Below are positions 1-35,342 of a stretch of 35,342 bases of DNA, piece after piece. The notes beneath the pieces are model-generated. The model saw nothing but the letters and a program-made list of their open reading frames with translations, ran no database searches and was not told the DNA's origin. How positions within the stretch are numbered: the stretch's first letter is position 1; each line of letters opens with the position of its first letter. Source of the stretch: a virus. The DNA lies in IMG/VR virus record IMGVR_UViG_3300042556_000041, positions 1 to 35,342 of that record, one strand, 5' to 3'. The position numbers and the translations under genes are program-made.

Positions 1-126
1 GGTCGTTAAGGCTGGCCCAATCCCCTGCCGGTATCTTGGCACGATAGCGCCAGCTTGCCGATTTGTTGTCGCCCCAATGAATGAACGATGTGCGTGTGTT
101 TAGCTCTTTGCGCTTGTCAATCAGCC
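1..126. repeat. Terminal overlap, left copy (circular assembly)
   Basis: These 126 bases are identical to 35197-35322. They lie inside a coding frame that reads through the joined ends without a stop, so this looks like the overlap of a circular assembly or a circularly permuted genome rather than a physical end repeat, which would usually be intergenic. Confidence 0.95.
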
Positions 127-907
127 CCGCCAGCTCAAAGACATTCTGGCTGCGCTTCTTGATGATGGCCTGAATCAGCCCATGCCCATGCCCTGTAAAG
201 GTGGCATCTGGCAAATAGTCGTAGTAAGTCTGAAAGTGTTCAGCTTGCAGCGCCATCGCAGCATTGCAGTAAAACGGCTCGCCCTGTGGCTCAATCCTGA
301 CTTCAATCAACTTGTCGCCGTCTTTGAGGCCATCGCCGTTGACCCGTAGTTCAGCGCCGTCATTGCACGAATCAAAGCCAAACAGCTCAAAGTTGCGCCA
401 GCCAAGCACATAAAACAGGGAAATTGCCCTCAGACCAGAAGTTGTGCCGCCGCCGATAAGCATGCAGTTTTTTGGCCGGTCTTGGCCTTTTTTGATGTAC
501 GGATGCCAAAGCGTGACTTTGTGGCCGACCAAATTGTCAAACAGCGCTTGGTGGCACTGGCTGGCAATCATGTAGTGAACAGCCTTGTTTGGCTTGTAAA
601 ACGCTATCCGGTGCTCTTGCGGGTCAATGGCTAAAGCGTAATCGGGAATCACGCCGTTATCTATCAGCCAATCGTGCGCCCCTTTGATTGCAACAATCGG
701 CAACCCGTCTGCTTGCATCTTTTTAATAAGCTCTATCTGCCCCCTGACACTTGGCGCACTTGCCACCAAAACGACTTTTCCCTCTTTAGGGTCTAGCGCT
801 TGTGTGACTTGTGGGTAGCCCCGAGCAATTGCGGCATCCATGTGTCCAAAAAGTGTCTCGTCATCTGAGACACACTGACCAGTGATTTTTAGGGGTAAAA
901 AACTCAT
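1..907 (-). CDS. DUF115/MptE-like + glycosyltransferase fusion, N-terminal part (continues at 35196 through circle)
   Basis: The ATG at 907 opens a frame that runs off the window start after 302 residues. After circular joining it continues in frame from 35196 to the stop at 34472, giving a 543-aa protein. Residues about 44-180 resemble the DUF115/MptE-like fold: KGAHDWLIDNGVIPDY followed by AIDPQEH near 91-99, and IGGGTTSGLRA near 151-161. The family includes Maf-type flagellin glycosylation factors and pterin pyrophosphokinase-like enzymes. From about residue 274 (SFIHWGDNKSASWRYR) a second, glycosyltransferase-like part begins and fills the rest. The same DUF115 pattern recurs in the separate gene at 33310-34044. 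An AGGAGG ribosome site lies 10 nt before the ATG inside a hairpin. The exact donor, acceptor and role are unknown; modification of virion or host-surface glycans is my inference. Confidence 0.8.
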   Translation of the reverse strand, partial: MSFLPLKITGQCVSDDETLFGHMDAAIARGYPQVTQALDPKEGKVVLVASAPSVRGQIELIKKMQADGLPIVAIKGAHDWLIDNGVIPDYALAIDPQEHRIAFYKPNKAVHYMIASQCHQALFDNLVGHKVTLWHPYIKKGQDRPKNCMLIGGGTTSGLRAISLFYVLGWRNFELFGFDSCNDGAELRVNGDGLKDGDKLIEVRIEPQGEPFYCNAAMALQAEHFQTYYDYLPDATFTGHGHGLIQAIIKKRSQNVFELAGLIDKRKELNTRTSFIHWGDNKSASWRYRAKIPAGDWASLND

Positions 908-940
908 TAAAAAGACCCCTCCTTTTTTAAGGGAGAGGCC
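908..940 (-). terminator. Terminator-like hairpin covering the Shine-Dalgarno of the next gene
   Basis: On the leftward transcript, 938-932 pairs with 922-916 (seven pairs, one G-U), with extra A-U pairs inside, followed by TCTTTTT. This looks like an intrinsic terminator after the highly expressed capsid genes. The 3' arm contains the AGGAGG ribosome site of the ATG at 907, so the hairpin could both stop transcription and hide the site in read-through RNA. Confidence 0.6.
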
Positions 941-946
941 AATTTT

Positions 947-1483
947 TTACACAGGGTTAGATGGCATCAGGCCAGCGTTGTTCACCATGCAATATGGTGC
1001 GCTTGCGCTGGTGGCCGATGTGTTAGCCACAATACCTTGAATAAAGCCAGCCGACACAGTTGTATCGTCCAGCGAACCCGCTGTTGCAGTTGTATACAAC
1101 GGCACTTTAGGATTGCAACCAACCAACAGGTTAACTTGCAACAGACCATTCAGACCGACCCAGCCGTAGTAGCTAGATGCGATTGCGGTTTGTGCAAAGC
1201 CGACCATGTTGAAACCCAGCGCAGCAGCGTTGGTAGTGGTTACAGGAACAGCTCGCATCACGGGTGTGGTGCTTGCCGAATCTGCAAATGAAGACATGAT
1301 GACAGCATCAAAAGCAGCAATTGTGCTTTCGGCGCGGACAAAGATGTAAACGCCGTTATTGCTCGTATTGACCCGTGAACCTGGCGTGACAGGAAAAAGG
1401 GAAGTAGAGCCAGCAGAGGTAGACGCATAAGTAGCCGTCAAATCAATGCCGATTTTGCCGTCTGTGACGTAATCTGAAGACAT
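947..1483 (-). CDS. Putative capsid decoration / head surface protein
   Basis: This 178-aa protein is rich in Ala, Ser, Thr and Val, with no membrane segment or signal peptide. It lies directly after the major capsid gene with a 12-bp gap, the usual place for a decoration or head-fibre protein in P22-like and related phages. The sequence has a beta-strand-like alternation and a short glycine-rich segment near residues 105-115. The assignment as a surface protein rests on position and composition; I see no diagnostic motif. The start ATG has a ribosome site (GGAGC) in the gap. A terminator-like hairpin follows its stop, so it is probably the last gene of the abundant head transcript. Confidence 0.6.
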   Translation of the reverse strand: MSSDYVTDGKIGIDLTATYASTSAGSTSLFPVTPGSRVNTSNNGVYIFVRAESTIAAFDAVIMSSFADSASTTPVMRAVPVTTTNAAALGFNMVGFAQTAIASSYYGWVGLNGLLQVNLLVGCNPKVPLYTTATAGSLDDTTVSAGFIQGIVANTSATSASAPYCMVNNAGLMPSNPV

Positions 1484-1495
1484 GATATTTGCTCC

Positions 1496-2476
1496 TTATT
1501 CAGTCATGATGCCCTGGAACTGGAGTCCAGAAGCAGTCATATTGCCAGCCCAACCGATCAAGCGCACAATTGCGTCCTGATTGGTGCTCATGCGCTCATC
1601 GCCGATTGGGACGAAATTGCGGTTTGCGTGAGGCCGGAAGAAAATGTACTTGGTGTTCAGGAAGTAGCCTGTGCCGGTAGGAATATTTCCACCGATACCG
1701 CCGTCCAGAACCACATCGGCATTCATGTACTTGGATGCAACAAAGCCGAGTTCGGCCATCTTGCTAGAGCCAGGAAAACGCTGAATGTTTTGCAGTGAGG
1801 ACATGAAGAAGCCCCACAGGTTGTTATCCAACAGGATCAGGTCAACAACGTCAGAGCCGCGACTTGTCTTCGCATACAGGCGGTTAAAACCCGACTGAAT
1901 GTTTGAGCTAGATGCAGAAGCACCAAGATCAGTAGTAAAGTCGAAAGTCTGGTTGCGCCAGAAAGACCATGTAGCGCGATCAATACCGCCGACCACACCA
2001 GTAGACGGAGATGCAACCACCATAGCTTGCAGACCAGTGATCTGCTTGCCGTTGTTGGCCGTACCATCCGAGTAAATACCAGTGGAGATCAAGTTTTCGA
2101 TAGATGCTTCAGCAACGTCCAAACGGGCATCAAACAAGTCGATGATCTGTTCTTCGCCGCTGTTTTGGAGCATTTCCAAACCATTGATCGTAACTGCCAC
2201 TGCTGCCTGCTTAATCGGGAACTGAGCAGCACTAATCACATCCGCTGGGGAAATGTTCAGTGTTTCAGCGCCAGAATAATACATGGCTGTGCTGTTGGCT
2301 TGGAATGACAATTCTTGCAGAATGGTCGAACCACCAGAGAAAGGCTTCATTTTGCCCTTCTCGCGCAGACGGGTCAGCAAGGCATTGTTCTTTGTCACGT
2401 TATCCGCAACAATGCCGGAACGACTTTCAATGGTCGTTGCCAATACGTCTGAGTAATTTGCGTTGGCGTATGCCAT
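1496..2476 (-). CDS. Major capsid protein
   Basis: This 326-aa protein begins MAYANANYSDVLATTIESRS and fits the HK97-fold coat proteins that many small podoviruses encode next to a scaffold gene. Features typical of such coats are the early segment on forming a structured N-arm, the repeated TxxxLQELSF-type strand near residue 50, and the C-terminal segment with PIGDERMSTNQDAIVR near 290-305. It sits between the scaffold and a decoration-like protein, within portal-scaffold-coat order. The ribosome site TAGGAG precedes the ATG. It self-assembles into the icosahedral shell around the scaffold. Assignment is by order, length and overall similarity to remembered coats; the exact family name is uncertain. 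Confidence 0.85.
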   Translation of the reverse strand: MAYANANYSDVLATTIESRSGIVADNVTKNNALLTRLREKGKMKPFSGGSTILQELSFQANSTAMYYSGAETLNISPADVISAAQFPIKQAAVAVTINGLEMLQNSGEEQIIDLFDARLDVAEASIENLISTGIYSDGTANNGKQITGLQAMVVASPSTGVVGGIDRATWSFWRNQTFDFTTDLGASASSSNIQSGFNRLYAKTSRGSDVVDLILLDNNLWGFFMSSLQNIQRFPGSSKMAELGFVASKYMNADVVLDGGIGGNIPTGTGYFLNTKYIFFRPHANRNFVPIGDERMSTNQDAIVRLIGWAGNMTASGLQFQGIMTE

Positions 2477-2490
2477 AAATTTACTCCTAA

Positions 2491-3528
2491 TTATCCGATT
2501 TGCCGTAGCGCGTTGGCTATAACGGCTCGCCGGTCTGTCTGATTAATAGCGCCACTGATGCTAGAGCCTGGTGCTCCTCGTACCTGTACCGCCGCTGTTT
2601 TTGCTCTTTGCACTTGGTTAGCTGCCTGCGTGTTTTGTTGCTGTTGAGCATAAAACTGCTGCGCGATAGCTGGGTCAAGCCGCACTGCCGTGTCATAAGC
2701 CAGTTGCAATTTCTCGCGTTCTGACATCTGACTTGTGTCACCTAACACCTGTGGAGCTTGGAGAAGCTGCAACATGCGGTCAGAGACTGCCTCAAAATGC
2801 ATGTTCGCAGGGTCGCCTGCAAACTGCTGGATAACCGAGAGTGCTCGATTTTCATTCTGTTTCTGCGCTTCGTACTGGCTCTGCGTGATGTGCTGCGTGA
2901 GCTGCTGTACTTGCTGCGCTAATTGATTGTAATGAGTATTTTCTGGCTGTGGAGTCTCGCCATTGAAATATGAGGCCACCTGATCTAGCGGAATCTGAAA
3001 CTGCTGAATCATCTGGGCAACAGCTTGGCTCTTTTGCTGTGGCGTTCCTGTCCGTAGCAGCGCTGCCGTCTGCAACAGTGGGCCAATTGCTGCCGCTGGG
3101 GTGGTGTTCTCGTTCCGCAAAATCCACTCGTAGGGTGCAAATTGCTCTGTGATCTGCCTTGCCTCTGCATCACGGGTTTTGTAGCTGGCAATGCCCTTTT
3201 CGTAGTCAGCATCACGCTGGGCAATGGCTTGCTGTAGCTCGCTTGGGGCTTTCTCCCAATGCTCTTTTAACTCGCGCCGCAACGACTTTGGCATTTCTGC
3301 CATCTTCGGAGCTTCGGTTTTCTCAGTGGGAAATTTGGGGTCTGTGGCCGGTGCTTTGGCTTCTTTTGCCTCTTTAGGCGCACGGGCTAATCGTGGTGGC
3401 TTGTCATCAGCCTGCTTCATTGCCTCGCGGATCGTATCGGCACGGCTGGGTTCAGCCTTGACTTCTGCCGCTGGCGCTTCTGGTGTTGGGGCTTCTGGTG
3501 TGTCGGGTGCGACAACTTCTTGATCCAT
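2491..3528 (-). CDS. Scaffold protein
   Basis: This 345-aa protein has the composition of a scaffold. A Pro/Ala/Glu-rich disordered N-terminus covers residues 1-80. The middle carries MPKSLRRELKEHWEKAP, a segment common in phage scaffold-type proteins. Long Gln-rich helices fill about 150-320, and the C-terminus is short and basic. It lies directly upstream of the coat gene. Scaffolds direct coat assembly into procapsids and leave before or during packaging. I chose the ATG at 3528, which overlaps the preceding TGA, rather than the GTG one codon earlier; AAGGA lies about 10 nt upstream. There is no sign of a fused protease. Confidence 0.85.
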   Translation of the reverse strand: MDQEVVAPDTPEAPTPEAPAAEVKAEPSRADTIREAMKQADDKPPRLARAPKEAKEAKAPATDPKFPTEKTEAPKMAEMPKSLRRELKEHWEKAPSELQQAIAQRDADYEKGIASYKTRDAEARQITEQFAPYEWILRNENTTPAAAIGPLLQTAALLRTGTPQQKSQAVAQMIQQFQIPLDQVASYFNGETPQPENTHYNQLAQQVQQLTQHITQSQYEAQKQNENRALSVIQQFAGDPANMHFEAVSDRMLQLLQAPQVLGDTSQMSEREKLQLAYDTAVRLDPAIAQQFYAQQQQNTQAANQVQRAKTAAVQVRGAPGSSISGAINQTDRRAVIANALRQIG

Positions 3529-3956
3529 CACTTCATCCTTTTCATTTGTTCCAAAGTCATTTTAATCATCTCTTTGCGCTCTGGCATTGGCCTGTTATGC
3601 AGGCGGTTTGCCATCTCCACATTCAGATTGCTCATTCGCATTGGGGCAATCGGTGAGCCTGGCCGGTCAAACTCTTGCACTGTGGCGACCTGACCCTTTA
3701 GCCGTTCCCGCTGAACTTCCTTTTTCCTGTTCCACTCTTGTTGAGCATACTTTACATCAGAATGGCCCATTTCAATGCTGTCTGTGGCTTTTAAATGTTC
3801 CCGCCACTGCTTGCGCCCTGTAATCATGACCCCATCCGGTGACCGAAACGGCTCAATGTCGCCCATTACAGTGGTAATTGTCTCGCCTCTGTATGCGCCA
3901 GGCGTTGCTTCGTAAGGTTCGCTGCCGTCAACGGGGTAGACCCAAGTTCGTTTCAT
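3528..3956 (-). CDS. Conserved phage protein of the head module, unknown function
   Basis: This 142-aa protein contains VMGDIEPFRSPDGVMITGRK near residues 30-49, followed by QWREHLK and a basic helical C-terminus (residues 75-142). The segment 'GDI.PF.SP..G.MI.GR..HREHL' recurs, as I remember it, in small proteins encoded between portal and scaffold of many podoviruses, sometimes with a zinc ribbon that is absent here. Its stop overlaps the scaffold start (TGATG), so the two are probably translationally coupled. It may be a minor head protein or an assembly factor, but nothing in the sequence decides this. Confidence 0.75.
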   Translation of the reverse strand: MKRTWVYPVDGSEPYEATPGAYRGETITTVMGDIEPFRSPDGVMITGRKQWREHLKATDSIEMGHSDVKYAQQEWNRKKEVQRERLKGQVATVQEFDRPGSPIAPMRMSNLNVEMANRLHNRPMPERKEMIKMTLEQMKRMK

Positions 3957-4315
3957 AGAAATTCCAAAAGTGTTTCAAAGTCTTCGTCATCTTGCTCAAA
4001 CTCAATGCGCTTTGTCAGCTCCTGAATCTGCAACATCAGCGCATCATAAGTTATTACAGTTTGCGCCGCAATCTCAATGGTCTGAACGGGTGAGCTGGTG
4101 ATTTTCTCCCGCTGATCGGGTGGCAGGCCAAATAAGGCGGTTTTGATTCTCTCCCTGCGCTTAGATTCTAGTTTTCTGTCCTGTTCCCAGCCCTTGTCAC
4201 GCTCATCAAAGCCAAAGTGACCACCTAAAAAGACTTCTGCCGGTGGTGGTGGCGGTATAACTGTTGTGCCAATGGTGGCAAATGGTAGCTGTGCAAAGGC
4301 AGCGTAGCCAAACAT
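3953..4315 (-). CDS. Small head-module protein, unknown
   Basis: This 120-aa protein starts MFGYAAFAQLPFATIG, an aromatic/alanine-rich opening, followed by a run of five prolines at about residues 22-26. A charged helical region (residues 35-70) and an acidic C-terminus (EFEQDDEDFETLLEFL) complete it. It overlaps the next gene by 4 bp and follows the fibre-like gene directly. I do not recognise a domain. The opening motif recurs in minor structural proteins of related phages as I remember them, so a virion or assembly role is a reasonable but unproven guess. Confidence 0.65.
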   Translation of the reverse strand: MFGYAAFAQLPFATIGTTVIPPPPPAEVFLGGHFGFDERDKGWEQDRKLESKRRERIKTALFGLPPDQREKITSSPVQTIEIAAQTVITYDALMLQIQELTKRIEFEQDDEDFETLLEFL

Positions 4316-5413
4316 TTAAGCGCCCCACTTAGCAGTCAGGCCGTCCGCATAGTTCTTGTTCACAATGTCTGTGGCTGCGCTTGGTGCAGTGGAGATCGTG
4401 CCGGTTGTCAATCCCACTGAAGTAATGTCAGTGTTTGCGCCGCTTTTGGCTGCAACTAAATTTGTTCTTGCATCCGTTGCCGTTGCCGCATTTGTGCCGC
4501 CATTTGCCACGGCTACGATCCCAGACACATTACCCGCTGTCAAAGCGGATTGCGCCTGTTTTTCCCACAAACTTGTGCTTGTGTTGTAGATTAAAACACT
4601 GCCGTTTGCTGGGTTTTGTGCCGACACATTGTGCAGCTCATCCATCTCGTAGCCGTTTTGCACCTTAACAATTAGCTTGCCATGAACGGGGTGAGCATGG
4701 GCAACAACAGCCACATACACCAAATGCTGTGGTGCGTAAGGCTTGGTAGCCGTCAAAGTTCCCGCTGTCGTTGGGCTGAGATAAAGCTGCGCCCCATCTG
4801 TATAGGCCGATGTGTCAAGATCATCAACCAAGCCAATGATGGTTACATAGCCATTTGAATTGTTTGCCAAATCAGTGGTTATCAATCCCAAAGTCTGCGC
4901 TGATGTGGCATCGCTTGTAGCCAGCGCCTTGGAAACAGTTGGAAGCTGTCCCGTAGCACCAGAAATATAGACCGCCGTGCCTTTTGTTAAGGTCGCACCA
5001 GTGCGATTTCGCACTCTCTCAACCACCACAGAGGCTGGTGACGTTTGCGATACCGAAAGATCAATAAGTGATCCAACCGCTGTAACGATGATGCTTGCAT
5101 CAGCAGAGGCAATTGACGTTATTGTCTTCTCAGAAGGCAGCGTTACAAAGACTTGCTTTGTGCCAGCGGCCAGGCTCAGCTTTGCCCCGCCAGTTGATGA
5201 GCTGATGACTGTATCGCGGGTCAGCGTGTTAGCCGAATACGTCCCTAGCCCCACTTCCCACTGCGTTTCGCCTTGGATTGTGTAATAAGTGGTGTTCCCG
5301 TTGCCCAGCGCAGAAAAGGCTTGGAAGCCTGTTACAGCGCCGTTTAGCGTCAGCGTCCCAGAACCTGTGGTGGTTGTGGTTTCCTGAACCCTATCGGCTA
5401 AAACTAAGCTCAT
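4316..5413 (-). CDS. Fibre-like virion protein encoded within the head module
   Basis: This 365-aa protein is low in charge and rich in Thr, Ser, Ala and Gly, as fibres are. The N-terminal 90 residues (starting MSLVLADRVQETTTTTGSGT) look like the virion-binding domain common at the start of phage fibre proteins. The C-terminus carries VANGGTNAATATDARTNL and ends in a DIVNKNYADGL segment, both typical tail-fibre repeats. It is encoded between portal and scaffold, far from the main fibre genes near 22-24 kb. It may be a head fibre or a second receptor-binding or tail appendage. The 4-bp overlap with the portal gene indicates co-expression. Confidence 0.7.
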   Translation of the reverse strand: MSLVLADRVQETTTTTGSGTLTLNGAVTGFQAFSALGNGNTTYYTIQGETQWEVGLGTYSANTLTRDTVISSSTGGAKLSLAAGTKQVFVTLPSEKTITSIASADASIIVTAVGSLIDLSVSQTSPASVVVERVRNRTGATLTKGTAVYISGATGQLPTVSKALATSDATSAQTLGLITTDLANNSNGYVTIIGLVDDLDTSAYTDGAQLYLSPTTAGTLTATKPYAPQHLVYVAVVAHAHPVHGKLIVKVQNGYEMDELHNVSAQNPANGSVLIYNTSTSLWEKQAQSALTAGNVSGIVAVANGGTNAATATDARTNLVAAKSGANTDITSVGLTTGTISTAPSAATDIVNKNYADGLTAKWGA

Positions 5414-7707
5414 GTGACAATCTCAACACCCGCCGCCCGACCATCAGGCCCACGAATGATGCGCTTTGGGGCGCTAATTGCCTGCATCACGCCCGTGAGC
5501 TGCCCAAGCGTTTGGCTGTGCATGTCTGTTAACCGGCCTATTGCCTCAGTCATGCCATCGCCAAGCGTTGCGTCAATCTCCTCAGACGCAGCCATTTGTG
5601 CGCTCATCGCAGCTTGATCGAGGCCAGCTTTTGCACCAATTTGAGCCACCAAGACTTTAGTCGCTGCATCCAGCTCTGCTTTCCATCGCTCATATTCTTC
5701 CTTACCGGCCATCTCTCTGGCCTTAATTTGCATTTCGTTTTGTTGCTTAACAGTCTCAAACTCAGCCCTCATCTGCGCTATTTGCATGTCTGCCTGCGTC
5801 TTGGCTTGCTGCATTTGCATGTCAAACTCAGCACGGGCTTGCGCCATCTGCATTTCTGCTTGCATTTTCATCTGCTCTGTTTGCACTTGCGCTTGCGTCT
5901 TCATTTGCTCAGACTGACCCAAGGCTTGCATTTTCATCTGCTCTGGATCGGGCGCTGGTGGCTGCTGGGCAGCTTGGTCTGCCTTGTCTTGCAGCGCCTT
6001 CATCGCCCGTTCAACAGCCGATTCCAGCCCCCTGCCAGCCTTGAACCGGCGCACTAGGAACAGCAGCATTTCTGAGGCCATAGGCAGCGTTTCAGGCGCA
6101 GAGCCTACCATTGGCATGGCCTCACGCAAGAACAGCCCAATGGCCTGAACAGCCTCTTGTGCGCCCTGTTTCTCTGCTTGCTCGTCAATCTGAGCCAAGC
6201 TGTCAGCCTCGACTGCAATGTGGAAGTCGCGGATCGTGCTGTTTGACAGCATCTGGATCGCAGCTTGCAGCATTTGCGGGTCTTGACCATCTGGCGTATT
6301 CATCACGCCCGACATCTCGACAATCAGCTCAGGAGGGTAAAACTTACAGATAACTTGCGCTTTGAGCTTAAAGATGTCTGTGGCAAACCTAGCCACTTCA
6401 CCCTGGCTGCTTCTGAGTCGCAGTGAGCCAAAGTTAGCCTTGAGCTGCTGTGCGCCCAGAGTTTCTTGCGCCTTGGATGCGCCGCGCAAAATATCCGAAA
6501 TGCCCATGATTTCGTAGATAGACTGCTTAACTTGCTCCCGCGCCGCATACAACTCGCGCAGCGTGATGATGATCTGCGAGGTGTCCATCATGTCGATAGC
6601 ACCCTTTAGCCCACCCTTCTCGCTCATCGCTGCCCAGCTTGTCACAGGGAACATCTTATTGTCGATGCCCTCTGTGAACAGGCGACCTAGCTCCTTAAAC
6701 TCAGCATTAAACACACCAACCACCTTGCAGGCTTTGGTCAGCATGTAAATGCGCTGTGTCAGGTTGTCCAGCTCTTGCGCTTGGTCTTCATATTCGCAGT
6801 AGTCAGGAACAGGAATCATCGTCCCCGTGGTTGTCGTAGCAATCAGCGGCTTAGGACAAGGGAAGAAGCCTTCCAGCTCTAGTGGATCATCACGCTCATC
6901 AAGGGACAAGGGATAACCCTTGGCAACCCAGCACACCTTAAAAGTGCGCTTGTTCCAGATTTCAAAGACCTTGGCCTTCTTTTCAAAGGTGGTCTTAACT
7001 GTCTGCTGGTTCTTGCCATCGTCATCAGTGTTTTGGTCAGTCAGGCCGACATTCTTAAACACATCGCCAAAGCGCTCCACACCCTCATCGCGGGTCATGT
7101 AGACGGCACGGGCTACCCACCAAACTTCATCCCATGTCCGAGCTGGGCTGTGCAGAAAGTCGCTCCAATAAACATAATCTACAGGGCTGTGGGCAGCGTC
7201 AATCGACTCGCCCGACTCTTGCACGTCAGAAACTTGCGGTTCTTCAGCTTCCCCAAGCTCGACTTCGACTTCGGGCGCTGGCTCACCTACGATTACAGGC
7301 TCGTAACGAATCCAGACTGTGCCTCGACCAGGCAACAGCCGGTCTTGCACAGCGTTGACCATTGCGCTGTCAAAATCGTTAAATTGGGTTGTTTCATACT
7401 CGATCACGCGCTCCAGCATGGTGGAGGCCAAGCGCCCTACAGGGTCTTGATCCATGTATCTGCGTGATACTTCAGGCTTGGCTTGCCGTCCGTACAGGGC
7501 AGGCATCAGCACTTGAATGTTTGACCACAGGATGTTGAACTTCATCCGAGGCATCTCTACCGCATCGCGCTCATCGCGGTAGCGCTTGATGATCTTATGG
7601 CCTCGCCTGTCCCACTTGTCAAAGACCTTTTCAGCGTTTGCTATCTGGTCGTGCCAATACGGGCCAGGGTCATCGCCCTCGTAAGCGCCTGTGTCTTCGT
7701 AAGCCAT
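5410..7707 (-). CDS. Portal protein, P22-like
   Basis: This 765-aa protein matches the large P22-type portal class in size and plan. It opens with an N-terminal segment common to this group (RYRDERDAVEMPRMKFNILW near residues 42-61). A central stem and clip region follows, and then a long C-terminal helical extension. Residues about 585-671 form a Gln/Met-rich coiled region with repeated EQMKMQA-type units, comparable in place to the P22 barrel. The end (APKRIIRGPDGRAAGVEIV) is a pattern I remember from portals of related phages. Portals form the dodecameric vertex ring through which DNA enters and leaves the head and to which the neck binds. It lies two genes after TerL. Confidence 0.92.
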   Translation of the reverse strand: MAYEDTGAYEGDDPGPYWHDQIANAEKVFDKWDRRGHKIIKRYRDERDAVEMPRMKFNILWSNIQVLMPALYGRQAKPEVSRRYMDQDPVGRLASTMLERVIEYETTQFNDFDSAMVNAVQDRLLPGRGTVWIRYEPVIVGEPAPEVEVELGEAEEPQVSDVQESGESIDAAHSPVDYVYWSDFLHSPARTWDEVWWVARAVYMTRDEGVERFGDVFKNVGLTDQNTDDDGKNQQTVKTTFEKKAKVFEIWNKRTFKVCWVAKGYPLSLDERDDPLELEGFFPCPKPLIATTTTGTMIPVPDYCEYEDQAQELDNLTQRIYMLTKACKVVGVFNAEFKELGRLFTEGIDNKMFPVTSWAAMSEKGGLKGAIDMMDTSQIIITLRELYAAREQVKQSIYEIMGISDILRGASKAQETLGAQQLKANFGSLRLRSSQGEVARFATDIFKLKAQVICKFYPPELIVEMSGVMNTPDGQDPQMLQAAIQMLSNSTIRDFHIAVEADSLAQIDEQAEKQGAQEAVQAIGLFLREAMPMVGSAPETLPMASEMLLFLVRRFKAGRGLESAVERAMKALQDKADQAAQQPPAPDPEQMKMQALGQSEQMKTQAQVQTEQMKMQAEMQMAQARAEFDMQMQQAKTQADMQIAQMRAEFETVKQQNEMQIKAREMAGKEEYERWKAELDAATKVLVAQIGAKAGLDQAAMSAQMAASEEIDATLGDGMTEAIGRLTDMHSQTLGQLTGVMQAISAPKRIIRGPDGRAAGVEIVT

Positions 7708-7985
7708 CAGAAGCCAGCGGCAAAGAAGAACGTCACGTTAAGCGCAGACCCTGCAATTGTTGCGTGTAGGCTTGTGCCAACAGTGGCAGGGAATCGGTGA
7801 AAGCCAACGGCTGGCGTGATTGTCCCCGCCATAGCTGTGCCGCCTGATCCACCATCTTTAAGCACCAAAGTGCCTGAGCTGGTGCTATTGACATAAAACC
7901 CAATGAGCTGGCATGGGCCTGTGGTCACTGCGCCTGTTTCGGTGATGTTTTTGTATGCACCGCATTCTGCTACTGGCTGGCTCAT
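7707..7985 (-). CDS. Small beta-rich protein between terminase and portal
   Basis: This 92-aa protein is rich in Gly, Thr and Ala, with alternating hydrophobic residues that suggest a small beta fold. It has two cysteines (positions 9 and 25) and no membrane segment. Its stop shares bases with the portal start (TGATG) and its start overlaps the TerL stop, so it is part of the packaging/head operon. I remember similar short beta-rich proteins at this site in podoviruses, but none with a firm function. A minor capsid or decoration role is possible. Confidence 0.7.
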   Translation of the reverse strand: MSQPVAECGAYKNITETGAVTTGPCQLIGFYVNSTSSGTLVLKDGGSGGTAMAGTITPAVGFHRFPATVGTSLHATIAGSALNVTFFFAAGF

Positions 7986-9301
7986 ATTCGCTCCTGTTTG
8001 TGAGTAGTCTCAAAGTCCCACATCTCATCGAGAGTAATGGTTTGCAGGGTTTTGCCTTTAGGTGGCGCTTGGTCTTTGTTCTCTTGCCGGTAGGCCACTG
8101 CTAACATTCTAAACGCATCTGCTGGATGTGAGCACCAGTCATGGCGAGGATTTTGCCTAAAAGTCTTCTTGTCCTCATCATATTCCCTTTGGTACTGTCT
8201 AAGTGCCTCCAGCCCCTCATCGCAGCTAGGGTCAAAATAGCAGTTGGGCAAGATCATCCGCACCGCCTGAATGCCGTCCTGAATGCCAATGTCAGGCACG
8301 ATTGCCAGCTTTGCCATGCCGCCCAAGTGCGCTGCCAATTGCTCAACAATCGACTTTCCACCTGATGCCAGCGTTTTGGCTCTAGCGTCATGTGGCAAAT
8401 AGTGCTTGGTGTAGCGGTAGCCCTTGTCAATGACCACCTGAGCAATTTCCTCAATGCTTGCGCCTGAGACTGCGTAATAGTCCATGACCCTGATCTCGCC
8501 CCTGACCACTTGGTAAAACCAAACCGCCGTGTCATCCCGATAGCCCAAGTCCCAAGCCGTAAACACAGGGCTTTCAGGATCAAAGGGTAAATCCCTAATA
8601 CGCCCCTGTTCATCAGCAAGCCGCATCTCTTGGCCGTAGTAAGCCCCGAGGATGGCGGCATCAAAGCTGCATTCGTATTCTTGGTCGTATTGGTCTTGGC
8701 TTAGCTGATCCCGTGCGTCTTTAAGCTCAGAGTCAGGCAGCAGCTTGGATATTGAGGCTGGTAGCCGAGTCAGAAACCAGCCTGGCGTTGCTTGGCTGAC
8801 CCTGTAAATGTCGTGAAACTGGTTTTTGCCCTTGGGAGTGCCGCCAAACACCGCCCAGCCCAGCCGGTCTGATAGCGTTGGCCGTATGACATTGCCCCAG
8901 ACGCTAGGCTTAAAGTCGCCGTATTCGTCAAGATAGACCCCGTTAAAGCCCAATCCCCGCATGGCATCTGCGTTGTCTGAGCCAAACAGCATGATCTTTG
9001 AGCCATTAACCAGCTCGACCAGCAAGTCAGCTTCGTTGGTGTTTTTGGTAATCGGGGCTGCGTAATGCTTGAGGTAGTCCCATGCCACCCGCTTGGCTTG
9101 GCTACGAAACGGGGCAATGTAGGCGTATTGCGCCATCCTGTTGCCTTCAGTGATTGCCCGTTTGATAATGTCGTTGATGGCTGCGACTGTCTTGCCAGCC
9201 CTTCGGTGAGCCACTAAACAGGCCCATCGCTCCGTTCTATGGTGGAACGGCATGAATGCGTCCCGTGGGCTGTAAGGAAGGACTACTTCCCGTTTGCCCA
9301 T
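7982..9301 (-). CDS. terL: Terminase large subunit
   Basis: This 439-aa protein has the full TerL plan. The ATPase has a Walker A motif AHRRAGKT at residues 31-38, a Walker B VYLDEY at 122-127 and a coupling motif GGTPKGK at 153-159. The RNase H-like nuclease follows, with TAWDLGYRDDTAVW at about 248-261 (Asp251 as metal ligand) and a late Asp in HPADAFRML near the C-terminus. It packages DNA into the procapsid through the portal and cuts concatemers. The length is normal. The lack of a physical end in the assembly fits headful cutting. The start overlaps the end of the TerS gene by 19 bp. Confidence 0.95.
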   Translation of the reverse strand: MGKREVVLPYSPRDAFMPFHHRTERWACLVAHRRAGKTVAAINDIIKRAITEGNRMAQYAYIAPFRSQAKRVAWDYLKHYAAPITKNTNEADLLVELVNGSKIMLFGSDNADAMRGLGFNGVYLDEYGDFKPSVWGNVIRPTLSDRLGWAVFGGTPKGKNQFHDIYRVSQATPGWFLTRLPASISKLLPDSELKDARDQLSQDQYDQEYECSFDAAILGAYYGQEMRLADEQGRIRDLPFDPESPVFTAWDLGYRDDTAVWFYQVVRGEIRVMDYYAVSGASIEEIAQVVIDKGYRYTKHYLPHDARAKTLASGGKSIVEQLAAHLGGMAKLAIVPDIGIQDGIQAVRMILPNCYFDPSCDEGLEALRQYQREYDEDKKTFRQNPRHDWCSHPADAFRMLAVAYRQENKDQAPPKGKTLQTITLDEMWDFETTHKQERI

Positions 9302-9600
9302 GTAACCACCATTTCAATTGGGCCGTCATCTGCGCCAGTGTGCTCTGTCCTTGCCAGCTTAGGGACATGGTACTCAATCACAGACTGAAACAGCTCAAAT
9401 GCCTTGGCTGGGTTTGGCTTAACATCATGGGCTGGATCGCCGTTAGCGACTGCATCAAGCCATTGGGCTAGTCTAGGTGCGTTATCGTCAACAAACAGCG
9501 CTATGGCCTCCCTAGCCTGTGCTGTGACCTTGTTTGGAACACCCGCCGCCCTACCGCCGTATTTGGGTCTATTTTTAATTACTTTAGATTCGGAAGTCAT
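9283..9600 (-). CDS. terS: Terminase small subunit
   Basis: This 105-aa protein opens with KYGGRAAGVPNKVTAQAREA (residues 13-32), a basic segment typical of one class of phage small terminases and related DNA-binding proteins, followed by helical regions. It lies directly before TerL and overlaps it by 19 bp. Small terminases form a ring that recognises the packaging site and regulates TerL. The ATG at 9600 overlaps the stop of the upstream 737-aa gene. The short length relative to P22 gp3 (162 aa) suggests it lacks an extended C-terminal region. Confidence 0.82.
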   Translation of the reverse strand: MTSESKVIKNRPKYGGRAAGVPNKVTAQAREAIALFVDDNAPRLAQWLDAVANGDPAHDVKPNPAKAFELFQSVIEYHVPKLARTEHTGADDGPIEMVVTWANGK

Positions 9601-11810
9601 GCCAAAGCCTTTGCTAATTCATTTTGGATAGAAGCAATTGGCTGGCCTTCCTGTATGGCTTTACGCATCTCTGGCGTGATGTCAAGGTAACGCACTGTTT
9701 CTTTGTTTTGGTACATTGATGGCATCCCGTCTATGGTGCTTCGATCAGTAGGAACTTGTGTCTCTCCTACCTGTGCGCCGTATTTCTTGCCTTGTTTGTT
9801 GAGGAAAGCAGGGTAAATTTCATCGTAGTATTTTTTCATACCTTCGCCGCCAATGGTCAAATCATTGCCCTTAATTGTCCCCATTCCTTGAGCTTGGTCA
9901 TGGCTTAGAATTTTTTGAGCAATAGATTTGCCTAAAACCTCATCTATGCTTTTGCCTTTGGCTGCGCCATCAACAAATTTACCATCTACAACATTGCCCT
10001 CAAATGTAGGCTGCCCGTTTTTGGTTGCAGTAATTGTGGTTGTGCCTTGGTTAGGATAACCAGCCGAAAAATCAATTTGGTCAACATTTTGGCGCAATTG
10101 GTCAGAAAAGCGATCAACTTGCTGCTTGCCCGTAGTAAGGCCAATTCTGTCATAGCCCTTGTCTACCGCCTCTTTTAGCGCCCGTTTTAGCGCCAGTTGA
10201 TGCCATGTGTCTTTAAAGGGTGCGTCTGGGACACCCTTGTCTTGTTCTACAACGGAATAAAACTCATCATCTAATCTTTTTGCTTCTTCATTAAGGCGTT
10301 TGATTTCTGCATTTATTGCCTTAAATTTAACCATTTCTGAATCTGGCAGGGCAGCAGCTTCTTCCAATAATTTAGCCCTGCTTTGAACAACAGTAAGCAA
10401 TTCATTTTCAATCAGTTCTGGTGTTCTGGTATTTTTTGTCAAATACCCTTTTTCCCGCCCAGCCTGATGCCAATCTGACTGCACCTCCTCAATCAGCAGC
10501 ATCTTTTTGCCGTCAGCGTCTATGCGATCATTGACCCGCATGTGCGCCAAGATGTTTGGCTCGTCAAAATGAGAAGACCTGTAAGTTTTTAACCCAATTT
10601 GGTTTTTTAGCTCTTGCGCCGTAGCTTCTGCCTGATCTCTTAACTTTCTTGACTCTGAAACTTTTTGATACAGCCCCACTACGGCTGGATCGCCAGGGTT
10701 AAGCTCACTTGCGGCTTTCCATTGTTCCATCAGATCAGCAGTTTGCCGCCTTAAATCCCCCGCCGCTATTTGAGCAACATCTAATTCGGCTTTTCCTTTA
10801 ACAGGCGTAGTTAACAAAATTTCACGATAATTTTCACCGCCTGGCAATTGATATTTTTCGTATTTTGTTGGGGTTGGCTCTGGAACTGTATAAATAGCAT
10901 TGGCCTCAGCATCGCGCATTTCTTGCAAAGCTCTTAACTGATTGTCTGCTCTTTGCGAAACTTCTCGTGGTGTTCCAAAAGAATCTATGTCTTTGTATAA
11001 CGCCTGTATTTGTGGCTCGTACTTGTCAAACACCGCCTTGCGTTGGGCTATGCCTAATGGGTCTTCCGTAATAGCGCCGCCAAGTTGCTTTTCTTGCACG
11101 TTGATGCGATTGCCAGCAATGTAGTCTTGCACTTCCTGACGGGTTACATTGGGCTTGCCCCTCAAAAACTCATCAAGCCCCATAGTCTCCATTTCGTACT
11201 TTTTAACATCTTGGCCTTTTGCCAGATCGTTTAGGAATGACTCGCCGCTGCCCTGTTTACGGGGAATGTTAAGGGCTTGCTGTTCTACTGCGCTGTAAAA
11301 GCCCAATGGCGACACTTCCGCTTTTGGCTTGGTTGTTATGTTGCCCAGCAGGGACGGCTGTTCTGGCATTACGCCAGGCATTAGACTCTGCCGCTGCAAA
11401 TAGCCTTCGGTCATCCGCGCAGCCGTAGGCGCAAGTGCTTTAGCCCCCGCAACCCCTGCCCTGACCAATGGCGCTAGGTTTAACGGCACAAACGATGCAG
11501 CCTGACCCGCCACTTGCCCAGCCCTTGATGTCGGCGCTAGCGGCAGCGTTTTAAGGAAATGCTCCGTGTCATACGGCACTTTGATTTTTGGCTCGTATTG
11601 CACATCCCCAAACACTTCCATTGGCTTTGGGCTTTGGAACATGTTAAGTAAATCTGATGGCAAGCCTAGCAAGCCAGCAGTGCGCCCTCGCATCACATCT
11701 ACGGGCAAATTCGCAGCGTCTTGCGGGTTGCCGGTATTGCCCCTAAAAGCCTTGGGATAGATGCCAAACGCTGGGCCTAACGCTTGGGCAAGTTCTTGCT
11801 CAGTCGCCAT
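9597..11810 (-). CDS. Large polyvalent-type phage protein
   Basis: This 737-aa protein is the second largest here. Residues 1-150 include a hydrophobic stretch near 105-130 (AASFVPLNLAPLVRAGVAG) that may be membrane-active. Residues about 420-455 (HMRVNDRIDADGKKMLLIEE, then VQSDWHQAGREKGY) and about 530-575 (DAPFKDTWHQLALKRAL, then GYDRIGLTTGKQQVDRF) form a block that I remember as common in large phage polyproteins and virion-injected proteins. A later segment, MKKYYDEIYPAFLNKQGKKY, also belongs to that block. The middle is predicted to be helical. It lies just before the terminase genes, not among the ejection proteins. The enzymatic activity of this block is not known to me; injection into the host is an inference from family context. 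Confidence 0.75.
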   Translation of the reverse strand: MATEQELAQALGPAFGIYPKAFRGNTGNPQDAANLPVDVMRGRTAGLLGLPSDLLNMFQSPKPMEVFGDVQYEPKIKVPYDTEHFLKTLPLAPTSRAGQVAGQAASFVPLNLAPLVRAGVAGAKALAPTAARMTEGYLQRQSLMPGVMPEQPSLLGNITTKPKAEVSPLGFYSAVEQQALNIPRKQGSGESFLNDLAKGQDVKKYEMETMGLDEFLRGKPNVTRQEVQDYIAGNRINVQEKQLGGAITEDPLGIAQRKAVFDKYEPQIQALYKDIDSFGTPREVSQRADNQLRALQEMRDAEANAIYTVPEPTPTKYEKYQLPGGENYREILLTTPVKGKAELDVAQIAAGDLRRQTADLMEQWKAASELNPGDPAVVGLYQKVSESRKLRDQAEATAQELKNQIGLKTYRSSHFDEPNILAHMRVNDRIDADGKKMLLIEEVQSDWHQAGREKGYLTKNTRTPELIENELLTVVQSRAKLLEEAAALPDSEMVKFKAINAEIKRLNEEAKRLDDEFYSVVEQDKGVPDAPFKDTWHQLALKRALKEAVDKGYDRIGLTTGKQQVDRFSDQLRQNVDQIDFSAGYPNQGTTTITATKNGQPTFEGNVVDGKFVDGAAKGKSIDEVLGKSIAQKILSHDQAQGMGTIKGNDLTIGGEGMKKYYDEIYPAFLNKQGKKYGAQVGETQVPTDRSTIDGMPSMYQNKETVRYLDITPEMRKAIQEGQPIASIQNELAKALA

Positions 11811-12480
11811 CTTGCTCTTTCATGTTGATGAGGCCGTTTAGCATTCTGCTTCTAGTGCTGTGCCAAGGCTTGCTGTGGTCGCAGTCCTTGTAGTGGAAAA
11901 ACTCCGGTATGCCCAAAGTGTAATGCGCTATCTTGGCGTTGGGGTTGTCTTGCTCACCCACCAGCACATTCCACTGTTTAGGCAGCTCACCAATCAGGGA
12001 GTCAGGTAGCCAGGTAAACCGATGCAAGTCACTGCCACTGTGATCGTCCACAAAGTCTGGGGTTAACACATTGTTCCGAGGATGCTCACAATTCCACAGG
12101 ATCAGGCTTGACCAGTTCTTCCTTGGGTAGTCATCGTTCTTGGCCTCCATAGGCGTGTTAATGTACTTTTTGGGGTGCTTGGTCTTGTAGTCGTGCTTAA
12201 CGACCTGTACGGCTTTTGTGGGGTCAAACAGCTTGTTCAGCTCATCTATGTCGCCCAGCATCAGCATGTCTGAGGCATCCATAAAGATTGCCTTGCCCTT
12301 GAACCCTGTGAAATACGGAACTAGAAATCTTTGATAGATAAAGGCGTTTGTGCCGTCCCGCTGTTTGCCGTAGAAAGGCGTGATTGCTACTGGCTCTTTG
12401 GTTCGCTCAATCAGGCTTTGACAGAAAACATGAAAGCCAACAGCCTCCCTGGGGTCGTAGCCTGCAAAGATGCGGATCAT
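11800..12480 (-). CDS. Putative glycosyltransferase (GT8-like)
   Basis: This 226-aa protein has a Rossmann-type start (MIRIFAGYDPREAVGFHVF) and a DxxD metal/nucleotide motif in IFMDASDML at residues 65-73. A late His-containing segment, IAHYTLGIPEF, lies near the C-terminus. This arrangement matches the compact GT-A/GT8-like transferases I remember in several phages. It would transfer a sugar from a nucleotide sugar to an unknown acceptor, such as the virion, host envelope or DNA. It overlaps both neighbours by a few bases and should share a transcript with the DUF5856-like gene. I give the fold fair confidence and the substrate none. Confidence 0.75.
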   Translation of the reverse strand: MIRIFAGYDPREAVGFHVFCQSLIERTKEPVAITPFYGKQRDGTNAFIYQRFLVPYFTGFKGKAIFMDASDMLMLGDIDELNKLFDPTKAVQVVKHDYKTKHPKKYINTPMEAKNDDYPRKNWSSLILWNCEHPRNNVLTPDFVDDHSGSDLHRFTWLPDSLIGELPKQWNVLVGEQDNPNAKIAHYTLGIPEFFHYKDCDHSKPWHSTRSRMLNGLINMKEQDGD

Positions 12481-12842
12481 TTCAGTGTTAACTTGTACAG
12501 TGTCGAGTCGATCAGGGCAGCGATCTCATCAATGATGTTTTGTAGCTGGCTGTCATCTGGCATTGCTTTTCTGTTTTTCTCTACATAGTCGCAAATGCTC
12601 TCAAGGTAGCGCACAGGGTCTTTGGCGTTGTGGAAGTTCTCAGGGAAGGTCTTGATCTTCTGGTACGCACCAGAGTAAGCCTCTGCAAAGTTGTCCACCA
12701 GCTCAATGATTTCTGTGTAATAGCCACCTAAAGCCATGTGAACAGCAAAGGAGTCTGTGGATAAGTGCATGAAATGTGTGACTGTCCCACTGTGCAGCAA
12801 GGTGGAAATGAAGTCAGCAACATCTTTATCTTGAGCAGCCAT
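12477..12842 (-). CDS. Phage DUF5856-like helical protein
   Basis: This 121-aa protein contains FISTLLHSGTVTHFMHLSTD (residues 11-30), a tyrosine-rich segment with YYTEIIELVDNFAEAY, and a C-terminal QNIIDEIAALIDSTLYKL. These match my memory of a widespread phage family annotated as DUF5856, related in look to small helical ferritin/Dps-like folds. The histidines in HSxTxTHxxHL could bind metal, but no function is established. I chose the ATG at 12842 because AAGGAG lies 8-12 nt upstream; a longer frame starting at 12917 lacks a ribosome site. A promoter candidate sits 20 bp upstream of the start. Confidence 0.8.
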   Translation of the reverse strand: MAAQDKDVADFISTLLHSGTVTHFMHLSTDSFAVHMALGGYYTEIIELVDNFAEAYSGAYQKIKTFPENFHNAKDPVRYLESICDYVEKNRKAMPDDSQLQNIIDEIAALIDSTLYKLTLK

Positions 12843-12861
12843 GATGAATTCTCCTTGTTTT

Positions 12862-12890
12862 ATTTTAGCATTTCCCATAGGACAAGCCAA
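12862..12890 (-). promoter_or_regulatory. Sigma70-like promoter for the DUF5856-like/glycosyltransferase genes
   Basis: On the minus strand TTGGCT (12890-12885) is followed after 17 bp by TAAAAT (12867-12862). It matches consensus at 4/6 and 5/6 positions with ideal spacing. Transcription would begin near 12855, giving a short leader that carries the AAGGAG ribosome site of the ATG at 12842. Confidence 0.5.
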
Positions 12891-12919
12891 GCGGATGATA
12901 TCCCCGACTTCAGCCATCT

Positions 12920-13234
12920 TATTCAGACTACTGCACCCATAAGGTCTAGGTTAGATTTCCAGAGCGCCCTCATATCGTTGGGCTAGCCGTCACATCACCA
13001 CGTTTGCTCTGTTCCTGTGATACCCCTAGCAAGTTCACGCGCTGGCTTGTCAGTAGGCGCATCGCTTTCCTCGATAGCCACCGCGACATGGGTGCATTGT
13101 TTCGTCATCAGCAATCGGCACTGGACGCAGAAAAGCCACTTTCTACTGCGTTCTGATGCCGACACATCAGTCCCCTCTAAAGGGTAACGCATGAGAAAAT
13201 GGCCTCATGTCTGTCTTGTGTGTCGGCACTTGAC
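12920..13234 (-). ncRNA. Candidate structured non-coding RNA, about 315 nt
   Basis: This region lies between the HNH gene and the next promoter. A perfect consensus promoter (13241-13270) would start leftward RNA near 13234. The RNA can form a 10-bp perfect stem (13219-13228 with 13157-13166) that encloses two hairpins, 13204-13209/13190-13195 and 13181-13184/13173-13176, a three-way junction. Downstream are ACGCAG/CTGCGT (13146-13151 with 13125-13130) and CAGAGC/GCTCTG (13006-13011 with 12960-12965), which encloses GCCC/GGGC (12980-12983 with 12966-12969). No known RNA family is apparent to me, and the 3' end is not defined. The alternative is a short protein in the same place (12995-13192), which uses codons unlike its neighbours. 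Confidence 0.45.
12995..13192 (-). CDS. Possible 65-aa protein (competes with the ncRNA reading)
   Basis: An ATG at 13192 opens a 65-residue frame with CVQC at residues 22-25 and a third Cys at 33, which could suggest a zinc site. GAGG lies about 10 nt upstream, but both it and the start are inside a predicted hairpin (13190-13209). The frame uses AGA, AGG, CGA, TCG and ACG codons that are uncommon in the neighbouring genes, and I recognise no family. I therefore rank it below the structured-RNA explanation, although both could be true. Confidence 0.35.
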   Translation of the reverse strand: MRYPLEGTDVSASERSRKWLFCVQCRLLMTKQCTHVAVAIEESDAPTDKPARELARGITGTEQTW

Positions 13235-13240
13235 AAGCAA

Positions 13241-13270
13241 ATTATAGATCAGCCGGTAAAGGAATGTCAA
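13241..13270 (-). promoter_or_regulatory. Perfect consensus sigma70 promoter reading leftward
   Basis: On the minus strand TTGACA (13270-13265) and TATAAT (13246-13241) both match consensus at all six positions, 18 bp apart. The -10 overlaps the stop codon of the HNH gene. It is the best promoter I found in the window and points into the 324-bp interval without a convincing gene. Confidence 0.7.
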
Positions 13271-13553
13271 CAGGCCAAACAGATCGCAAACAATTAACAG
13301 TCTTGCTGTGGGCTTTCTGCCACTTCTCTATTCTTTCTTCTTTGCTTAACTTTGATCCTTGGTCGATCTCATAGTGGCATCTGAGGCACAAAGCAGCGAC
13401 CAAGTTGTCATCAGCCTTAATGCCCCTGCCCTTGTGACCGCCCCAATTGGTGTGGGCAGCTTGCACCATCTCACCAGACCCGCAAGATTGGCAGTCCAGA
13501 CCGGCCACCAGCTTTAACAGCTTCTTGCTTCTGATGTACTTGTGTTTTATCAC
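13242..13553 (-). CDS. HNH-type zinc-binding nuclease-like protein
   Basis: This 103-aa protein has the ligands of a small HNH/treble-clef fold: CQSC at 21-24, His34 (AAHTNWGG), His40, Asn50 (DDNLVAALC) and CLRCH at 56-60. It resembles the DUF1364/Ref-like group that lambdoid phages encode near recombination genes. Such proteins nick or cleave DNA; Ref needs RecA, but whether this protein does is unknown. It is encoded among RusA and conserved phage genes, with 4-bp overlap to its upstream neighbour. Its stop coincides with the -10 of a strong promoter. Confidence 0.75.
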   Translation of the reverse strand: MIKHKYIRSKKLLKLVAGLDCQSCGSGEMVQAAHTNWGGHKGRGIKADDNLVAALCLRCHYEIDQGSKLSKEERIEKWQKAHSKTVNCLRSVWPVDIPLPADL

Positions 13554-13879
13554 CTGTGCGCCCCGTCCTGTGTCCTGTTGGTGGCCTCGCGGCTGCGCCA
13601 GATTTCTATGTCAAGCCTTGCTGCCTCAATCTCCCATTTGAGGGTTTCTTCCTTTTCTACAGCCAGCGCCAAACCTTTGATGAGCTGGACATACTCAGGG
13701 TCAGCATAAGCCTCACGCTCCTGTGCGTTTGCAGCCTCTACACCAGACTTTAAAGAGTCCTTCATCAGCATGGCCTTTTTAGACTTGCGAAACTCCTCAA
13801 GGTAGACCCGCTGGGCTTTGGCCTCGCCGTAGAGTGGTGCTCGATCCCTGATTGACTGTGCTGCGGCTTCGGGAATCAA
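13550..13879 (-). CDS. Conserved helical phage protein, unknown
   Basis: This 109-aa protein is almost all helix and highly charged. It includes AKAQRVYLEEFRKSKKAMLM (residues 20-39), NAQEREAYADPEYV and a C-terminal IEIWRSREATNR. I remember this exact layout in many phages that carry ERF or RecT annealases, usually next to the gene that lies upstream here, but no function has been assigned. A role with the recombination proteins is likely by association only. It overlaps both neighbours by 4 bp. Confidence 0.8.
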   Translation of the reverse strand: MIPEAAAQSIRDRAPLYGEAKAQRVYLEEFRKSKKAMLMKDSLKSGVEAANAQEREAYADPEYVQLIKGLALAVEKEETLKWEIEAARLDIEIWRSREATNRTQDGAHR

Positions 13880-14505
13880 GTCTTTTCCTCAATCGTGTAG
13901 AACCAATCATCACCGGCTGACCACTTGCGTGTGCCGTCTACAGTCCACAAGTTTTTAGCAGCTTGGAAGTCTGGAAACTTTGTCTCAGCAGGGATCAGGC
14001 TTTGGTCGTACCACAGGCATCTGTTGTTGGGCTGGCAGGCAAATTGGCCGTTGTCCAACTTAATCCAATTGCAAGACTTGTGTTCTTCAGCTTGTTCTGT
14101 AAACCCTGTGTCAATCTCCATCCCGTCAGCGCAGAAGTCTACAGTAAACATGTATTTGCCAAAGTGCCACAGCTTATCTTTGCCAAGGAACTTAACACCA
14201 AGATTGCGTAGCCCGATCTTTTCCACAATTGTGAACTTGTAGCCCATGCAGTCCCACAATTGGAGTGTGTCAATAGGCAGGTTGCCAGCGTCTGCATGCC
14301 ACACATACGCATGGATAGGCAGCTTGTCGTAAAGCGCCCCGTAAGCAGGCAGCAGCGACTCAATGCGAAACACTTGGCCGCGCAAGGCTTTCAGGCTGAC
14401 CCAAATGGCTGGCTCTAACTCACCAAACCCCTTTTCAAAGTTGTACAAAAACTCACGCTTAACAAAACACTTAACAGGCGGCAGTGATGCCACGATATAG
14501 CTCAT
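13876..14505 (-). CDS. Conserved phage protein of unknown function
   Basis: This 209-aa protein begins MSYIVASLPPVKCFVKREF. It contains YGALYDKLPIHAYVWHADA (about residues 55-73), LPIDTLQLWDCMGYKFTIVE, HFGKYMFTVDFC and DNGQFACQPNNRCLWYD. These blocks recur in a large family of uncharacterised proteins in aquatic phages as I remember them. No catalytic motif is obvious, and the many Trp/Tyr/Asp residues suggest a compact alpha/beta fold. It is coupled by 4-bp overlap to the helical protein that follows and abuts RusA. Confidence 0.8.
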   Translation of the reverse strand: MSYIVASLPPVKCFVKREFLYNFEKGFGELEPAIWVSLKALRGQVFRIESLLPAYGALYDKLPIHAYVWHADAGNLPIDTLQLWDCMGYKFTIVEKIGLRNLGVKFLGKDKLWHFGKYMFTVDFCADGMEIDTGFTEQAEEHKSCNWIKLDNGQFACQPNNRCLWYDQSLIPAETKFPDFQAAKNLWTVDGTRKWSAGDDWFYTIEEKT

Positions 14506-14918
14506 TAAATTTCCTTTATTCCAACATCAACACCCGCATTAGCTGCGTAAACTTTGGTCACATGGGCATCCACGATTTGCGTGTCATCCATGTAAACAAT
14601 CCCGTTCATGGCATCACAGATAGATTTCGCCACATTGTCCCAATCAGGCTTCTTTGTTGGGCGCTCCAGACCGCTTAAACAGGCTTCTGTGCGCTTTTTG
14701 GAGTACGACTTAGGCACTGCCAGCTTGATGTAGATATAAACCGCCACAGCGCCTTGCAACGGGGCTAAATCAACCATTGCAATGTTGGCGTGAAACCTGA
14801 CCAAATCTTCGTAACTGGTGGTCTTTTTGTCCGTGTAGGTTTGCACAAAGTTGCCGCGCCGAGCAAATTTAGGCCGTCCCTTGCCGTGGGGATCGCCTGG
14901 CACTTCAAATGTGACCAC
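14505..14918 (-). CDS. rusA: RusA-family Holliday junction resolvase
   Basis: This 137-aa protein has the RusA signature: a basic start GKGRPKFARRG (residues 12-22), KKPDWDN at 89-95 and YMDDTQIVD at 109-117. Asp92, Asp94 and Asp111/112 correspond to the metal-binding acids of RusA (Asp70, Asp72, Asp91). It cuts four-way junctions made during recombination and would debranch DNA before packaging. It uses a GTG start at 14918 with AGG 6 nt upstream, overlapping the preceding gene. RusA works with the ERF and exonuclease of the rightward operon, although it is on the other strand. Confidence 0.92.
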   Translation of the reverse strand: MVTFEVPGDPHGKGRPKFARRGNFVQTYTDKKTTSYEDLVRFHANIAMVDLAPLQGAVAVYIYIKLAVPKSYSKKRTEACLSGLERPTKKPDWDNVAKSICDAMNGIVYMDDTQIVDAHVTKVYAANAGVDVGIKEI

Positions 14919-15093
14919 GTTGCCTGTTCATTTCGTCACGCAGCGCATCAAACGCCGACTGCCCACGAATCCGCGCTATGTCGTATGACACCTTGCGCCA
15001 CCACAAATGGGCTGCGTTTGCCCCCGACTCTCTGGCCTTCTGCCTGTGCCGCCTGATCCATTCCCTCGCCTCGCATTGCAGCATGTGGTTCAT
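14905..15093 (-). CDS. Small conserved phage protein (DUF7696-like)
   Basis: This 62-aa basic protein contains EAREWIRRHRQKARESGA, AAHLWWRKVSYDIARIRG and ALRDEMNRQR. The spacing of EAR.WI, WW..V..DI and L...MNR matches my memory of a common small phage family near resolvase genes. I take the ATG at 15093, with AGG 8 nt upstream, over a GTG at 15102. It overlaps the previous gene (14948-15196) by 146 bp in another frame. Its amino-acid pattern is far more protein-like than the other frame there, so this frame is the constrained one. Function unknown. Confidence 0.75.
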   Translation of the reverse strand: MNHMLQCEAREWIRRHRQKARESGANAAHLWWRKVSYDIARIRGQSAFDALRDEMNRQRGHI

Positions 15094-15196
15094 CAATGTC
15101 ACCTGTTAACTCCAGTGCTTGGTTGATGATGTGCAAAGGGTAGCGTTTACCCTCACGGGCTTTGTCCAAAATCTGAGTGGCCGTGAAATGGTTCAT
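14948..15196 (-). CDS. Small phage protein with overlapped C-terminus
   Basis: This 82-aa frame starts at an ATG coupled to the Cro-like stop (ATGA). The first 34 residues (TATQILDKAREGKRYPLHII then NQALELTGD) look like a real small phage protein that normally ends about here. The remaining 48 residues read through the start of the next gene in another frame and look like low-complexity shadow sequence. Either the stop was lost, or an indel separated it from the following frame. Function unknown. Confidence 0.6.
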   Translation of the reverse strand: MNHFTATQILDKAREGKRYPLHIINQALELTGDIDEPHAAMRGEGMDQAAQAEGQRVGGKRSPFVVAQGVIRHSADSWAVGV

Positions 15197-15372
15197 TTAA
15201 ACCACTCCGGCTGCATAACCTGTAGCTGGTAGAGCCTGCCATTGGGCAGCTTTTTCCAATGCGTCACAGCAGCTCTAGACACCCCTAGCAGCCGCGCCAG
15301 CTTTGCCTTGCTGCCAGCCTTGGCAATGGCGTTGTGCAACGCCGCTTGTTGTTGTTCAGTGATTAATTTCAT
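15193..15372 (-). CDS. Cro/YdaS-like helix-turn-helix regulator
   Basis: This 59-aa protein holds one HTH at residues 20-41 (SKAKLARLLGVSRAAVTHWK), with the pattern of Cro and YdaS proteins. It is the first leftward gene, facing the early operon across 160 bp, as a lytic-switch repressor would. The candidate promoter -10 (15385-15380) would put the RNA start at about 15373, next to the ATG at 15372, so the message may be leaderless. The only obvious regulator in the genome, with no integrase or cI-like partner, it probably tunes early transcription rather than keeping lysogeny. Likely operators are the 12-bp inverted repeats at 15379-15390 and 15479-15490. Confidence 0.85.
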   Translation of the reverse strand: MKLITEQQQAALHNAIAKAGSKAKLARLLGVSRAAVTHWKKLPNGRLYQLQVMQPEWFK

Positions 15373-15379
15373 CCCGCTG

Positions 15380-15407
15380 ATTGTATAGATTTCTAAGCAA
15401 TGTGCAA
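15380..15407 (-). promoter_or_regulatory. Leftward promoter candidate for the Cro-like gene
   Basis: The minus strand has TTGCAC (15407-15402) and TACAAT (15385-15380) with a 16-bp spacer. The -10 matches 5/6 and the -35 only 3/6. The expected start point is right at the ATG, suggesting a leaderless message, as for lambda cI from PRM. Confidence 0.45.
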
Positions 15408-15461
15408 TAGCTGATGCCTATAGGAATTGCCAAACCTATAAAAAGATTTGTGGCAAAAGAC

Positions 15462-15489
15462 TTTACATCTGTTAATTTATCTATACAAT
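15462..15489 (+). promoter_or_regulatory. Rightward early promoter
   Basis: TTTACA (15462-15467) and TACAAT (15484-15489) are 16 bp apart and each matches consensus at 5/6. RNA would start near 15496 and serve the whole rightward early operon. Confidence 0.6.
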
Positions 15490-15499
15490 CCATAGCAAT

Positions 15500-15522
15500 C
15501 CCACTACTTCGGTGGGTCTTTT
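15500..15522 (+). promoter_or_regulatory. 5' leader hairpin with U-rich tail
   Basis: CCCAC (15500-15504) pairs with GTGGG (15512-15516) around a TACTTCG loop, followed by TCTTTT. It resembles a terminator, but it lies almost at the predicted RNA start, so it more likely protects the 5' end or marks an upstream transcript's stop. The ribosome site AGGAG of the first gene follows directly. Confidence 0.45.
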
Positions 15523-15532
15523 AGGAGCAAGT

Positions 15533-15748
15533 ATGAACATTCACTTTGACGAAATCCTTGACGGGTTTCGCTACACCGGCTTAGCCGACCTAGAGCCTGC
15601 CGAGACAGCAACCGACCTAAGCCCAGGCTGGCCGGTCATTGTCACAGTCTACGCCCTTCACGTTGACGGGTCGCACAAAGACTTTATGGACATCATCAAC
15701 CCCTCGATCATTCAGCAGATCGAAAAGTCTATTGCGGAGGACAGATGA
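15533..15748 (+). CDS. First early gene, unknown
   Basis: This 71-aa acidic protein starts at the ATG at 15533 with AGGAG 7 nt upstream; a GTG frame start at 15512 falls inside the leader hairpin and is rejected. Residues 1-20 contain FDEILDGFRYTGLADLEPAE, and a central segment SPGWPVIVTVYALHVDGSH resembles small phage proteins that start with a beta strand pair. No known motif is present. As the first gene after the early promoter it may act on the host early, but that is inference. It overlaps the next gene (ATGA). Confidence 0.75.
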   Translation: MNIHFDEILDGFRYTGLADLEPAETATDLSPGWPVIVTVYALHVDGSHKDFMDIINPSIIQQIEKSIAEDR

Positions 15749-15831
15749 AAAACCTTGCCTTTGACCTCTTGCTTGCCACAGCCATTGGCTTTGGCCTTGC
15801 CCTTTCCCTTGTTGTCTGGTGGTCAGCATGA
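15745..15831 (+). CDS. 28-aa single-pass membrane microprotein
   Basis: This tiny frame is nearly all one hydrophobic helix (residues 5-25, ending LVVWWSA) with one Lys at the N-terminus. It has a GGAGG ribosome site 5-9 nt before the ATG and overlaps both neighbours through ATGA junctions, so it is probably translated. It would insert in the inner membrane with a very short cytoplasmic end. Such early phage microproteins often modify host enzymes or exclude other phages, but nothing here says which. Confidence 0.6.
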   Translation: MKNLAFDLLLATAIGFGLALSLVVWWSA

Positions 15832-16022
15832 ATGCCGAGCAGATCATCCAAGCCGCTGAAACCGGCAGCAAGTGCAGCGCTGACCCGCTTGTCCGGTGCG
15901 CTTACCAAGTGGGCTTTTTACGACATAGCGTACATGAGCTGTGCCAAGTCATAGAAGACCAGCGCCACCATCTCCAGATTGCCACGGAAGAATTGCAGCA
16001 CCTACAACGTGAATTAACTTGA
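15828..16022 (+). CDS. Small early helical protein, unknown
   Basis: This 64-aa protein starts at the ATG at 15828, overlapping the microprotein's stop (ATGA), with little ribosome site of its own, so it is probably coupled. Residues 1-30 (AEQIIQAAETGSKCSADPLV) are followed by a long helix with many Gln, His and Glu residues (VIEDQRHHLQIATEELQHLQ), perhaps a short coiled coil. Two Cys and several His could bind metal. No family recognised. Confidence 0.65.
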   Translation: MNAEQIIQAAETGSKCSADPLVRCAYQVGFLRHSVHELCQVIEDQRHHLQIATEELQHLQRELT

Positions 16023-16030
16023 AAGAAACC

Positions 16031-16588
16031 ATGAAAAACATTGCAACCGCCTTAGTACAGGCACAAAAGGCTTTTGGCCCAGCTCTTAAAAGCGCCACAA
16101 ACCCGCACTTCCGTAGCAAATACGCAGACCTTGCCGCTTGCGTTGATGCTGTTATGAGCAGCCTTAACGCTGCTGGCATAGCCCTGATCCAGAAATGCTA
16201 CGACTGCGACAACGGAGTGATGGTGGAAACAGTCTTTGTCCACGAATCTGGCGAAACGCTGGAGTGCGGCATTCTCCATGTGCCAGCAAGCAAGCAAGAC
16301 CCACAGGGCTACGGCAGCGCACTTACATACGCAAGGCGCTATAGCCTCATGGCAGCTTGCGGCATCGCACCCGAGGATGATGATGGCAACAGCGCCAGCC
16401 GCCGCACAGAGATCAGGACAGTGGACGGGCTGACAGACCATCTCAGCGCCATTAATGCAGCCGCTGATGCCCCAGCGTTAATTAAGGCTTTTAAAGAAGG
16501 CTACGCCGCCTGTAAGGGTGATGAAGCCTGGCAAAACACAATCATCAAGGCCAAGGATGCCATGAAAAAGAAATTGGGAGCAGTCTAA
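16031..16588 (+). CDS. erf: ERF-family single-strand annealing protein
   Basis: This 185-aa protein shows the ERF pattern: AQKAFGPALKSATNPHFRSK near residues 11-30, KYADLAACVDAV, and the signature GSALTYARRYSLMAACGI then DDDGN at 95-120. It anneals complementary single strands with the adjacent exonuclease to join or circularise phage DNA. I chose the ATG at 16031; a TTG at 16019 that overlaps the preceding stop would add four residues. The C-terminal 65 residues form a helical tail. Its stop overlaps the exonuclease start. Confidence 0.92.
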   Translation: MKNIATALVQAQKAFGPALKSATNPHFRSKYADLAACVDAVMSSLNAAGIALIQKCYDCDNGVMVETVFVHESGETLECGILHVPASKQDPQGYGSALTYARRYSLMAACGIAPEDDDGNSASRRTEIRTVDGLTDHLSAINAAADAPALIKAFKEGYAACKGDEAWQNTIIKAKDAMKKKLGAV

Positions 16589-17193
16589 TGGATCAGCGCA
16601 CACCCGAATGGTTTGCCGCCCGATTGGGCAAGGTAACCGCCAGCCGCATCAGCGACATCATTAGCAAAACTCAGTCAGGCTACTCAGCCAGCCGTGCCAA
16701 CTACATGGCGCTGTTGATCTGCGAAAGGCTGACAGGCGCTGCTGCCGAGTCGTACAGCAATGCTGCAATGCAGCACGGCACAGACACTGAGCCAATGGCG
16801 TTGTCTGCGTATGAGGCCGCACAAGGCGTTTTAGTGCAAGCCGAAGGCTTTGTCACCCATCCGTCAATTGAGCAGTCTGGGGCTTCTCCTGATGGCTTGG
16901 TGGGCGACTCGGGCTTGATCGAAATCAAGTGTTTGAACACTGCCAACCATTTGGATATTTTGCTTGCCAAAAAGATGCCGACAAAGCACCGGCCACAAGT
17001 CCAGTGGCAGATGGCCTGCACAAGGCGGCACTGGTGCGATTTTGTCAGCTACGACCCGCGACTGCCAGAACGACTGCAAATGTTTGTTGTGCGCGAGGTC
17101 TACGATCCTGTCTATGTGGCAGGGCTGGAAACTGAAGTGGTTAAATTTCTTGGCGAGATGGAAAGCAAAATTAAGGAACTTGAAAAATTATGA
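16588..17193 (+). CDS. YqaJ / lambda-type 5'-3' exonuclease
   Basis: This 201-aa nuclease begins with the family signature TPEWFAARLGKVTASR (residues 5-20). It carries HGTDTEPMALSAYE (63-76, Glu68), SPDGLVGD (100-107, Asp102) and LIEIKCL (110-116, Glu112 and Lys114), the catalytic set of lambda exonuclease and YqaJ proteins. It digests one strand from duplex ends to make substrates for the ERF protein beside it. Length is normal. Start and stop overlap both neighbours, so the three recombination genes are coupled. Confidence 0.93.
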   Translation: MDQRTPEWFAARLGKVTASRISDIISKTQSGYSASRANYMALLICERLTGAAAESYSNAAMQHGTDTEPMALSAYEAAQGVLVQAEGFVTHPSIEQSGASPDGLVGDSGLIEIKCLNTANHLDILLAKKMPTKHRPQVQWQMACTRRHWCDFVSYDPRLPERLQMFVVREVYDPVYVAGLETEVVKFLGEMESKIKELEKL

Positions 17194-17453
17194 AATACGA
17201 CATTAAATTTGCCGCCCGTGAATACGAAATGCAAGGCGAGAAAAAAACATTTTGGACTACGCACGGCACTTTGTGGATTGACGGAGATAGGATTAAGATA
17301 AAAATGGAAAGTCAACCTGTGAGCAAAAACTTTGAAGGCTGGTTTCATTGCTTTGAACAGCGCCCATTTGAGCCAGAGGCTTACATTGCCCCGCCCCGTC
17401 CTGTTCGCACTGACAGCGGGTTTGATGACATGAAAGACGATATTCCGTTCTAA
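17190..17453 (+). CDS. Small SSB-like protein with acidic C-terminal tip
   Basis: This 87-aa protein has a beta-rich body with FWTTHGTLWIDGDRIKIKME near residues 21-40 and GWFHCFEQRPF near 49-59. A proline-rich linker leads to the end GFDDMKDDIPF. That last segment closely copies the acidic tip of bacterial SSB proteins (consensus ...DDDIPF), which recruits exonuclease I, RecO, PriA and others. It follows ERF and exonuclease directly (ATGA overlap). I infer a single-strand binding or SSB-mimic role; the body is too diverged for me to prove an OB fold. It probably gives phage recombination complexes access to host repair partners. Confidence 0.75.
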   Translation: MKYDIKFAAREYEMQGEKKTFWTTHGTLWIDGDRIKIKMESQPVSKNFEGWFHCFEQRPFEPEAYIAPPRPVRTDSGFDDMKDDIPF

Positions 17454-17459
17454 TATTTT

Positions 17460-17512
17460 GGGGCAGCGCTGTGCTTCCCGCAGTTGCCTGGCGCGTAAGT
17501 CCCCTTTTTTTT
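17460..17512 (+). terminator. Intrinsic terminator inside the early operon
   Basis: GGGG (17460-17463) pairs with CCCC (17501-17504), with an inner GCGC/GCGC stem (17466-17469 with 17491-17494), followed by eight T residues (17505-17512). It separates the recombination genes from the downstream small genes and could reduce or gate their expression. Confidence 0.65.
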
Positions 17513-17522
17513 AAGGCACATC

Positions 17523-17834
17523 ATGGACTACAAAGACGTTTTCAAAAAGATTTTCCCATTACCGGAATTTCCACGGGTGCGTAATAGTGACCCAGCAACA
17601 TCACATGAGGCGGCAGCATCCATCACAGATGTCAGCTCCCACTACGCTCAAATTTTGGAAGCGCTTTCTACGATTGGGCCTTTGGGCAAGGATGGCATCT
17701 CGTTTTACTCACGGCTTGACCCTAACCAGATTTCCAGGCGCTTGAAAGAAATGCAGAAACTTGGCCTGATCCGTTTGACCGGCAAGACAGTGAAGTCAAA
17801 CTCCAATCACCCAGAAAGAGAGTGGACACTATGA
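17523..17834 (+). CDS. Winged-helix DNA-binding-like protein
   Basis: This 103-aa protein contains RNSDPATSHEAAASIT (residues 20-35), a motif common at the start of a phage winged-helix group. A helix-turn-helix with IGPLGKDGISFYSRLDPNQI then SRRLKEMQKLGLIRLTGK (about 51-87) ends in a beta wing. It probably binds DNA as a regulator or helps replication initiation, but no catalytic site is visible. It follows the internal terminator with AAGG a few bases before the ATG and overlaps the next gene by 4 bp. Confidence 0.75.
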   Translation: MDYKDVFKKIFPLPEFPRVRNSDPATSHEAAASITDVSSHYAQILEALSTIGPLGKDGISFYSRLDPNQISRRLKEMQKLGLIRLTGKTVKSNSNHPEREWTL

Positions 17835-18016
17835 AATTGCCTAAATTGCTTGAAGTTTTTAAGGTGCTTACCCCTGCCCAAGCTATAGCGCTGGAGCTTA
17901 AAGAGGCAGAATTTGCCCTGCTAAGGGCTGAATCTGGGGTCGAATATGCGTCCGCACTGGTGGCGTATAACAAGAATCGAATAAAGCGCCTTAAAGCCTA
18001 TACGGAGGCCACATGA
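17831..18016 (+). CDS. Small conserved phage protein
   Basis: This 61-aa basic helical protein contains LTPAQAIALELKEAEFALLR (residues 13-32) and YNKNRIKRLKAY. Short proteins with this order are common in phages of Betaproteobacteria as I remember them; no function is known. The ATG at 17831 overlaps the previous stop, so I prefer it to an upstream in-frame codon. It was probably co-translated with the winged-helix protein. Confidence 0.7.
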   Translation: MKLPKLLEVFKVLTPAQAIALELKEAEFALLRAESGVEYASALVAYNKNRIKRLKAYTEAT

Positions 18017-18210
18017 CTACAGAAACAGGTGGGGCAGCGTTTCCCACAAGGCATAACGGCACAGGCATGACCAAACGCGACTTTTTTGCGGCATCTTTTA
18101 TCAGCTCTGGTACTGTGTTTAAGCAGGTATCTTCAGGCAGCACGCCGGATGAGGTGGCCGCGCAAGCATACGCATTGGCAGACGCCATGCTGAAAGCGAG
18201 GCAAGCATGA
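18013..18210 (+). CDS. Small conserved phage protein (MTKRDFFA type)
   Basis: This 65-aa protein has GMTKRDFFAASFISSG near residues 18-33 and ends with AAQAYALADAMLKARQA. The pair 'GMT.RD.FA' and 'AY..ADAML.AR' marks a very common uncharacterised phage protein family. It has a strong GGAGG ribosome site (in ACGGAGGCCAC) and 4-bp overlaps on both sides. Its role is unknown. Confidence 0.8.
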   Translation: MTTETGGAAFPTRHNGTGMTKRDFFAASFISSGTVFKQVSSGSTPDEVAAQAYALADAMLKARQA

Positions 18211-18419
18211 ATTGCTGTGATGGGCCTTGCCACCAAGGGGCAGATTGCCCTGTTCGCAAGGTCAAGCCTTGGCCTGCCGTCCCTGCCGACATTGAGCCAG
18301 TGTCGGAAGTGTGGCAAACAGTGGGCAGCGTTGTCGTTGGCTTTGTGTTGGTGGCGCTAATGGTGGTCGTTCTGCTGCTGTTTTTTACGGGGCTTTGGAT
18401 ATGGAGCTTGCTAATATGA
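18207..18419 (+). CDS. Small membrane protein with Cys-rich N-terminus
   Basis: This 70-aa protein has four cysteines in its first 14 residues (3, 4, 8, 14). A single strong membrane helix spans about 38-62 (SVVVGFVLVALMVVVLLLFF) and a Trp-rich end follows. The cysteines may bind zinc or iron on the cytoplasmic side. No homolog recognised. It overlaps both neighbours by 4 bp (ATGA), within the chain of small early genes. Confidence 0.7.
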   Translation: MNCCDGPCHQGADCPVRKVKPWPAVPADIEPVSEVWQTVGSVVVGFVLVALMVVVLLLFFTGLWIWSLLI

Positions 18420-18583
18420 ACCCAATTGACAATGATGATGATGACAATACACAGGTTTACAAGAAACCTTGGGTAGGGCTGACGGAGGAGGAAATTAATG
18501 CCTGTGACCCATCAGAGGAATGCTGGGGCTTGCATAAGATTGCCCGAGCCATTGAAGACAAACTAAAGGAGAAAAACGCTTGA
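18416..18583 (+). CDS. Small acidic conserved phage protein
   Basis: This 55-aa protein starts at the ATG at 18416, overlapping the previous stop; an earlier in-frame start at 18311 would bury most of the membrane-protein gene and is rejected. It contains KKPWVGLTEEEINACD (residues 16-31) and ends with AIEDKLKEKN. The 'WVGLT.EEI' and 'AIE.KL.EKN' pair is frequent in uncharacterised small phage proteins. Confidence 0.75.
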   Translation: MNPIDNDDDDNTQVYKKPWVGLTEEEINACDPSEECWGLHKIARAIEDKLKEKNA

Positions 18584-18783
18584 ATTGCCCAATTTGTGAA
18601 GGTAAAGTTTGGAGCACTGTGGAAGACACAAGAGCCAAGGAAGGCTTTACACTACGCCGCCGACAATGCGGCAATGGACACAAATTCACAACGGAAGAAC
18701 ATGTCAAACTTCAGAACGTGGTCGCAAAAAAGCCTAGCGGAGTTCGCGCAGCAAGCAACCGAAAAGATGATCCAGCAGAATGA
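18580..18783 (+). CDS. NrdR-like zinc-ribbon protein
   Basis: This 67-aa protein starts with TTG at 18580 behind a strong GGAG site. It reads CPICEGK near residues 3-9 and STVEDTRAKEGFTLRRRQC (12-30), then GNGHKFTTEE (31-40). This copies the zinc-ribbon domain of NrdR (C..C ... V.D.R....G...RRR.C..C..RFTT.E), with His34 in place of the fourth Cys. The ATP-cone domain of NrdR is absent. NrdR represses ribonucleotide reductase genes; a phage ribbon could bind the same DNA boxes to raise dNTP supply, or regulate phage promoters. The function is inferred. Confidence 0.75.
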   Translation: MNCPICEGKVWSTVEDTRAKEGFTLRRRQCGNGHKFTTEEHVKLQNVVAKKPSGVRAASNRKDDPAE

Positions 18784-18874
18784 CCGGATTGAACAGCTTC
18801 AGTGCGACTTGAAGGACGCTATTGCTGCCTACCGCAAACTTATGCGAAAGGGCGAGTCCCCGCCCGATCAATAA
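18701..18874 (+). CDS. Small helical phage protein overlapping the zinc-ribbon gene
   Basis: This 57-aa protein starts at the ATG at 18701 (GGAAG upstream) in the +1 frame relative to the zinc-ribbon gene, overlapping it by 83 bp. It contains WSQKSLAEFAQQATEKM then IEQLQCDLKDAIAAYRKLM, a pattern seen in small helical phage proteins. It ends the rightward operon; its last 35 bp overlap the 3' end of the endolysin gene on the other strand. Confidence 0.7.
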   Translation: MSNFRTWSQKSLAEFAQQATEKMIQQNDRIEQLQCDLKDAIAAYRKLMRKGESPPDQ

Positions 18875-19250
18875 TTAACGCTTGCTTTCGTGGTGTGTCG
18901 CTGATGCTGATGTGTGTCCATGCGTCAAACTCACGGATAATCTGGTCGTAGGGCAAGCCAGCCGCAATGATTGCCCTCACCACAGCGTCTGGGGTCATGC
19001 CTGGCACTTTAAAATCAGCAGCGCAACCCGTCCGGTGCTGGCTTGTGTCCTTGCTGCCTACGCTGTCGTTAACTTGCTTTGATCGAAAAGCAGAGTTAAT
19101 CATCACAGGCTTGCCGTCTAGCGCTTCTTTGACTTGCTCTAAAAACTCAGCCAGCCGCTGAAGATTGGCAGTCTCAGACTCGTTTGGCGTGTTGTCAAAC
19201 TGCCTGTGGCTGGTGGCCGTCAGCTCTGCCAGCGTGAAGTGCGGAGTCAT
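18840..19250 (-). CDS. Endolysin, peptidase M15A
   Basis: This 136-aa enzyme begins HFTLAELTATSHRQFDN (residues 4-20), typical of M15A peptidases. The metal ligands are His72 and Asp79 in SQHRTGCAADF and His113 in WTHISI. It cleaves peptidoglycan cross-links (L-alanyl-D-glutamate or D-Ala-D-Ala type) and frees progeny. It has no signal peptide, so it needs the holin encoded two genes upstream. It is the last leftward gene, and its end converges with the early operon. Confidence 0.92.
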   Translation of the reverse strand: MTPHFTLAELTATSHRQFDNTPNESETANLQRLAEFLEQVKEALDGKPVMINSAFRSKQVNDSVGSKDTSQHRTGCAADFKVPGMTPDAVVRAIIAAGLPYDQIIREFDAWTHISISDTPRKQALIIDRAGTRPFA

Positions 19251-19405
19251 TTCTTCTTCTCAGGCTTTGCAGTCTTGGCAGACTCTTTAAATGCTTTGGC
19301 AGTAGGTGCGCCCTCTGTGCCAGGCTTCCTCATTGTCTCGCCAGAGCCAGCGGCAATTCTTGCCCTTTTGTCTTGGATATTTTTGTAAAGTCCATCTAAT
19401 TTCAT
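19247..19405 (-). CDS. Small basic phage protein of the lysis module
   Basis: This 52-aa protein starts at the ATG at 19405 with AAGGAGATGAT before it; the longer in-frame start at 19516 overlaps the holin gene and has no ribosome site. It contains LYKNIQDKRARIAAGSGE and MRKPGTEGAPTAKAF, a pattern common in small phage proteins encoded near lysis and tail genes, with a lysine-rich end. Function unknown. Confidence 0.8.
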   Translation of the reverse strand: MKLDGLYKNIQDKRARIAAGSGETMRKPGTEGAPTAKAFKESAKTAKPEKKK

Positions 19406-19415
19406 ATCATCTCCT

Positions 19416-19913
19416 TCATTTGATTGCAGGGGCTTTAGAAAGCAAATCCGTCTTAGCTTGTGAGCCAGCAGATGAGCCAAAATAATAGGCAATGATGCCC
19501 GTCCAAGCAGTGCCAAGTGATCCCAGCATCATCAGAATTGCTGGGTTGCCGCTATCGACCTTGCCAAACAGCATCATGCCAAGGATACCAAAAAAGCCAA
19601 CAGTGACGATTGCAGCCAGCGCAGGCGGCACGATTGATCTTGTCGCTGCTTGCATGTCACGCGCAGACTTCCGGTCTTCTACAGACAGCTTTTCAAAGTT
19701 TAGGCCAAGCTCTTGCGCTTGCTTTTGCAGCTCAATCTCCGCAATCTTGACTTGAGCAATCTGTTCTGCTGTCAGCTTGTTGTTGGAGATCAGGTCGCCT
19801 ACCTTGTCAGGGTCTACGCCGATGGCTTTGCTGATGGCAGACACTGCCATGCCTGCTAGTGGGCCACCCATTGCCGTGGCGATTGTCGGTGCGATTTGTT
19901 TAAGCCAATCCAT
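19416..19913 (-). CDS. Holin (GTA_holin_3TM-like)
   Basis: This 165-aa protein has a helical N-terminal half and two strong membrane helices at about 96-116 and 124-146. The segment ARDMQAATRSIVPPALAAIV matches the family of three-transmembrane-type holins first described in gene-transfer-agent release. It would form inner-membrane lesions that let the M15 peptidase reach the wall. It overlaps the preceding gene by one base and is followed by the small basic gene. Confidence 0.85.
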   Translation of the reverse strand: MDWLKQIAPTIATAMGGPLAGMAVSAISKAIGVDPDKVGDLISNNKLTAEQIAQVKIAEIELQKQAQELGLNFEKLSVEDRKSARDMQAATRSIVPPALAAIVTVGFFGILGMMLFGKVDSGNPAILMMLGSLGTAWTGIIAYYFGSSAGSQAKTDLLSKAPAIK

Positions 19914-20521
19914 TATTGTTTACTCCTTGATAACATCGTTGCGGCAATTTGCAACATTGCCTTTGTTTGCTCCTCATCGATTGGCTTTTCTGCCCAGCCG
20001 ACTGTGATCTGTCCGACAAACCGACCAGGCTCTGGTGGTACAGCAATTCGGCATGTATACGCAACACCTTTTGCGATGTACCACAAACCCATTTCCGACT
20101 GCGCTGCTTTGTATTCCCCACAAGGAATCTCGCTTGCCATAAGTCGAACTACATCGGCATTGTTACTGGCGTTAGGGGAAAACAGAAGTACATCTAAATT
20201 ATCGTTGGTGCGATCTCGACCATTTTTTGTGTACGCCCTGTGAACAATGCGTGTCCCAAACATTGCATTCACTTTAAAGACCGCCACCACCAAAGCGCCA
20301 GTTTGTTTAAACAGGTGCGCGGCGGCATCTTCTACGCGGTCTTCAGCAATTGTTGGAATCTTTTTAGACTCCTTGTAAGCGCCAATTAGCAAGTCTTGGT
20401 TTGCGTAGACAAAATACCCTGCAAATGTTAAGACTGCCATTAACACCATTGCAAACAGACGGAACGGGCTGGACACATACGCCAGCACCTTGTCAACTAA
20501 GCTAAGTTGCTCGGCGCTCAT
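19913..20521 (-). CDS. Membrane-anchored protein with periplasmic domain, lysis module
   Basis: This 202-aa protein has one membrane helix at about 21-40 and then a 160-residue soluble domain, probably periplasmic. The domain contains RTNDNLDVLLFSPNASNNAD near 100-122 and a CGEYK...CRIAVPPEPGR region near 133-168. Two Cys in the domain may form a disulfide. I recognise no enzyme motif. Placed between a membrane protein and the holin, it could act in lysis timing, as an antiholin-like or spanin-like part, or in superinfection control; this is inference. Confidence 0.7.
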   Translation of the reverse strand: MSAEQLSLVDKVLAYVSSPFRLFAMVLMAVLTFAGYFVYANQDLLIGAYKESKKIPTIAEDRVEDAAAHLFKQTGALVVAVFKVNAMFGTRIVHRAYTKNGRDRTNDNLDVLLFSPNASNNADVVRLMASEIPCGEYKAAQSEMGLWYIAKGVAYTCRIAVPPEPGRFVGQITVGWAEKPIDEEQTKAMLQIAATMLSRSKQ

Positions 20522-20988
20522 CTTTGCTGCCCAAGGATGCCGAGGCTGAAATAAATGATAGCGCCGACCAAGATGAAGAAGACACTTGCCATCAGCACAA
20601 GTTCAATGACCTCATCCACCTCTCGCTTGCGCTTGTTCGCTGCCTCACGCTCACGTCTGGCGTCATGGGCAGACTCCACGTCCAACGCTGCTGCCCGGGA
20701 CTTGATCTTGTTCCAAACGTCAATCTTGCCGGACTGCATGAACAGCAGTTGCAACTCATCTTCAAAGCGCTTGGCCTGATCCAGCGCCATCTCAATCTGG
20801 ATGGCCGTGCCCATGCTGGACTTGGACTTTTTAGCCTGAACAACAGCCTTGGTTGCCGTAGACTTTGCGTCGAAATACTTGCCAAGGACAGGCCCAAGGG
20901 AGGACACATCGTCAACAGTCTTGCTGACCTTCTTGATCAGCGCGACTGCTGCCTGAATGCCCGCAAGGGCTGTGATTGGGTCGATCAT
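20518..20988 (-). CDS. Tail-anchored helical protein of the lysis module
   Basis: This 156-aa protein starts at the ATG at 20988, overlapping the upstream 39-aa gene (ATGA); a GTG at 21012 is less likely. It begins MIDPITALAGIQAAVALIKK, has a long charged helix in the middle, and ends with one membrane helix (VLMASVFFILVGAIIYFSLG). It looks like a C-tail anchored protein facing the cytoplasm. No family is certain; similar proteins occur in phage lysis modules as I remember them. Confidence 0.7.
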   Translation of the reverse strand: MIDPITALAGIQAAVALIKKVSKTVDDVSSLGPVLGKYFDAKSTATKAVVQAKKSKSSMGTAIQIEMALDQAKRFEDELQLLFMQSGKIDVWNKIKSRAAALDVESAHDARREREAANKRKREVDEVIELVLMASVFFILVGAIIYFSLGILGQQR

Positions 20989-21104
20989 TTCTTCTTGCGC
21001 CACTGTAAGCACCAGACCAGCAGCCGGTCAGGCGTCCACGTCCATTTGATGCACTCAAAGATGGGCGATTTGGCTGCTGGCGGTGGCGGCGGCAGCGCTT
21101 CCAT
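20985..21104 (-). CDS. 39-aa Pro-rich, Trp-rich small protein
   Basis: This frame starts at the ATG at 21104, two bases after the upstream stop, and ends in an ATGA overlap with the next gene, so translation is plausible. It has a run of five prolines at residues 5-9, two Cys, four Trp and a basic end (WRKKK). The segment CIKWTWTPDRLLVWCLQWRK could lie along a membrane. No homolog recognised. The junctions, not homology, are the evidence. Confidence 0.6.
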   Translation of the reverse strand: MEALPPPPPAAKSPIFECIKWTWTPDRLLVWCLQWRKKK

Positions 21105-21105
21105 G

Positions 21106-21330
21106 TCAGCGGCTTCTAAAGTGTTCCCAGAAGGCCGCAGCCGCTACGAACAGGCCACCCAGCCACAGCAGGGGCTTGGCTAGTTTGCCAAGCGTTTCCA
21201 GCACGACAAAGGCGCCGCGCGCCGCAGCAAACGCGGCGGTCACGTCTTTGGTGCTGGTGGTCAGCGCGTCCACCTTCCCCTCGACAGCCACAAGCCTGTC
21301 GTAGATTTCACGGTGCGTTATGTCGTTCAT
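21106..21330 (-). CDS. Small XhlA-like membrane protein
   Basis: This 74-aa protein has an N-terminal helix (THREIYDRLVAVEGKVDALT, residues 5-24) and one membrane helix at about 53-68, with a basic C-terminus. The layout of coiled N-terminus plus single C-terminal helix matches hemolysin XhlA-like and other small phage lysis proteins. It is the first membrane gene of the lysis module and is overlapped at its start by the upstream gene (ATGA). It may be an auxiliary holin; not proven. Confidence 0.7.
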   Translation of the reverse strand: MNDITHREIYDRLVAVEGKVDALTTSTKDVTAAFAAARGAFVVLETLGKLAKPLLWLGGLFVAAAAFWEHFRSR

Positions 21331-21569
21331 GGCGCTGCTACTTGAGCCTGATAAGCCGCAACCACTTCAGCAGTCCAAGCCGCATTGCAGATCGCCACCA
21401 CATTGGCTGGCTGACCAGTGAGGTCTTGTGCTGGTGTCAGGCTGGTGCGGTGGTAGGTCTGAGCAATCTGGTCGCCGTTTTTTAGGATGCGCGTAGCCTC
21501 GCGGTACAGCACGATGCCGTTCTCGGTGACGGTGATTTGGTCGATGACTTTGGTTTCGGTGAGCGCCAT
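21327..21569 (-). CDS. Small tail/fibre-associated protein, unknown
   Basis: This 80-aa protein reads ETKVIDQITVTENGIVLYRE near residues 5-24, followed by ATRILKNGDQIAQTYHRTSL and a helical end rich in Ala. Short proteins of this beta-then-helix form are common between fibre and lysis genes of phages as I remember them. A strong AAAGGA site precedes the ATG at 21569. Function unknown; it may help fibre assembly. Confidence 0.75.
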   Translation of the reverse strand: MALTETKVIDQITVTENGIVLYREATRILKNGDQIAQTYHRTSLTPAQDLTGQPANVVAICNAAWTAEVVAAYQAQVAAP

Positions 21570-21590
21570 TTGGTTTCCTTTAAGTGTCTG

Positions 21591-21611
21591 ACTAGACTAA
21601 TCTGGTCTAGT
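21591..21611. repeat. 7-bp inverted repeat (stem-loop) between fibre and lysis genes
   Basis: ACTAGAC (21591-21597) and GTCTAGT (21605-21611) are perfect complements with a 7-nt loop. It lies in the 45-bp gap after the last fibre gene. There is no T-run on the leftward side, so it is a weak candidate for a terminator and may be an RNA processing or pausing site. Confidence 0.55.
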
Positions 21612-21614
21612 TAA

Positions 21615-22196
21615 TTAAACAAAATACGATACTGCAAGAATGTATGATTCATTAATCCTAATTGTTCTTTGGGTTCCCGATAAAACCCCATCCATTGAAT
21701 TTAATTCAAGACCAACGGTTCCTATTCCAACATTCAGTACATAAATTGCTCCTGTTGTGGAATTGTCACGGCCTACGCCCGGTACAGCTGTATTTCCATT
21801 ACTAGAGAAAGGTAAGCCGGTTAATATTACTGCCGAATTAGAAGAGCCATTTACGGCACTAAATGTTACTTTTCCAAAAATATGTATAACATTTCCTATT
21901 TTGGTGTAATACGCAGATTGAGCCGAAATAGTATATCCAGAGGTGCTTGTTGATATTGTCCAAGTGCCTTCTTCATAGTCGTCTAAAGTATTTGCGTCAG
22001 CCGATGCTGATTGAGATGCGGGGAAAGTGATGCCGTTCAAGCTCGGGGTTGTGCCAGACACAACAAGCGCACCCGCTGCGTCAGGCAGAGTGATCGCCCT
22101 GTTCGTGTTGGTAGCCGGTGGCGTGATGGTGATGATGCCCGTCCCGCTTAGGGACAGCATCTCAAGCTGGCTTGCTGCAATTGTTCCGTTAGCCAT
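21615..22196 (-). CDS. Tail-fibre distal protein with DDYEEGTW domain
   Basis: This 193-aa protein has an N-terminal part (TNTNRAITLPDAAGALVVSG, about 27-46) shared with the C1q-like protein at 22350-22922. A different distal part follows, starting ADANTLDDYEEGTW near residue 66, a domain frequent in fibres of aquatic phages. The distal part is visibly richer in A+T than the first part. It would bind a host receptor at the tail tip. Its start overlaps the end of the XkdW-like gene by 8 bp. Confidence 0.8.
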   Translation of the reverse strand: MANGTIAASQLEMLSLSGTGIITITPPATNTNRAITLPDAAGALVVSGTTPSLNGITFPASQSASADANTLDDYEEGTWTISTSTSGYTISAQSAYYTKIGNVIHIFGKVTFSAVNGSSNSAVILTGLPFSSNGNTAVPGVGRDNSTTGAIYVLNVGIGTVGLELNSMDGVLSGTQRTIRINESYILAVSYFV

Positions 22197-22353
22197 TCAG
22201 TTGCTCCTCAGTTGGTCGTGCCAGCGTTGGGTGATCCCAAGCGGCAATGTAGTCACCCTTGCCGTCAGAGTCGTTTTGCAAGCGGATGGTGGTTGTGAAG
22301 TCTTGCAAAGTCAGCGCAGGGTACAGCGCCATAATTTTGTCGTAAAGAGTCAT
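22189..22353 (-). CDS. XkdW-like small tail protein
   Basis: This 54-aa protein starts at the ATG at 22353, overlapping the C1q gene stop (ATGA), and ends 8 bp inside the next gene. It reads LYDKIMALYPALTLQDF, then IRLQNDSDGKGDYIAAWDHP, then ARPTEEQL. This is the short XkdW family pattern (LYD.IM..YP ... I..W ... PT..EL). XkdW proteins accompany tail-fibre genes and probably help fibre assembly. Confidence 0.8.
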   Translation of the reverse strand: MTLYDKIMALYPALTLQDFTTTIRLQNDSDGKGDYIAAWDHPTLARPTEEQLNG

Positions 22354-22922
22354 ACCGCGCTCCTAATCATTGCACCGCTAAAAGTATTGTCGCCTGATCC
22401 TGTTTGAAAAACCAACGCGCCACCAGAACCTTGCCAAGCATAAAATTCTACATAATCAGTAGAACCATTTAAAGATATAACACTTGATGCTGTTGCCATC
22501 CCACCAATAGATGTGTTGTTAATTATTCCGCTGCCGCCTGCAATTTTTACGCCATTTTTATATATTGCCACCATAACAAAACCTACAGCAGAACCTGCAA
22601 ACGATATATTGCCATTTATCTGGTAGTACCCCGCCACAGTTGGCGTAAAACGATAATTAGTTGTTGGGTCGTAATTTGAATTTGTGTCAAAAGTTTCTAC
22701 GTTAAATTGAACTTTAGTAAAAGTAGAATTCGAAAAAGATTGCGCCGTAACTGTGTTGGCACTAAACGCTGGCCCGTTGACAGGCACACCAGCCGTAGCG
22801 GTGGTCAGCACAGTGCCAGTAGCATCAGGCAAAGTGATTGTGCGATCTGAGTTTGTGACAGGTGCAACCAAAGACACTGTACCCGTGCCGGTTGCCGAGG
22901 CCGTTACTGCAATGCTGCTCAT
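22350..22922 (-). CDS. Tail-fibre protein with C1q-like domain
   Basis: This 190-aa protein has a fibre N-terminus (APVTNSDRTITLPDATGTVL, about 20-39) like that of the 21615-22196 protein. From about residue 50 a C1q/TNF-type jelly roll follows: GPAFSANTVTAQSF, YDPTTNYRFTPTVAGYYQIN, then VMVAIYKNGVKIAGG and the closing GDNTFSGAMI. C1q-like domains form trimers and bind surface ligands, which suits receptor recognition. The DNA for the C1q part is markedly A+T-rich compared with its 5' end, which suggests a recently acquired head domain. Confidence 0.85.
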   Translation of the reverse strand: MSSIAVTASATGTGTVSLVAPVTNSDRTITLPDATGTVLTTATAGVPVNGPAFSANTVTAQSFSNSTFTKVQFNVETFDTNSNYDPTTNYRFTPTVAGYYQINGNISFAGSAVGFVMVAIYKNGVKIAGGSGIINNTSIGGMATASSVISLNGSTDYVEFYAWQGSGGALVFQTGSGDNTFSGAMIRSAV

Positions 22923-23938
22923 GCTGCTGCTCCTTCAAGTGCGGTAGGCTCAACAATGACTTTGCCGTCATCATCAGTCCATTCAATGTCGTACATGTGT
23001 TTGTCTTGGCGCTCACCAATCACCATCCAGCTAACAGATGCAGTTGATGTATTGTCTTGCGCTTCAATTGTCAAAATGTTTCCCGTCACCGACCCGCGCA
23101 CAGCAGTCCAATCTGACTCATTTGTTGTAAAACATTGAATATCACGGCACAAAACAATAAATGTTCCTTCTGTCATGCCTGCCGCAGTGTCAATGTTGAC
23201 TGTTACAAAGCCATTTACAAGGCTGACTTTGCCCCGATAAATTAAATCAGCCTGTGGGCCTTCAATAAACGAATGAACCAGTTTGTGCGTCTCAGAAAGT
23301 TGAGGCAATGGGTGGTCGATGCAGAAAGAACCCGAACCTTTAGAGACTGAGCCTGTTACGGCAAGGTTGCCCGGCGCAACAAGGTTTATTGTGCCAGCAG
23401 TCACGGCTAACGCAACGGCTGTGCTGCGCTGTCCAATTACCACATCGTAGGTTGTACCCCTACCATAAAGAAGCGCTCCAAGGCTACTTTCGGGGGCAAG
23501 TATTGCTTCGCCAGCCGCCGCCGCACTTAAAGCTGGTGCGCCATTTGCTTTAAATATTCCACCTGTGGCAGTGACTTGACCAGCAACATTTAATTTACCC
23601 GCTGCACTTGTAGTCGCTACTAGCAGATTTCCGGAACTATCAATTCTGACAGCCTCAACCCCGCCTTCAGCAAAAGCAATAGTGTCAGCGGCGGGGAAGA
23701 AGATGCCGGTGTTGGTGTCGCCTGTGGTCGTAATGACCGGCAACGCGGCTGTACCAGCGGCGGCAACAAATTGGGCATCTGCGTTAAACCGCGCAGACTC
23801 AACACCGCCTTCACTAAACCCGATAATGTCTGTACCAAAGAAGATGCCGGTGTTGGCATCAGTGCCACGAATAGCAGGGGTCGCTGCCGATCCGTCAATA
23901 TCAGAAAGACCCTCAGTGCCACTTAAAATTAAAGTCAT
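22919..23938 (-). CDS. Tail fibre with bead repeats and conserved C-terminal domain
   Basis: This 339-aa protein carries two related beads: ATPAIRGTDANTGIFFGTDI then GFSEGGVESARF (about 18-50), and ALPVITTTGDTNTGIFFPAA then AFAEGGVEAVRI (about 60-98). The C-terminal half has FCIDHPLPQLSETHKLVHSF, EGPQADLIYRGKVSL and CFTTNESDWTAVRGSV, a domain I remember from the fibres of many aquatic phages. It is probably the main fibre shaft. Its stop overlaps the C1q gene start (ATGA), linking the fibre parts in one transcript. Confidence 0.85.
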   Translation of the reverse strand: MTLILSGTEGLSDIDGSAATPAIRGTDANTGIFFGTDIIGFSEGGVESARFNADAQFVAAAGTAALPVITTTGDTNTGIFFPAADTIAFAEGGVEAVRIDSSGNLLVATTSAAGKLNVAGQVTATGGIFKANGAPALSAAAAGEAILAPESSLGALLYGRGTTYDVVIGQRSTAVALAVTAGTINLVAPGNLAVTGSVSKGSGSFCIDHPLPQLSETHKLVHSFIEGPQADLIYRGKVSLVNGFVTVNIDTAAGMTEGTFIVLCRDIQCFTTNESDWTAVRGSVTGNILTIEAQDNTSTASVSWMVIGERQDKHMYDIEWTDDDGKVIVEPTALEGAAA

Positions 23939-23947
23939 TTTGCGTCC

Positions 23948-24763
23948 TTAAACAACAGCCCAGCGAGAGCCGCTGGAGACTGTAACTGTGATGCTTGTGT
24001 TGATTGTCACCGGCCCTGCGCTCATTGCGTTGTTGCCCGTTGCAATAGTGTAATTTGTTGCAATCGTTGCGCTGTTCACCACAATGCCGTTTGAGGCCAC
24101 CAGTGCTGTTGATTGAAACTCACCCGTAGAAGGCTTGTAAAGCAGCTTGGCATTGCTGGTGTTAACTGTCGCAGCCGTGCCGCTTGTAGCACTTGCCATC
24201 AGCGGGTAGATGTTTGTCGCTGTGCTTGTGTCGTTGACAATTGCAGAGCCGCCCACAGAAGCCCAGGCAGCGCCCGTGTAGCCCTCAAACTCACCAGTGG
24301 TAGTGTTGAACCTCAACTTGCCCGTAACGCCCGTGGGTCGCTCTGCTGTTGTTCCCTTGGAAATCTGCACAGCGCCCGTGCTGGTGAAATACGAATCACC
24401 ACCAGCATAAAGAGCCTTGGCTACACCTACACCACCCGCTGTAATGATTGCGCCCGTGGTCGTGCTAGATGCGTCTGTAGCGCCAGCAACCACAACAGAC
24501 TTGGCAACACCAATACCGCCAGCCGTAATAATTGATCCCGTTGTGCCGCTGGTTGAATCAGTTGTAAGGCTTGAATTGATGCCAAAAACAAACGGAATCC
24601 GTGCTGTTGTAGCAGTCTGCCCGTCCTTTGTGATGGCAGTGCTCAGACCAGTTGCCAAGTCAGCAGTCAGCGCATTAAACACTGAGCTGGAAATGGATGT
24701 GCCAGTGACTACCGGCTGACCAGCAGTGTTGATGACAAATGTGCCAGAACCATTGTAGCTCAC
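23948..24763 (-). CDS. Tail fibre protein with repeated glycine-rich units
   Basis: This 271-aa protein starts at GTG 24763, giving (M)SYNGSGTFVINTAGQPVVTG. This opening is typical of a family of fibres, and GGAGG lies 8 nt upstream; a GTG at 24772 is rejected for lack of a site. Two near repeats (TGSIITAGGIGVAKSV and TGAIITAGGVGVAKAL, about 90-125) and GKLRFNTTTGEFEGYTGAAW (about 150-170) are typical fibre repeats. It comes first among the fibre genes, next to the ejection proteins. The C-terminus ends in a short beta-rich domain. Confidence 0.85.
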   Translation of the reverse strand: MSYNGSGTFVINTAGQPVVTGTSISSSVFNALTADLATGLSTAITKDGQTATTARIPFVFGINSSLTTDSTSGTTGSIITAGGIGVAKSVVVAGATDASSTTTGAIITAGGVGVAKALYAGGDSYFTSTGAVQISKGTTAERPTGVTGKLRFNTTTGEFEGYTGAAWASVGGSAIVNDTSTATNIYPLMASATSGTAATVNTSNAKLLYKPSTGEFQSTALVASNGIVVNSATIATNYTIATGNNAMSAGPVTINTSITVTVSSGSRWAVV

Positions 24764-24788
24764 AATAACCACCTCCGTGAAAAAGGCA

Positions 24789-24794
24789 TATAAT
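24789..24794 (+). promoter_or_regulatory. Perfect -10 box before the homing endonuclease
   Basis: TATAAT lies 23 bp before the ATG of the HNH gene, on the strand opposite the late operon. The -35 region is weak (TAACCA at 24766-24771, 17 bp away). AGGAGG lies 6 nt before the ATG. Confidence 0.5.
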
Positions 24795-24816
24795 AAATAT
24801 TCTTACAGGAGGATTT

Positions 24817-25374
24817 ATGGGCCATCAAGTAAAAACCGCGATTCCGTGTTCGATTTGCGCTTTGCCATCCGTTGCGCGTCACTTGTGCCGCAAACATTAC
24901 AATGCTGCTCGCAATTCTAAAACATTGGCGCAACATTCTTGCATTACAGAACAAGAAGCGTTTGAAGCCAAATTTAAAAAAACTGAGTCGTGCTGGATCT
25001 GGAACGGGACTCTTAATTCCAACGGCTACGGAATTTTCCTTTTGACCGGCGAAAAACCTGTTCGGGCGCATCGTTACGCTTACGAACTTTATGTCGGAAA
25101 AATTCCTGATGGAAAAATAATTATGCACAAATGCGATAACCCGCCGTGCGTCAATCCAGGCCATCTTCAAGTTGGCACAAAAGCTGATAACAATGCCGAC
25201 ACAGCAAAAAAACGCCGCCACAATTACGGAACTGACCATTGGAATGGCAGGCTGACCGATGACAATGTTGCCATGATCTGCGCCAGCACAGAAAAACAAT
25301 CTGTCTTGGCTTTGCGGTATGGTGTTAATCAATCGCATATTTCAAGAATTAAAAAAGGCACAAGCAGGGTGTAA
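24817..25374 (+). CDS. HNH homing endonuclease (free-standing)
   Basis: This 185-aa protein has an N-terminal zinc ribbon (CSIC at 11-14, C24 and H27). The HNH_3 core follows: CWIWNGTLNSNGYG (about 59-72), RAHRYAYELYVG, then HKCDNPPCVNPGHL and ADNNAD. A C-terminal helix-turn-helix reads VLALRYGVNQSHISRIKKG. This fits free-standing homing endonucleases. It lies antisense inside the late operon, between the ejection and fibre genes, with its own -10 and a strong ribosome site, which is how such elements spread without breaking hosts' genes. It would cut related genomes lacking it. Confidence 0.9.
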   Translation: MGHQVKTAIPCSICALPSVARHLCRKHYNAARNSKTLAQHSCITEQEAFEAKFKKTESCWIWNGTLNSNGYGIFLLTGEKPVRAHRYAYELYVGKIPDGKIIMHKCDNPPCVNPGHLQVGTKADNNADTAKKRRHNYGTDHWNGRLTDDNVAMICASTEKQSVLALRYGVNQSHISRIKKGTSRV

Positions 25375-25393
25375 CTCATTTTGTGTCCTTCAT

Positions 25394-27082
25394 TTATGGC
25401 CTGTTAGGAAGCATGTTGTTTAACTCAATTCGGGCTGGCTGGTTTGATTGAGCCGCCAACAAAGCCGCTAGTTTTGCCTCTTGTGCAGATACCGGCAGTT
25501 TCTTAAATATGTCGGTAACGGGTTGCTTTGCTTTGTTTAAAGCGTTTGCCATTTGCCCGTACTTGTATGCCGCCTCTCCAACCAAGCGCGGAGATGATGC
25601 CGCAAGATCAAGCGCCGCCAAAGCAGGGCCACCGGCTGTAAACGCCATATAAGCCGACGGAACGTTTGTTGCGCTTTGCAAACCTCTAGGCAATTTGCTG
25701 CTTAAAGCCTGACCCGCAAGCGCTGGCATTATTTCGTTGCCGCCCATTGCTTCCAATTGCTTAGCTAACTCAAGCCGCTGCCCGTAATTGGTGTTCACAT
25801 TGTTTCGCATCAACGATTGCAACTTACGCATGGCCGTATCAGCAGATGCTGTGTTGCCCAAATTTAATGCACGTTCAATTTCTTTGATCTGATCAGAAGC
25901 ATCGGTGTAATTTTTCATCACCTTTGAATATTCAGGCGCTTGTGTGCTGATCTGATTTTTTACCGCATCGTAGACTTGCTTACCTACTGAGTAAGCTGTT
26001 TTTTCTTCCCTACCCAATTTGCCAAAATCATCCCAAAGGCTTTGTTTTAAATAATCAAGTCCTTCTGGAGTGTGATATTCAGCAGGATCAAGTTTTTTCC
26101 ATTGGTCTATTTTGCCTCTTATCTTTTGCAACACTTCAACAGCTTTTGCATCTTTGGGAATGCCTGACTGTTTAAAGCCTGTTGAATTTTCAGCATTCTT
26201 TAAAACAGCTTCAACACCAGAAAGGTCGAGAACAGATTTGTCGTTCTTAATGTTGACCATGCCAGAACGATAGTCTTTTTGCTTGTCCAAGTTCATTTGG
26301 GCAAGGTTTGTCCTGGCATCGTCTAACACTTGCGTGATTGGCACTTGCTCACGCATGTTTGCTAAAACTGTCGTGTTGCCCTCTCTACCAGCTTTTACAG
26401 CTTGCGTAATAGGCTCTGCGCCAACACCCGTTTTAAGAGCTAGACCCTGCTTAGTCAGTGCGCCAGCTAGGTCGTAAGCAATGCCTGGCGCTTTTACCAT
26501 TGCATTGATTGGGTTAGTCACATTTGCGGCAGTCGATAGCTTGTCTGCCACATTTGACATGGTAGACGCTACCTTGCCAGCCGCAGGCAGCTTGGTTGCA
26601 ACAGCTCCAGCAACCAGCGCAGGGCCACGAACCGCCGCCCCTGCGCCCGTTAACAGCAAAGACAAATCACCCACAAATCCAACCGGATCAGTTGCTATTG
26701 TTCGTTTAATATTTTCAACAGAGCCTAATCGCTCTTTAACCGCACCACCTACAGCATTAGCCGCAGTCATTGCGCGTTGCGCCGCTTCTGGGTTTGTTTC
26801 AAACTGGTTAATAAAATCGGTAACAGACTTGGGCAAAGCATTTTGCAAGCCGCCAGCCGCAACATCCATCAGGCTAGAAGCAGTTTGCACGGGGCTTGTA
26901 ACCGCTTCGTAAAGTCCAGAAGCAGTATTTTTAACAAATTGCCCTGCACTGGCCGGTGTGTTTACAACAGCTTGCTTCAGCATCTCACCATAACCCATCG
27001 GCTTTTTAGACGCAAATGGATCAATATCAACCGCCTTGGGTTGAGGTGCAAATGGGTCATATTCAACAGGTGTGCCAGCCAT
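25394..27082 (-). CDS. Internal virion / ejection protein (large)
   Basis: This 562-aa protein starts at the ATG at 27082 with AGAAGGA upstream; a longer frame from 27148 overlaps the previous gene and is rejected. It has a DPFAPQPKAVDIDPFASKK start, then long Ala-rich segments and helices, with several weakly hydrophobic stretches such as LSLLLTGAGAAVRGPALVAG (about residues 137-156). It lacks cysteine-rich or enzyme motifs. Size and place at the end of the tail/ejection block suggest a role like P22 gp16/gp20: carried in the head and ejected into the host membrane to conduct DNA. Confidence 0.7.
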   Translation of the reverse strand: MAGTPVEYDPFAPQPKAVDIDPFASKKPMGYGEMLKQAVVNTPASAGQFVKNTASGLYEAVTSPVQTASSLMDVAAGGLQNALPKSVTDFINQFETNPEAAQRAMTAANAVGGAVKERLGSVENIKRTIATDPVGFVGDLSLLLTGAGAAVRGPALVAGAVATKLPAAGKVASTMSNVADKLSTAANVTNPINAMVKAPGIAYDLAGALTKQGLALKTGVGAEPITQAVKAGREGNTTVLANMREQVPITQVLDDARTNLAQMNLDKQKDYRSGMVNIKNDKSVLDLSGVEAVLKNAENSTGFKQSGIPKDAKAVEVLQKIRGKIDQWKKLDPAEYHTPEGLDYLKQSLWDDFGKLGREEKTAYSVGKQVYDAVKNQISTQAPEYSKVMKNYTDASDQIKEIERALNLGNTASADTAMRKLQSLMRNNVNTNYGQRLELAKQLEAMGGNEIMPALAGQALSSKLPRGLQSATNVPSAYMAFTAGGPALAALDLAASSPRLVGEAAYKYGQMANALNKAKQPVTDIFKKLPVSAQEAKLAALLAAQSNQPARIELNNMLPNRP

Positions 27083-27092
27083 TTCAATCCTT

Positions 27093-27869
27093 CTAATATT
27101 GTAAGTATTTGCCAGGCCTAGCAGGATCAGGCGCATACCATTTGCCATCCGGTGCTTGCTTAGCAGTAGGAGGTGCGCCTGCTGGTGGATTGTTGCCGCC
27201 CTTTATTTCAGGAACAAGTTTAGCGCCTCGACCAGCGGCAATTTTTGCTGCTTCAACAATGTTAGCCAACCGCGCTTCTTTGTCTTTGATTGTATTTGGC
27301 GAATCTCCAATTTTTGGGAAATATGATGAGCTGTAACCTTTTAATTGCTCTTTTGTGTAGGACGCACCCGTTCCCAAAGTTAAAGCGGCATCCAACAAAT
27401 CCATTTGCGCCGTTTCTATTTGTTGGCGAGGCTCTGACCTTATTAAATTAGCACCAGTTTCACTGATTCCCTCAATAAGAGTTGGCAAATATTCCGGTTT
27501 GGCGGCATCAGGGTTTGCTTTTAGTACATTATTTAATTGCTGTTGAGAAAATTGCAATCTTTGCAACAAAGTAGAGGCTTTGCGTTCACCCTCAGTTATT
27601 GAAGCTAATGGATTATCTTCTTTACGTTGTTCTTCTTCTCTTTTTATAGCCTCTGCTGCTAATCTGTTTTTTTGCGCTAAATTAAAAGCCGCCTGATCTT
27701 TAGGCGACATTGCAACGTTGGGTGAAACAGATGAAGCTGTTTGAACAGGCATTGCGGCAGGGGTCGTTAATGCGTTAACCAAAGCAGGATTAATCTGTGG
27801 TTTAGGCTTTGTGGTGCTTGTAGTTAGACCACCAGGCGCATCTACCAATAAGCCTGTGTATTCAGCCAT
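27093..27869 (-). CDS. Ejection/injection-associated protein
   Basis: This 258-aa protein has a low-complexity N-terminus and a helical charged middle (LQRLQFSQQQLNNVLKANPD). The block ALTLGTGASYTKEQLKGYSS then YFPKIGDSPNTIKDKEARL (about 160-200) recurs in internal virion proteins of many podoviruses as I remember them. The end KWYAPDPARPGKYLQY is a short aromatic tail typical of this group. It probably travels inside the capsid with DNA, together with the neighbouring large protein. Confidence 0.75.
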   Translation of the reverse strand: MAEYTGLLVDAPGGLTTSTTKPKPQINPALVNALTTPAAMPVQTASSVSPNVAMSPKDQAAFNLAQKNRLAAEAIKREEEQRKEDNPLASITEGERKASTLLQRLQFSQQQLNNVLKANPDAAKPEYLPTLIEGISETGANLIRSEPRQQIETAQMDLLDAALTLGTGASYTKEQLKGYSSSYFPKIGDSPNTIKDKEARLANIVEAAKIAAGRGAKLVPEIKGGNNPPAGAPPTAKQAPDGKWYAPDPARPGKYLQY

Positions 27870-28964
27870 TTATTTATCCTCCACATGATTCTTGCCATCT
27901 GGCGTTTGATAAACAGTTCTGCCATCTGGCGTAAATTTGCCAGTTGCAACAGCCCCCAACGGCACACCTTTTGGCAATGCTTGTTTGACCAAGGGATTTT
28001 TAGCGGCAACCATTGGTGTAGGCTCTGGAAATGGTATGCCCTCATAGCCAAGTTTGGCTCTGGTTTCTGCCACTTTTAACATGTAGTTGGCAACATCTTC
28101 TTGAGTAACCAAACCAGCTTGTTTGTTTAATTGTGAGCCAACCAAGTTAAGCAGTTGCGGATCGTTCATAATTTGAGACGGCATATTTTTTGCCATAATC
28201 AAATCAGCCGCAAAACCTTTGAATTGGTCAGGAATGCCGCCCATTCCCACAAGCACATTTTCTGGAATGTATTTAGTTATAGGCATTCCATTTGCGTCCG
28301 TGGTTCTTACCTCACGAATAGGCGAATCTTTTTCCGCAGTGTAAATTGGCTTCTTTGTATCAGCGTCTAGCAAAACATCGCCTTTGCCTAATTTAATTGG
28401 GTCTTTAGGCTTGTTTTGCGCCAAGAGCTGAGCCATAAACAGTTGTCGCCCCTCTGGGGTTTGCATTGCACTAAACCCTTCCGCTGTCAGCTTTCCCGCT
28501 GATGCAGGGATTGCTGGTGTGCCAGGCGTAACCCCAAAATTACCCGCGCCAGCTTCGCCAGGCTGGATGATCTCATTCATCTCGTTGCGCTCTGGTTGCA
28601 TTACCATGCGAGGATTTTCAGCAACATCACGCTGATCCACATTTGGCGTAAATATTGATGGGCCTTCAGGCACTGCCGCTGTTGGGGTCATTCCTTTTAA
28701 CAGGCTAAAGTAATCAGCAGAAATGTCTTTTTGGTATTTTTCACCCAGCGCTTTGGATTCTTCTTTGGCTGCTCGTTCATCTCGCCCAGCAATGTATTCA
28801 TCAAAGATTTTTGCCAAACCAGCGTAAGGGCTGATTTTTACGCCTGGCATTGTTGGCATCTCTAATGGTTGAGCTGCTTTTTGCCCCAGCGCTTCAGCCA
28901 TGCGTAGCTTTCGCGCAATCGCTTCAGACTCAGCCGTGTATGGTGACAAATTTACTGTTGCCAT
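27870..28964 (-). CDS. Putative internal virion protein
   Basis: This 364-aa protein starts at the ATG at 28964 (MATVNLSPYTAES), with AGGA upstream; the extension from 28988 overlaps the previous gene and is rejected. It has an Ala/Glu-rich helical N-terminus and low-complexity Gly/Pro regions in the middle (GAGNFGVTPGTPAIPASAGK). The end FTPDGRTVYQTPDGKNHVED resembles the C-terminal tail of its neighbour (APDGKWYAPDPARPG). The shared tail suggests that the two proteins form one complex. Function by position only. Confidence 0.65.
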   Translation of the reverse strand: MATVNLSPYTAESEAIARKLRMAEALGQKAAQPLEMPTMPGVKISPYAGLAKIFDEYIAGRDERAAKEESKALGEKYQKDISADYFSLLKGMTPTAAVPEGPSIFTPNVDQRDVAENPRMVMQPERNEMNEIIQPGEAGAGNFGVTPGTPAIPASAGKLTAEGFSAMQTPEGRQLFMAQLLAQNKPKDPIKLGKGDVLLDADTKKPIYTAEKDSPIREVRTTDANGMPITKYIPENVLVGMGGIPDQFKGFAADLIMAKNMPSQIMNDPQLLNLVGSQLNKQAGLVTQEDVANYMLKVAETRAKLGYEGIPFPEPTPMVAAKNPLVKQALPKGVPLGAVATGKFTPDGRTVYQTPDGKNHVEDK

Positions 28965-28971
28965 ATCAATC

Positions 28972-29868
28972 CTATTTATTAGGCCCAAAAGCTCTCATTG
29001 CCGAGCCGCCAAGACTATACAAACCAGCAGTGTTGGCATTTTGAGCCGCAACTTGTTGGTTGTAACTGTTTGCATCAAATGCGCCTTGCGCCTGTGTTGC
29101 CGCAAAGGTAGGCGCTGCCGCCACATTTGCCCCTTGATACGCTTGAAATTGCGGGTTCTGGATTTGCGATCCAGACATAAGCGCAGTGATCTCATTAAGA
29201 GGCATTTGCCGCCCTTGGATTGCTTGAGCCAAAGCCTGCTGCTGCGCTGTGTTGGCAAACTGACCGCCTTGCAGCGCTTGGTTGTAGCCTTGCGCGTTTG
29301 CCGCCGTGTCCAGATTAATGCCTTGCAACACCGCCTGAGTGCGCTGGTCAGTCTCTTGCTCACCAAGTGACCGAATGGCGTTGTCGTAAGCCTCAGTGCC
29401 TGGCCGCAAACCTTGGTTCACTAAGTTAGTCTCTGTGGTTGTTCTAGCCCGTGCCAGTGAAGGCTCAAGGCGTGACATGATTGCTTCCTGGCCTGTCGTG
29501 CCAGCGTTGACCGGCATTCTGGCAATGTTGCTTGTGTTTAGGCTTGTCTGTACCGCTGGCCCACCAAATGCAAAAGGCTTGTCCAACACAGTGGAAGCCA
29601 TCTGTGTTCCTTTTTCACCAAGGTTTGCAAGGCTTGTTTGTACTCTTTGCTCAGCCTCAAGGGTCTGTTGAGCTTGTGGCGTTAGAGTTTGCCGAATAGT
29701 TGGCACATCGCCATCATAGGAAACAAGCTGAGTTCCGTATGGAGTGTAGGTATTGGGGTTAGACAGCTTTGCGGTAGCGCGAGCCGATTCCAGATTGGAT
29801 GCGCCTTGCGCGACTGCTGCGCCAGCGTAGTCAGGCGCTGGTGGTGGCGTTGGTGCTTTTTTCCCCAT
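28972..29868 (-). CDS. Tail/ejection-associated helical protein
   Basis: This 298-aa protein begins MGKKAPTPPPAPDYAGAAVA, with TPYGTQLVSYDGDVPTIRQT near residues 42-61. A long Gln/Ala-rich helical body with ETNLVNQGLRPGTEAYDNAI near 143-162 follows. These segments match a conserved podoviral protein family that I remember beside tail genes, which is probably packaged in the virion. It overlaps the acetyltransferase gene by 38 bp; the ATG has AGGGGA 7 nt upstream. Confidence 0.75.
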   Translation of the reverse strand: MGKKAPTPPPAPDYAGAAVAQGASNLESARATAKLSNPNTYTPYGTQLVSYDGDVPTIRQTLTPQAQQTLEAEQRVQTSLANLGEKGTQMASTVLDKPFAFGGPAVQTSLNTSNIARMPVNAGTTGQEAIMSRLEPSLARARTTTETNLVNQGLRPGTEAYDNAIRSLGEQETDQRTQAVLQGINLDTAANAQGYNQALQGGQFANTAQQQALAQAIQGRQMPLNEITALMSGSQIQNPQFQAYQGANVAAAPTFAATQAQGAFDANSYNQQVAAQNANTAGLYSLGGSAMRAFGPNK

Positions 29869-30274
29869 ATCTTTCCCCTAAATATTTGCAATCTTTTTTA
29901 GCCAATGTAAACAAAATTAAGTCCCCATCAGCCATTCCATCTTTGACCCTAGCCTCCTCTGTGAAGCCCATCTTCTCGACCAGAGTTATGCTTTTTGCAT
30001 TTGTTGCGTCTACAGGGACAATGATCTTTTTGACATTGCAAACATTGAACGGGTAATCAAAAATTGCAGCTAAGTAGCTTGCAGTGATCCGACCCTCAAT
30101 CGCAATGTGGCAAAAAATTGATTGCCCGTTCCAGTTCTCGTAAATCACGCCAGCAATGATGTCACCATCTTTTGCCAGCCCAATCGCACGGCTGCGTTCT
30201 TCAAAATATCCACCATCAAGCTGTTTGGCAGTCCAGTGACCTACCGCATGATCGGATGTTATTTCAAAGGACAC
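29831..30274 (-). CDS. GNAT-family acetyltransferase
   Basis: This 147-aa protein shows the GNAT layout: a beta hairpin with IIAGVIYENWNG (about 42-53), a central ASYLAAIFDYPFNVCNVKKI, and then DATNAKSITLVEKMGFTEEA (about 85-110), the usual acetyl-CoA region and its following helix. GNAT enzymes move acetyl groups to amines of proteins or sugars. A gene here, in the tail operon, may acetylate a virion or host protein. I use GTG 30274, with GAGG 6 nt upstream; TTG 30286 or GTG 30277 are also possible. It overlaps the stabilisation protein by 11 bp. Confidence 0.75.
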   Translation of the reverse strand: MSFEITSDHAVGHWTAKQLDGGYFEERSRAIGLAKDGDIIAGVIYENWNGQSIFCHIAIEGRITASYLAAIFDYPFNVCNVKKIIVPVDATNAKSITLVEKMGFTEEARVKDGMADGDLILFTLAKKDCKYLGERYGEKSTNATTSA

Positions 30275-31811
30275 CACCGGCCTCAAACACTAGATCGGTT
30301 GCGACCCACTGTAATTGTATTCCCTGAGTGGCAGTTTTCAACAGTGGCGCAAAGGTATAGCCAATTTCTGTTGCCCCCTCCCAATCCGCAAATGGAAGCA
30401 GACCACCGCCCCAAATGCCAGCATCCCAGACGCTAACGTCCCACAAACCAATCTGATTGCCAGCAAAAGTGAGCTGGGCGCTCTGGTCAGCCAGGCTGTA
30501 ATCCACATTGACGTTGCCAAAAATAGACGGATTGCCATCAGAAAACAGGTGATAGCGGATCATCTTGCACTGCTTTTGTGTCGCCGTGCCGTAATTCTGG
30601 AAACTTTGCAGGGCAAAACCTTCAATGTTGGAAGTGTCATCCACAGTGCCGTTCCAAGCCGCCGCCACATATCCATCCCCACCAAAATAGGGATTGTCCT
30701 CGTACAGCTCAAAACAATTGGCGTTCCAGCCGGTAAAGTTGCACCAGCTTTTAGTGATGTTGTTCATCACATACTGCTGCTGCTGCCCTACGGCAATCGG
30801 CACATTCATCAGCAATTGGTTTTCTTTAGGGTAGTAAAGCAGTTGCCACCCAAAGTTAGCGCCGTATGTGGAAATTGCCGTGCTCATGGCGTATTGGATT
30901 TTGTTGGTAATTGACACCCGTGGGTCAAGCCTAGATGACTGCAAAGACCCCGACATTGGCACTACGCCATCTTGCGTAATGACAAGCAAGTCGCCGCCAA
31001 ACTTGGTGTAGCAGCGCCTGCCAATTGGTGCGCCGATCTTGTAAAGGCCGATCTGCGAAATCCCTGTTGGCGTTGTTGGGTCAGTTAATCGCCAAACCAG
31101 TGCCTCGCCGTTGCTGGTAATAAAAACTAGGTAGTCATCCACACCATAGCCAGCGTCCAGCGTCCATGTCATGCCAGCCATGATGTAACCACCCATCTGG
31201 AAGATGCTGGTCATGTCTAGCGCAACAGCCGCCCCGCCAATGGAGTTAACTGGCAAATACCATGCTTTTAGCGTGTCGTTTGTTGTCAGCCAAATGCGGT
31301 TTTTAAACAACGTAATGTTGGCAACAGTTGATGTGTCTATGTTGGTGATGTCGTAGGGCGCTCCATCCCCGTCCTTGTGCCAAGCCGAGCCGTCATAGGT
31401 TCTCAGCTTGTCTGCGCCGTTAACGCACATCAAATAAGATGCCGCTGGTGTGGTGATGTTTGTGTATTGGAATCGTGCGTTTGTCAGGCTTGAGACATCA
31501 GCCGAGCCAATTGCGCCGCCAGCAGTGATGTTGTAGATTTTGTCAACAGCAGCCGCAAATAGCTTGTTCGCCGTGCCAGAGCTGTACGACATCAGCGTTT
31601 CGACTTGACCTGTAATGCCAGTGGCAAACTTTGTGTAGCCGTTTCGCAAAATGACCGAGTTTGTGCCAGGCCAGAAGTTTGTCAGCGTTACCGCATCCAG
31701 AGGCTCCATTGCCCCTAGCGAGTCTCTGGCGTTCCAGCCGCCAATAGGTGCAGCTACCGAGGATGTTTGGCTGCGCTGCGTAGAAGGCGCTTTAGCAAAT
31801 GAGGCAAGCAT
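30264..31811 (-). CDS. Tail stabilisation protein (P22 gp10-like)
   Basis: This 515-aa protein starts at the ATG at 31811, overlapping the preceding TAA (TAATG). It begins with basic residues, then APIGGWNARDSLGAMEPLDA and VTLTNFWPGTNSVILRNGY (about 20-60), a pattern I remember from P22-like tail stabilisation proteins. The body is beta-rich with repeated Trp (YVAAAWNGTVDD; WDVSVWDAGIWGGG). It would bind below the portal-adaptor ring and carry the tail hub. Length and neighbours (portal-adaptor gene directly upstream) support this. Confidence 0.8.
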   Translation of the reverse strand: MLASFAKAPSTQRSQTSSVAAPIGGWNARDSLGAMEPLDAVTLTNFWPGTNSVILRNGYTKFATGITGQVETLMSYSSGTANKLFAAAVDKIYNITAGGAIGSADVSSLTNARFQYTNITTPAASYLMCVNGADKLRTYDGSAWHKDGDGAPYDITNIDTSTVANITLFKNRIWLTTNDTLKAWYLPVNSIGGAAVALDMTSIFQMGGYIMAGMTWTLDAGYGVDDYLVFITSNGEALVWRLTDPTTPTGISQIGLYKIGAPIGRRCYTKFGGDLLVITQDGVVPMSGSLQSSRLDPRVSITNKIQYAMSTAISTYGANFGWQLLYYPKENQLLMNVPIAVGQQQQYVMNNITKSWCNFTGWNANCFELYEDNPYFGGDGYVAAAWNGTVDDTSNIEGFALQSFQNYGTATQKQCKMIRYHLFSDGNPSIFGNVNVDYSLADQSAQLTFAGNQIGLWDVSVWDAGIWGGGLLPFADWEGATEIGYTFAPLLKTATQGIQLQWVATDLVFEAGGVL

Positions 31812-32725
31812 TATGCGGTAGGCCAGTTGCCATCTTGGATGCTCCAAGGCCCGACCAGTGCGTTCATGCCTGCTGGCGCTAGCGACTGTGCAGCCACAGG
31901 CACATCTTGCGCCTTGGTGTAGCTCAGTGTCCTCATAAACTCGCCCAGCTCAATCGCATAGTCAAGTTTCTTGGCCTTGAGGAAATAGTATTTTAGACCG
32001 GCCAGCATCAAGTCATCAGCAAAGACGCAAGTGTCTGAATCGGCTGTGTAAGCTGGTTTTGTGCCTTCAGTGCCGCCAGCAGCGACAACCCAATAGCTGC
32101 CAACATACTCAAAGGCAAAGTTGTAGACAACAGTCAGCGCTTGGAATATACGCAGCTTGTCGTTGTAGATTCGGTAACGCTCCCGTGGGCCTACCGAGAT
32201 GATGCCGCCTTGCAGCCATTGCCACTCTTGGCTGGTCTTTGTGCCAAGGTTGCGCCAGTGGTTTGTTCTGTCCCAATTCGTGTCAGAAATCATCCGGTCA
32301 AAGCCGCCTGGCATTGGGTAGTCTTGCTTTGCAAATGTCAGCGAGACAGCCGCCGTGGAAGTAGTGACCGGCGTGTTCAAAGTTAGCTGAGATGCAGAGT
32401 CAATCGTCAAAATCTCAGAGTAAGCCGCTATGCCCGTGCCAGTGACTACATTGCTCACTTGCAAGCCCGATGTGGTGATGTTGGTGATAACGCTTGAATT
32501 AGCCGTTATATCGCCCGTGACAGTGGTTGCCGCCGTAGTCTGGAAAATGTACGCTTTAACCAACCGCTGCCACTCATAGTCGCGCACCAAGTCTTTGCCA
32601 AGGCGCTGGGCCAAGGCAAGGAGCTGCGCTGTCTGGTTGTTGGAATTGCCAATTACCGCCGCTGGCTGCGACAGTCCCAATTCACCGGAGACTTGATCGA
32701 CTAATTGCAGCAGCGTGTAGGCCAT
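31811..32725 (-). CDS. Head-to-tail adaptor (P22 gp4-like)
   Basis: This 304-aa protein has an N-terminal helical part (LLQLVDQVSGELGLSQPAAV, then LLALAQRLGKDLVRDYEWQR) typical of gp4-like neck adaptors. An inserted beta region (ITANSSVITNITTSGLQVSN) follows, and then the fold resumes with YRIYNDKLRIFQAL and DDLMLAGLKYYFLKAKKLDY. It would close the portal after packaging. The inserted beta-rich segment at about 65-130 is longer than in simple adaptors and may be a surface domain. The stop overlaps the stabilisation protein start. Confidence 0.82.
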   Translation of the reverse strand: MAYTLLQLVDQVSGELGLSQPAAVIGNSNNQTAQLLALAQRLGKDLVRDYEWQRLVKAYIFQTTAATTVTGDITANSSVITNITTSGLQVSNVVTGTGIAAYSEILTIDSASQLTLNTPVTTSTAAVSLTFAKQDYPMPGGFDRMISDTNWDRTNHWRNLGTKTSQEWQWLQGGIISVGPRERYRIYNDKLRIFQALTVVYNFAFEYVGSYWVVAAGGTEGTKPAYTADSDTCVFADDLMLAGLKYYFLKAKKLDYAIELGEFMRTLSYTKAQDVPVAAQSLAPAGMNALVGPWSIQDGNWPTA

Positions 32726-33313
32726 TTACTCCACCAGTTCTTTTTTAGGGCGACCAGCTTTTTTGGCCGTCAACTCTGCAATCATCGCACGAAGTTCAGC
32801 CATTTCAGCATCCTGAGCCTTCAATTTTTCATCAGTCTCAGCACGAATTTTGTCAAACATTTGCGAGTCTTCAGCCGCCGCAATAAACGCCCGTGCCTTG
32901 TCGCGCAGATCGTTAAAGCCCATAATCTTGTTGCCAACAATGTCCGAAAGCTGGGCAAACTGGTCAATGGTGAAGATGTTAAGCGCCTTGAATTCGGCCT
33001 TTTGAGTCTCAGAAACAGCGCTCCACACTTCGATTGGAGTGCCTGGCACTGTTTCTTCCTTCTTTTGCTCAAACCTTGCCCACTCGACAGGGTAGTCCTC
33101 AATATCTTGCTCACGCATTGGCCGGTCAATGGTCAGGGTGTTGTCGCCTGGCACTAGCTTTTTCAAGAAAATGCGCTCTTGAAAGATCGGGCGCTTTTCT
33201 TCAGCCGTTCTAAAGTTGTTTTGCACCTGAACCGCATGGAAAAACACCGCCATCTTGCCGCGATTGCTCTCCATAAATGATTCGTCTGTCCATCCAGCCA
33301 CTTCGTTTTTCAT
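32726..33313 (-). CDS. Neck/tail-region protein with AT-hook-like tail
   Basis: This 195-aa protein contains FLKKLVPGDNTLTIDRPMRE (about 50-69), WARFEQKKEETVPGTPIEVW and AEFKALNIFTIDQFAQLSDI, and a helical end with KAGRPKKELVE. The VPGD...DRP and LNI.T.DQ.A.LSD blocks mark a family common in phages with this tail type. The last GRPKK is like an AT-hook. Abutting the adaptor gene, it may be a minor virion protein. No firm function. Confidence 0.75.
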   Translation of the reverse strand: MKNEVAGWTDESFMESNRGKMAVFFHAVQVQNNFRTAEEKRPIFQERIFLKKLVPGDNTLTIDRPMREQDIEDYPVEWARFEQKKEETVPGTPIEVWSAVSETQKAEFKALNIFTIDQFAQLSDIVGNKIMGFNDLRDKARAFIAAAEDSQMFDKIRAETDEKLKAQDAEMAELRAMIAELTAKKAGRPKKELVE

Positions 33314-34044
33314 GCCATTTCCTTTAGTTGTAGCGCGGTTTCTTGCATTAAACCATCGCCAAAAAATGCAAGCTCTGCATCCTGAGTCTTGATGAATTGC
33401 TCCATCTCGATTGCCGCCTCAAGCATTTGTCGTGTGGTCTGGAACACTCTGTCCCCAGCCTTAACAAATATTTTATCTTGATTTTTGCCCAAATGTGGCC
33501 CTGCATGCCGGTCGGTTAAGTAGCTGCAATCCATGCCGTGAAACTTAAACCGCCGATACCCTAACGCCGCCATCACTTCCATTGCCCTCATGCCAACAGT
33601 CGAGCCACCCGCGATCATGCTGTTTAAGCCTTCTGGATGGTTTGCCGCAACCCATGCCACTGTGTCTAGGTCGTTGCCGTTAATCAAGTGCCACAGACGC
33701 ACGTTATAGCCCTTTAGGGCTTCCCACCAGCTTGGATGGCACACAGTAGCCATCAGGTACGTTGTGGCCTTCTGTGGCCTTTTAAGCATTCTGGCCTTGT
33801 GCTCCCTTGGATCGCAGTCCACATGGAAATCTGGGACGATGCCGCGCTCGACTAGGTAATCATGCGCTCCCGAAACAGTGACGATTGGGCGCTTTATCTG
33901 TTGCCATGTGTCAGCTAGGCTTGGCCCGTAGCAAACAATTGATGCCCATTTATCGTTAAATTTGGTCTTTTTCTTGAGCATTTGCCCATGCGCCTGCGAC
34001 ATTTGGGCATGGCGCTCTGCGTTGCTCAAGACTCCTTGTAGCAT
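33310..34044 (-). CDS. DUF115/MptE-like protein (second copy of the fold)
   Basis: This 244-aa protein has ASIVCYGPSLADTW (about 34-47), SGAHDYLVERGIVPDF (58-73), CDPREH (77-82), IAGGSTVGMRAMEVMAALGY (144-163) and FKFHGMDCS. Residue by residue this matches the N-terminal half of the 543-aa fusion encoded just upstream across the circle junction, so the two are paralogs. The family includes Maf flagellin glycosylation factors. It lacks the added glycosyltransferase part. Start uncertain: ATG 34044 overlaps the methyltransferase gene by 19 bp. Confidence 0.82.
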   Translation of the reverse strand: MLQGVLSNAERHAQMSQAHGQMLKKKTKFNDKWASIVCYGPSLADTWQQIKRPIVTVSGAHDYLVERGIVPDFHVDCDPREHKARMLKRPQKATTYLMATVCHPSWWEALKGYNVRLWHLINGNDLDTVAWVAANHPEGLNSMIAGGSTVGMRAMEVMAALGYRRFKFHGMDCSYLTDRHAGPHLGKNQDKIFVKAGDRVFQTTRQMLEAAIEMEQFIKTQDAELAFFGDGLMQETALQLKEMA

Positions 34045-34628
34045 TCGACCCTCATGTCACGAAATGGAAAATGGTAGCGAGGCTCAAAAAACTCTATGCG
34101 CTGCATGCCCACAGACTCCAACATCTGGCTCAATGGAACTTGAAACCAGCCCCAATGGTGGCACATCGCTTCGTTCTTATATTTCGGGTCGCCGTACAGC
34201 GCATTCAGGGTCATAAATGGCTGCAAAGGCTCTTTGTTGGTCACGCAGTTGTGAACATAGGCAAACACCTTGTCCATGCAGGGCAGCTCTAGGATCATCT
34301 TGCCGTCAGGCTTTAGCACCCGTTTCCACTCAGTCAGCAGATCAGCGACTTCCCACTCGTAAAAGTGCTCTAAAACATGAATCGCAGCCACGGCATCAGC
34401 CGAATCAGACGCAATTTCCAGCTTTCGCAGATCGCATTTAATGTCTGAGACATCCGAATAAAGATCGACATTTATCCATCCGTCCCATTTTTTCGTTCCG
34501 CATCCAAGGTTGTAGGCCGTCTTGTAGCTATCTTCCACTTGGCGCTTAGTGTTTGCGGCGAGAATTTTTCCGTCACGAAAGACTGCGCCTTCGATATGAG
34601 CCGGTTTGCTTTGTTCTTTAAAGTCCAT
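34026..34628 (-). CDS. Class I SAM-dependent methyltransferase
   Basis: This 200-aa enzyme has motif I YNLGCGTKKWDGWINVDL (about 39-56), the acidic loop, AIHVLEHF (82-89) and RVLKPDGKMILELP (103-116), the usual class I plan for small methyltransferases linked to glycan genes. It lies between the two DUF115 genes, so it probably methylates a sugar or lipid made or placed by them. Its first 52 codons overlap the end of the fusion gene in another frame. The start ATG has AAGGA about 10 nt upstream. No DNA-methyltransferase motif (such as NPPY) is visible. Confidence 0.85.
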   Translation of the reverse strand: MDFKEQSKPAHIEGAVFRDGKILAANTKRQVEDSYKTAYNLGCGTKKWDGWINVDLYSDVSDIKCDLRKLEIASDSADAVAAIHVLEHFYEWEVADLLTEWKRVLKPDGKMILELPCMDKVFAYVHNCVTNKEPLQPFMTLNALYGDPKYKNEAMCHHWGWFQVPLSQMLESVGMQRIEFFEPRYHFPFRDMRVECYKES

Positions 34629-35322
34629 TCAATGCCGTCCTTGATGTTGCCAATGTAGATCGGGAAACCCTCTAGCGCAGGGTGAGGCTCTGCCACCACA
34701 AAGCAACCCTGTCGGATCGCCTCAATTGCTCTGTTGGCGCTCTTGTAAGTCTCTGTAGCGGGTAGCACCACAATGTCAGCTTGTGCAAACTCTTTGAGCA
34801 TGGTCTTTTTTGACCACGGAATTGACCCTGCAAAGTTGGACACCACCCGTAGGTGATAACCCGCTATCTCAGGCAAAATGCGCTCTAGGCTTGCTCTGTT
34901 AACTTGATGACCATACCACAACAGGTTAACACCCTTGCAATGAGGCTTCTTCAACGGGTACTCAAACGGGTCAGGAATGACCACGGCATCACGCCCCAGC
35001 ACCTTGATGCGCCTTGCCATCTCCTCAGTGGGGCAAGTGACCACATCGGCCAGGCGCAGCGCCTCTTGGTAGTGCATCCAATCAAAGTGGTCATCGCAAA
35101 AGTCCACCACAATCCATGCGCCCCGTGCCTTGGCCCGTGCCATGTCCATCAGCTCTTGCGCTTGGGGCTTGGCAAACACCAGCGTGTCAGCCGTCAGGTC
35201 GTTAAGGCTGGCCCAATCCCCTGCCGGTATCTTGGCACGATAGCGCCAGCTTGCCGATTTGTTGTCGCCCCAATGAATGAACGATGTGCGTGTGTTTAGC
35301 TCTTTGCGCTTGTCAATCAGCC
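34472..35322 (-). CDS. DUF115 + glycosyltransferase fusion, C-terminal part (starts at 907 through circle)
   Basis: This is the same gene as 1-907; the frame enters from 35322 and ends at 34472. The part encoded only here (residues 303-543) looks like a glycosyltransferase of the GT-B type: AWIVVDFCDDHFDWMHYQEA and CPTEEMARRIKVLG (middle region), VVIPDPFEY, LLWYGHQVNRASL, and ADIVVLPATETYKSANRAIE then CFVVAEPHPALEGFPIYIGN as the donor-binding lobe. The end overlaps the methyltransferase gene by 157 bp. A GTG at 35179 would give a false, truncated 235-aa protein if the circle is ignored. Confidence 0.85.
35197..35322. repeat. Terminal overlap, right copy
   Basis: These bases are identical to 1-126. 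Counting this copy once gives a circular genome of about 35,196 bp. Confidence 0.95.
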
Positions 35323-35323
35323 T

Positions 35324-35342
35324 AATGATACGGCGACCACCG
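35324..35342. other. Illumina P5 adapter remnant (not phage DNA)
   Basis: The last 19 bases, AATGATACGGCGACCACCG, match the start of the standard Illumina P5 adapter. They replace the genomic sequence seen after the same repeat at 127 onward. The T at 35323 is also non-matching. Confidence 0.95.

Follow-up and report, generated by a model that had tools for sequence, protein, structure and literature searches.

How does a phage genome that holds a single small helix-turn-helix (HTH) protein beside its divergent promoters govern its early transcription? The question is raised by positions 15373-15532 of the IMG/VR virus record IMGVR_UViG_3300042556_000041, analysed over its whole stretch of 35,342 nucleotides, here called the window. 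Bases 1-126 repeat exactly at 35197-35322 and are followed there by 20 unmatched bases, so the record is a circular assembly with a unit of about 35.2 kb and a short ragged end. Since the family-matched genes outside 15.5-18.8 kb all lie on the minus strand, 15373-15532 is the one clear divergence point. The leftward genes are cro, RusA, a ferredoxin-like moron, terminase, portal, and head and tail genes; a PHROG 3704 protein, named ferredoxin, is encoded in this operon at 13876-14505. The rightward operon opens with a 71-aa gene without a family match (15533-15748, plus strand, ATG at 15533) and includes genes assigned by family matches to an Erf-like annealing protein and a YqaJ-type exonuclease (16019-17193, plus strand).

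The small HTH protein that a sequence-only reading had placed beside the region is encoded at 15193-15372 on the minus strand. This cro-type product of 59 aa matches the P22_Cro family (PF14549) with 38.8 bits, above the curated cut-off of 30.2, and also YdaS (PF15943), over residues 12-41 only, with 31.4 bits against a cut-off of 30.0. It was assigned to phrog_409 in a PHROG search, and among solved structures P22 Cro (1RZS, E 2e-7) lies nearest to it by profile. The predicted model, of modest confidence (mean pLDDT 72), is all-helical with five helices, and a fold search with it listed Xfaso 1 Cro, P22 Cro and N15 Cro at the top, as weak matches none of which had E <= 0.001. P22_Cro was above its cut-off in 16 of 16 records searched, and a search of genome contigs found a single relative, in Photorhabdus. 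Among eight near relatives the variable sites of cro numbered 5, 0 and 21 at the three codon positions; the gene is thus under purifying selection. This selection, and the conservation of both proposed binding sites described below, make it very improbable that the region is merely what remains, largely without function, of the lysogeny control of a temperate ancestor, even if there are, among Streptococcus thermophilus phages, virulent ones that are related to temperate phages and still carry cro.

A leftward open reading frame of 45 aa spanning the whole region (15356-15493) was rejected as a gene, its variable sites being spread evenly over the codon positions (19, 16 and 18 in 14 distinct sequences) and a stop occurring at codon 11 in five relatives. 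In several relatives this frame reads as a hydrophobic membrane peptide, without codon-position bias.

Neither a partner repressor nor an integrase had been noticed in the sequence-only reading, and profile searches gave the same result: none of 13 environmental records, that of the window included, matched Phage_integrase, HTH_3, Peptidase_S24 or Resolvase. Most of the other records (18.9-35.1 kb) are perhaps fragments. With the same searches, HTH_3 and S24 were found beside Cro in the control isolate prophages G013 and G014, and in G014 integrase and resolvase as well. A lambdoid lysis-lysogeny switch is recognised by a CI-type repressor beside cro and by an integration system, and these searches found neither in the window record. 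A repressor of an unrecognised type is possible, and these phages are apparently strictly lytic.

Within the divergent region two 12-bp arms form a perfect inverted repeat, exactly where they had been reported: the left arm, GATTGTATAGAT, at 15379-15390 (minus strand) and the right arm, ATCTATACAATC, at 15479-15490 (plus strand), separated by 88 nt. Dinucleotide shuffling of the 162-bp region 15373-15534 produced a comparable inverted repeat, perfect and no shorter than 12 bp, in 2 of 2000 cases, and in a scan of the whole 35,342-base window the exact 12-mer was confined to the two arms. TACAAT, a 5/6 match to the -10 consensus, lies within each arm, in agreement with the proposal that the arms overlap the -10 of both divergent promoters. 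Rightward, the promoter scan gave a -35 element TTTACA at 15462-15467 and a -10 element TACAAT at 15484-15489 (both plus strand, 16-nt spacer), with a predicted start at about 15496; this was the only sigma-70-like site that the scanner returned in 15100-15900. The leftward promoter, TTGCAC-16-TACAAT, was read by eye and is absent from the scanner output. Its -35 element (15402-15407, minus strand) is kept or nearly kept in relatives, and its -10 element (15380-15385, minus strand) lies 7 nt before the ATG of cro, so that the predicted start is at or beside 15372.

The 14 near relatives, the window counted among them, gave 11 distinct haplotypes of equal length. Both arms are identical in 11 of these 14, while one position differs in L009, L015 and L022. 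As judged by conservation, the unit that is kept is not the 12-bp arm, but a putative 18-bp site that starts 6 bp further from the nearer gene. The left proposed operator, TGCTTAGAAATCTATACA (15382-15399, minus strand), covers the cro -10 and spacer, and the right one, TGTTAATTTATCTATACA (15470-15487, plus strand), covers the rightward spacer and -10. The left site varies at 2 of 18 positions in the 11 haplotypes and the right site at 0 of 18; the resulting 2 variable positions in 36 compare with 30 in 70 in the stretch between the sites (Fisher exact p 4e-5, indicative only, as the haplotypes are related). At the right site the conserved block has a sharp outer edge that coincides with the end of the 18 bp, which points to an 18-bp unit of 7-4-7 layout; the 12-bp arms correspond to the inner, -10-proximal part of these sites plus three bases.

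Because the -10 hexamer fills half of each arm, the arms may owe some of their likeness and conservation to the promoter rather than to an operator. Taken to its end, this consideration gives an alternative in which the arms reflect no more than two promoters that share their -10 surroundings and are read by RNA polymerase or a host factor, and Cro acts elsewhere; TACAAT does account for six of the twelve bases in both promoters. However, TGTTAA and TGCTTAG, beyond the hexamers, are conserved as well, in contrast to a variable right -35 region, and a Cro gene adjoining divergent promoters is the standard layout. More distant relatives bear on both sides. L020, L021 and L011 share the recognition helix of the window protein; their sites keep TG[CT]T[AT]AG, the outer half, and are changed in the -10-proximal half, and in L020 and L021 such a change despite an unchanged helix counts in favour of the promoter-only explanation. 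Against it stand the group B relatives (Cro 52-64% identical), in which 12 of 12 regions carry 4-8 copies of [CG]TTAA[CG], whereas shuffles have a mean of 0.15-0.34 and never more than 3; one of these copies, at -26 from the ATG, corresponds in position to CTTAGA at -25 in the window. We therefore regard the promoter-only explanation as unlikely, and the 18-bp sites are treated below as candidate Cro operators.

The comparison of left with right sites, made to detect pairwise coevolution of the two, was mixed, and little weight is given to it here. The two sites agree at 14 of 18 positions both in the window group (reached in 1 of 60 shuffles) and in L021 (0 of 60), and the resemblance was not clear against shuffles in L015 (5 of 60), L020 (15 of 60) and L011 (13 of 60). 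In L021 and L011 the right site lies over the -35 and not over the -10. For the loci with another regulator, between 21 and 59 of 60 shuffles reached the observed resemblance, the right-hand blocks of these five loci having been cut at a fixed distance that probably missed part of the promoters.

With a gap of 7 nt between the leftward -10 and the cro ATG, a transcript start at the ATG, as had been predicted from the sequence alone, is plausible, and comparison favours a leaderless message. It was made on 39 starts, picked because the gene directly follows the divergent region, and reduced to 22 distinct ones by removal of those at least 93% alike. A Shine-Dalgarno sequence is missing at 22 of 22: not one start has so much as 3 nt of AGGAGG at the usual position, whereas among 38 other genes of the window 21 have at least 4 nt of it (one of the 38 control starts was entered as 15535, the true ATG being 15533; the outcome is unchanged). 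Conversely, a -10-like hexamer with at least 4 of 6 matches to TATAAT ends 6-7 nt before the ATG at 21 of the 22 starts, and 16 of them reach 5 matches, while none of the 38 control genes has 5 or more at that gap. The average match to TATAAT peaks only at a gap of 6-7 nt. The cro message is thus probably leaderless, as far as promoter position and start context can tell.

When all 80 loci of one search were taken, unselected, 43 were of the leaderless type, 26 had a Shine-Dalgarno sequence of at least 4 nt, 11 had neither and none had both. The 11 comprise L002, L013, L014, L017 and L018, in which the P22-type gene is not first in the operon, L011, which has too weak a hexamer, and five isolate prophages. 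The predicted leaderless layout is common among the relatives but not general, because in group C, to which the published phage MW202544 belongs, cro stands behind a leader with a Shine-Dalgarno sequence. The parallel drawn earlier was with lambda cI transcribed from PRM; phage PY54, considered below, is the nearer precedent.

The rightward message is predicted to form a hairpin near its 5' end (15500-15516, plus strand), beginning about 4 nt past the predicted start, followed by UCUUUU and AGGAG, and kept in relatives. Group B has a hairpin of other sequence at the like place, with a loop holding CTTAACAA. Its stem covaries, 91.7% of the cells being paired with a score of 0.407 against 0.256 in shuffles (reached by 0 of 500), and one of the ten rows is misaligned and counts against covariation. 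An intrinsic terminator or attenuator is unlikely, as the hairpin ends about 20 nt past the predicted start and the Shine-Dalgarno sequence of the first gene follows; we take it to be a 5'-end hairpin, which is the better reading. A scan with the leader sequence returned 82 stretches, and the hairpin was present in 15 of the 80 places read, 13 of them in relatives already known; the remaining two (L174, L214) are unrelated coding sequence. An Rfam search of the window gave no match.

In the five loci L002, L013, L014, L017 and L018 the gene adjoining the region encodes a different HTH protein of 62 aa; an HNH-like gene comes second in the leftward operon and the P22-type gene third. In relatives of the 62-aa protein (L239-L250) the ATG is preceded, at 6 nt, by a -10-like hexamer, and they are of the leaderless type; among the loci with the other regulator, the nearest still have the rightward hairpin leader. 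Because the other regulator is likewise leaderless in type and the nearest of its loci retain the hairpin leader, the comparison suggests that regulator and sites may be exchanged as a unit within a fixed frame. A wider picture can be drawn only tentatively, and we would sooner expect it to fail than to hold: a widespread freshwater lineage without lysogeny genes, whose genome would be run from one divergent point by a single leaderless Cro-type autorepressor, the regulator (P22_Cro type or the 62-aa HTH type, which looks unrelated to it) and its mirrored sites being swapped as a cassette while the leaderless layout and the 5' hairpin are kept. If it were true, leaderless translation would allow the repressor to be made by undissociated ribosomes when infection strains initiation.

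Two further features of these loci were observed. In L013 the second small HTH regulator lies at 2662-2847, ahead of the HNH-like gene and the P22-type cro. In L002, around 4700-5177, the HNH-like frame enters the cro frame without a stop, and a fusion is possible.

The reading that we favour, with a probability of roughly 0.68 and on the strength of sequence comparison, is that 15373-15532 holds the divergent early promoters of a phage genome, assembled as a circle, and that a single Cro-type autorepressor controls them without CI. Host polymerase would fire rightward into Erf, the exonuclease and other small genes, and leftward into cro, RusA and the rest of the genome, both promoters carrying the same operator in mirror image over the -10 and spacer. 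The leftward message would begin at the ATG of cro, so that Cro would be made immediately and without a Shine-Dalgarno leader. As Cro rises it would bind both sites and cover both -10 elements, and bound Cro would lower the rightward early genes as well as its own synthesis. With no opposing CI, this would act as a timer or level control and not as a two-state switch. The sequences themselves show the protein family, the repeats and their conservation, the steady spacing from -10 to ATG and the lack of the lysogeny families that were searched for; from them we infer Cro binding, repression, the transcript starts, the timing and the later expression of the late leftward genes; the long leftward operon could be kept running by promoters further left, by partial repression or by an activator.

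The arrangement had been called a one-protein switch, and this part of the earlier proposal is unlikely. When one protein represses its own and the divergent promoter, a model with 2000 random parameter sets never gave more than one steady state; because negative feedback alone yields a single steady state, negative autoregulation rather than a two-state choice is to be expected. A true two-state switch would call for a second, unrecognised regulator that opposes Cro, and might permit a carrier or plasmid-like state. The possible candidate is a 103-aa protein of the rightward operon (17523-17834, plus strand), weakly MarR-like, whose gene is kept in 11 of 16 records and whose counterpart in MW202544 is annotated as MarR; besides, a repressor of unknown type would be invisible to the HTH_3, S24 and integrase searches. 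Yet the MarR_2 match is weak (16.5 bits, cut-off 27), the gene is absent in group B (G009, G010), and no partition, integrase or resolvase gene was found, the last two having been covered by profile searches. An opposed pair of regulators is thus improbable, rather more so than the promoter-only explanation of the arms, and Cro acting by negative autoregulation is retained as the preferred reading.

Most work on Cro treats it as one of two repressors that together make a decision, and in this phage group it seems to be the main early regulator alone. The start of its message appears conserved although the -10 sequence, the sites and even the regulator change. What Cro does without lysogeny, and why a phage repressor message should be leaderless, become questions that can be tested. 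A literature search that covered few subscription journals found nothing on a Cro-only, CI-less early region in this phage group.

Among known systems, P22 immC shares with the window the HTH family (PF14549) and a small protein beside divergent promoters. P22 operators are 18-bp sites of 7-4-7 layout whose consensus has a TTA-G half, which the proposed window sites resemble. Unlike P22, the window has no c2/CI partner and no integrase, its cro message is apparently leaderless, and its protein, compared with P22 Cro, is extended at the N-terminus and shortened at the C-terminus. The virulent Streptococcus thermophilus phages DT1 and Sfi19 keep cro without working lysogeny; they are phages of Gram-positive hosts, and their operators are unrelated to those of the window.

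MW202544 (ctTH923, Manatee Spring), a published circular phage, shares the genome plan, with one divergent point and Erf-exonuclease rightward, and it and related environmental phages have a Cro of the same family. No repressor or integrase is annotated among its 52 CDS; unlike the window cro, its cro has a leader with a Shine-Dalgarno sequence. The Cro gene of MW202544.1 (15257-15400) is itself unannotated, opposite-strand ORFs being annotated there instead.

The YdaS/PaaR2 region of prophage CP-933P is related through the YdaS family (PF15943), which also matches the window protein. There YdaS, which is Cro-like, acts as repressor of the two divergent promoters and one message is leaderless, but this is the message of the CI analogue paaR2, and two competing regulators give two states, unlike the window (PMC8630535). 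PY54, N15 and phiKO2 have an all-helical Cro at immB, and for PY54 5'-RACE shows that both cI and cro are leaderless, as predicted for the window cro (PMC4488713). A leaderless cro as such is thus not new. These phages possess a CI/CB repressor, whereas none was found in the window by the searches above, and PY54 Cro has a single binding site and is considered not to be an autorepressor, while the window has two mirrored candidate sites over both promoters. The component parts are therefore of known kinds, and what is new is their combination, a region that is CI-less, apparently leaderless and kept across an apparent exchange of its regulator.

Follow-up and report, generated by a model that had tools for sequence, protein, structure and literature searches.

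The 87-residue protein encoded at positions 17190 to 17453 of the window (the whole stretch of viral DNA that was analyzed, 35,342 nucleotides of IMG/VR record IMGVR_UViG_3300042556_000041) is probably a minimal phage analogue of the single-stranded DNA-binding protein (SSB), of an undescribed family, whose gene is translationally coupled with those of an ERF annealing protein and a lambda-type exonuclease. The genes concerned and the parts of the protein are the following:

16031 to 16588, plus strand: ERF-family ssDNA annealing protein (PF04404, E 3.6e-22; phrog_2324, E 6.1e-42)
16588 to 17193, plus strand: YqaJ/lambda-type exonuclease (PF09588, E 1.2e-25; TIGR03033; phrog_149)
17190 to 17453, plus strand: SSB-like protein of 87 aa, made of a beta domain, a linker and an SSB-type tip (ORF, homologues, iterative HMM family)
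17190 to 17360, plus strand: residues 1-57, predicted folded beta domain (AlphaFold2 with 59 sequences, block pLDDT 74-94)
17361 to 17417, plus strand: residues 58-76, Pro-rich, variable linker, predicted disordered (low pLDDT; indels among close relatives)
17418 to 17450, plus strand: residues 77-87, SSB-type acidic tip GFDDMKDDIPF (kept in relatives, enriched over controls)
17523 to 17834, plus strand: small winged-helix-like protein (weak MarR-type matches; phrog_1123, E 2.6e-10)

The first three genes are closely packed: the ERF stop codon shares one base, at 16588, with the ATG of the exonuclease, and 4 nt (ATGA) are common to the end of the exonuclease gene and the start of the SSB-like gene. 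These tight junctions indicate that the three genes are a coupled unit and, together with the PF04404 and PF09588 matches, they bear out the coupling to ERF and exonuclease claimed in a preliminary description of this DNA. Dozens of homologues, whose linkers differ by indels while the tip persists, support the reading of the SSB-like ORF as coding. The winged-helix-like ORF has similar counterparts 3′ of the gene following the exonuclease in three related loci (L067, L069, L087), and its product is possibly a fourth member of the operon. The stretch of about 70 bp that separates it from the SSB-like gene (17454-17522; GGGGCAGCGCTGTGCTTC...GCGCGTAAGTCCCC and then a T-run) is near-identical in most close relatives; a structured RNA was considered here and rejected, the folding energy being ordinary (z +0.7). 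Elsewhere in the window, on the minus strand, the gene at 12477-12917 matches phrog_858 (starvation-inducible transcriptional regulator, E 3.4e-29), and we read its putative product, by its sequence, as Dps-like, whereas the gene at 13876-14505 matches phrog_3704, annotated as ferredoxin (E 4.4e-71), yet has no Pfam match, so that this annotation deserves a check.

The identity of the gene that follows the exonuclease was read in loci picked by similarity to the window exonuclease (80 loci fetched, with 53 unique exonucleases having enough downstream sequence), so that the counts describe this group of relatives and not all phages. With family identities assigned on representatives, the position is occupied by the window family in 28 cases (including L084 and L086, whose ORFs begin further upstream), by phrog_18154-like proteins, annotated as single-strand DNA-binding, in 15, all of them tipped, by OB-fold SSBs in 5 (including L093, L100 and L116, which the script had labelled 'other'; PF00436 was found for L093 and in the contigs of L093 and L116) and by other proteins in the remaining 5. 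The position after the exonuclease is an SSB slot, exchanged among the window family, a PHROG-annotated ssDNA-binding family and the OB SSB of PF00436. The association is also seen from the side of the SSB-like protein: among 80 loci retrieved by a tip-blind search, that is with patterns lying in the folded domain only, in 67 the gene comes immediately after that of an exonuclease homologue, and in 69 an ERF gene is present within 4 kb. When the window family and the phrog_18154-like family are compared by hhalign, the alignment is limited to the last six residues, which indicates that the tip is common to both families without detectable homology. Homology over the domain is not supported, since phrog_18154 finds no match in the window (E. 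coli control positive) and hhalign supports the tip alone.

A profile search of the window, positive in 10 of 14 control genomes, found no PF00436 SSB, and none was found either in the six deposited phage genomes that carry the window family or in another 24 virus contigs carrying it (27-35 kb, possibly incomplete); two contigs whose slot holds an OB SSB, searched along with the 24, were both positive. A search of the window for DUF669 (PF05037) gave no match, though no control genome was positive either, and as the DUF669- and Enc34-type searches had no positive control, the absence reported here is that of PF00436 SSBs.

These results bear on the choice, left open in the preliminary description, between a minimal SSB and a mimic of the SSB tip. 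A mimic without DNA binding would use the beta domain as a scaffold on the exonuclease or ERF, while its tip would draw ExoI, RecO, RecQ and PriA to phage DNA or off host SSB. Such a role would agree with the retention of the tip in almost all phage members, with a domain that is small, unrecognized and tip-less on plasmids, and with the tight coupling of the gene to that of the exonuclease. However, the exchange of the family with genuine OB SSBs and with an annotated ssDNA-binding family suits a mimic less well, and one would expect a pure mimic to occur now and then in a phage that also encodes an SSB, but canonical SSB was not found alongside. We therefore regard the mimic as somewhat unlikely, and the minimal phage SSB, strengthened by the slot and by the failure to find canonical SSB in these phages, as the leading reading.

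The candidate minimal SSB belongs to a family with two branches in viruses. Every relative with the window's own signature (52-100% identity) came from an IMG/VR virus contig, and bacterial genomes searched in the same way yielded no copy of this close family. A second, larger branch emerged from the reading of the slot (MSKxYEIxVxxGxYxxKDGxEKxRYxxIGSxIxTKxGxMLKLDxxPxxxGGWxGWAY...) and is present in at least 578 IMG/VR stretches. An iterative HMM unites the window proteins, the larger branch and small plasmid proteins, and hhalign relates the window branch to the plasmid family (P0001 relatives) with a probability of 83% (E 8.7e-6). As to profile databases, phrog_18187 (function unknown) is hit by 28 of 59 proteins of the wider family but not by the window protein itself, which has no usable Pfam, PHROG or NCBIfam match; no Pfam model was found for the wider family. 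Matches below the Pfam cut-off, to NMB1110-like_C (E 0.013), DUF736 (E 0.021) and DUF4352 (E 0.028), were set aside; for DUF736 (PF05284), profile comparison by hhalign gave a probability under 5%. No prior description of the family was found in the literature searched, and the best reading is that of an undescribed, widespread phage SSB-like family.

Among GenBank phages, tblastn with the window protein returned nothing, and a relative used as query retrieved 11 records. In Pseudomonas phage PS-1, gp11 follows RecT and an exonuclease and ends in DFSDDVPF; the member in a TM7 phage ends in LSEIPF; that in a Microcystis phage lies behind Rad52 and carries LEDDVPF followed by 12 residues; and that in Shewanella phage ZP9_08 has a Q-rich linker and lacks the tip. 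The relative in ctDrO704, deposited as a single-stranded DNA-binding protein, comes after an Mgm101-like protein and an exonuclease, with one small gene between. In Bordetella phage PBb001 (L280:2489-2818), the neighbours of the member are a helicase gene on one side and a primase-type gene with a CHC2 zinc finger on the other, and the protein has a Q-rich linker and a YDDDIPF tip. A replicative SSB is laid out in this way, which suggests that the member has this role in PBb001. Finally, tip-less homologues occur on conjugative-type plasmids (L041-L052, for example L042:1802-2020), where several have a NusG-like gene upstream and a VirB1-like transglycosylase gene immediately downstream; their function is possibly ssDNA-related.

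The deposited relatives also help to weigh a second alternative, in which the protein would be neither an SSB nor a host decoy but an accessory subunit that serves the exonuclease or ERF as a processivity or assembly factor and whose tip only docks it on a partner. A gene position immediately after the exonuclease, as in 67 of the 80 tip-blind loci, is what one would expect of such a subunit, as are the widespread small size and the lack of a match to known DNA-binding families. On the other hand, the PBb001 member keeps company with helicase and primase-type genes and not with an exonuclease, the tip resembles the tails of bacterial SSBs, sampled as ...DDDIPF, and the slot is common to real SSBs. 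An accessory subunit thus seems quite unlikely.

The window ORF, on the plus strand, ends in ...SGFDDMKDDIPF, and its tip carries a net charge of -3, against +1 for the beta domain. The preliminary description had recognized in this 87-aa protein a tip of the SSB type, and rightly so: the ORF is present and, among unique homologues collected by the tip-blind search, 56 of 61 finish with an acidic tip ending in F. The same feature was found in only 7 of 1,489 control ORFs (unique, unrelated, at least 100 aa, from the surveyed loci), a share that would be somewhat higher for real genes given the non-genic ORFs among the controls, the count of 7 being unaffected. Moreover, these seven are all SSB-slot proteins: four are OB SSBs and the other three belong to a different family of the slot, L100 having been placed through its sequence similarity to L093. 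Shuffling the composition of the window protein yields a terminal [DE]xPF in 0.16% of cases. Linker length changes by up to 13 residues among close relatives, and GFDDM[KPDE][DS][DS][IY]PF is retained. The tip is found in 79 of 89 viral homologues as against none of 34 plasmid/genome homologues, and therefore tracks the phage recombination setting and not the domain as such.

The tip also occurs on proteins of other kinds. In L016, a PF00436 SSB located after ERF remnants and an exonuclease frame ends with the identical 11 residues, GFDDMKDDIPF. In L018-L023 a different protein ends in FDDMKDDIPF, and in L018 and L020 it is encoded downstream of a Walker-type ATPase, which we read as a putative Sak4-like protein, as in phage HK620. 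An unlike protein of 98 aa (L017:4752-5048; phrog_24909, function unknown) likewise ends in GFDDMKDDIPF. Conversely, the tip is missing in a few phage members: L066 has no terminal motif, and in L081 (4614-4832) a stop codon falls just before the tip, with tip-like residues continuing in frame after it, as seen by comparison with the close relative L083 (4425-4685). These two losses indicate that not every lineage strictly needs the tip. Separately, an otherwise similar operon has an 88-aa ORF between ERF and the exonuclease (L015:4133-4399), and its slot protein has no tip either. That the tip is a functionless acidic C-terminus is extremely improbable: acidic C-termini are present in many proteins and some members have lost the motif, but the excess over controls, its persistence through linker indels and its sharing by unrelated families of one slot establish that it is not a chance product.

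The domain that precedes the linker was modelled with AlphaFold2. An initial model based on 11 close sequences (pLDDT 56) was replaced by one built with 59 sequences, which predicts four strands (residues 2-14, 17-31, 34-39 and 52-56) followed by a low-confidence tail; the mean pLDDT of the successive 10-residue blocks over residues 1-60 is 89, 83, 93, 94, 74 and 87. The preliminary description had looked to AlphaFold for an OB fold, and this expectation is not supported by the predicted four-strand domain, a monomer model with no PDB match. The search of PDB folds with the predicted domain returned nothing above noise and no OB or SSB chain stands out, although absence from such a list excludes nothing; the BFVD matches are uncharacterized phage proteins. 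Matches of A1 to HIV gp120 among PDB sequences (E 0.59 or worse) were taken as chance. What the protein does have in common with canonical SSB is a conserved acidic C-terminal tip behind a linker predicted to be disordered.

As a minimal SSB, the protein may act as follows. Where phage DNA is broken or replicating, the exonuclease would expose ssDNA, which the small beta domain would hold or coat, probably in oligomeric form. The flexible linker would then present the SSB-type tip, which could recruit the ERF annealing protein, perhaps the exonuclease and, secondarily, host proteins that are partners of SSB. Both the holding of ssDNA and the recruitment through the tip are proposed by analogy with three cases: nearly 80% of the erf genes in phages of Firmicutes have ssb as a neighbour, the commonest pairing (PMC8093625); the HK620 SSB depends on its six-residue tail NDYPPF to load and stimulate the annealing protein encoded next to it (PMC5928155); and RecT-type annealing proteins are stated in PMC10711431 to recognize the last seven residues of SSB. 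More tentatively, the domain of about 57 residues may be a small non-OB ssDNA-binding fold common to phage recombination/replication operons and conjugative plasmids, from which phages would make an SSB by adding a host-type docking tip; the tip, and not the DNA-binding platform, would then be the conserved functional part of the slot.

A concrete, testable candidate function is thereby offered for an abundant family that occurs in at least 578 IMG/VR stretches, has no Pfam or NCBIfam model and is of unknown function in PHROG. Judging from the comparison of the slots, small domains of several unrelated kinds may be able to act as phage SSBs, provided that they present the SSB tip. This bears on the loading of annealing proteins and on the poor porting of recombineering systems between hosts; a phage's own tip protein, supplied with ERF and the exonuclease, could widen the use of recombineering in laboratory strains.

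Compared with known systems, the window protein resembles the OB-fold SSB (PF00436; phrog_44) in its acidic tip, whose 11 residues are identical to those of the L016 SSB, in its disordered linker and in its operon slot, but it has no PF00436 match, and its predicted four-strand domain of about 57 residues differs from the recognized OB fold of about 100. The SSB of HK620, of the DUF669 type and encoded beside Sak4, is similar in that a phage SSB gene adjoins that of an annealing protein and in its short acidic tail ending in PF (PMC5928155); however, at 21.3 kDa it is larger, and its partner is Sak4 instead of ERF and an exonuclease. The plasmid proteins (P0001 and relatives) have a homologous domain, but all 34 plasmid/genome homologues are tip-less and several adjoin VirB-type secretion genes instead of lying in a recombinase operon. 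Finally, the phrog_18154 family (slot proteins L092-L121) shares with the window protein the slot after the YqaJ exonuclease, a similar size and the same tip, whereas its profile similarity to the window family is confined to the last six residues.
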